From: a bacterium
Lineage (GTDB): Bacteria; RBG-13-66-14; B26-G2; WVWN01
Assembly (NCBI GenBank): GCA_035529855.1
Contig: DATKVX010000118.1
Coordinates: forward strand, 1 to 35,350
Direction: 5' to 3'
DNA length: 35,350 nucleotides
A program made the position numbers and the translations under genes. Under the pieces are notes generated by a model, which searched no databases, was not told the DNA's origin, and saw only the letters and a list, made by a program, of their open reading frames with translations. Below are positions 1 to 35,350 of this stretch, piece by piece (within the stretch, counting starts at the first letter, position 1; every line of letters begins with the position of its first letter).

Positions 1-1178
1 GCGTCTTCGGTCGCGGCACCCCAAATGTCGGCGGCGATTAACGTGTGTCCGGCGAACGAAAGCGCCAAAAGGGTGTAACACGCGTACCGGACGCCGGCGG
101 CCTCTATCCGCGGCGCGTAGTACAAAACCGCCATATACGGGAAAATCGCGACGACGAAATGCTGCAACCAAGCCAAGGGTTGTAACAGAACGCCCGTCAA
201 CACGATCAAACCCAAGAGCAAGTTATCTGCGGCGGGCCCGGCGCGCCTTTTTATAAAACCGCATTTGACTACGAAGAACGCGATAACGGACGCGAACAGC
301 GCTACGGTTGCGGCGTTCAGCCAACGGAGATGCCGCCACACATATAGATAACGCGGTGGGTGCCCCCTGTTAATCAACCTATTATATGCGTATAACGAAG
401 CGGGCACCGACTCGTTGCGCTCGATGACGTAATAATAATGCTCCGCGACAGCCGGGCGTAAAACAATTTGATACCAACGCCGAATTAAATGGGCGTTGCG
501 ACCCCATCCGAGGAAAGCCGCGGACGCCGTAGACAAAACGGCGGCGGCGATGACTACACTTAATAAGGCACGAAACTTCCGGCGGATCAACAAGTAGAGC
601 AAAAGCGGCGCCGCCATTAACTTCACCAAGACGGCCGCGCCCATTACCGCGCCGCCGGTTCCCTTCTTCCCTTGTCGTATTAAGTATACGCCGAGAAAAC
701 CGAACGCCCATAACGGCACGTTTATCTGCCCCGAGCCGAGGTTGTCCCACCATAACCTTGCGGAAACGGCCGCCGTCGCCACCAATACCCAATTCAACTT
801 GCCGCCGCGGAGGTTGACCAACTTCCGCCTAAGCCACGCCGATAACGGTATGGCCGGCGACTCCAATAGATATAACGAAACGCTGAACAGGAGGATTAAA
901 GAGCCGAAATTGAAAACGAACCATAGCGCCGCGGCGACGACGCGCGGTAGGAGCGCGAACGGAACCATCAACAGGGCGAAGAACGGCGCGCACAGATAAC
1001 CGGCGGTGGCCAAACTGCTTCCGGCGTACGGGTCGCCGTCCGTCAATATCGCCTCGCCCGCCTCGAAATATCTTAGAACGTCGCCCCGCGCGGCGCAACG
1101 TTCAACCCACTCCACGGCGAACGCGACGAACGCCGCGGCGACGACCACTAGTAAAATTAATACGACCCACCTCCTCAT
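1..1178 (-). CDS. GT87 (DUF2029)-like polytopic glycosyltransferase, paralogue B (3' end outside window)
   Basis: The reading frame is open on the minus strand from an ATG at 1178 to the window edge, about 392 codons without a stop. The protein starts MRRWVVLILL and is hydrophobic throughout, with a run of membrane segments. The segment NLGSGQINVPLWAF and the PLLLYLLIRR helix are typical of GT87/DUF2029 membrane mannosyl- or arabinosyltransferases, which transfer sugars from polyprenyl-phosphate donors at the cell membrane. It is a close paralogue of the gene at 1183-2625 and aligns over its whole visible length with few indels. The C-terminus is not visible. No good Shine-Dalgarno sequence precedes the ATG. 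The family is well supported; donor and acceptor cannot be read from the sequence. Confidence 0.82.
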   Translation of the reverse strand, partial: MRRWVVLILLVVVAAAFVAFAVEWVERCAARGDVLRYFEAGEAILTDGDPYAGSSLATAGYLCAPFFALLMVPFALLPRVVAAALWFVFNFGSLILLFSVSLYLLESPAIPLSAWLRRKLVNLRGGKLNWVLVATAAVSARLWWDNLGSGQINVPLWAFGFLGVYLIRQGKKGTGGAVMGAAVLVKLMAAPLLLYLLIRRKFRALLSVVIAAAVLSTASAAFLGWGRNAHLIRRWYQIVLRPAVAEHYYYVIERNESVPASLYAYNRLINRGHPPRYLYVWRHLRWLNAATVALFASVIAFFVVKCGFIKRRAGPAADNLLLGLIVLTGVLLQPLAWLQHFVVAIFPYMAVLYYAPRIEAAGVRYACYTLLALSFAGHTLIAADIWGAATED

Positions 1179-1182
1179 CTCA

Positions 1183-2625
1183 TTAAACTCGCGAGGCCCC
1201 CTTCCTAAAATCAGGCCCGGCCGCCGCCCCGCTCCGCGGAGCGGCCCCGCGCCTCGAGCCGAAACAGTATAACCTCCCCGAAGCCCCTGCCGCGGCGGAG
1301 CGGTTCCTGCTCCCTACAGCTTCTCGCTCACCAGCTTGGCCTGCGTGAACAAGAGCAGGTAATCGCGGCCGCCGGCGACACGCGGCAAAAAGTTGAACGA
1401 CCACAGCGGCGTAAAGCAATAATATGGCGAAGGTAATGATTTTTAACCGGAAAAACACGTCCTCCGTCGCGGCCCCCCAAATGTCGGCGGTGGTCAAAGT
1501 GTGTCCGGCGAACGAAAGGGCCACAAGCGCGTAGCACGCGTACCGCGCGCCGCCGGGCTCCCCCCGCCGCGCGTAGTATAAAACCGCCATATACGGGAAA
1601 ATCGCGACGACGAAGTGCTGTAACCAAGCCAAGGGTTGTAACAGAACGCCCGTCAACACGATCAAACCCAAGAGCAAGTTATCTGCGGCGGGCCCGGCGC
1701 GCCTTTTTATAAATCCGCATTTGACTACGAAGAACGCGATAACGGACGCGAAGAACGCCCCAGTAGCAGCGTTAACCCAACGGGAATGACGCCGCAGGTA
1801 CAAAAAACCCGTAAGGTCCCCCCTATTAAACAACCTATTATATGCGCACAACGCAGCGGGCACCGACTCGTTGCGATCTAAATTATAATAAAAATACTCA
1901 ACGACCGCCGGACGTAAAACGACTTCGTGCCAACGGCGATTTAAATCAACGTTACGACTCCATCCAAGGAATGCCGCAGACGCCAAGCATAAAACCGCGG
2001 CGGCGATAACTACGCTTAACAAGGCGCGGTATTCCCGGCGGATTAACAAATAAAGCAGTAGCGGCGCCGCCATTAACTTCGCTAATACGGCCGCCCCCAG
2101 TACGGCGCCGCCCGTTACCTTCTTCCCGCGCTGTATGAAGTATAAGCCCAGAAAAGCGAACGCCCATAGAGGTACGTTTATCTGCCCGGAGCCGAGGTTG
2201 TCCGACCATAACCTCGCGGAAACGACGGCCGTCGCCACTAATACCCAATTCAACTTGCCGCCGCGAAGGTTTACCAACTTTCGCTTAAGCCACGGCGCCA
2301 ACGGCACGGCCGGCGACTCTAACAAGTAAAAAGAAACGCTAAAAAGGAGGATTAAAGATCCGAAATTGAAAACGAACCACAACGACGCGGCGACGACGCG
2401 CGGCATGAGCGCGAACGGAACCATCACTAGGGCGAAGAACGGCGCGCATAGATAACCGGAGTAGGCTAAACTGCTTCCCGCGTACGGGTCCCCGTTCGCC
2501 ATTATCGCATCGCCGGCGTCGAAATAAGAAAGACAGTCGCCCCGCGCGGCGCAACGTTCAACCCACCCCACGGCGAACGCGACGAACGCCGCGGCAACGA
2601 CTATGAATACGATCCACCTCTTCAT
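1183..2625 (-). CDS. GT87 (DUF2029)-like glycosyltransferase, paralogue A, with chimeric C-terminus
   Basis: This 480-residue frame starts MKRWIVFIVV and has an early DAGDAI-ANGDPYAG segment after the first membrane helix, the usual GT87 N-terminal pattern, then about ten hydrophobic segments. Residues 1 to about 416 align with the neighbouring paralogue. After VVVQLFAAC the homology ends at the duplication joint (1376/1377). The remaining roughly 62 residues, Arg/Gly/Ala rich, are an out-of-frame translation of the copied pruA 3' end and its downstream spacer, ending at a TAA four bases before the ATG of paralogue B. The native C-terminus has therefore been replaced by a non-homologous tail. 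It may still be active, since GT-C catalytic loops lie near the N-terminus, but it could also be a decaying copy. It lies downstream of pruA on the same strand. Confidence 0.75.
   Translation of the reverse strand: MKRWIVFIVVAAAFVAFAVGWVERCAARGDCLSYFDAGDAIMANGDPYAGSSLAYSGYLCAPFFALVMVPFALMPRVVAASLWFVFNFGSLILLFSVSFYLLESPAVPLAPWLKRKLVNLRGGKLNWVLVATAVVSARLWSDNLGSGQINVPLWAFAFLGLYFIQRGKKVTGGAVLGAAVLAKLMAAPLLLYLLIRREYRALLSVVIAAAVLCLASAAFLGWSRNVDLNRRWHEVVLRPAVVEYFYYNLDRNESVPAALCAYNRLFNRGDLTGFLYLRRHSRWVNAATGAFFASVIAFFVVKCGFIKRRAGPAADNLLLGLIVLTGVLLQPLAWLQHFVVAIFPYMAVLYYARRGEPGGARYACYALVALSFAGHTLTTADIWGAATEDVFFRLKIITFAILLLYAAVVVQLFAACRRRPRLPALVHAGQAGEREAVGSRNRSAAAGASGRLYCFGSRRGAAPRSGAAAGPDFRKGASRV
1314..1376 (-). 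pseudogene. pruA 3'-end fragment left by the duplication
   Basis: This segment is identical to the last 20 codons plus stop of pruA (2766-2828). It encodes GGRDYLLLFTQAKLVSEKL and the TAG stop in the pruA frame. It has no start and is fused to the truncated 3' end of GT87 paralogue A, which reads through it in another frame. It marks one end of the duplicated unit. Confidence 0.88.
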
Positions 2626-2765
2626 CTCAATACGCTCGCGACGCCGCCTCCCGTCTTAAAATCAGGCGCGGCCGCCGTCCCCGTTACGCGGAGCGGCGCC
2701 GCGCCTCGAGCCGAAACAGTATAACCTCTCCGAAGCCCCTGCCGCGGCGGAGCGGTTCCTGCTCC

Positions 2766-4316
2766 CTACAGCTTCTCGCTCACCAGCTTGGCCTGCGTGA
2801 ACAAGAGCAGGTAATCGCGGCCGCCGGCCTTGGAGTCCGTCCCCGACATGTTGAAGCCGCCAAAGGGATGGGCGCCGACAAGCGCCGCGGTGCACTTGCG
2901 ATTGAAGTACAGGTTGCCGACGTGGCACTCGCGACGCGCCTGCTCCAGGCGGCCGCGGTCGCTCGAGTAGACGGCGCCGGTCAGGCCGTAGACGGTGTTG
3001 TTGGATATCCTGACGGCGTCGGCGAAATCCTTGGCGCGGATGAACGCCAGCACCGGCCCAAAAATTTCCTCCTGGGCGACGCGGGCCTTGGGCCCGACGT
3101 CGGCGATTATCGTGGGGTTGATAAAGTACCCCTCCGCGGAGCGCTTGTCGCCCCCCAGGACGAGGCGGCCTTCCTTCTTGCCGATTTCAATGTAATCCAG
3201 GACCTTGGTCTCCGCGGCGGCGTCGACCACCGGCCCCATAAAGTGGGCGAAGTCGCGCGGGTCGCCCACGGTAACCTTCTCCTTGGTCCGGGCGACGACC
3301 TTCTCGAGCACCGTCTCGTAGACGTCGTCGGTGACGATGGCGCGCGAGCAGGCCGAGCACTTCTGACCCTGGAAGCCGTAGGCGCTCGCCATGATGCCGT
3401 CCGCGGCGGCGTCCAGGTCCGCGGTGCCGTCCACGATTATGAAGTCCTTGCCGCCCATCTCGGTTATAACGCGCTTTATCCAGATCTGGCTGCCCTTCGG
3501 CCGCGCGGCCAGGCGGTTGATGCGGAGGCCTACTTCCCTCGAGCCGGTGAACGCGATGAAGCGGGTGCGCGGATGCCCCACCAGCGTGTCGCCTATGACG
3601 CCGCCCGGCCCGGGCAGGAAGTTCACGACGCCCGGCGGCAGGTTAACCTCCTCCAGTATCTCGAAGAACTTATATGCAATCGCGGGGGCGGTGGAGGCCG
3701 GCTTGAGGACGACGGCGTTGCCGGCGACGAAGGCCGCGGCCGTCATGCCTACCAGTATCGCGCACGGGAAGTTCCACGGCGGGATGACGGCGCCGGCGCC
3801 GAGGGGGATGTAGTACAGGTTGTTCTCCTCGCCCGGGAAGGGGGTGAGCGGCTGCGGCTCGGCGAGCCGCAGCATCTCGCGGGCGTAGAACTCGCAGAAG
3901 TCGACCGCCTCGGCGACGTCGGCGTAGGCCTCGAGCCAGTTCTTGCCGACCTCGACCACCATCCACGCCGCGAGCTCGTAGATACGACTCCGCATAATCG
4001 CCGCGACGTTTAGGAGGTAGCGCGCGCGCTCCTCGGCCGGTACCCAGCGCCACTTCTCGAACGCGCGGTTGGCCGCCGCCACGGCCTTGCGCGCGGCATC
4101 CACGTCCGCCTTCGAGAAGACGCCCACCACCTCGTCGGTCTTCGAGGGGTTAATGGACTTAAATTTGTCCGCGGTGGTCACGCGTTCGCCGCCGATGACG
4201 AGGGGGTACTCGCGGCCCAGCTCGCCCTCGACGCGCGCAATCGCTTCCTCCATCGCGAGCTTTTCCGCGGCCTTTTTAAACAGCACTATCGTTTCGTTTT
4301 TAAATGGCGGGAGCAT
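2766..4316 (-). CDS. pruA: L-glutamate gamma-semialdehyde dehydrogenase (1-pyrroline-5-carboxylate dehydrogenase)
   Basis: Aldehyde dehydrogenase of 516 residues that oxidises glutamate semialdehyde to glutamate with NAD+, the second step of proline (and arginine) catabolism, in the cytosol. The length and the MLPPFKNE N-terminus match the stand-alone RocA/PruA type, about 515 residues. Visible motifs are PPWNFP in the NAD-binding fold, FTGSREVG, the general-base glutamate in VITEMGGKD (about residue 286) and the catalytic cysteine in GQKCSACSR (about residue 320). I chose the ATG at 4316 because GGAGGCG lies just upstream; the frame stays open to 4400 but the extra residues do not look like the family. 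A sigma-70-like promoter sits 55-85 bases upstream. No proline dehydrogenase gene is visible nearby. Its last 20 codons are duplicated at 1314-1376. Confidence 0.95.
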   Translation of the reverse strand: MLPPFKNETIVLFKKAAEKLAMEEAIARVEGELGREYPLVIGGERVTTADKFKSINPSKTDEVVGVFSKADVDAARKAVAAANRAFEKWRWVPAEERARYLLNVAAIMRSRIYELAAWMVVEVGKNWLEAYADVAEAVDFCEFYAREMLRLAEPQPLTPFPGEENNLYYIPLGAGAVIPPWNFPCAILVGMTAAAFVAGNAVVLKPASTAPAIAYKFFEILEEVNLPPGVVNFLPGPGGVIGDTLVGHPRTRFIAFTGSREVGLRINRLAARPKGSQIWIKRVITEMGGKDFIIVDGTADLDAAADGIMASAYGFQGQKCSACSRAIVTDDVYETVLEKVVARTKEKVTVGDPRDFAHFMGPVVDAAAETKVLDYIEIGKKEGRLVLGGDKRSAEGYFINPTIIADVGPKARVAQEEIFGPVLAFIRAKDFADAVRISNNTVYGLTGAVYSSDRGRLEQARRECHVGNLYFNRKCTAALVGAHPFGGFNMSGTDSKAGGRDYLLLFTQAKLVSEKL

Positions 4317-4371
4317 AAGCGGTCGCCTCCGTTCTATTTGAATAATTGCCCGTAATTGACACCAGCGGCCC

Positions 4372-4400
4372 ATTTTACGCGGGCGACCGCCTTTAATCAA
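4372..4400 (-). promoter_or_regulatory. Sigma-70-like promoter of pruA
   Basis: On the minus strand TTGATT (4400-4395) is followed after 17 bases by TAAAAT (4377-4372). The two hexamers match the consensus at 5/6 positions each. The expected transcript would start near 4365 and carry a leader of about 50 bases with the GGAGGCG ribosome site. Confidence 0.65.
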
Positions 4401-4500
4401 GCGAAAACCGGCGGCCGGGCCAACGTTTCGTTTGCACGCGGGCCGCCGTTATGCTAAAAATTAAGCCGACCGGCTACCCGAGCGGAAGCCGGATACGGTT

Positions 4501-5940
4501 ATGGGTAAAATAAAAACGTTTTGCGGCCGGTTCTGGGTCCAGGTCGGCGCGGTATGCCTCGTGGCCGTGCTGGCGGTAGCGGCGCGGCAGCTATTGCTGC
4601 CGGCCCACGGGCCGAGGGCGCAAATCAGCCCCTTCTTTTCGCTCGTCGACTTCCACTTCGGTTGGTATACGTTCGTGCCGCCGCTGGCGTTCGCGGCCTT
4701 TATGTTCCCGCTGCGCTGGGCGCTGCGGCGCCCGCCGGCCGCGAAGTTGTTTTACCTCGCCCTCGCCTTCTTCGCCTTCACGACCACGGTCAACGTGGCG
4801 GGCGGCGGCCCCATCAAGATTTTGCCGGGAGCTCTCTGGCAATACGCCTACGACGCGCAAGAGCTATACGCGCACGGCAACTTCCTGCGCGATTATCACG
4901 TCCACGTCGTGGGGATGCACTGGCACACGACGGTGCATCCCCCCGGCGTATTCCTCTACCTCTACCCGCTCCTAAAATTATTCGGGGACCGGTGGATGTG
5001 GGTCGCGCTGCTGAACGCCCTGGTGGCCGGCGCGGGCGTGGCCTTCGTCTACAAGGCCGCCGAGCTCATCTACGGCGTCGACGCCGGCGACGCCGCCGCG
5101 GCGCTGTACGTCGCGACGCCCAGCCTGATCCTCTACGGCTCCACCGTTGACGCGGTGTTGTGCGCGCTGGGCGCCGTGGTCGTCTACCTGCTGGCGTTGT
5201 ACTTCTCCCGGGGGCGCTTCGCCTACGCCGCGCTGACCGGCCTCGCGCTCGCCGCCGGCACGTTCGTCGCATACCAGTTCGGCTTCATCTGGGTGCTGTT
5301 GATCTTGTGGTCTTTACTCTACGTTCTACATCGGCGTAAAGACGAACGCGGCGACGATGCGTCGGCGGGCGGGGTCGTCCTGTCGGCGGGGAGGGTGGCG
5401 GCGCTGGCGGCGACGGCCGCGGCGACGTTCGCCCTCTTCTTCGTCGCGGTATACGTCGCGGCCGGCTTCAACGTCCTTACCGAATTCCAATATCAACAAC
5501 GCGCTTCCGAACGGTATTTCGGCGCCGGCGACAACGTCGTCTACTGGGTCAAGCGCCTTTTCCTCGACGCGCCGGCCTACCCGACGAAGCACCGCTCGTA
5601 CTTCATGTGGATGCCGGGCAACGTCGTAGCGTTCTTCACGCTACTGGGGCCGCCTACGACGGTGCTTTTCTTACGCAATCTGTGGGGGGAATTAAAAGAG
5701 AAAAAGGCCGGCCGGCTCGCGCTTATCTCGGCGGCCGCGGCCTTGAGTTTCGTCCTAATAAACCTCTTGGGCCTTACGCTCGCCGAGACGGAGCGCGTCT
5801 GGCTCTTTATGGTCCCCTGGTTCCTGGTGGGGGCGGGTTACTATTTAAAAACGAAAAAGGACCGCTTTTTCTACGCGGCGTTGTTCTTCAACCTTGCTTT
5901 GAGTTTTCTCTTCGTAATATTCTTCTACCACGTGAAATAG
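4501..5940 (+). CDS. Polytopic GT-C-fold glycosyltransferase-like membrane protein
   Basis: 479 residues with about 10-12 hydrophobic segments. After a first membrane helix and a long loop, the segment around residues 130-160 reads HWHTTVHPPGVFLYLYP. A HPPG motif at the start of a helix, preceded by a charged periplasmic loop with an acidic residue (YDAQELYAHG), is common in GT39-like and other GT-C transferases that use polyprenyl-linked sugars. I cannot assign a specific family or substrate. The gene is divergent from pruA, with a 184-base shared upstream region, and convergent with the GT39-like gene ending at 5954, with only 13 bases between the stops and no visible terminator. The start ATG at 4501 has only a weak ribosome site (GCGGAAG). 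Confidence 0.72.
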   Translation: MGKIKTFCGRFWVQVGAVCLVAVLAVAARQLLLPAHGPRAQISPFFSLVDFHFGWYTFVPPLAFAAFMFPLRWALRRPPAAKLFYLALAFFAFTTTVNVAGGGPIKILPGALWQYAYDAQELYAHGNFLRDYHVHVVGMHWHTTVHPPGVFLYLYPLLKLFGDRWMWVALLNALVAGAGVAFVYKAAELIYGVDAGDAAAALYVATPSLILYGSTVDAVLCALGAVVVYLLALYFSRGRFAYAALTGLALAAGTFVAYQFGFIWVLLILWSLLYVLHRRKDERGDDASAGGVVLSAGRVAALAATAAATFALFFVAVYVAAGFNVLTEFQYQQRASERYFGAGDNVVYWVKRLFLDAPAYPTKHRSYFMWMPGNVVAFFTLLGPPTTVLFLRNLWGELKEKKAGRLALISAAAALSFVLINLLGLTLAETERVWLFMVPWFLVGAGYYLKTKKDRFFYAALFFNLALSFLFVIFFYHVK

Positions 5941-5953
5941 AGGATTCGGGGCG

Positions 5954-7180
5954 TTAATCGCCGGCGGAGGGTAGGCCGCGCGCCCGCTCGAGGCAGAACG
6001 CCGCGAACGCCGCGGCGTATATTATTAATATGAACTCTATCGGGACGCGGAAGCGGAGGAGCGGTTTCAAAACCGTGTGGGCGAGCGCCACCGCGGCCAC
6101 CGGCGCCAACAGCGCGAACGTCCGCGACGCCGGCCGGCGGAACAACAAGATGCCCGCCCACGCCGCCACCGTCAACAGGCCCCCGACGACGGTCCAAACG
6201 ACGAACGCGGCCTTCTTCCTGGCCGACGGCGCCGGGCCGAAGAAATGTACGAACTTGCCCGGGAGCGAAAGGGCGAACCGCATCCGGTAACGGCTGAGCA
6301 GCTCGAAGGCCTTCTCCCGATAGAACCGTTCGTACTCGAGGTCGGCGCGCGGCGTTCCCCAATACGCTCCGACTCTCTCGGCGAACTCGAGCGACCGCCG
6401 CAGCGCCACCGACGTCGGCACGTCGCCGCCGGCCAGCCGCATATTCCCCTCGTAAAGGACCTGGCCCGCGTTTAACGTGGACGGCACGAACGCGCGGAAG
6501 ACGCGGTAGTTGCGGTACGTCCACAGGCCGGTCAACGCCAGGAAAGCCGCCGCCACCAGGGCCACCGCTCGCACCCGGGCCGCCGGCCCCCCCATCCGGT
6601 AGAACGCCAGGCCCGCGGTCAATACCAGCGCCACGACGAAAAACGACGAGCGGCAGAGCGCCGTCCCCGCCAGCAACAGGCCCGTAACCAGGGCGTAGGC
6701 CGCCGAGCCCCGCGACGCCCGGGCGTAGGCGAGTAGCGCCGCCGCCAGGAGGAACGTCGCCAACGTTTCCGACAGGACGACGCGCGACGTCCAGACGTAA
6801 ACCGGGTGGACCGCGAAAATCGCCGCCGCGATAACGGCCGTCTTTTTATCGAAATAATGCCGGGCCAGGTAGTAGACCAATACCGTCGTCGCGGCGCCGA
6901 GGACGACCTGCGCCGCGACCGCCTGGCCCAGCCCTATGCCGAATACCTTGAAGACGCCCGCCAGGAACAGCGGGAAGGCCGGCGGTACGGAGCCCAATAA
7001 GCGGCCGTCGGGAAGGACGTACCCGAGGCCGCTCGCGACGTTCCGGGCCGTGCCGAAATAGAAGACCGCGTCCGCCTGCAGCTTGTACTGCGTGAGGGCG
7101 GCTACCAACGCTCGTACGACGAGCGCGAGGCAAAAAAAACCGGCGGGGAACAGCCACGCCCGCTGCCATTTTACATCCAC
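5954..7180 (-). CDS. GT39 (ArnT/PMT)-like membrane glycosyltransferase
   Basis: About 408 residues, strongly hydrophobic, with about 10 membrane segments. Early features fit the GT39 superfamily: an acidic loop after the first helix (KLQADAVFYFGTARN), then SVPPAFPLFLAG, the PPxYP-like motif at the start of the third segment. Such enzymes move a sugar from a polyprenyl phosphate carrier to lipid, glycan or protein at the periplasmic face. The frame is open to 7387, but that part overlaps the HEAT gene antiparallel in composition and is Arg/Gly rich, so I place the start at the GTG at 7180 directly before the hydrophobic N-terminus. No good ribosome site is visible, so the start is uncertain. 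It is last in the prs-HEAT-GT39 unit. Confidence 0.78.
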   Translation of the reverse strand: MDVKWQRAWLFPAGFFCLALVVRALVAALTQYKLQADAVFYFGTARNVASGLGYVLPDGRLLGSVPPAFPLFLAGVFKVFGIGLGQAVAAQVVLGAATTVLVYYLARHYFDKKTAVIAAAIFAVHPVYVWTSRVVLSETLATFLLAAALLAYARASRGSAAYALVTGLLLAGTALCRSSFFVVALVLTAGLAFYRMGGPAARVRAVALVAAAFLALTGLWTYRNYRVFRAFVPSTLNAGQVLYEGNMRLAGGDVPTSVALRRSLEFAERVGAYWGTPRADLEYERFYREKAFELLSRYRMRFALSLPGKFVHFFGPAPSARKKAAFVVWTVVGGLLTVAAWAGILLFRRPASRTFALLAPVAAVALAHTVLKPLLRFRVPIEFILIIYAAAFAAFCLERARGLPSAGD

Positions 7181-7242
7181 TACAGTACCGTCGAGCCGAC
7201 CCCGGGCCCGAGCCGACGTTTTACGCCCGCGACCCCATCCCC

Positions 7243-7917
7243 CTACAAACCCATTTCTTCGAGCGCCTTCGCCGCGGCCTTGCGCACCTGCTCGTCCTCG
7301 TCGGCCGCTGCTACCCGCTCCAAGGCCGGCCGCGCCCCCCGCGCCTTCAACTTCCGCAGGGCGCCGCAGGTCTCGAACCGCACCCACTTGTAATCGTCGC
7401 CGAGGGCCGCGACGAGCGCGTCCGTGGCCGCGGCTTCGCCGAGCTCGCCCAGGCCGTACGCCGCGCTCGCGCGCACGTCCCCCTCCGCCGCCTCCTGCAA
7501 CGCCTGAACCATAGGCTCGAGCGCCCGGTTGTCGCCTATTTTCCCGAGCGCGCCCAGGATGAAACGCTTCACGCCCGGCTCGCCGTACGGCAGCTTGTCG
7601 ATAAGCGGGGAGACGGCGCGCTTATCGCCTATGTTGCCGAGCGCCTCCGCCGCCAACAGCTGGACCTTGGTATCGCTGTCGTCCAGCGCCTCTATCAAAC
7701 CCGGGGTCGCGACGTCGAACCCCATCACGCCCAGCGTCCGCGCGGTGTCCCGCCGCTCGGTCACGTCGGCGCTCTTGAGCATGTCTATCAAGAAATACAT
7801 GTCCTGCGGCGGCTTCTTTTCGGCCGCGACGGCCGGCGGAACTAACGCCGCGGCCAAAACCAACGGAACGGCCTGCCTTACGACTTCGAAGACCGGCGAA
7901 CGCAAACTAGCCTCCAT
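7243..7917 (-). CDS. Secreted HEAT/PBS-lyase-repeat protein
   Basis: 224 residues. The N-terminus has a signal peptide (hydrophobic stretch about 14-30, likely cut after PPAVAA). The rest consists of about five HEAT/PBS-lyase-like repeats of roughly 31 residues with the typical pattern of a conserved Asp/Ala helix pair, for example VQLLAAEALGNIGDKRAVSPL and VRASAAYGLGELGEAAATDAL-type units. These alpha-solenoid repeats usually bind proteins; no catalytic residues are visible. The likely location is the periplasm or cell surface. It overlaps the 3' end of prs by 11 bases, suggesting translational coupling, and is 62 bases upstream of the GT39-like gene. Function unknown. Confidence 0.85.
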   Translation of the reverse strand: MEASLRSPVFEVVRQAVPLVLAAALVPPAVAAEKKPPQDMYFLIDMLKSADVTERRDTARTLGVMGFDVATPGLIEALDDSDTKVQLLAAEALGNIGDKRAVSPLIDKLPYGEPGVKRFILGALGKIGDNRALEPMVQALQEAAEGDVRASAAYGLGELGEAAATDALVAALGDDYKWVRFETCGALRKLKARGARPALERVAAADEDEQVRKAAAKALEEMGL

Positions 7918-8881
7918 CGAACAACCTGCTTATGGACCTGTTGCGGTATATAGCGTCGACGGCCGCGCCGAAAAGCCCCGCCACCGAGCATACTTTGATC
8001 TTACCGCCTAAGCCGTCGGCCAGCGGTATGGTGTCCGTCACGAATAAAGCCTCCAGGCGGCTGCCCTCTATCTTGGCCAAGGCATCGCCCGCCAGGATGG
8101 AATGAGTGACCACCGCGACGACGTCTAACGCGCCTTGCTCGAGCAACAGCGAAGCCGCCTCCACCAGCGAGCCGCCCGTCGAGACGATGTCGTCGATCAT
8201 GACGACGTGCTTACCCTCCACCTCGCCTATCATGCTGAGGGCCGCCACTTCATCCGGGCCCTTCCGGTCCTTGTCCACCACAGCGAAATCGACCCGGCCT
8301 ACGTGGCCTTTCTCCTCCCGCATACGCTCGAGCCTTCGCGCGAACGACCTCGCATTCTTTACGCCGCCCACGTCGGGCGATGCCACTACTAAATCGTCGA
8401 ACCCGAGCCCCATCACCGCCTTCGCGAAAATCGGCGCCGCCGTCAGGTTGTCCACCGGGATATCGAAAAACCCCTGTATCTGGCCCGCATGCAGGTCCAT
8501 CGTCAGAACACGGTCCGCCCCGGCGCGCGCAAGCAGATTAGCGACCAACTTCGCCGTTATCGGCACCCGTGGTTGGTCCTTACGGTCCTGGCGCGCGTAC
8601 CCATAATACGGTATGACCGCGGTAACCCGGTAAGCCGACGCCCGCCGGAGAGCGTCCAATATTATCATCAACTCGAGCAGGTTCTCGTTGACCGGCGGAC
8701 ACGTGGGCTGTACGACGAAGCAGTCGCGCCCGCGGACGTTCACCTCAACCTTGACCGACACCTCGCCATCCGGAAACCGCGATACCGACATCCTGCCGGG
8801 TTTATCGCCGAGCGACGCAGCTATGCGATACGCGAACGCGGTGTTGCCGCTCCCGGCGAATATTAACCTCTCAGGTTCCAT
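7907..8881 (-). CDS. prs: Ribose-phosphate pyrophosphokinase (PRPP synthase)
   Basis: 324 residues, close to the usual 310-320. It makes 5-phosphoribosyl-1-pyrophosphate from ribose 5-phosphate and ATP for nucleotide, histidine and NAD synthesis, in the cytosol. Visible class I motifs are SRFPDGEVSV near the N-terminus, YYGYARQDRKD (ATP-binding flexible region), TMDLHAGQIQGFFDIPVDNL, and the PRPP loop VVMIDDIVSTGGSL. I chose the ATG at 8881 because AAGGTG lies eight bases upstream. An in-frame GTG at 8890 is possible but lacks a ribosome site. tRNA-Gln ends only 30 bases upstream, so the two are probably cotranscribed; the HEAT gene overlaps the 3' end. Confidence 0.96.
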   Translation of the reverse strand: MEPERLIFAGSGNTAFAYRIAASLGDKPGRMSVSRFPDGEVSVKVEVNVRGRDCFVVQPTCPPVNENLLELMIILDALRRASAYRVTAVIPYYGYARQDRKDQPRVPITAKLVANLLARAGADRVLTMDLHAGQIQGFFDIPVDNLTAAPIFAKAVMGLGFDDLVVASPDVGGVKNARSFARRLERMREEKGHVGRVDFAVVDKDRKGPDEVAALSMIGEVEGKHVVMIDDIVSTGGSLVEAASLLLEQGALDVVAVVTHSILAGDALAKIEGSRLEALFVTDTIPLADGLGGKIKVCSVAGLFGAAVDAIYRNRSISRLFDGG

Positions 8882-8911
8882 CGTACTCACCTTGCAAGCT
8901 CAAAACCGAGT

Positions 8912-8983
8912 CTGGGGCGGGTGGATTCGAACCACCGCGTGCGGGTTCCAAAGACCCGTGGCTTACCGCTTGCCTACGCCCCA
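8912..8983 (-). tRNA. tRNA-Gln (anticodon TTG)
   Basis: The 72-nt minus-strand sequence folds as a cloverleaf: acceptor TGGGGCG/CGCCCCA with discriminator G, D-arm with AAGCGGTAA, anticodon stem CGGGT/ACCCG with loop CTTTGGA (anticodon TTG) and T-arm GGTGG-TTCGAAT-CCACC. The opening U and the arms resemble other bacterial glutamine tRNAs. CCA is not encoded: the next bases are ACT. It lies 30 bases upstream of prs on the same strand. Confidence 0.96.
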
Positions 8984-9306
8984 AGGTTTTCCACTTGTGG
9001 GGAATTATATAATATATTTTATCTATATAATATATAACTTTATAGTACTTATGTTTCAAGTAAAAACGTCGAAACCGGTGGAGTTCGGTTTAACAACCGT
9101 AGGGTTTCTTGGAGGTGGGTAAGAAATTGGCTGGTTACTCGTGGCCGGAGGCGTTGTTTACTAGTGGAAAAACGTTTCTCCACATTTGGCGGATGGGTAT
9201 TGAAAGAAGGTTAGGCGGTTTGTAGAAAAGGGTGGTCGTACGGTTAATAACCTCTAGGGTTCGGCGGGAGGTGGCGTTTTTAAACGGGTTTTGGGACCCC
9301 GGTGTT
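8984..9306. other. Intergenic region between tRNA-Gln and dnaA: candidate oriC
   Basis: This 323-base gap beside dnaA has a block at about 9003-9060 that is almost all A/T, in an otherwise GC-rich chromosome, so it could serve as an unwinding element. It contains several 9-mers near the DnaA box: TTTTCCACT at 8987-8995, the same word inverted at 9163-9171, TTCTCCACA at 9176-9184 and TTTTCTACA inverted at 9222-9230. None is the perfect TTATCCACA. Bases 8991-9000 form the palindrome CCACTTGTGG. I see no gene here. Against the call, the gene block at 13.9-35 kb would run head-on to a fork leaving this point. Treat it as a hypothesis. Confidence 0.4.
9004..9009 (-). promoter_or_regulatory. Possible -10 element for tRNA-Gln/prs
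   Basis: TATAAT occurs on the minus strand at 9009-9004, which would start transcription about 14 bases before the tRNA. The expected -35 position lies in pure A/T sequence with no recognisable hexamer, and many TATA-like words occur in this AT-rich block, so the assignment is weak. Confidence 0.35.
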
Positions 9307-10665
9307 TTACGGGCTCATCCGCTCGAGGTTTTTTTCGATATCGCGTAATGCTTTTGCGCTGTCCTCGTTGCCGGCGGTTAGCTCGCCCTCGATCTTAGAG
9401 ACGGAGTAAAGGACGGTCGTGTGGTCGCGGTTGCCGAATGCCAGGCCTATGTCGGAGAGGGAAGAAGCGGTTTTTTCGCGGCAGAGGTACATCGCCGTTT
9501 GTCGGGCCCGGGCGATGTTGGCGCGTCGCGACTTTGATAAGAGGTCCCGCCGGGTGACGTTAAAATATTTCGCGGTCGCTTCTTGCAGTTGGTCGATGGA
9601 CAAGCTCACGTGCCGCTCCTCGGGCACGAGCTCGCCCAAGATTTCCTGGGCCATGGAGAGCGTGACGGGCGTACCCGTGTGGTGGGCGGTGGCGAATAGT
9701 CTGTTCAACACCCCTTCTATCGCTCTGATGTTAGTGGTCAGCCGGCTGGCTATGAGGTCGGCGACGTCGTCGGCTATGATGATGCCCTTGAGCTCGCCCT
9801 TGCTCGCGATGATGGCCCGGCGCGTTTCATAGTCCGCCGGTTGTATGTCCGCAATAAGGCCCCACTCGAAGCGGGTTCGAAGGCGGTCCTCGACTTTGGG
9901 TATGTCTTTGGGCGCGCGGTCGCTCGACAAAACTATCTGGCTGCCGGCTTCGTAAAGCGTGTTGAAAGTGTGAAAGAACTCCACCTGGGTGCCCTCCATA
10001 CCGGCCAGGAACTGGATATCGTCGACGAGTAAGAAATCGACGTTGCGGTATTTCCGGCGGAAGGCGTCGGTCCGGTTGTTCTTGACCGCGGCTATCATCT
10101 CGTTCATGAAGTGGTCGCACGAGAGGTACGAGATGCGAACGCCGTTGCCTTTTTGTACGGTCGCGTGGCCTATGGCGTGGAGGAGGTGGGTTTTACCCAG
10201 GCCCACGCCGCCGTAAATGAACAGCGGGTTGTACCGAGCGGCGGGGTTCTGGACCACGGCCCGGCAGGCGGCGTGGCAGAAGGAGTTCGACCGGCCTACG
10301 ACGAAGGTGTCGAACGTGTACTGGGGGTTTAACTTGGACAACTTCGGGGCCGGGAACTTGGGAGGAGCGTCCGGGCCGGCGGCGTCGCCGAGGAACAGGC
10401 CTTCCTGGGCCACCGCGGCCTCGACGTCGACTTTGGCCTCCGGGCCCATAACTTCGCGGGCCTTAGCCTCCAGTACGGCCAAATATTTTTCCTTTATAAA
10501 TTCGCGGTAAAGGTTATTCGGTACCTCGAGGAGGAGAACGCTACCCGTAACGCCTTTACATACGGTAGGTCGAAGCCACGTCTCGCACTCTTTCCGCCCC
10601 AATTCGCCCGCGACGCGGCGGAAGATGTCACGCCACACGCGCGATTCTACGTTTGCCGACTTCAC
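9307..10665 (-). CDS. dnaA: Chromosomal replication initiator DnaA
   Basis: 452 residues, an AAA+ ATPase that binds DnaA boxes and opens the origin. Domain order is complete: domain I (about 1-80, VWRDIFRRVAGELGR), a short linker, AAA+ domain from about 112 with YTFDTFVVGRSN, Walker A GGVGLGKTH (about 152-160), Walker B LLVDDIQF and RTRFEWGL near the arginine finger, then the domain IV helix-turn-helix with the signature GNRDHTTVLYS near the C-terminus. The start is the GTG at 10665, placed 8 bases after GAGGAGG; the frame is open further but the extra residues are Arg/Pro rich and unlike DnaA. The upstream leader has a GC-rich hairpin, a DnaA-box-like site, an intrinsic terminator and a promoter. 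dnaA is separated by about 8-10 kb from parAB. Confidence 0.97.
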   Translation of the reverse strand: MKSANVESRVWRDIFRRVAGELGRKECETWLRPTVCKGVTGSVLLLEVPNNLYREFIKEKYLAVLEAKAREVMGPEAKVDVEAAVAQEGLFLGDAAGPDAPPKFPAPKLSKLNPQYTFDTFVVGRSNSFCHAACRAVVQNPAARYNPLFIYGGVGLGKTHLLHAIGHATVQKGNGVRISYLSCDHFMNEMIAAVKNNRTDAFRRKYRNVDFLLVDDIQFLAGMEGTQVEFFHTFNTLYEAGSQIVLSSDRAPKDIPKVEDRLRTRFEWGLIADIQPADYETRRAIIASKGELKGIIIADDVADLIASRLTTNIRAIEGVLNRLFATAHHTGTPVTLSMAQEILGELVPEERHVSLSIDQLQEATAKYFNVTRRDLLSKSRRANIARARQTAMYLCREKTASSLSDIGLAFGNRDHTTVLYSVSKIEGELTAGNEDSAKALRDIEKNLERMSP

Positions 10666-10711
10666 CGACACGACCTCCTCCTCAAGAAAGCGGCCGGGTA
10701 GCGGGTCAGGC

Positions 10712-10751
10712 GTCCGCCCCCGCGCGCGCGGGGCGGACCGAGTTTTCCACA
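10712..10751 (-). promoter_or_regulatory. dnaA leader hairpin and DnaA-box-like site
   Basis: GTCCGCCCC (10712-10720) pairs with GGGGCGGAC (10730-10738) around a CGCGCGCGC loop. Immediately upstream in the minus direction is TTTTCCACA (10743-10751 on the + strand), one base from the DnaA box TTATCCACA. The site lies about 80 bases before the dnaA start, so autoregulation by DnaA is plausible but not shown. Confidence 0.45.
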
Positions 10752-10948
10752 ATCGTTTCGGCGCAAGGCCGAGGTCGACGGCGGGTTGCTCCAGTTCGGC
10801 GAAACGTGCATCGGCGTTAAGACTCCTGACCCGGCTGCCGGTTTCCCGGTACTCCCATTCGAATCCCGACGCCCTTTAAGGCTACCAACTACTTTATTTG
10901 CAGCGCCTTACGATTCGCGAGGGGTTCATCTTTTTGTTAATGCCGGTT

Positions 10949-10976
10949 AAAAAGCCCTGCCTTTAACAAAGGCAGG
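10949..10976 (-). terminator. Intrinsic terminator upstream of dnaA
   Basis: On the minus strand CCTGCCTTT-GTT-AAAGGCAGG, a perfect 9-bp stem, is followed by GC and five T. It stops transcripts running toward dnaA. No minus-strand protein gene lies directly upstream, so it is either an attenuator or the end of a small RNA. Confidence 0.7.
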
Positions 10977-11079
10977 CGCGTCGCGAGTTGTATTTCCGAC
11001 GGCGTTGGGACACGTGGAAGGTTAAGGCCGCCGAAGTTTTGAACAGCTTATCAACAAGTAAAATCAGGCACTTACGACG
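10949..11079 (-). ncRNA. Candidate small RNA or attenuated dnaA leader
   Basis: A minus-strand promoter at 11113-11086 and an intrinsic terminator at 10976-10949 delimit a transcript of about 130 nt with no convincing ORF. The 5' end GCGTCGT can pair with GCGACGC just before the terminator, closing the molecule, and an internal CGGCG/CGCCG stem is also possible. A DnaA-box-like TTATCAACA lies at 11048-11056. Two readings fit: a stand-alone small RNA, or a dnaA 5' leader in which most transcripts stop at the terminator and readthrough continues into dnaA. It does not show the conserved loop of SRP RNA and is short for 6S RNA. Confidence 0.42.
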
Positions 11080-11083
11080 CCGC

Positions 11084-11100
11084 GTAATATAGCATATTAC
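11084..11100. promoter_or_regulatory. Inverted repeat overlapping divergent promoters (candidate operator)
   Basis: GTAATAT-AGC-ATATTAC is a perfect 7-bp inverted repeat with a 3-base centre. It covers the -10 of the minus-strand promoter. It also covers a weaker plus-strand candidate promoter (TTACGA at 11072, 17 bases, TATTAC at 11095) that would serve the ABC transporter genes. A dimeric repressor binding here could control both directions. No regulator gene is adjacent. Confidence 0.4.
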
Positions 11101-11113
11101 GGGGCGATTGCAA
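11086..11113 (-). promoter_or_regulatory. Promoter toward dnaA / leader RNA
   Basis: Minus strand: TTGCAA (11113-11108), 16-base spacer, TATATT (11091-11086). The -35 matches the sigma-70 consensus at 4/6 and the -10 at 5/6. Predicted start near 11079. The -10 is inside the 11084-11100 palindrome. Confidence 0.5.
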
Positions 11114-11202
11114 GAAAAAAATTCGGCGGCTCGGGTCGAGCCCGGATTATGTCGTTTGACTATACCCCGACGGCGTGTTATCGTCCGTTCGGCTTTCTCG
11201 CG

Positions 11203-12150
11203 ATGAATCCTTACGTTCGGCTAAGGGGCGTTGATAAATTTTACCGCGGCCAGGTTTCGCTTTTGAAACCTTGGGCGCGTAGGCCGCGTATAACGGCGCT
11301 AAGCGAAGTGGACTTGGACGTCGCGGCCGGCGAAGTCGTGTGCCTGCTCGGCCCCAACGGCGCCGGTAAGACGACGCTCTTGAAGATCGCCGCGGGGGCG
11401 GTAATCGCCGACGCCGGTACGGTCGAGGTTGAAGCCGCGTCGGTAGGTTTCGTGGCCGGCGGCGAGCGGAGTTTCTATTGGCGGCTCTCGGGCGCGGAGA
11501 ACCTGAGGTTTTTTACGGTCCTTTTCGGCATACCGGGGAGCGAGGTCCGGGCCCGGGTCGCTTCCGCGCTCGAGCGCGTGGGCCTGGGGGCGCGCGCCGA
11601 CGACCCGGTGCGGACCTATTCCGGCGGTATGCGGCAGCGGCTTGCCTTCGCCCGGGCGTTGTTGCCCGACCCGGCGTTGTTGCTCGTGGACGAGCTGGCC
11701 GGTGAGCTGGATTACCCTACGACGCTGGAGTTGGCGCGTTTCGTGCACGACGACCTCGTAAAGGCCGAGGGGCGCGGCGCCCTCGTCGCGACGCACCAAT
11801 TGTGGTTGGCGCGCATGATCGCGGACCGGCTCGTAGTGCTGGTACGCGGCCGCGTGGTGGCCGCCGGACCGCCGGCCGAGGTCCTCGGCACGCCCACCGC
11901 CCGCTACGGTGCGAGGCTGGCGCGGCTCGAGCCGGCCACGGTGGACGCGTTGGGGCGGTACGTGGCCAACGTGGAGGTGGAGCGCGGACGGGAGACTTGC
12001 TTCGTATACTTCGACGAGCCGGCGGAGGCCCAGGCGCTTGCGGCGGCCTTCGGCGTGTTGGCCGAGGGCGGGGCGTCGCCGGCGATAAGGCTTCCCGAGC
12101 CGACGGAAACGGCGTACCTTTCACTCCTGCAGGGGGGCGCGGGTGATTAG
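11203..12150 (+). CDS. ABC-2-type transporter ATP-binding protein
   Basis: About 315 residues. The nucleotide-binding domain spans residues 1 to about 215: Walker A GPNGAGKTT, signature YSGGMRQRLAFARAL, Walker B LLLVDELAGELD and H-loop VATHQ. The usual Pro after the Walker B Glu is missing (DELAG rather than DEPxxG), but the catalytic Glu is kept. Residues about 235-315 form an extra C-terminal domain as in exporters of the NodI/CcmA/DrrA type. It pairs with the permease that overlaps its 3' end by 8 bases. I prefer the ATG at 11203 because the family pattern begins with VRLRGVDKFY; the frame extends to an ATG at 11149. The exported substrate is unknown. Confidence 0.88.
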   Translation: MNPYVRLRGVDKFYRGQVSLLKPWARRPRITALSEVDLDVAAGEVVCLLGPNGAGKTTLLKIAAGAVIADAGTVEVEAASVGFVAGGERSFYWRLSGAENLRFFTVLFGIPGSEVRARVASALERVGLGARADDPVRTYSGGMRQRLAFARALLPDPALLLVDELAGELDYPTTLELARFVHDDLVKAEGRGALVATHQLWLARMIADRLVVLVRGRVVAAGPPAEVLGTPTARYGARLARLEPATVDALGRYVANVEVERGRETCFVYFDEPAEAQALAAAFGVLAEGGASPAIRLPEPTETAYLSLLQGGAGD

Positions 12151-12958
12151 CCTCTTCCGGATATGGGTCGCGTTCGTGCGGCGGGATTTTTTGAACTTGG
12201 CCTCGTACCGCTTTTCTTTCATAATGGGTTTGGCGTCGCTTTTATTTTACCTCCTCATATTCTTCTTCGTGGGTCGCGTATTTTCCGGGTTGGGCTCGAT
12301 GTACCTTTCGCGGTACGGCGGCGAGTACTTCTCGTTCGTCATCGTCGGCCTGGCGATGCAGACTCTGGTGGGCGCGGGTTTGGGAGGGCTGTCGCAGGTC
12401 ATCGCGAGCGAGCAATACGTCGGGACGCTCGAGCCGATGCTCGGCCGAAGGGGCGGGGGGTTTCGCATTTTAGCGGCGGCCTCGTTGTCCCGATACATAG
12501 TTTCCTCGGGGCGTTTTATCGCCTACCTCGTTCTGGGGGCTCTCGTGTTCGGCGTTTCGTTTCGGCCCGCGGGGTTTCCGTTGTTTTTCGCCGTAACCGC
12601 GCTTACGGTCGCCGCGTACTTCGGCCTGGGGATGTTGTCCGCGGCTTTTCTCCTCGTTTTTAAGCAAGGCAATCCCATAAACCTTTTCTTCGGACAATTG
12701 GCGGCGCTCCTATCGGGGGTGTATTTCCCGGTGGAAGTGCTGCCCGACTGGCTGCGGGCGGTCGGCGCGTTTATCCCGTTGACGTACGCGCTCGACATAG
12801 GGCGGTCCGCCGTCCTGGGGGGCGCTACGCCCGCGCCCGCGGCGAGGCCGATGATCATTCTGGGCGGCTTCGCGGTCGCGGCGCTGGCCGCCGGTGGCGT
12901 GGGTTTCCGGTGGGCCCTCGCCCGGGCGAAGCGCGACGGCTCGCTTAGCCAATACTGA
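12143..12958 (+). CDS. ABC-2-type transporter permease
   Basis: 271 residues with six hydrophobic segments (about 20-45, 62-85, 110-140, 150-175, 180-200, 230-255) and the ABC-2 family pattern: a cytoplasmic N-terminal helix (FRIWVAFVRRDF), then PINLFFGQLAALLSGVYFPVEVLP before the last segments. It forms the membrane part of an exporter with the preceding ATPase. The GTG start at 12143 overlaps the ATPase gene by 8 bases and follows AGGGGGG. The downstream deacetylase frame begins within its stop codon. The family is clear; the cargo, perhaps a lipid-linked or polysaccharide product, is unknown. Confidence 0.88.
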   Translation: MISLFRIWVAFVRRDFLNLASYRFSFIMGLASLLFYLLIFFFVGRVFSGLGSMYLSRYGGEYFSFVIVGLAMQTLVGAGLGGLSQVIASEQYVGTLEPMLGRRGGGFRILAAASLSRYIVSSGRFIAYLVLGALVFGVSFRPAGFPLFFAVTALTVAAYFGLGMLSAAFLLVFKQGNPINLFFGQLAALLSGVYFPVEVLPDWLRAVGAFIPLTYALDIGRSAVLGGATPAPAARPMIILGGFAVAALAAGGVGFRWALARAKRDGSLSQY

Positions 12959-12984
12959 TGGTGGCGTGGGGAGAGGGGCGCGCG

Positions 12985-13800
12985 GTGCGGCTCATCGTAA
13001 ATGCCGACGACTTCGGCGCGAGCGTGGCAATCAACCGCGGCGTCGAGCGGGCGTGCCGCGAGGGAATAGTGACGTCCGCTTCGCTGATGGCGGGCGGCGC
13101 GGCCTTCGACGACGCCGCGGCCCGACTCGACGATTTCCCGGAGCTCGGCGTGGGCGTACACTTGACCCTTTCGGCCGGCCGCGCGGTTCTCGAGCCCGGC
13201 GCGGCGCCGACGCTGATAAGTCCGGCCGGCGCGCTTCCCGAAAACGCCGCCGCCTTCGCGCGCGGTTTTCTTTCGGGTAAAATTTCGTCGGCCGAAGTAC
13301 GCGCCGAGCTCGCCGCGCAGCTCGCGAAGGTCCTGGGCGCGGGGGTCCGCGTCACCCACCTCGACAGCCACCAACACCTGCACAACTTCTCCGGCGTAGC
13401 CGGCGTCGTAGTGGACCTCGCCCGCGAGTTCGGCGTACGCGCCGTTCGCTCGAGCCGGTGCCGGTTGTGGCCGCCCGGACGGCGCTGGCTGAGCCGCCAA
13501 CTCGCGGTCAGATTGTACGCGGAGGCCTTCGGCGCCCGCGCCCGGCGGGCGGGCCTAAAGATGCCCGACGGCCTGGAGGGCCAGGAATGGGCCGGCGCCC
13601 TCACGGCCGAGCGGTTGGCGGCGACCGTCGCGAGGCTCGGGCCGGGGACGTGGGAGCTTTTGTGCCACCCCGCGGCGGCCGACGACGCGGACGCCGACGG
13701 TTACGACCGCGCGGGGGAGCTCGCCGCCCTCACTTCGCCGGCGGTGCGGGCCGTGTTGGAGGAGGCGGGCGTTCGCCTCGTAAACTACGCCGCGTTGTAG
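12985..13800 (+). CDS. YdjC/ChbG-HpnK family deacetylase
   Basis: About 271 residues. Members of this TIM-barrel family remove N-acetyl groups from sugars with a divalent metal; the HpnK branch acts in hopanoid biosynthesis. Visible signatures are LIVNADDFG at the N-terminus (metal-binding Asp), GVGVHLTLS, the His-rich motif HLDSHQHLHNF (about residues 125-135) and ELLCHPA near residue 220. The GTG at 12985 follows GAGG by 8 bases and gives the usual family start. An ATG at 12958, overlapping the permease stop, is also in frame and would suit translational coupling. Its place behind an ABC exporter suggests it processes the exported glycan or glycolipid; that is inference. A terminator follows. 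Confidence 0.87.
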   Translation: MRLIVNADDFGASVAINRGVERACREGIVTSASLMAGGAAFDDAAARLDDFPELGVGVHLTLSAGRAVLEPGAAPTLISPAGALPENAAAFARGFLSGKISSAEVRAELAAQLAKVLGAGVRVTHLDSHQHLHNFSGVAGVVVDLAREFGVRAVRSSRCRLWPPGRRWLSRQLAVRLYAEAFGARARRAGLKMPDGLEGQEWAGALTAERLAATVARLGPGTWELLCHPAAADDADADGYDRAGELAALTSPAVRAVLEEAGVRLVNYAAL

Positions 13801-13838
13801 CGGTCGTCGGTTTGCGTAACCGAACGCCGCTCCGGACG

Positions 13839-13872
13839 GGTTCGCGCCCGCGGGCGCGAGCCGTTTTTATTT
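13839..13872 (+). terminator. Intrinsic terminator of the ABC-deacetylase operon
   Basis: GGTTCGCGCC-CGCG-GGCGCGAGCC forms a 10-bp stem with one G-T pair, followed by GTTTTTATTT. It lies between the deacetylase stop and the convergent gene ending at 13875, 38 bases after the deacetylase stop. Confidence 0.85.
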
Positions 13873-13874
13873 AA

Positions 13875-14702
13875 CTAACGGAAGAGGGCTTTGACGCGGC
13901 CGAGGCTCGCCGGCGCCACGACGAAGGGTCCGTACTCGTGGGGGTCGGTCGCGATCTCGTAGACGTAACGTTCGCCGGTGAAGGTGGAGACGAAGATGGT
14001 TTGGAGCGAGGGGCGGCCGAAGCAGGCGCCGCCCACGTATTCGTCGTTGACGTTAAACGCGAAGCTCGCGACGGGCGTGCCGGCGGCGGTGTATTCGCGG
14101 GCGTCGTAGTTCGGCCTGCCGGAAACGACCCACAGGTTTCTCCCGCCGAACGCCAGGCCTTGGTTTTTGGCGTGGGCCGCGGCGAACGAGGCCAGCACCG
14201 AGCCGGTGCTGGTGAGCCGGTACACGAGGGCGGATTCGTACGAGGAGGCGTATAGGTAGGAGCCGTCCCACGTGAGGCCGTTGACGTGAGTACCGGCCGG
14301 GAACGGCCCGTCGAACTTGTTCGTCAGCCCGCCGGTGTCGGCGTCGAGGACGATTATCTTCGCCCGGTCTTCCGGCGTTTCCAGGTCGTCGGCGACGTAG
14401 ATGCGGTTGCGCGACCCGGACCGCCAGGCCAGGTCCATCGCCCAGTAGACGTCGGCCGGGCAATTTAACTGCTTCTCGACGCTGGCGTTCGCGCCGTCGA
14501 AGGTGAACCTCAGGATCCTAACTTGTTTCGGGCCGCGGTTGTCGGCCACGGCGTATTCGGCGCCGCCGTCGAAGGCGAGGCCGCGGGGGCCGTTCAGCGA
14601 AAGCTCCGGTATCTGGAAACTCGCGACGATGTCGCCGGGGGCGGCAACGGCCGCAACCGCCGTCGCGGCGAAGGCGACGGATACTCGTAAACCCTTAATC
14701 AT
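13875..14702 (-). CDS. Secreted beta-propeller-like protein with C-terminal GRxKALxR tag
   Basis: 275 residues. A signal peptide (FAATAVAAVAAPGD) is followed by repeated units resembling NHL/SMP-30-like beta-propeller blades: GPRGLAFDGGAEYAVAD, WAMDLAWRSGSRNRIYVADD, HVNGLTWDGSYLYASS and NQGLAFGGRNLWVVSG. The protein ends in VAPASLGRVKALFR, nearly the same as the end of the unrelated secreted protein at 16164-17123, which suggests a shared sorting or anchoring signal. It begins 22 bases after the glgC stop, so it is probably cotranscribed with it, and its 3' end faces the 13839-13872 terminator. No catalytic motif is seen; function unknown. Confidence 0.85.
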   Translation of the reverse strand: MIKGLRVSVAFAATAVAAVAAPGDIVASFQIPELSLNGPRGLAFDGGAEYAVADNRGPKQVRILRFTFDGANASVEKQLNCPADVYWAMDLAWRSGSRNRIYVADDLETPEDRAKIIVLDADTGGLTNKFDGPFPAGTHVNGLTWDGSYLYASSYESALVYRLTSTGSVLASFAAAHAKNQGLAFGGRNLWVVSGRPNYDAREYTAAGTPVASFAFNVNDEYVGGACFGRPSLQTIFVSTFTGERYVYEIATDPHEYGPFVVAPASLGRVKALFR

Positions 14703-14724
14703 TATTCTACCCTACAATATAACA

Positions 14725-16011
14725 TTACCGGCGGCCTGCGTCCAGGGGGCAAGCCGAACCACGCGCGCGCACGTATTCTCCCGCGGCGACGTCGAGGGTA
14801 TCGAAGTCTTGTGCTCGGGCGCCGAACTCGACGCACGCGTTCCTGGCGAGACGGAGCTTCGGCGGCAGTTCGCTCTCCCGGCCTACCAGGACCAGGCCCG
14901 ACGTAAGCTGTTCGGCGTAAAAGCGGTTCGGCGGGTAGTCGTCGCCGACGCCGAGCACGCAACCGTCGCCCACCGTAACCTCTTTGTCGATTACGGCGCG
15001 CTCGAGGCGGCAATCGGCGCCGATGCGGCACTCGTCCAATACGACGGAGGACTCGATGACCGAGCGGGGGCCGACGGTCACGCCGGGGAAGATGACCGAG
15101 TTGCGCACGGTCCCGAAAATTTTGCATCCCTCCGCGACGAGCGAGCGCGCCGCGGAGCCGCCCGGGTAAAAGCGGGCGGGGGCGTAGTCGCGGCTCGGCG
15201 TGCGGATGGGCCAGGCTTCGTCGTAGAGGTTGAAATCCGGCAGCTCCGTTATAAGGTCCATATTGGCGTCGAAGTAGGCGTCCACGGTGCCGACGTCGCG
15301 CCAGTAATCCTCGAAGATATAACAGTAGACGCGTTTGTCGGCGATTAGGGAAGGTATGACGTGTCGGCCGAAGTCCGTCATCCCCTCGGCGACGCGCGCC
15401 ATGGCGTCGAAAAAGGCCTCCCGCGTGAAGAGGTATATCCCCATCGAGACCATATCGGATTTGGGGACCGGCGGCTTCTCCTCGAAGTCGACGATACGGC
15501 CGTCCGGCGCGAGCTCAAGCGTACCGAAGCGCGCGGCATCCGGGCGCGGCACCCGCAGCGTCGCGACGACGACGTCGGCGGCCTTGACGTCGAGGACGCG
15601 CCGCAGGAGGTTGTAATCCATGGCGTAGACGTGGTCGCCGGCGAGGACCAGTACGTACGCGAAGTTGCGCGCGGCGACGTAGTGACGGTTCTGGTAACAC
15701 GCGTCGGCCGTTCCCTTATACCAGTCGGAATCGACGCGGCCGAGATGCGGCTGCAGCAACTCGACGCCGCCCCAGCTGCGGTCGAGGTCCCAGGCGCGGC
15801 CTATGCCGACGTGTTTCGCGAGGGACCGCGGCCGGTACTGCGCCAGCACCGCGACGTGGAAGATGCCGGAGTTCACGCAGTTGGAGAGCGTGAAGTCGAT
15901 GAGGCGGTAGCGGCCGCCGATGGGGACCGCGGGTTTAGTCCGCCGGCGGCACAACTCCGCCAGGCGTTCGCCTTTGCCGCCGGCTAGTATGAGGGCGAGG
16001 GTACTTCGCAT
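14725..16011 (-). CDS. glgC: Glucose-1-phosphate adenylyltransferase (ADP-glucose pyrophosphorylase)
   Basis: 428 residues. Makes ADP-glucose from glucose 1-phosphate and ATP for glycogen synthesis in the cytosol. Key motifs are intact: LAGGKGERL-x8-KPAVPIGG (nucleotide binding), RLIDFTLSNC, WYKGTADACYQN, LAGDHVYAMDY with the catalytic-type Asp, and FEEKP with the sugar-phosphate-binding Lys. The C-terminal left-handed beta-helix shows hexapeptide-like repeats (SVIFPGVTVGPRSVIESSVV). No Shine-Dalgarno sequence precedes the ATG at 16011, and a promoter-like element ends about ten bases upstream, so the transcript may be leaderless. A second, divergent GlgC-like gene is at 17387-18661. Confidence 0.94.
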   Translation of the reverse strand: MRSTLALILAGGKGERLAELCRRRTKPAVPIGGRYRLIDFTLSNCVNSGIFHVAVLAQYRPRSLAKHVGIGRAWDLDRSWGGVELLQPHLGRVDSDWYKGTADACYQNRHYVAARNFAYVLVLAGDHVYAMDYNLLRRVLDVKAADVVVATLRVPRPDAARFGTLELAPDGRIVDFEEKPPVPKSDMVSMGIYLFTREAFFDAMARVAEGMTDFGRHVIPSLIADKRVYCYIFEDYWRDVGTVDAYFDANMDLITELPDFNLYDEAWPIRTPSRDYAPARFYPGGSAARSLVAEGCKIFGTVRNSVIFPGVTVGPRSVIESSVVLDECRIGADCRLERAVIDKEVTVGDGCVLGVGDDYPPNRFYAEQLTSGLVLVGRESELPPKLRLARNACVEFGARAQDFDTLDVAAGEYVRARGSACPLDAGRR

Positions 16012-16019
16012 ACGGCTCT

Positions 16020-16047
16020 ATTTTATACTACGACGTTCGCGATACAA
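16020..16047 (-). promoter_or_regulatory. Possible promoter of glgC
   Basis: Minus strand: TTGTAT (16047-16042), 16 bases, TAAAAT (16025-16020). Matches to consensus are 4/6 and 5/6. The predicted start, near 16013, is only about two bases from the glgC ATG at 16011, which would give a leaderless mRNA; the lack of a ribosome site agrees. Confidence 0.45.
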
Positions 16048-16113
16048 GTAAAAAATCGGTATCGCGGGCGCGGCGGGAGCGTCTCATTCCCCCGACTGCG
16101 GCTGTGGAATAGG

Positions 16114-16141
16114 AAAGCGGCCCTTGCGGGCCGCTTTTTTT
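16114..16141 (+). terminator. Strong intrinsic terminator hairpin in glgC upstream region
   Basis: AAAGCGGCCC-TTGC-GGGCCGCTTT is a perfect 10-bp stem whose 3' arm runs into seven T on the + strand. Read on the minus strand it still forms the stem but is followed by only TTTCC, so it would end the 16164-17123 transcript less efficiently. No + strand gene lies upstream; the T tract side is therefore unexplained. Confidence 0.7.
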
Positions 16142-16163
16142 CAAATGTTGCCGGCGCGGCGTT

Positions 16164-17123
16164 TTACCGCATCAAAGCCTTAATCCGGCCTACGGAAGCG
16201 GGCGCAACGCCCGGGAAGTTCCGGTACTCGTAGATGGTACCCTTGGTGCCGACGGCCCAACCGTGCGCGCCGTCGACCATGTAGAGGCCGGAGAAGCTCT
16301 CGGACGTCGGCGGGATGGTTTCGTGTTTTTTCCAGCTCACGCCGTCGTAGCGCAGGATGACGCCGTCGTCGCATACCGCCCAACCTTCCATCGGGCCGGT
16401 GAACGCCATTTCGCGGATGGCGGCCGTGGTGGGCGTAGCGACCCGTACCCAGCTTATGCCTTCGTAGTGGAAGAGGTAGCCTCCGGCGCCGCCGGCCCAC
16501 ACGTTATTCTCGGATAGGGCGTAGATGCAGAAGAAGTTCGTGGTCGTCGCGGCGCTGACTGCGGTCCATTCCGCGTTCGCGAAGTGGAAAACTTTGCCGT
16601 TGTTGCCGCACAACCAACCGTCGTCCGCGCTCGAGAAGTGGATGTCGTGGAGGGCGGCGAGGACCCCTATGTCCCACCGGCTCCACGCGCCTTTGTTCCC
16701 GCCGGTCCAACGGAAGATGGTGCCGCGTTCCCCTATGGCCCAGGCCACCGAATTTTGGCCGGGCGGGATAACGACGCCCAAGATATTGCGGTTCGTCGGC
16801 ATACCGGCGAACTTCCAATTGGTGCCGTTGAAGACGGCGCCGCTGCCCTGGTAGCCTACGGCGAGGCCGAAATTCGCGGTACCGAAGGCTACGTCCTGGA
16901 GGTACTGCGTGGGCCACGTGTAATTTATGGCCCATCGGCCGTTGCGGTAGTGCAGTATCTCGCCCCAGTAACCGACGGCCCAACCGTTGTTGTCGTTGAC
17001 GAACGCTACGGCGTTAATGTCTTTTTCGGTGGGGGTTTTATATTGTAACCATCCGGAGCTGGCGTCGGTGAAGCACGCCGTCGCCGCCACAGCTACTACG
17101 ATCGTCATACATACCCGCTTCAT
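16164..17123 (-). CDS. Secreted BNR/YCF48-like repeat protein with C-terminal GRxKALxR tag
   Basis: 319 residues. Signal peptide at the N-terminus (VCMTIVVAVAATACF); the Cys at 17 with the following residues is not a clear lipobox. The mature part has about seven repeats built on GWAVGxxGxIxxYxNGxW, for example NGWAVGYWGEILHYRNGRW and GWAVCDDGVILRYDGVSW, which resemble YCF48/BNR beta-propeller blades. Such propellers bind proteins or glycans. It ends in VAPASVGRIKALMR, matching the tag of the protein at 13875-14702. A strong ribosome site (AGGAGGTGA) precedes the ATG, and a good promoter with a leader of about 165 bases lies upstream. Function unknown; likely surface or periplasmic. Confidence 0.87.
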   Translation of the reverse strand: MKRVCMTIVVAVAATACFTDASSGWLQYKTPTEKDINAVAFVNDNNGWAVGYWGEILHYRNGRWAINYTWPTQYLQDVAFGTANFGLAVGYQGSGAVFNGTNWKFAGMPTNRNILGVVIPPGQNSVAWAIGERGTIFRWTGGNKGAWSRWDIGVLAALHDIHFSSADDGWLCGNNGKVFHFANAEWTAVSAATTTNFFCIYALSENNVWAGGAGGYLFHYEGISWVRVATPTTAAIREMAFTGPMEGWAVCDDGVILRYDGVSWKKHETIPPTSESFSGLYMVDGAHGWAVGTKGTIYEYRNFPGVAPASVGRIKALMR

Positions 17124-17289
17124 CTTGCGTCACCTCCTGTTGAGGGCCCTTTTTGCAACGGGTCAACCGTCCCTGTGCGCGGGACGGCTTCGAACGCTTC
17201 TTGTCGCCAACCCTCCCGGGACGTTTCATATTGCGCTTAATTAGCGCGGCTAAATTTCCGCGCCGCCGTAATTTAACACGTGCCGATAC
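17124..17289 (-). other. Long structured 5' leader of the BNR-repeat gene
   Basis: The predicted transcript carries about 165 bases before the ATG. It includes CGCGG-AAATTTAG-CCGCG, a 7-bp hairpin CCGTCCC-GCGCACA-GGGACGG, and a segment CCCT close to the AGGAGG ribosome site that could pair with it. A 63-codon frame crosses the region but overlaps the start of the gene and looks like a shadow. The leader may regulate translation; I cannot match it to a known riboswitch. Confidence 0.35.
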
Positions 17290-17295
17290 GCGTCG

Positions 17296-17324
17296 AATTT
17301 AAAATACTCTACGGCCCTTGTCAA
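17296..17324 (-). promoter_or_regulatory. Sigma-70-like promoter of the BNR-repeat gene
   Basis: Minus strand: perfect TTGACA (17324-17319), 17-base spacer, TAAATT (17301-17296), 4/6 in the -10. Predicted transcription start near 17289. Confidence 0.68.
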
Positions 17325-17386
17325 GTATTTTTTTCAGGAAAACACGCATATTGAATTGATTACGTGCGTTCATTTAAAAGGTTTTT

Positions 17387-18661
17387 TTAACCGGCAACGT
17401 TCGCGGAAGCGCCGTTCGGCATAGACCGGCCGAAATCCGCTAATGTTCTTTCGTTCGTGCCGACGCCGAGCAGGCAGTTTCTCCCGACGGCGAAACGCGC
17501 TGGTACCCGCACCCTCTTGCCGATCAACGTTATCCCGCGGCTCAGCTGTTCCGGGAAATTCTCGTTGGGCCGCGGTTCGCCGACGTCGTCGCCGACGCGG
17601 GCGCCCGGCCCCACCCGGACTAATTTATCCAATATCGACCGGTCCAACGACGCGCCGGCCCCCACCCGCGTCCCGTCCAAAATAATCGAGTCTTTTACCC
17701 GTGCGCCCGCTTCGACGTAGACGCGCCGGAACAGCACCGAGTTTTCCACGCGGCCGTTTATTATGGACCCGTCCGCTATAAGGGAATTTACCACCTCCGC
17801 CTCCGGCCCGAATTTCACCGGAGGGTCGTCCGGCAGTTTGGTGTATATGGGCCAGCCGGGGTCGTCGAAATCGCAGGTCGGGTTCTCGGCCAGGCACTCG
17901 AAGGTAACGTCGTAGTAGTCGTCAACCGTGTCTATGCGGGCCCAGTAGTCGTCGTACCGATACGCGGCGACGTTACCCGCCGCGACGGCGGGCACGGTTA
18001 TTTCGGCGGCGATGTCGGTGCCGCCCCGCGTCTCCACCTCGATTAATTTTTTTACGAGGAAAGGCCGGTCGAAGACGTATATGTCCATAAACGCGTACCA
18101 GGGCCTTCCGGCCGGCGCGGGTTTGCCGAACGCCGCGACGACGTTGCCGGGGCCTATTTCCACTGCGCCGTATCGAGGGGTTTCAGCCGGGGGCATCTTT
18201 TTCACAACGAGCGTTACGTTCGCGGGCGAGACGGCGTGGAAGTCGAGCAGCGGCCTGTAGTCCATTTTGTATACGCCGTCGCCGCCCGTCACGACCACGT
18301 ACTCGAACCGCTCGTCGTCGACGACCTCCAGGTTTTGGGCCAGCGCGTCCGCGGTGCCCTCGTACCAGTGGGTCTCGCCGCCGCGGTAGTAGGGCTCGAG
18401 CAGGCGGATGCCGCCGTCCCGCCGGTCGAGGTCCCACGGCTTGCCGATGCCGATGTGGGCTTTCAACGACTCGGGGAGGTACTGCGTGAGGACGCCGACG
18501 TTGGTTATGCCGGACTGGGCGAGGTTGGAGAGCGTGAAGTCGATAAGGCGGTAGTGGGCGGCGAAGGGGACGGACTCCTTGGCCCGGACGCGGGAGAGGG
18601 CGAGCAGGCTGTCGCCCCGGCCGCCGGCGAATATCATCGCCAGGACGTTGCGCATCGGCAT
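17387..18661 (-). CDS. Divergent GlgC-like nucleotidyltransferase (GlgD-like second subunit?)
   Basis: About 424 residues, colinear with GlgC including YRLIDFTLSNLAQSG, WYEGTADALAQN and a C-terminal beta-helix. Active-site motifs are altered: the nucleotide loop reads FAGGRGDSLLALSRVRAKESVP, with Ser for the usual Arg after GxGx and KES for KPA; GDHVYxMDY has become GGDGVYKMDY; and FEEKP has become AAFGKP. The Asp and Lys remain. This resembles the GlgC/GlgD arrangement of Firmicutes, where the second chain is regulatory or weakly active, but it could also use another sugar. The ATG at 18661 lies ten bases after AGAAGGG. It directly follows parB (stop at 18668), an unusual neighbour. Confidence 0.8.
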   Translation of the reverse strand: MPMRNVLAMIFAGGRGDSLLALSRVRAKESVPFAAHYRLIDFTLSNLAQSGITNVGVLTQYLPESLKAHIGIGKPWDLDRRDGGIRLLEPYYRGGETHWYEGTADALAQNLEVVDDERFEYVVVTGGDGVYKMDYRPLLDFHAVSPANVTLVVKKMPPAETPRYGAVEIGPGNVVAAFGKPAPAGRPWYAFMDIYVFDRPFLVKKLIEVETRGGTDIAAEITVPAVAAGNVAAYRYDDYWARIDTVDDYYDVTFECLAENPTCDFDDPGWPIYTKLPDDPPVKFGPEAEVVNSLIADGSIINGRVENSVLFRRVYVEAGARVKDSIILDGTRVGAGASLDRSILDKLVRVGPGARVGDDVGEPRPNENFPEQLSRGITLIGKRVRVPARFAVGRNCLLGVGTNERTLADFGRSMPNGASANVAG

Positions 18662-18667
18662 TTTCAA

Positions 18668-19507
18668 CTAACCCTTCTTTAACATCGCTTCCGCCAGCCG
18701 ATTCAAATCTTCGGCGCTGTAGTAGTGGACATTGACGGTGCCGCGCTTCGCCGAGCCGGTTATCGTTACCTTGGTCGCGAGCGACTTCTCGAGCCGGGCG
18801 GCGAGGTCGTCGAGGTACGGCGTCGCCGCGGCGGGACGGCGGCCGCCCTTGGGCGCCGCCCGCTTAGCCAGCGCTTCGGCCTGCCGCGCCGAAAGGTTCT
18901 CCCGGCCTATGCGCCGGGCGAGCGCTATCTGGCGCGACTTCGGCTCGACGCCTACCAAAGGCCGCGCCTGGCCGGCGTTGAGCTTGCCCTCCTCCAACAT
19001 CGCCAGCACCGGCGCCGCGAGCTCGAGCAGCCGCAGCGCGTTCGAGACGGCGGCGCGGCTTTTACCCACCGCCCGGGCGACGGCCTCGTGGCTCAGGCCG
19101 TACTCGGCTACCAGGACCTTGAACGCCGCGGCCTCCTCGACCGCGTTCAGGTCCTCGCGCTGCAGGTTCTCCACCAGCGTCAGCGGCAGCAACATCTCGT
19201 CGGGGACGGCCCGGACGACGCAGGGAACGGCCTTCAGGCCGGCCTTGCGCGCGGCCAGCAGGCGGCGTTCGCCGGCGACCACTTCGTAACCCTTGCCGGC
19301 GCGGCGCACGACGAGCGGCTGCAGGACGCCGTGCTCGCGGATGGAGGCCGCCATCTGCGCCAGCTCCTCGGCGCCGAAGCGGCGGCGCGGTTGACGCGGG
19401 TTGGGCTTTATCAAGTCTACGGCGATTTCGCGGCCGGCGACGCCTTCCCCGGCGCCGGGCGGTATCAGCGCCTCCAACCCCCGCCCCAGCACTTTCTTAG
19501 CGGCCAT
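18668..19507 (-). CDS. parB: Chromosome partitioning protein ParB
   Basis: 279 residues. A CTP-dependent clamp that loads at parS and spreads on DNA to segregate the origin region. The N-terminus has the ParA-interacting LGRGLEALIP motif, then IKPNPRQPRRRF, the CTP-binding GERRLLAA box (about 79-86), ENLQREDLNAVEEA and the parS-binding helix-turn-helix (GLSHEAVARAVGKSRAAVSN). The C-terminal dimerisation part has a basic linker then VTITGSAKRGTVNVHYYS. It overlaps the parA 3' end by 11 bases, with GGGAGG ahead of its ATG. Two parS sites lie just upstream of parA. Confidence 0.96.
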   Translation of the reverse strand: MAAKKVLGRGLEALIPPGAGEGVAGREIAVDLIKPNPRQPRRRFGAEELAQMAASIREHGVLQPLVVRRAGKGYEVVAGERRLLAARKAGLKAVPCVVRAVPDEMLLPLTLVENLQREDLNAVEEAAAFKVLVAEYGLSHEAVARAVGKSRAAVSNALRLLELAAPVLAMLEEGKLNAGQARPLVGVEPKSRQIALARRIGRENLSARQAEALAKRAAPKGGRRPAAATPYLDDLAARLEKSLATKVTITGSAKRGTVNVHYYSAEDLNRLAEAMLKKG

Positions 19508-20261
19508 CTTCTAAAACCTCCCGCGCGAGCGCGAGGTACGCCTGCGCGCCGCTCGAGGCGGCGTCGTACAAAAGGACGGGCAGGCCGAAGGAGGGCGCCT
19601 CGGCCAGCCGCACGTTGCGGGGTATGACGGTCCGGAAGACGGCCCCGCCGAAGTAGCGGCGAATTTCCGCCGCCACCTGCTCCGACAGGTTGGTCCGGCC
19701 GTCGTACATGGTGAGCAGAACGCCGTCGACGTCGAGCGACGGGTTGAGCCGCTCGCGCACCAGCGCCAGCGTCTCCATCAACAGGCCCACGCCCTCCAGC
19801 GCGTAGTACTCGCACTGGATGGGGAGGAGCACCGACTCCGCGGCCACGAGGGCGTTCACGGTCAGGAGGCCCAGCGAGGGCGGCGTGTCGATGAGTATAT
19901 AGTCGTATTCGTTCGTGAGCTCTTTTAATTTAAATTTGAGTCGCGCCTCGCGGTCCTCGGCGTCGGCGAGCTCGAGCTGGGCGCCGACCAGCCGGGGGTG
20001 GGCGGGCGCGAGCTTGAGGCCCGGGACGCCGGCCTCGACGACGACGTCCGAGAGCGTGGCCTCGCCCAGCAGCAGCTCGTACGTCGTGGCGGCGAGCGCG
20101 TTGCGGTCGACGCCCAGGCCCGAGGTGGCGTTGGCCTGCGGGTCGCAGTCCACCAGCAGGACGCGCCGCTCCGCCGCCGCGAGGGCGGCGGCGAGGTTGA
20201 CGGCGGTGGTCGTCTTGCCGACGCCGCCCTTCTGGTTCGCGATCGCGACGAACTTCTTCAT
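19497..20261 (-). CDS. parA: Chromosome partitioning ATPase ParA (Soj)
   Basis: 254 residues, the short chromosomal type without an N-terminal helix-turn-helix. Deviant Walker A KGGVGKTT (residues 11-18) with the signature Lys, LLVDCDPQANATSGLG, Walker B ILIDTPPSLGLLTVNAL and the C-terminal IPRNVRLAEAPSFGLPV. It forms DNA-bound ATP dimers that are released by ParB, moving the ParB-parS complex. A parS palindrome lies 12 bases before its ATG and probably overlaps its promoter, so ParB may repress the operon. Its 3' end overlaps parB. Confidence 0.96.
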   Translation of the reverse strand: MKKFVAIANQKGGVGKTTTAVNLAAALAAAERRVLLVDCDPQANATSGLGVDRNALAATTYELLLGEATLSDVVVEAGVPGLKLAPAHPRLVGAQLELADAEDREARLKFKLKELTNEYDYILIDTPPSLGLLTVNALVAAESVLLPIQCEYYALEGVGLLMETLALVRERLNPSLDVDGVLLTMYDGRTNLSEQVAAEIRRYFGGAVFRTVIPRNVRLAEAPSFGLPVLLYDAASSGAQAYLALAREVLEDGR

Positions 20262-20272
20262 ATCAGCGTTTA

Positions 20273-20288
20273 CGTTTCACGTGAAACG
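20273..20288. other. parS site 1
   Basis: The perfect palindrome CGTTTCACGTGAAACG contains the 14-base core GTTTCACGTGAAAC of the bacterial parS consensus, differing only at the outermost pair. It lies between the parA ATG (20261) and the upstream gene, where ParB binding would cover the parA leader. Confidence 0.92.
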
Positions 20289-20312
20289 TAAGTGGAGCGG
20301 TAGACCTTAAAG

Positions 20313-21020
20313 TTAGTGCCCCGATGGCGCGTTCGGGTCGAGCCAATGGGACTTGAAGATTCGGGGGAGTTTAATATCCCGTTCCCTTTTCTTATATTTC
20401 TCGGCGGCGGACGTGACACCCCAACCCAATTCTTTGAGGGTGTAAACGTGCTCGTGCCATACGTACCTGATTTGAATTTTTAATGGGCCTTTGAAACGGT
20501 ATTCGAAAAAGGGTTCGTGGAGTTCGATTACGGTCCGGGTGTATTCGTACGGCATGTCGGGGTATTCTAGTTTGATGGCCCAGTCCGCTAGGCCACGGCC
20601 GAGGATAACGCGAGGCGGGCCGTACGGATTCGGGTTGTAGATGTACTCTTTCTTCGAGGCCGGGATAACGAAATTGTCTATTCGGGAAATGTCGAATTGG
20701 GGCTTGGCCTTCTTTTCGAACGCGTGAGCCCAATTATCCCGGGCGTACTTCTCTAGGTCCGCCCACGTCGGCATGTCGCCGGGGCCTATATACGTATAGA
20801 ATACGTAGTATTTCCGCGACCGGTCCCAGCTGTAATAAATTTTTGGCGTCGATATCCTCTCGATATATCCCTCGCCGTAATAGTCCGGCGGGTCCATCGC
20901 CAGCAGATAAAGCGCTTTATACTTCGCATCCTCGGCCGAAATTTCCTCCGCGCTTACGTTAGCCGAGGCCGCCATTACTAAAACGGCTAGAACTGTATAT
21001 ATTCCCCGCGGACGTTTCAC
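20313..21020 (-). CDS. Secreted protein of unknown function between rsmG and parA
   Basis: 235 residues. Signal peptide at the N-terminus (MKRPRGIYTVLAVLVMAAS, likely cut after ANVSA). The mature part is rich in Tyr, Trp and Lys (YYSWDRSRKYYVFYTYIG, FEYRFKGPLKIQIRYVW) and looks like a beta-rich domain with charged ends; I recognise no family. The start is a GTG at 21020 that is part of parS site 2, preceded at a distance by AAGGA. The rsmG stop is only eight bases upstream. Its sequence is less GC-rich than its neighbours and the gene is absent from the usual rsmG-parA-parB order, so it is probably an insertion into the cluster. Confidence 0.8.
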   Translation of the reverse strand: MKRPRGIYTVLAVLVMAASANVSAEEISAEDAKYKALYLLAMDPPDYYGEGYIERISTPKIYYSWDRSRKYYVFYTYIGPGDMPTWADLEKYARDNWAHAFEKKAKPQFDISRIDNFVIPASKKEYIYNPNPYGPPRVILGRGLADWAIKLEYPDMPYEYTRTVIELHEPFFEYRFKGPLKIQIRYVWHEHVYTLKELGWGVTSAAEKYKKRERDIKLPRIFKSHWLDPNAPSGH

Positions 21021-21028
21021 GTGAAACC
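21013..21028. other. parS site 2, overlapping a start codon
   Basis: CGTTTCACGTGAAACC has the complete GTTTCACGTGAAAC core (21014-21027). It sits at the junction of the rsmG stop codon and the GTG start of the secreted-protein gene: the GTG at the palindrome centre is the start codon on the minus strand. It is 740 bases from site 1. Confidence 0.9.
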
Positions 21029-21681
21029 TAATCCTTAATCACCTCGACGAGGAGGCGCGGCCGCGCCAGCGTCGGCAAATTATATCGGTGTATATTGGCC
21101 AAGCGCCCGCCGGCGGCGCGCGTCTCGGATTCCAAATCGCTAAGCCGTTCCTCGGCCACGTTCCCCAGGAAGAGGGCCGCCCGGCCCCCCGCTTTGACCA
21201 GCGGCAGCGACAATTTCAACGCGGCGTCCGCTCGAGCCAGGGCCTTCGCGCAAACTATGTCGAAGCCGCTTCCGGCCAGCTCCTCCGCCGACCGCGCGTC
21301 CACGGTGACGTTCCCCAACTCGAGCTCGGCGGCGGCCAGCCGCAAGTACTCCGCTTTGCGCGGGGAAGGTTCGATTAACGTTATTTTCAAATCCTCCCGC
21401 ACGATCGCGAGCGGCAGGCCCGGGTACCCCCCGCCGGAGCCTACGTCCGCCAGCCTTTCGGCCGGCCCGGGCGGCGCTAATTCTTGCAACTTCAAGCTGT
21501 CGAGGACCAAATGGACGACGTACGCCTCGGCCTCGAGCGACGCCGAGAGCTTTGCCCGTTTGCGGTATTTTTCGTGGAGAGCGGCGAGTTTTTTAAACTT
21601 CCCCCGCGCCTTTTCGCCCGTTTCGGCCAGGTATTTATCCACAAAAAAGCCGACGTCGGCTCGAGCTGTTCGCGTACCCAC
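21028..21681 (-). CDS. rsmG: 16S rRNA (guanine-527-N7)-methyltransferase
   Basis: 217 residues, formerly GidB. Methylates G527 of 16S rRNA with S-adenosylmethionine. The Rossmann-fold SAM motif is LADVGSGGGYPGLPLAI, followed by ITLIEPSPRKAEYLRLAA and the VCAKALA segment. It follows mnmG by 31 bases, the usual order. The start is uncertain: a GTG at 21681 gives the full N-terminal helix, but the best ribosome site (GGAG) is better spaced for an ATG a few bases upstream in another frame. An exact TTATCCACA lies inside the gene at 21635-21643. Confidence 0.93.
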   Translation of the reverse strand: MGTRTARADVGFFVDKYLAETGEKARGKFKKLAALHEKYRKRAKLSASLEAEAYVVHLVLDSLKLQELAPPGPAERLADVGSGGGYPGLPLAIVREDLKITLIEPSPRKAEYLRLAAAELELGNVTVDARSAEELAGSGFDIVCAKALARADAALKLSLPLVKAGGRAALFLGNVAEERLSDLESETRAAGGRLANIHRYNLPTLARPRLLVEVIKD

Positions 21682-21712
21682 GTCGGCATATTAACTCCGG
21701 CCGCGCGGCCTG

Positions 21713-23527
21713 TCAACCGCGTTTTCCCTTAATATATCGCAGCAGGATTATCAAATCCGCGGGCGTGACGCCCTGCAGCCGCGACGCCCGGGCGAGCGTC
21801 GCCGGCCGGACGCGCTCGAGCGTCTCCCGCGCCTCTTTCGAGAGGCCCGTAAAGCGGTAGTAGTCGAGCGTTTCCGGGAGCGCCGCTTCCTCGTAGGCCG
21901 CGAGCGCCGCGGCCTCGTCCTCCTGCCGCCGGACGTACCCCTCGTATTTGATATCCGTCTCGACGCGGGCCCGCGCCGCCTCGCCGAAGGCCGCAAGTTC
22001 GGGCAATTCTTCGGCTAAATATTCCAGAGAAATCTCGGGGCGCTTGAGCATCTCCGCCGCGGCCTTGCGGCTTGCGCCCTCGCCCACCTTCCGCTCTTCC
22101 AACGTCTTACGTAGCGTAGCGACTTCCTCCCGGAATCGGGCCAGCGCCCGGCGCCGCGCCGCTTTGACCAGGCCGAACCGATACCCGTACTCCAGGAGGC
22201 GGTCGTCGGCGTTGTCCTCGCGGAGGCGCAGGCGATACTCCGCCCGGGCGGTGAACATGCGGTACGGCTCGACGTGCTCCTTCGTGATGAGGTCGTCGAC
22301 CAGGACGCCTATGTACGCCTCGTCGCGGCGGAGCGCGAACGGCTCGTCGCCGCGGCAAGCGAGCGCGGCATTTATGCCGGCGACCAGCCCCTGCGCCGCG
22401 GCCTCTTCGTAGCCGGAGGTGCCGTTTATCTGCCCCGCGCAGTAGAGGCCCGGGACGGCCTTGGCCTCCAGCGTCGCCTCGAGCTGGCGCGGCGGGACGA
22501 AGTCGTACTCCACGGCGTAGCCGGCGCGCGTCATCCAGACGTCCTCCAGGCCGGCGACCGTTCGCAGCGCCGCCTCCTGCACGTCCACCGGCATGCTGGT
22601 CGCGAAGCCATTTACGTAGAACTCGTCGAGGCGGCGGCCCTCGGGCTCGAGGAAGAGCTGGTGGCGCTCGCGGCCGAAGCGCACCACCTTATCCTCAATG
22701 GACGGGCAATACCGCGGCCCGGCGCCGACGATGACCTTCCGGAACAGCGGCGAGCGCTCGAGGTTGTCCGTCAGCAGCTTCGCCGTCCGCTCGTTGGTGT
22801 ACGTTACGTAGCAGGGGAGCTGTTTAATTTTTAAATAGGGCTTCGTGAACGCCGGACACGGTTCGTCGCCATATTGGACCTGCGTCTTGTTTAGGTCCAC
22901 CGAGCTCGCCTTGACGCGGGGCGGCGTGCCGGTCTTGAGGCGGCCGATATCCATACCGAGCTCCCGCAGCGAATCCGATAGGCCCGCCGCCGGCGGTTCG
23001 CCGACGCGGCCTCCCTCCTCCCGGCGCATGCCGAAATGCAGCAGGCCATTAAGGAACGTCCCGGGCGTGAGGACTACGCCCGGGGCGGGGAAGAAGACGT
23101 CGCCGGCGATTACCCCCTCGACGCGCGAGTCGCCCGCGGCTATGGCCGTAACCGTCGCCTGGCGGAGCTCGAGGTGGGCCGTTTTTTCCAATAGGCCCCG
23201 GGCCCGCCGGCGATATTCGTCGCGGTCGCACTGGAGGCGGGTCCCCCGGACCGCCGGGCCCCGGGAGCGGTTCAACGTCCGGCCCTGGACCGCCGCGGCG
23301 TCCGCCAGCAGGCCAATCGCGCCGCCGAGGGCGTGGACCTCCTTGACGAGGGGGCCCTTGCCGACGCCGCCGACGGCGGGGTTGCAGGACATCAACCCTA
23401 TGGTGTCGAAGCGGCCGGTGAGGAGCAGCGTCCGGCAGGCCATCGCGGCCGCGGCCCGGGCGGCCTCGACGCCGGCGTGGCCGCCGCCCACCACGATGAC
23501 GTCGTACGTTTGGGGGTAAGTCCACAT
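21713..23527 (-). CDS. mnmG: tRNA uridine 5-carboxymethylaminomethyl modification enzyme MnmG
   Basis: 604 residues, slightly shorter than the 620-630 of typical MnmG. FAD-binding partner of MnmE in making cmnm5U at the wobble position of certain tRNAs. Motifs: DVIVVGGGHAGVEAA at the N-terminus (FAD), MSCNPAVGGVGKGPLVKE, ALGG, GTPPRVK, and the C-terminal GTSGYEEAAAQGL and MFTARAEYRLRLREDNAD segments. ATG at 23527. It is separated from mnmE by the pentapeptide-repeat gene and a hairpin array, though the two normally adjoin. Confidence 0.97.
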   Translation of the reverse strand: MWTYPQTYDVIVVGGGHAGVEAARAAAAMACRTLLLTGRFDTIGLMSCNPAVGGVGKGPLVKEVHALGGAIGLLADAAAVQGRTLNRSRGPAVRGTRLQCDRDEYRRRARGLLEKTAHLELRQATVTAIAAGDSRVEGVIAGDVFFPAPGVVLTPGTFLNGLLHFGMRREEGGRVGEPPAAGLSDSLRELGMDIGRLKTGTPPRVKASSVDLNKTQVQYGDEPCPAFTKPYLKIKQLPCYVTYTNERTAKLLTDNLERSPLFRKVIVGAGPRYCPSIEDKVVRFGRERHQLFLEPEGRRLDEFYVNGFATSMPVDVQEAALRTVAGLEDVWMTRAGYAVEYDFVPPRQLEATLEAKAVPGLYCAGQINGTSGYEEAAAQGLVAGINAALACRGDEPFALRRDEAYIGVLVDDLITKEHVEPYRMFTARAEYRLRLREDNADDRLLEYGYRFGLVKAARRRALARFREEVATLRKTLEERKVGEGASRKAAAEMLKRPEISLEYLAEELPELAAFGEAARARVETDIKYEGYVRRQEDEAAALAAYEEAALPETLDYYRFTGLSKEARETLERVRPATLARASRLQGVTPADLIILLRYIKGKRG

Positions 23528-23541
23528 AATCCCTATATGTG

Positions 23542-23730
23542 GCGTCAGTTTTTACAAACTGACGCACTCCTTAATCCCCGGGTGGCGGCAGGTGTTACCA
23601 CCTGGTGTGGGGTAGGCGTTCCCGCCTGCCGGGGCCGTCCTTAACCCCTGGGTGGTGGCAGGCGTCTTTTAGTGGCGGCGGGTGTTACCACCTGCCGCTT
23701 GAGGGCCGTCGGGTGGTAACACCCGACGGC
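23542..23730. repeat. Array of five intergenic hairpins with TTAC/GTAA-type loops
   Basis: Five inverted repeats follow one another in the 209-base gap before mnmG: GCGTCAGTTT-TTAC-AAACTGACGC (23542-23565), CAGGTG-TTAC-CACCTG (23589-23604), GGTAGGCG-TTCC-CGCCTGCC (23611-23630), GCGGCGGGTG-TTAC-CACCTGCCGC (23675-23698) and GCCGTCGGGTG-GTAA-CACCCGACGGC (23705-23730). Four share the TTAC loop or its complement, and three share the GGTG/CACC stem top. This looks like a REP/BIME-type repeat cluster. It is not a CRISPR: unit spacing is irregular and no spacers of constant length exist. Confidence 0.8.
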
Positions 23731-23736
23731 ACTTCT

Positions 23737-25218
23737 CTAACGTTTGAAAGCTCGCTTTAAGGCTAAGATCGCGAACGTAATGAAAGTACCCCCGACTAGC
23801 CGCTGAGCGATGCCCATTAGGAATTCGGTTACCGGAACATCACCGGATGGTAACGTGAAATAGGTTTTCATCGTATGGAGTATTGCGGCGTAAAAATCGT
23901 AGCACTTTGGTCCCCCGACTTCGGGGTAGAAACCTAAGTAGGACCAAAAACACGCGAATATCGCGGCGAAGTAGATTAACCAAAAGAGGGGCAGCAAAAC
24001 GCTTTCCCCGTAATTACTTATTAACCGATAGGCCAAAAGGAATACTTTTTTCGATAACGGAACGTCCGAGTCTAAAAGCAACATCTCCATTTGACCAACA
24101 TGGAAATCTGATGCTTTTTCATAAGCAAGCCGGGATTCGAAATTTAACCGTAATAAACGGTAGATTTCCCCGACCCTTTCGTACGTAATATCTTCGGAGC
24201 CGATAAGCTCTTCTTCGTAGACGGTTTTTCTTTTATCTCCTTCGGTTTTCCAAACTGTTTCCTCGAATCCGAAAATACCCGGGTCCTTTATAGCGTAAGT
24301 GCCTTCAAAGCGCCATTTCCTTACCGACGTTTTATAAGTATAAACTTTAGCTTTATCAAAGAAACGGTTATAGACGAAATCTATGCACGCTTCACCATCT
24401 TTAACTTTTTTCGAGCCCCCTCCGACTTTAACTATATTCCCATCCGCGTCGCGTTCGAATTCCTTTACTACTTGTTCAAGATATATATAGTCGTAGAATT
24501 CAGTCCCCGCGAAAACTCCTTTATTTCTAAATTCCGACCCGGAGAAAAAAGTTTCCCGTTTAAATACCGCCTTACCGAATTCAACTTTTTTCGTGAACGA
24601 CGAACCGTTGAAATAAACACCTCTCTCAAATTCCGCGAAGTTGAAATTCGTTTCACCTTCGAAAACCCTCAACTTGAAATCCGCGTTTTCATGGAATTCG
24701 GCCCCCCTAAAATTAACCTCGGCCAAGAACCGCCCCTTTCGAAAATCCGCTACACAAAAAAACTTCGAATCCGCGAAATTCGCTTTTAAGGAAAATAACG
24801 ACCCGCTAAAATTCGCGAAGCCTGGGTATTCGAACGTACCCATCGTGGTATACATTTTTATTAGAAGGAATTCCGGACACGGGTGGAATTGTGTTTCAAC
24901 GAATAAGGCTTGCCCTTTAAACTCGATCCCCGCGAATTCCGCATCGCCGTAGAATACGGCGTTAGTAAAAACAATATGAAAAGGTATTTCTTTGGGAAAT
25001 TTCCATTCTCCGAAAGGTGGGAATACGAAATACGAACAATCGAATAATATAACGGCTTTGGTTTCCGCTTCCTCGTATTCCTCAAGTGTTTCTTCGAAGT
25101 ATATTTCGAATCTTTCCCAAAAATCCTTAGGTTTCTTTTTATCTATAGACGCATGGAAAATACAATCTCCTTCTTTTGTTTCCGCGTCCCTTCCGCACCA
25201 ACAGTTTTTTCCGTCCAT
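23737..25218 (-). CDS. Pentapeptide-repeat protein with N-terminal zinc-type motif and C-terminal channel-like membrane domain
   Basis: 493 residues. The N-terminus holds CxC-x10-C-x2-H (C6, C8, C19, H22), a likely metal knuckle. Residues about 95-260 are pentapeptide-like repeats, A(D/N)F or similar every five residues (ANFSGSLF, ADFRKGRF, VNFRGAEF, VEFGKAVF). The last 95 residues have two hydrophobic helices flanking a re-entrant-like segment, YFTLPSGDVPVTEF, which recalls a two-helix ion-channel pore with a degenerate selectivity filter. The ATG at 25218 follows GGAGGAGAG and lies ten bases after mnmE. Codon use is visibly more A/T-rich than in mnmE or mnmG, suggesting transfer. Channel function is inference. 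Confidence 0.75.
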   Translation of the reverse strand: MDGKNCWCGRDAETKEGDCIFHASIDKKKPKDFWERFEIYFEETLEEYEEAETKAVILFDCSYFVFPPFGEWKFPKEIPFHIVFTNAVFYGDAEFAGIEFKGQALFVETQFHPCPEFLLIKMYTTMGTFEYPGFANFSGSLFSLKANFADSKFFCVADFRKGRFLAEVNFRGAEFHENADFKLRVFEGETNFNFAEFERGVYFNGSSFTKKVEFGKAVFKRETFFSGSEFRNKGVFAGTEFYDYIYLEQVVKEFERDADGNIVKVGGGSKKVKDGEACIDFVYNRFFDKAKVYTYKTSVRKWRFEGTYAIKDPGIFGFEETVWKTEGDKRKTVYEEELIGSEDITYERVGEIYRLLRLNFESRLAYEKASDFHVGQMEMLLLDSDVPLSKKVFLLAYRLISNYGESVLLPLFWLIYFAAIFACFWSYLGFYPEVGGPKCYDFYAAILHTMKTYFTLPSGDVPVTEFLMGIAQRLVGGTFITFAILALKRAFKR

Positions 25219-25228
25219 CTCTCCTCCT

Positions 25229-26578
25229 TCACTTCCCAATACAGAACCGCCTGAATATCTCGCCGTAGATCTCGTCTATATCGATGGCGCCGACGATGCG
25301 GCCGAGGGCGTCGGAGGCCAAACGCAGCTCCTCCGCCCCCAACTCCTCAATACCGCTCGAGGCGAGGTGCTCGCCGGCGCGGTACAGGGCGTCGGCCGCC
25401 TCTTCCAGTAATCGACGTTCTCGAGCGGAGAGCGACAGTTTAGCCGGCCCCTCCTCGGCTCGAGCGTCCCGCGCGCTCGAGCGGCGGACCAGCTCCGCCA
25501 CCACCTTGTCGACGCCGCGGCCCGTCTTGGCCGATATCGTGAAGCGGCCCTTCCGGCTTAGCGCCTGCGGCCACCCCGCCGCCAGCGGCAGGTCGCACTT
25601 GTTCACGACGTGGACGAGCTTCTCGGGCGCGACCATCGGGTACTTACGCGGCGGCGGCCGCGAGCCGTCGTCCAGCCATATCACGTACGCCGCCTCCTCC
25701 ACGAACGCCCGGGCGCGGCGAATGCCCTCCTGTTCGACTTCGTCGCAGCCCTTCGCGTCCAGGCCCGCGCCGTCGGAGAGGCGGAAGAGGATGCCGCCGG
25801 CGATGTACGGCGCGTCGATGCGGTCGGTGGTGGTGCCGGCTTGGGGCGTCACGATCGCGCGCTCCTCGCCCAGCAGGCGGTTGAAGAGGGTGGACTTGCC
25901 GACATTACGGCGGCCTGCGATGGCGACGGTGAGGCCCTCCACCAGCGCGGCGCGGTCCCGGCTCGCGGCGACGAGCTCCCGGGCGCCGGCCTCCGCGGCG
26001 GCCACCATCGTCAGGACCTTTTCGCTCGAGACGTCCTGCTCGAACTCCAGCGCGGCCTCGAGCAGGGCCCGGGCGGAGAGGACGCGCTCGCGCACGGCGT
26101 TGATTTTATCGGATAGCTCGCCCGCCAGGCGGCGGAGGGCGTCGGCTCGAGCCTCGGCGGTGCGCGCGTCGGCCAGGTCGGCCACGGCCTGCGCCGCGGT
26201 CAGCTCGAGCTTGTCGTTGCCGACGGCGCGCCAGGTGAACTCGCCCGGTTCGGCGGCGCGGGCGCCGGCGGCGTACAGCGCCTCCAGCGCGGCCTCCAGC
26301 ACGGCCGGGCCGGCGTGGGTGGTGAGCTCGGCCATATCCTCGCCGGTGTAGGAGTTGGGCGCGGCGTAGAGGACGAGGACGGCGCGGTCGACGAGGTCGG
26401 CGGTGGCGGGGTGGACCAGCTCGCCGACGCGGGCGACGCGGGGGGCGGCGGCGGCCCGGGCGCGGAATACCTTGTCGGCTATGGCGCGCGTGGCCGGGCC
26501 GCTGAGGCGTATTACGGCCAGCGCGCCCCGGCCGGGGGGCGTCGCTACGGCGGCTATGGTGTCGCCGTCCCGGAACAC
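25229..26578 (-). CDS. mnmE: tRNA modification GTPase MnmE
   Basis: 449 residues. GTPase partner of MnmG in wobble-uridine modification. N-terminal folate-binding domain (DTIAAVATPPGRGALAVIRLSG, SYTGEDMAE), helical domain, then the G domain inserted with G1 GRRNVGKST (222-230), G4 NKCD (326-329), and the terminal FCIGK motif whose Cys is conserved. Two G motifs are unusual: G2 reads AGTTTDRID instead of the common AGTTRDxIE, and G3 reads DGAGLD instead of DTAGIR. The start is GTG at 26578; no ribosome site is evident. It lies between jag and the pentapeptide-repeat gene. Confidence 0.95.
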   Translation of the reverse strand: MFRDGDTIAAVATPPGRGALAVIRLSGPATRAIADKVFRARAAAAPRVARVGELVHPATADLVDRAVLVLYAAPNSYTGEDMAELTTHAGPAVLEAALEALYAAGARAAEPGEFTWRAVGNDKLELTAAQAVADLADARTAEARADALRRLAGELSDKINAVRERVLSARALLEAALEFEQDVSSEKVLTMVAAAEAGARELVAASRDRAALVEGLTVAIAGRRNVGKSTLFNRLLGEERAIVTPQAGTTTDRIDAPYIAGGILFRLSDGAGLDAKGCDEVEQEGIRRARAFVEEAAYVIWLDDGSRPPPRKYPMVAPEKLVHVVNKCDLPLAAGWPQALSRKGRFTISAKTGRGVDKVVAELVRRSSARDARAEEGPAKLSLSARERRLLEEAADALYRAGEHLASSGIEELGAEELRLASDALGRIVGAIDIDEIYGEIFRRFCIGK

Positions 26579-26611
26579 TTACGGATTTCTATACACTTAT
26601 ATTCAGACAGA

Positions 26612-26635
26612 TATCCCGCCGTCGCCGGCGGGATA
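26612..26635. repeat. Perfect hairpin between jag and mnmE
   Basis: TATCCCGCCG-TCGC-CGGCGGGATA is a perfect 10-bp stem in the 87-base gap. In the minus (transcribed) direction it is followed by TCTGTCTGAATATAAG, not a T tract, so it is not a standard terminator. It might be an RNA-processing or stability element. Confidence 0.6.
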
Positions 26636-26665
26636 CGATTTTAAATAATATCGGCTCGCCGCCCG

Positions 26666-27475
26666 TTAGGAGGGCGGTTGTTTTTTGTCCGGGCCGCCGC
26701 CCTTGGGTTTGCCGCGGCGGCGGCGGCGCGGGCTCTTGGAGCGTTTGGCGCCGGCCTTTTCGGGTTCGGACGGTCGGGCGCGCGGCTTGCTCGGCGGCCG
26801 GGCGCGGCGTTCGGCCTTGGGCTTGCCGGCGGCCTCGGGCGGCCGTTTGCGCCTGGTCGCGGCGGGGTGGACGACGACGTGGCGCTTGTTGCCGTTGCCC
26901 GCGCTCTCGGTCACGACGCGGTCGTCGCGCTCGAGCGTCATGTGGACCGTACGCCGGTCGCGGGGCGTCATGGGGGCGAGCGCCTCCTCCTTCCGGTGCA
27001 AAACCACCCGGTCGGCGGTAACGCGCGCCAGCCGCCGCAGCTCCTCTTCGCGCGAGAGCTTGTCCTCGGCGAAGGAGGCCTTGACGGTAATATTATTCTT
27101 GGCGCGGCGGTTTATGATGAGCTCGAGGATGTGGGCCAGCGCGTCCGCTATGTCGTCCTCTTTCTGGAACTGGCGCAGCTCGTGGCCCGCGAGCTCGAGC
27201 TGAACGCCGTGCTTGTGCATCTCGACGCGGGCTTCGACCGGCACCGGCAAGAAGGACACGATGCGGTTGATGATTTCCGCGGCTTCCTCCAGGACGTTCT
27301 CCTCGACGAGGGTGACGCGGACCGTGACGTGCTTGAACCCCAAAAAGCCCAGTATGCCGCGCGGCTCTTCGCGTAGAACCTCGACCTTGACGTCGTCCAC
27401 GTCGGCGCCCAGGATCTCGAGGGCCCGGCGGGTCGCGTCCACGCGCGAATTCCCTTCCACTTCGACGGTACGCAT
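26666..27475 (-). CDS. jag: Jag/KhpB RNA-binding protein (Jag_N-KH-R3H)
   Basis: 269 residues. Jag_N domain at about 1-50 with the GILGFLGFKHVTVRV motif, KH domain at about 60-145 (LELAGHELRQFQKEDDIADALAHILELIINRR), R3H domain at about 146-206 (RRLARVTADRVV, MTPRDRRTVHMTL, NKRHVVVHP), then a roughly 60-residue tail very rich in Arg, Lys and Pro. KhpB proteins bind RNA, often with KhpA, and act in cell-division and envelope control. Its ATG directly abuts the yidC stop (TAAATG). The basic tail, unusual for the family, may add RNA affinity. Confidence 0.93.
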   Translation of the reverse strand: MRTVEVEGNSRVDATRRALEILGADVDDVKVEVLREEPRGILGFLGFKHVTVRVTLVEENVLEEAAEIINRIVSFLPVPVEARVEMHKHGVQLELAGHELRQFQKEDDIADALAHILELIINRRAKNNITVKASFAEDKLSREEELRRLARVTADRVVLHRKEEALAPMTPRDRRTVHMTLERDDRVVTESAGNGNKRHVVVHPAATRRKRPPEAAGKPKAERRARPPSKPRARPSEPEKAGAKRSKSPRRRRRGKPKGGGPDKKQPPS

Positions 27476-29158
27476 TTAGTCGTTGGCCTCCAGTGGCCGC
27501 ATAGACTTCCGCATTATGAACATCTGGCCCATAGTGAACAGCTGGTTGGTGGTCCAGTAGAGCACGAGCCCCGACGGCCAATTGTAGAAGAGCAAGGTGA
27601 AGACGACCGGCAGCCACGCCATGAGCTTCTGCTGCTCGGACTTAACGCCGCCCTTGCCCGGCATGGTGAACTTGTTCTGCAGGACCCAGGTGACGCCCAT
27701 TATTATGGGCAGCATGTTGACGGAGCCGATGTTGACCAGCGGGATGGTGAACGGCAACTCGAACAAGACGTCGGGTTGAGAGAGGTCCGTTATCCAGAAG
27801 AGGAACGGCGCCCCCTTGAGCTCGATGGCGTTGCGCAGGGCGTTGAACATCCCCCAGAAGATGGGGATTTGGAGCACGAGGGGGAGGCAGCCGCCGAACG
27901 GGCTGATTTTGTACTTCTTGTACAGCGCCATCGTCTCGGCGTTCAGACGCTGCGGGTCGCTCTTGTATTGCTCGCGGAGCTGCTTGAGGATGGGCTGGAT
28001 CTCCTGCATCCGCTGCGAGGATTTCAGCTGGATCGCGGTGGGCCAGTACGTTAGCAATTTGATAATAAATGAGAATACGATTATCGTCACGCCGTAGTTG
28101 TGGACGACACCGTTGAGTAGGATCATCAGGCGGAGCATCAGCGCGGCGATGACGCCGATGATGGACCAGCCGAGGTCGACCGTTCGCTCCAGGCCGACCT
28201 TGAATTCCTTCAGCCGGTCGTACCCCTTGGGGCCGAAATAGATCTTGTAGTCGCCGCCGCGCTTGAGGAGGTACGTGCCGGCGAGGGTGTCGTTCTTGGC
28301 GCGCGTCACCGTCAGCTCCTCGCCCTGGGGCGCGACGGCGGCGATGATGAAGTACTTGCTGCGCAGGGCGGCCCACGGGATGTCGCCGCGGTAGTTTTTG
28401 ACCTCGTCCTTGCCGGAGAGCTTGTCGCGGATTTTCTTGGTATCGACCAGCGCGTCGACCGAGATTTCACCCACTTCTTTGGGGTCTTCCTCGGCCTTGA
28501 CGAACGAGCCCGTCGACAGCGTCACCGGTTTGTCCTCCTCGGCGGCGACGACGTTAGCGGCCACTTCGTAGTCGTCGCCGCGGAAGACGTACTCGGCGCG
28601 GGCGGCTACGCGCTCGCCGTCCACCAGTTTGAACACGAGCTTGCCGGTTTTGCCGGCGCCGACGTTCAACGTCGTGCGGTCAACCTCCCAACGGGCGTTC
28701 TCGCTCGCTTCGACCAGGGGCGCGTACGGCGGCGCCCCGGCCTCATCCAAACGCGCGAATAGGAGTTGGTCCTCGTCGGGAGGATATTGGGCGAGTTCCA
28801 GGCGAACGAGGCCGGCGTCTTCGAAGGTCGCGACGTACAACGGCGTCGTTACGACGGCGCGGGCGCCGGTCTTGACGCGTTCGGGCACCTTGGCGGGCGC
28901 GGCGGGGGCGGGCTTCTCCGTCGTGGCCGGGGGAGCGGCGGTTTCGGCGACGGCCGTCTCGGCGGCGGTCGTCTCGGGGGCGGCCGTTCCGGGGGCGGCC
29001 GTTTCCGGCGGCGTTTTCGCGACGGTCTCGGCCGGGGCCGGTTGCTCGGGCGCTTCCTTTTTTTCTCGTTTGGGGCCGAAGAAGGTGGAGTAAATGAACA
29101 TCACCGCCGCGGCGACGAAGAGCGCCAGGATCATGCGTTGTTGGCCCGAAAGTTTCAT
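27476..29158 (-). CDS. yidC: Membrane protein insertase YidC
   Basis: 560 residues, the Gram-negative form with a periplasmic domain. First membrane helix at 8-27, a low-complexity Ala/Thr/Pro/Glu linker at about 33-95, a beta-rich periplasmic domain to about 335, then the conserved five-helix core: GVTIIVFSFIIKLLTYW with QRMQEIQPILKQLREQYKSDPQRLNAETMALYKKY, GGCLPLVLQIPIFWGMFNALR and NWPSGLVLYWTTNQLFTMGQ near the C-terminus. It inserts membrane proteins alone or with SecYEG. GAGG lies seven bases before the ATG at 29158. yidD precedes it and jag follows immediately. Confidence 0.97.
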   Translation of the reverse strand: MKLSGQQRMILALFVAAAVMFIYSTFFGPKREKKEAPEQPAPAETVAKTPPETAAPGTAAPETTAAETAVAETAAPPATTEKPAPAAPAKVPERVKTGARAVVTTPLYVATFEDAGLVRLELAQYPPDEDQLLFARLDEAGAPPYAPLVEASENARWEVDRTTLNVGAGKTGKLVFKLVDGERVAARAEYVFRGDDYEVAANVVAAEEDKPVTLSTGSFVKAEEDPKEVGEISVDALVDTKKIRDKLSGKDEVKNYRGDIPWAALRSKYFIIAAVAPQGEELTVTRAKNDTLAGTYLLKRGGDYKIYFGPKGYDRLKEFKVGLERTVDLGWSIIGVIAALMLRLMILLNGVVHNYGVTIIVFSFIIKLLTYWPTAIQLKSSQRMQEIQPILKQLREQYKSDPQRLNAETMALYKKYKISPFGGCLPLVLQIPIFWGMFNALRNAIELKGAPFLFWITDLSQPDVLFELPFTIPLVNIGSVNMLPIIMGVTWVLQNKFTMPGKGGVKSEQQKLMAWLPVVFTLLFYNWPSGLVLYWTTNQLFTMGQMFIMRKSMRPLEAND

Positions 29159-29176
29159 ATTGTACCTCGGCTCGAG

Positions 29177-29419
29177 CTACGGCACCGGGTCGTAACCGCC
29201 GGCGTTAAGGGGGTTGCAGCGGATTACGCGCAACGCCGCGAGCGCGGACCCGCGCCACGGCCCGTGCTTGCGGACGGCCTCCAGCGCGTACCTCGAGCAC
29301 GACGGCTCGAAGCGGCAGCTCATCGGCATCAGCGGCCCCACCGCGAGCTGGTACGCGCGAACGAAGGCGACGATGAACGCCTTTGCGGCCGCGTCAATCG
29401 CTCTCTTTAACTTGTTCAT
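29177..29419 (-). CDS. yidD: Membrane protein insertion efficiency factor YidD
   Basis: 80 residues, within the usual 70-90. Motifs of the family are all present: YQLAVGPLMPMSCRFEPSCS, SRYALEAVRKHGPWRG and RCNPLNAGGYDPVP, including the conserved cysteines. The N-terminus forms an amphipathic helix (LKRAIDAAAKAFIVAFV). It assists YidC/Sec insertion at the inner membrane. It overlaps the rnpA 3' end by 26 bases and precedes yidC, as in most bacteria. Confidence 0.95.
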   Translation of the reverse strand: MNKLKRAIDAAAKAFIVAFVRAYQLAVGPLMPMSCRFEPSCSRYALEAVRKHGPWRGSALAALRVIRCNPLNAGGYDPVP

Positions 29420-29783
29420 GCTTGCCGCGGGTCAGCTCCGCCAGCGCCGCGACGACGTCTTCCTCCAACGTCTTGAAGTTTTCGCCGGCTATCGGCGGCC
29501 TGGCCACCGCGACGAACCAGAAGCCGTCCCGGAAGTGTTCCGGGTGGGTCCGGAAGATCTCGCGGAGGCGCCGCTTTACGCGGTTCCGCACCACGGCCTT
29601 CCCCACGCGCCGGCCGCATACTACGCCCAGCAACCTCCCCTCGCCGGGGACCGGAAGGCAGTGGATGACGAACGCCTCCCGGGCGACGGTCCGGCCGTCG
29701 CGGATGGTGCGCGCGAAGTCCCGCCGGCGCCGCATACGCACGGCCCGCGGGAAGCGGAAGCCTCGTTCGTCGTTACCGGCCAA
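29394..29783 (-). CDS. rnpA: Ribonuclease P protein component
   Basis: 129 residues. Small basic protein that supports the RNase P RNA in tRNA 5' processing. The RNR signature is clear: GRRVGKAVVRNRVKRRLREIFR, with RMRRRRDFARTIRDG upstream and DFV-like FWFVAVARPP downstream. The start is probably the TTG at 29783, seven bases after the rpmH stop; a later ATG at 29735 would remove the conserved FRFPRA segment. The C-terminus overlaps yidD. Confidence 0.95.
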   Translation of the reverse strand: MAGNDERGFRFPRAVRMRRRRDFARTIRDGRTVAREAFVIHCLPVPGEGRLLGVVCGRRVGKAVVRNRVKRRLREIFRTHPEHFRDGFWFVAVARPPIAGENFKTLEEDVVAALAELTRGKHEQVKESD

Positions 29784-29790
29784 GGCCGCG

Positions 29791-29928
29791 TCATACCGTT
29801 AGGCGCTTGCGCCCCTTCGCCCGGCGCCGACGCACGACGCGACGGCCGCCCGGCTTGGCCATACGCCGCCGGAAACCGTGAACGCGGCCGCGGCGGCGCC
29901 GCGACGGTTGATAAGTCCTCTTGGGCAA
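29791..29928 (-). CDS. rpmH: 50S ribosomal protein L34
   Basis: 45 residues, starting with a TTG codon six bases after GGAGGTAACG. The protein reads (M)[18 protein letters not shown] then RRRMAKPGG and ends [10 protein letters not shown], matching the whole L34 family. It is very basic, as expected for a protein buried in 23S rRNA. It heads the rnpA-yidD-yidC-jag order. Only 28 bases separate it from the GT9 gene upstream, so a dedicated promoter is not obvious. Confidence 0.96.
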
Positions 29929-29956
29929 ACGTTACCTCCTTTTCGAACCGGCCTCG

Positions 29957-30961
29957 TTAGCTCATAACCGCGTTGACGGCGCGGATGACGTCGGCCGGCG
30001 AGAGGTCCACCATACAACGAAAATGTTTTTCCGGACACGTACGGCCGCCGTGGTCGCCGCACGGCCGGCAGGGCAAATCCGGAACCTCGGCCGCCGCCGA
30101 CCGGCCGGCCAGCGGCGCGAACCCCTGCGCCGGGACCGTGGCGCCGAACACCGCCACGGTGGGCGTGTCGAACGCCGAGGCGACGTGCACCGGCGCGCTG
30201 TCGTTGGATACCACCAGCGCCGCCTCCGCCACGAGCGCGGCCAGCTCGCGCGCCGTCGTCTTCGCGGCCAGGTTGACGGCGGGCGCCTCCATGGCCTCGG
30301 CCGTAGCGGCCGCCTCGTCGCCTTCGCCCGGGCCCCCCGTTATTACGACGCCGTAGCCGCGCGCCGCCAAGTAGTCGCCTACCGCGGCGAACCCTTCGGC
30401 CGTCCACCGCTTCGTGGGCCAGGCCGACGACGGCGATATCACGACGTACGGCCTGGCACGCGCGGCCGCGCGGGCCGCCTCCCGCTCGTCGTCGCCGAGG
30501 GCCAGCGTCGGCCCGGGGTCCGCGTCGCGGCTCCCCATCGCCTCCGCCAGCGCGAGTATCCGCCCCGCTTCGTGACGCTCGAGCGGCCTGGGGACGCGTT
30601 CCGTATACAGGAACGACAGCGCGTTCTCGCGGTAGCCTACGCGCCGCGGCGCGCCCGACGTCCAGGCTATCAGGCTCGAGCGCGCGGAGCGATGCGGCGA
30701 CACGACGACGTCGCACTCCCTCGCGCGTACCTCTTTTATTACCCTCCCGAGCTCGCCCGGGCCGCCGGCCCGTTTGTCGTGGACTATTATTTCGTCCAGC
30801 GCCGGCAGCTGCTCCAAGACGGGCGCCGTCTCCGGTATCACCAGCGCCGCCAGGTGCGAGTCGGGCCAGAGCCCTTTCAACGCCCGGAACAACGGCGTTG
30901 TTAAAACGACGTCGCCCAGGAACGCCGTTTGGATAACGAGCACCCGGGGCCCGTCCTTCAT
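29957..30961 (-). CDS. GT9-family glycosyltransferase (lipopolysaccharide heptosyltransferase II-like)
   Basis: 334 residues. Starts MKDGPRVLVIQTAFLGDVVLTTPL, the typical GT9 N-terminal loop with the catalytic-type Asp. The C-terminal half has VVISPSSAWPTKRWTAEGFA and VVSNDSAPVHVASAFDTPTVAVFG, the ADP-heptose-binding pattern of WaaF/WaaC enzymes, which add heptose to the lipopolysaccharide inner core at the cytosolic membrane face. I took the ATG at 30961, in an ATGA overlap with the preceding GT9 gene and following GGGGGCGG; the frame continues upstream but only as a shadow of that gene. Heptose specificity is likely, not proven. Confidence 0.88.
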   Translation of the reverse strand: MKDGPRVLVIQTAFLGDVVLTTPLFRALKGLWPDSHLAALVIPETAPVLEQLPALDEIIVHDKRAGGPGELGRVIKEVRARECDVVVSPHRSARSSLIAWTSGAPRRVGYRENALSFLYTERVPRPLERHEAGRILALAEAMGSRDADPGPTLALGDDEREAARAAARARPYVVISPSSAWPTKRWTAEGFAAVGDYLAARGYGVVITGGPGEGDEAAATAEAMEAPAVNLAAKTTARELAALVAEAALVVSNDSAPVHVASAFDTPTVAVFGATVPAQGFAPLAGRSAAAEVPDLPCRPCGDHGGRTCPEKHFRCMVDLSPADVIRAVNAVMS

Positions 30962-31956
30962 ACCGCCCCCAGCATCTCGCGCGCCGCCGCGGCCACCGCC
31001 GCCGGTTGGATATCCTCCATACAACGGCGCCGCGCGCGCCAGCAAGGCCGGCGGCCGTGTTTGCTGCACGGGCTGCACCGCAGCTCGAGGTATATCGTCC
31101 GGTCGCGCGTTCCCCACGGCGCGAACCCGAACCGCGGCGACGTGGGGCCGAAGAGGGCCAGGCACGGCACGTCCACCAGCGGCGCGAGGTGGTTCAGCGC
31201 CGAGTCGTTGCCGACGAGCAGCGCCGCGCCCCGAAGGGCTTCCGGTAATTCGCCGACGGCGACCCGGCCCGCGAGGTTGACGGCGCCGTCTATTCCCGCG
31301 GCGACCTCTTCGCACAGCGGCCTTTCGGTTTCGTCCCCCAGGAGTAAGAGGCCGTGCCCCTCGGCTGCGAGGGCCTGCGCCAGCTCGCGCCAGTGCGCGG
31401 CGGGCCAGGCCTTGGCGGCGTGGCGTGCCGCCGGCGCGAGCGCCACTCTACCGGGCGTCAGGCCGTCCCGGCGGAGCTTTTCGGCCGCGGCCTCGTCTTC
31501 CGCCAGCCGGAACGACCAGTCCGGGCCCTTCACCCCCCACTTCGCCGCGGCGCGCGCGTATAGCTCCGGTACCCTTGGCGTCGGTTTGGGTAAGAGGTCT
31601 ATGCCGAGCGCCGCCAGGAGCCAACGCCGGACGGCGTGTTTGGGATACCTGAACTTCTCGTACGCGCTGACGTGGCTCGCGACGTACCGCGCCAGCGGCA
31701 CGCCGTGCCAGTCCAATATTATGTCCGGCTTTATTTCTTCGTTCAGCCGGCGTATCAGCTCGTTAACGGCGCCCTCGGCCTTTTCGCCCCGGCTCGGCAT
31801 CGTCGCGACGACGTCCACCGCGGGGTGACGCGCCGCGAGCGGCGCCCACTCCTGCCGCGTTACGAACGCCAGCGACGCCCCCGTCGCCTTCGCCACCGGG
31901 CCCAGCGCCGGTAACGCCAATAATACGTCGCCCAGCGACGAGAGCCTTATTATCAC
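30958..31956 (-). CDS. GT9-family glycosyltransferase (heptosyltransferase-like)
   Basis: 332 residues. Starts MIIRLSSLGDVLLALPAL, the GT9 signature, with PAARHAAKAWPAAHWRELA and LVGNDSALNHLAPLVDVPCLALFG in the donor-binding half. Near the C-terminus CSPCSKHGRRPCWRARRRCM holds four Cys. It is probably the first of two sequential core-sugar transferases, given the ATGA overlap with the next GT9 gene. The GTG start at 31956 lacks a good ribosome site. The mlaE-type gene ends 33 bases upstream. Confidence 0.86.
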   Translation of the reverse strand: MIIRLSSLGDVLLALPALGPVAKATGASLAFVTRQEWAPLAARHPAVDVVATMPSRGEKAEGAVNELIRRLNEEIKPDIILDWHGVPLARYVASHVSAYEKFRYPKHAVRRWLLAALGIDLLPKPTPRVPELYARAAAKWGVKGPDWSFRLAEDEAAAEKLRRDGLTPGRVALAPAARHAAKAWPAAHWRELAQALAAEGHGLLLLGDETERPLCEEVAAGIDGAVNLAGRVAVGELPEALRGAALLVGNDSALNHLAPLVDVPCLALFGPTSPRFGFAPWGTRDRTIYLELRCSPCSKHGRRPCWRARRRCMEDIQPAAVAAAAREMLGAV

Positions 31957-31989
31957 GCACGTTATCGGGCTGCGATTGACCGTTTTCCG

Positions 31990-32778
31990 TTAATAGTTGC
32001 TGCCCACGAAGAGGCCTGTCAGGAACACGTCGGACAACAGGATTAGTATGCAGGAAGTGACGACCGATATCGTGGTCGCGCGGCCCACGCCCTCCGCGCC
32101 GCCCTGGGCCTTGAAGCCCTGGTTGCAACCGACGATGGAAATTATCCCGCCGAAGACGACGGTTTTTAAAAGGCCGATTAGGAGGTCGCTCACGTGGACC
32201 AGTTGGTTCATCTTTTCGATATAGACGCTGGGGTTTATGCCGAGCGTCGTCGTCGATATGGCGTAGCCGCCGGCGATGCCGACGAAGTCCGCCAACGCGG
32301 TGAGCGTTGGTAACATAATGAGGGCGGCGACGACGCGCGGCATTACCAGGTACTGAACGGGGTTGGTGGCGAGCGTCTCCAACGCGTCCACCTGCTCGGT
32401 GACCTTCATCGTCCCGATCTCCGCGGCGATGGCGGCCCCCACCCGCCCCGAGACCATTAGCCCCGTGAGCACCGGCCCCAGCTCGCGCGTCATCGAGATG
32501 CCGACGATGCCGCCGATGTATATGTCGGCGCCGAACTTCGCTATTTGATAGGTGGCCTGCAGCGCCAGGACCATGCCGGTGAAGACAGCCGTCAGTATTA
32601 CCACCGGCACGGAGTCGACGCCGATCCGGACCATCTGTTCGATTATACGCGCCGGCTTGAAAGGCCGCTTAAAGGCGTAGCCGACGGCCTTAACGAATAG
32701 TATCGTCGTGCCGCCGATGTCCTCGAGCAGGTATATAATTACCCGCCCGAACCGCTCGAACCATAATAATAGAAACAT
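31990..32778 (-). CDS. MlaE-type ABC transporter permease (phospholipid transport)
   Basis: About 262 residues with five to six membrane segments. The family pattern is clear: SVPVVILTAVFTGMVLALQ, ELGPVLTGLMVSGRVGAAIAAEIGTMKVTEQVDALE and a C-terminal GxxVGSNY-like end. MlaE forms the membrane dimer of Mla/TGD-type systems that move phospholipids between inner and outer membranes, with an ATPase (MlaF) and an MCE protein (MlaD); neither is in the window. I prefer the ATG at 32778, with GGAG upstream, over a TTG at 32799. It sits between rsmI and the GT9 genes, all on one strand. Confidence 0.9.
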   Translation of the reverse strand: MFLLLWFERFGRVIIYLLEDIGGTTILFVKAVGYAFKRPFKPARIIEQMVRIGVDSVPVVILTAVFTGMVLALQATYQIAKFGADIYIGGIVGISMTRELGPVLTGLMVSGRVGAAIAAEIGTMKVTEQVDALETLATNPVQYLVMPRVVAALIMLPTLTALADFVGIAGGYAISTTTLGINPSVYIEKMNQLVHVSDLLIGLLKTVVFGGIISIVGCNQGFKAQGGAEGVGRATTISVVTSCILILLSDVFLTGLFVGSNY

Positions 32779-32862
32779 AAAGCGGCCGGTCTCCGGCAAA
32801 TTTTAAAGAGTTTAAGTCTAACATACGCGACGTTTCGTTTCAACCTCAAACGCCGCCGCGCC

Positions 32863-33678
32863 CTACCCCCGGGCCAGTTCTTTATATACGGCGCGCTTGG
32901 ATACGTTGAACGTGCGCGCCGCTACCGCAGCCGCGCGGGTCGCCGACAACCCCTCCGCCGCGAGCGCGCGCGCGAGTTTGACGGCGGAGGCCGGGTCCGG
33001 CGCTTTGGCCGCCGCCGCGACCACCAGCGTCATCTCTCCCTTAAGCTGCCTCGAGCGTGCGACGTCGGCTATCGAGCTCAACGTGCCGCGGATTACCTCC
33101 TGGTGGACCTTCGTCAGCTCGCGCGCCAACGCCGCGTCGCGGTCGCCCCACACGTCGCGCGCGTCGGCCAGCTCCGCGGCCAAACGGTGCGGCGTCGCGA
33201 AGACGACGAGCGTTACCGGCAGCGCCCGGTAGCGCTCGAGGAAGGTCCGCCGCTCGGCGCGCCGCCGCGGCAGGTAGCCGAGGAACGCGTACGGGTACGG
33301 CGGCAGGCCGCTCAACGCGAGGGCGGCGTGTACGGCAGACGGCCCGGGTACGAAGTCCACCGCGACCGCTGCCGCGAGCGCTTTGTGCAGTATTACGTAC
33401 CCCGGGTCGGCCAGCAGCGGCGTGCCGCCGTCGGTGACGAGCGCGACCGTTTCGTTGCGTTTGAGGCGCGTCAGGGTTTTAGCCGCGGCCGCGGCCTCGT
33501 TGTGCTCCGCGTATATTAACAGGCTCTTCTGAAGGCCGAGGTGGGCGAGCAGTTTGGCGGTGCGGCGCGTATCCTCGCAGGCGACGACGTCGGCGGACGC
33601 GAGGGCCTCCCGCGCCCGGGCGCTGACGTCGCCCAGGTTGCCTATCGGCGTCGCGATTAGTAGGAGTTTGCCGGGCAT
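32863..33678 (-). CDS. rsmI: 16S rRNA (cytidine-1402-2'-O)-methyltransferase
   Basis: 271 residues. Tetrapyrrole-methylase fold enzyme that methylates C1402 in the ribosomal P site with S-adenosylmethionine. Motifs: LLIATPIGNLGDVSARAREALASADVVACEDTRRT split over the first 40 residues, LVTDGGTPLLADPGY (about 82-96), FVPGPSAVHAALALSGLP, and PHRL. The C-terminal helix-turn-helix-like region (NVSKRAVYKELARG) is typical. No ribosome site precedes the ATG at 33678. Its upstream region is shared with the divergent small-RNA promoter. Confidence 0.95.
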   Translation of the reverse strand: MPGKLLLIATPIGNLGDVSARAREALASADVVACEDTRRTAKLLAHLGLQKSLLIYAEHNEAAAAAKTLTRLKRNETVALVTDGGTPLLADPGYVILHKALAAAVAVDFVPGPSAVHAALALSGLPPYPYAFLGYLPRRRAERRTFLERYRALPVTLVVFATPHRLAAELADARDVWGDRDAALARELTKVHQEVIRGTLSSIADVARSRQLKGEMTLVVAAAAKAPDPASAVKLARALAAEGLSATRAAAVAARTFNVSKRAVYKELARG

Positions 33679-33685
33679 TTTTTAC

Positions 33686-33713
33686 TTGACTGCTTCAAAT
33701 ATTATGTTAGAAT
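33686..33713 (+). promoter_or_regulatory. Sigma-70-like promoter of the candidate small RNA
   Basis: TTGACT (33686-33691), 16-base spacer, TAGAAT (33708-33713); each hexamer matches 5/6. The predicted start falls at 33719-33720, exactly at the first G of the closing stem of the downstream RNA. Confidence 0.7.
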
Positions 33714-33718
33714 TTATC

Positions 33719-33800
33719 GGAATCGGTGCTTTCCCTAGAAAGCCGCGTGGGTAAAACCTGCCGATTCCCTTTTTATTTCCCCGCCTCGGCGGGGTTTTTT
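33719..33800 (+). ncRNA. Candidate structured small RNA of about 80 nt
   Basis: The plus-strand transcript expected from the adjacent promoter begins GGAATCGG (33719-33726), which pairs perfectly with CCGATTCC (33761-33768). Inside are a perfect hairpin GCTTTC-CCTA-GAAAGC and a second, weaker one (GGGT-AAA-ACCT), giving a three-way junction. After a short A/T-rich linker comes a GC-rich terminator with six T. There is no ORF. It lies between rsmI and the DUF3800 gene, both on the other strand, so it is an independent transcript. I do not recognise it as SRP RNA, 6S RNA or any riboswitch class I know. Confidence 0.6.
33779..33800 (+). terminator. Intrinsic terminator of the candidate small RNA
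   Basis: CCCCGC-CTCG-GCGGGG (33779-33794) followed by six T. Oriented only to the + strand, since the other side lacks a T tract. Its T run overlaps the stop codon of the convergent DUF3800 reading frame by two bases. Confidence 0.85.
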
Positions 33801-34676
33801 AATCTTCGGGTGCGGCATCGAATATCCTGATTCCGTACTTAAGGTGCGGCGGGGTTTCGGGGTTACCGCTTTCCCAGCAGAGCCGCCGGGCTTCGTCGTA
33901 AAGGGCCCGTATATCGTTTCTACCTTGCCTTTCGGCGTTTAGATATAAGCAACTATATCCGCTAATTCGATGCCCGGGGTGCAGGATGAATCGGCGAATA
34001 ATACCGTTTGGATATTGTGCCATTGCTTGCCAATTTCGTGCCCTAACGTATACCTCCAAAAATTATTCAACGTCTTAATGTCACTAGCCCTATCCGTTTC
34101 GTCGAATACCAATATCCCGGCCTCGTTCCTCGATATTTCTTCGCACATCAGGTTAACGCGTTCGATTAACCTCTGATACCATATCGAAAGTCGGTGGTCA
34201 TCGACCGCCCCGCCGGGTCTCGTCGATATACTTGCGAAAATCTTACAGTGGTAATATTCGACTATCCTAAATAGTTTAATAATCTCTTCTACTACGACGG
34301 GGCATTTCGCAATCATATCACTACTAAGTAATTCTCTCCCCTTCAATTCGAAATCCGACGTATCCGATATAGTCGGCGGTATCTTATGACCGGGTATCTT
34401 AGCGTATTTACCCTCGGCTTCGGCGTCGCCGGGAAGATCGCTTCCGAACCTAATGTCCCGTCCCTTTTTATAAAGAGCAAAATCTCGGGGTATTCCATAA
34501 GGTTTGAACCCGCCGAATTCTTCATATAAAACTTTACACAAACCCCGTTTAAAACGGAATATCTCACAATGAAAATCTCTCGCCCGGTGGTTTTCTAAAC
34601 TCACCGCCGCCAATACTGCGTACCTCGACGGGCTCGCCGGGTGGAATTTCCCGCTTTCGTCCACGAAGGACAACAT
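33799..34676 (-). pseudogene. DUF3800-family protein, interrupted by a frameshift
   Basis: The main frame (34676-33939) encodes 245 residues beginning MLSFVDESGKFHP and ending CTPGIELADIVAYI, the start and near-end motifs of DUF3800 proteins (acidic, RNase-H-like, unknown function). A second frame (to 33799) continues plausibly with LNAERQGRNDIRALYDEARRL and ends FDAAPED. Adding one base near 33939-33945 would join them as VAYILNAER, giving a product of about 292 residues, so a single-base deletion (natural or a sequencing error) is likely. Invariant DES near the N-terminus and the ELADIVAY motif are both intact. GGGAGG precedes the ATG. It follows nadE by 15 bases and is more A/T-rich than its neighbours. 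DUF3800 genes often travel with mobile or defence islands. Confidence 0.75.
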
Positions 34677-34691
34677 TCCCGTGCCTCCCTG

Positions 34692-35350
34692 TTAAAATAT
34701 CCCCGGTAAGGTTATCGGCTTACTAATCGTCTTGCCGGTGACGGAGGCGATTATAGGCACCTTGCGCTTGAAGAGGTTGCGGTTTAGTAGGCCGACGACG
34801 TGCCGCTGGAAGTCGGCGTCGAAGCCGCGCTCCAACAGCTTCATCGGCTTCTCGCCCTTCTCGACCAGGTAGTACAGGTACCGGTCGACCTGGAAGTACG
34901 AGATGCCCATCTCGCCCTCGTCCGTCTGCCCGGGCCAAAGGCCGGCGGAGGGCGTCTTCCGGATAACCCGCTCGGGGACGCCCAGCGCCTCCGCCAGGAG
35001 GTACACCTGCCCTTTATACAAATCCGCCAGCGGCGCGATGGAGCAGGCCGCGTCGCCGAAGAGCGTGAAGTAGCCCAGCAGGAGCTCGGTCTTGTTGCCG
35101 GTCCCCATTACCATCGCGTTCGCTTCTTTGGACCGGTCGAAGAGTATGACCATCCGCGCGCGGGCGCACACGTTGCCGCGCCGCACGTCGTCCACCTCGC
35201 CCGCCTGGTCCAGGTACGCGTCCACCATCGGCGTTATGGATATCTCTTTGAAATTAATGCCGAAGCGCTCGACGACGGCCCGGGCGTCGTCGCGGCCGCC
35301 GGCGTCGTGGTAGGGGAGCCAGACGCCGGTGACGTTCTCGGCGCCGAGGG
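34692..35350 (-). CDS. nadE: NAD+ synthase (3' part; 5' end outside window)
   Basis: The last 219 or so codons are visible; the frame is open to the window edge. It amidates nicotinic acid adenine dinucleotide to NAD+ with ATP. Motifs: VTGVWLPYHDAGG at the visible N-terminal side, RARMVILFDRSKEANAMVMGTGNKTELLLGY split around the ATP site, FGDAACSIAPLADLYKGQVY, TPSAGLWPGQTDEGEMGISY, and a basic C-terminus (NLFKRKVPIIA). The glutaminase domain, if any, would lie upstream of the window, so the ammonia- or glutamine-dependent type cannot be decided. The DUF3800 gene follows after 15 bases. Confidence 0.94.
   Translation of the reverse strand, partial: LGAENVTGVWLPYHDAGGRDDARAVVERFGINFKEISITPMVDAYLDQAGEVDDVRRGNVCARARMVILFDRSKEANAMVMGTGNKTELLLGYFTLFGDAACSIAPLADLYKGQVYLLAEALGVPERVIRKTPSAGLWPGQTDEGEMGISYFQVDRYLYYLVEKGEKPMKLLERGFDADFQRHVVGLLNRNLFKRKVPIIASVTGKTISKPITLPGIF

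Follow-up and report, generated by a model that had tools for sequence, protein, structure and literature searches.

What is the short segment that lies between rsmI and a DUF3800 gene in the window, by which we mean the whole stretch of 35,350 nt that was analysed? The sequence-only reading had taken it for a self-contained, apparently undescribed small RNA gene next to rsmI. It is a real small RNA gene, its RNA type is new and narrowly distributed, and the kind to which it belongs, that of the DUF3800-associated RNAs, is known. The features of the locus and its neighbours are as follows.

33686-33801, plus strand: the whole RNA locus, with promoter, a predicted RNA of about 80 nt and two T-runs (from sequence)
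33686-33713, plus strand: predicted sigma-70-type promoter, with -35 box, 16-nt spacer and extended -10 box
33686-33691, plus strand: -35 box TTGACT (sequence)
33705-33713, plus strand: extended -10 box TGtTAGAAT, its TG at 33705-33706
33708-33713, plus strand: -10 box TAGAAT, a 16-nt spacer away from the -35 box
33719-33768, plus strand: RNA core, a three-way junction of P1, P2 and P3 (predicted fold and conservation against the related genome G001)
33719-33726 and 33761-33768, plus strand: closing stem P1, GGAATCGG / CCGATTCC (sequence, fold)
33728-33743, plus strand: hairpin P2, GCTTTC-CCTA-GAAAGC (sequence, fold)
33744-33748, plus strand: linker CGCGT between P2 and P3
33749-33759, plus strand: second arm P3, GGGT-AAA-ACCT (sequence, fold)
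33769-33778, plus strand: U-run CTTTTTATTT, directly 3' of P1, with the T-run proper at 33770-33774
33779-33800, plus strand: intrinsic terminator CCCCGC-CTCG-GCGGGG-TTTTTT (sequence)
32863-33678, minus strand: rsmI, the host flank of the cassette (Pfam TP_methylase)
33799-34676, minus strand: the partner gene, DUF3800 (PF12686; Pfam E 1.9e-10)
34692-35348, minus strand: nadE, the second host flank of the cassette (Pfam NAD_synthase)

The promoter, the closing stem, the hairpin, the second arm and the terminator were all located in the sequence where the sequence-only reading had placed them, and the RNA indeed runs opposite to both neighbours, rsmI and DUF3800 both being on the minus strand. 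It is divergent from rsmI, whose start codon is 8 nt from the -35 box, and convergent with DUF3800, whose stop codon (33799-33801, minus strand) is overlapped by the T-run of the terminator. P1 begins 5 nt past the -10 box, and this placement of the 5' stem matches that in other DUF3800 RNAs. The second T-run is that of a clear intrinsic terminator and the first is the U-run after P1; because this first T-run follows P1 directly, P1 may itself be able to act as a terminator-like hairpin. The predicted transcript would start at about 33719 and end either at the first T-run (33774) or past the second hairpin (33800). When the 115 nt were folded, the minimum free energy was -35.5 kcal/mol with a z-score of -2.6 against dinucleotide shuffles, and 3 of the 200 shuffles were as good. 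A coding role was considered and rejected, as in the G001 copy a stop interrupts the GTG-led frame that crosses the RNA. Elsewhere in the window, at 32800-32850 on the minus strand upstream of mlaE, there is a sequence, TATGTTAGACTTAAACTCTTTAAA, that is similar to the -10 region of the RNA promoter, TATGTTAGAAT; the congeners seen have such an element before mlaE too, and it is probably the mlaE promoter.

When the locus was compared within the genus, four genomes were used, namely that of the window (G000), G001 (Candidatus Zixiibacteriota bacterium CSMAG_2382), G002 and G003. G001 carries the same pair of RNA and DUF3800 at the same site as the window, and in G002 and G003 rsmI and nadE are adjacent, with few bases between them and with neither the RNA nor DUF3800, and thus the two genes are present or absent as one block. 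The RNA was also absent from the rsmI upstream regions of G002, G003 and the more distant relatives that were inspected. Since these rsmI orthologues lack the RNA and the RNA travels with DUF3800, its partner is DUF3800 and not rsmI, and the earlier tie to rsmI has to be given up. The statement that it is not a UTR holds, as it does not belong to a leader or UTR of rsmI, being on the opposite strand and missing from the other rsmI loci inspected.

Between G000 and G001 the RNA core has one difference (T33748 to A) in 51 positions, whereas the DUF3800 coding DNA beside the RNA is 25% different and the spacer, the linker and the DUF3800 coding region are 25-30% different. The -35 and -10 boxes are identical with several spacer positions changed between them, the terminator stem is unchanged with its loop going from CTCG to TTCG in G001, and the U-run after P1 is weaker in G001 (CTTTCTAATC). 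At the rate of the DUF3800 C-terminal part (25%) the probability of at most one change in 51 is about 8e-6, and if the rate is taken from the 5' coding region of rsmI, which changes more slowly (13.6%), the same binomial, worked by hand, gives about 0.005. Conservation of the promoter boxes, the core and the terminator while the spacer and the linker change bears out the claim of a self-contained RNA gene. The homologues of the exact window RNA that were found are only two and are near-identical, those of G000 and G001.

The DUF3800 gene of G001 is intact and encodes 292 aa. In the window, this gene has a 1-nt deletion relative to G001, the frame is lost after residue 245 with a stop at 33939, and in the alignment with G001 the C-terminal remainder runs on in another frame to 33799. 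Because this C-terminal stretch is clearly conserved in the other frame, the break appears to be recent or an assembly error; the broken C-terminal part (33939-34059, minus strand) could be a recent pseudogene, an assembly error or a case of frameshifting. DUF3800 is under purifying selection, with a dN/dS of about 0.11-0.15 between G000 and G001. PADLOC and PDB searches with the window protein gave no match, neither did tblastn of DUF3800 against phages and plasmids, and the AlphaFold model had a pLDDT of 39 and hence was set aside.

When the window RNA was run through cmscan with all 4227 Rfam models, none reached the gathering cut-off, which agrees with the earlier statement that it matches no known RNA family. 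The Rfam models of DUF3800 RNAs (I, VI, VII, IX and others) gave no score to it even at E up to 10, where all matches were weak and no better than chance; those to rsmX (16.1 bits) and anti-hemB (13.9) were far under the cut-off and were rejected as terminator or composition matches. The word undescribed is therefore right as far as the lack of an Rfam match goes but not for the kind, as Rfam has several DUF3800-associated RNAs, two of which are placed exactly alike. In other genomes the weak matches of model R1, built from two sequences, scored about 26 bits or less, whereas the true pair scored 108-110, and they were read as background; a search of viral contigs for the exact core pattern found none. 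For the DUF3800-I family there was no match in 193 genomes, yet its control was equally silent.

The same architecture was then looked for at DUF3800 genes of other genomes with a scanner that required three elements in succession: a sigma-70-like promoter, a closed structure (38-95 nt) beginning just behind it, and a T-run. For each gene 420 nt outside and 80 nt inside were scanned on the flanks, the cut-off was a score of at least 22, and the expectation was taken from dinucleotide shuffles. In set 1 (78 loci, 154 flanks), which was in view while the score and the cut-off were picked, there were 16 matches against 0.33 in shuffles; in set 3 (23 loci from another phylum), which is the clean test with the threshold fixed beforehand, 9 of 44 flanks matched against 0.0 in shuffles. 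Together these 101 DUF3800 loci gave 25 RNAs where 0.3 were expected, the number of independent events being less than 25 because L051/L052 and L184/L186 are near-duplicates. All 25 are read towards DUF3800, 19 from downstream on the opposite strand and 6 from upstream on the same strand, whereas shuffled flanks showed no direction bias (38 towards, 48 away). In convergent cases the T-run often touches the DUF3800 stop codon. In 173 kb of distal DNA from the scanned loci there were 2 matches, which are one sequence repeated in L117, and 114 kb of other loci gave one match besides the window's own family. The architecture is about 20-fold enriched at DUF3800 genes over distal DNA. Across the whole 35-kb window there were two matches of at least 22, and only the small RNA locus has a recognisable -35 box, the -35 of the other (position 2664, minus strand, score 28.4) being poor. 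The 28 loci of set 2, taken from relatives of G216, gave 0 matches, and nearly nothing with a promoter-free version of the scan either, which indicates that DUF3800 does not always need such an RNA. The scan blindly recovered the Rfam families DUF3800-VI (L063, L109, L178), DUF3800-VII (L107, L117, L181, L194, L197) and DUF3800-IX (L134), some of these recoveries being slightly under the cut-off or from a stricter first scan.

The RNAs of the scan without an Rfam match are families A and C, L184/L186, L051/L052, L097, L135 and the window pair. Families A and C, both convergent with DUF3800, have the following members.

Family A, six members in all: L057, 2194-2248, minus strand; L055, 2276-2335, minus strand; L111, 322-378, plus strand
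Family A, further members: L119, 2376-2423, minus strand; L190, 1266-1316, plus strand; L191, 1261-1311, plus strand
Family C: L145, 1291-1360, plus strand; L185, 1276-1346, plus strand; L189, 1539-1600, minus strand; L198, 2230-2293, minus strand; and L116, assigned by eye

The closing stem of family A shows compensatory changes: 3 of the 6 pairs of P1 have changed on both sides and every P1 cell is paired. Family C has a CGGCUCCAYGCCG hairpin followed by YGUGG, with a possible loop-linker pseudoknot. For the window RNA, a possible pseudoknot of the P2 loop with the linker (CCUA with UGGG or AGGG) and a likeness of its linker to family C (GCCGYGUGG, CCUA) were seen by eye, and alignment gave no support to either.

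A tree was built from 129 DUF3800 proteins, and in it the protein of the window type (represented by G001) is sister to a clade of nine members with a support of 99/97. This clade consists of L050, L131, the hosts of family A and L196, and 8 of the 9 have a convergent RNA, those of L050 and L131 having been identified by inspection; in the exception, L196, the contig ends 89 nt past the gene. RNA types broadly track the protein clades. Two genomes of the same phylum, G007 and G010, have six DUF3800 genes each, and types VI, VII, families A and C and the L051 type are distributed across the two. In L063 a direct repeat of 92 bp, 95% identical (1253-1344 and 2185-2276), flanks the DUF3800-VI RNA and DUF3800; it seems to be the 3'-terminal part of a flavodoxin-like gene, and its second copy starts right past the DUF3800 stop codon. 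Direct repeats surround the cassette also in L186 (79 bp) and L194 (59 bp), and they give a hint of how the cassettes move.

The explanation that we favour, with reasonable but not high confidence, is that the window RNA is the small non-coding half of a two-gene cassette with DUF3800 and a likely RNA partner by which the nuclease would be restrained or conditioned. An AlphaFold analysis assigned DUF3800 an RNase H nuclease fold and mentioned that it had been associated with putative ncRNAs before (PMC10910872); it appears as an accessory nuclease in one CRISPR classification (PMC12669027) and occurs at Cas12a2 and type VI-F loci (PMC10910872, PMC12669027). Its fold and this company could also mean that the RNA is the scaffold of a DUF3800 protein acting as an RNA-guided nuclease or RNA-maturation enzyme, and the matching of RNA clades to protein clades would fit, but this is unlikely, as P1 closes the RNA at both ends with a terminator at once after it, and the core is nearly invariant between the congeners with no variable targeting segment seen. 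A conserved RNA that is fully structured, without a free variable segment, argues against a guide and favours a structural partner or an antitoxin. We also think it improbable that antisense pairing or transcription interference, through convergent transcription and 3' overlap, tunes the DUF3800 mRNA. The placement is convergent for the window RNA and for 19 of the 25 matches, often with a T-run at the stop codon, as this reading would lead one to expect, but in the 6 upstream matches, DUF3800-VI included, RNA and gene share a strand and are separated by a terminator, which makes pairing impossible, and the conservation sits in the folded core and not in the few overlapping bases. There is only a slight chance that this is an ordinary trans-acting sRNA for host genes to which DUF3800 is merely adjacent: Hfq-type sRNAs share the layout of promoter, structured 5' part, U-rich stretch and terminator, but the RNA and DUF3800 come and go together, the architecture is enriched at DUF3800 over distal DNA, and the RNA type follows the DUF3800 clade. 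That there is no RNA gene at all, the promoter and terminator having come from unrelated transcription and the fold from chance, would suit a comparison of only two sequences and a modest fold z-score but is very improbable given the conservation of the core at the local rate, the unchanged promoter boxes, the terminator stem kept despite the loop change and the same layout at many DUF3800 genes.

The RNase H fold and the ncRNA association, the strict pairing and the clade matching together favour an RNA-protein complex. In the partner-RNA explanation, the RNA's own promoter would drive an RNA of about 80 nt, the transcript would fold into the three-way junction, the RNase-H-fold DUF3800 protein would bind it as its dedicated partner, and by analogy to a type III RNA antitoxin the RNA most likely would restrain or condition the nuclease. 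The module is most likely mobile and toxin-antitoxin- or defence-like. It is about an even chance that DUF3800 genes with clade-specific small RNAs make up widespread mobile RNA-nuclease modules in which the RNA is always read towards the gene, upstream or convergent, with the window RNA as a new type and Rfam coverage partial. DUF3800 proteins form a large family, which is also met as an accessory nuclease at Cas12a2 and type VI-F CRISPR loci, and what the window offers is an RNA-protein pair from a single bacterial genus that is short and has clear limits. The comparison yields a testable rule, that the RNA is read towards DUF3800 and has its own promoter and terminator, and several RNA families absent from Rfam that provide defined parts for tests of binding, toxicity and defence. 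The more interesting result lies in this general rule for DUF3800 loci and in how many RNA families turned out to be uncatalogued.

Among known systems, type III toxin-antitoxin modules of the ToxIN type resemble the window in having a small structured RNA by a nuclease gene, a terminator between them and mobility. The antitoxin RNA of type III is usually made up of tandem repeats and co-transcribed upstream, whereas the window RNA is a single unit, downstream and convergent, and the fold of the type III toxin protein differs from DUF3800. Family A and the RNAs of L050/L131 are convergent like the window RNA and belong to the sister clade of its protein, but they form a long interrupted hairpin (GGCGGUUCGGCC...GGGCUUUACCGCC) and not a three-way junction, and have no sequence match to it. 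The DUF3800 RNA motifs were reportedly first described by Weinberg et al. in 2017. DUF3800-VI (RF02915; L063, L109, L178) adjoins DUF3800, is read towards the gene from its own promoter and has the plan of the window RNA: its 52 nt form a three-way junction in which a closing stem of 8 bp encloses two hairpins, and a U-run follows P1 directly. It differs in lying upstream on the same strand, where the window RNA is downstream and convergent, and in having 2 nt between the hairpins against 5 in the window RNA, whose P3 is shorter; Rfam types it as cis-regulatory, although it comes with a promoter of its own and with a U-run ahead of the gene. DUF3800-VII (RF02967) and DUF3800-IX (RF02968), both typed as sRNA in Rfam, are longer (90 and 67 nt), differ in sequence and inner structure and go with proteins of other tree clades, but like the window RNA they are convergent and have a promoter and a terminator of their own. 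The window RNA adjoins DUF3800, is gained or lost with it, and has a compact conserved predicted structure with its own promoter and terminator directed towards the gene, and because the scan recovers VI, VII and IX with matching placement or junction plan, we assign it to the DUF3800-associated RNAs.
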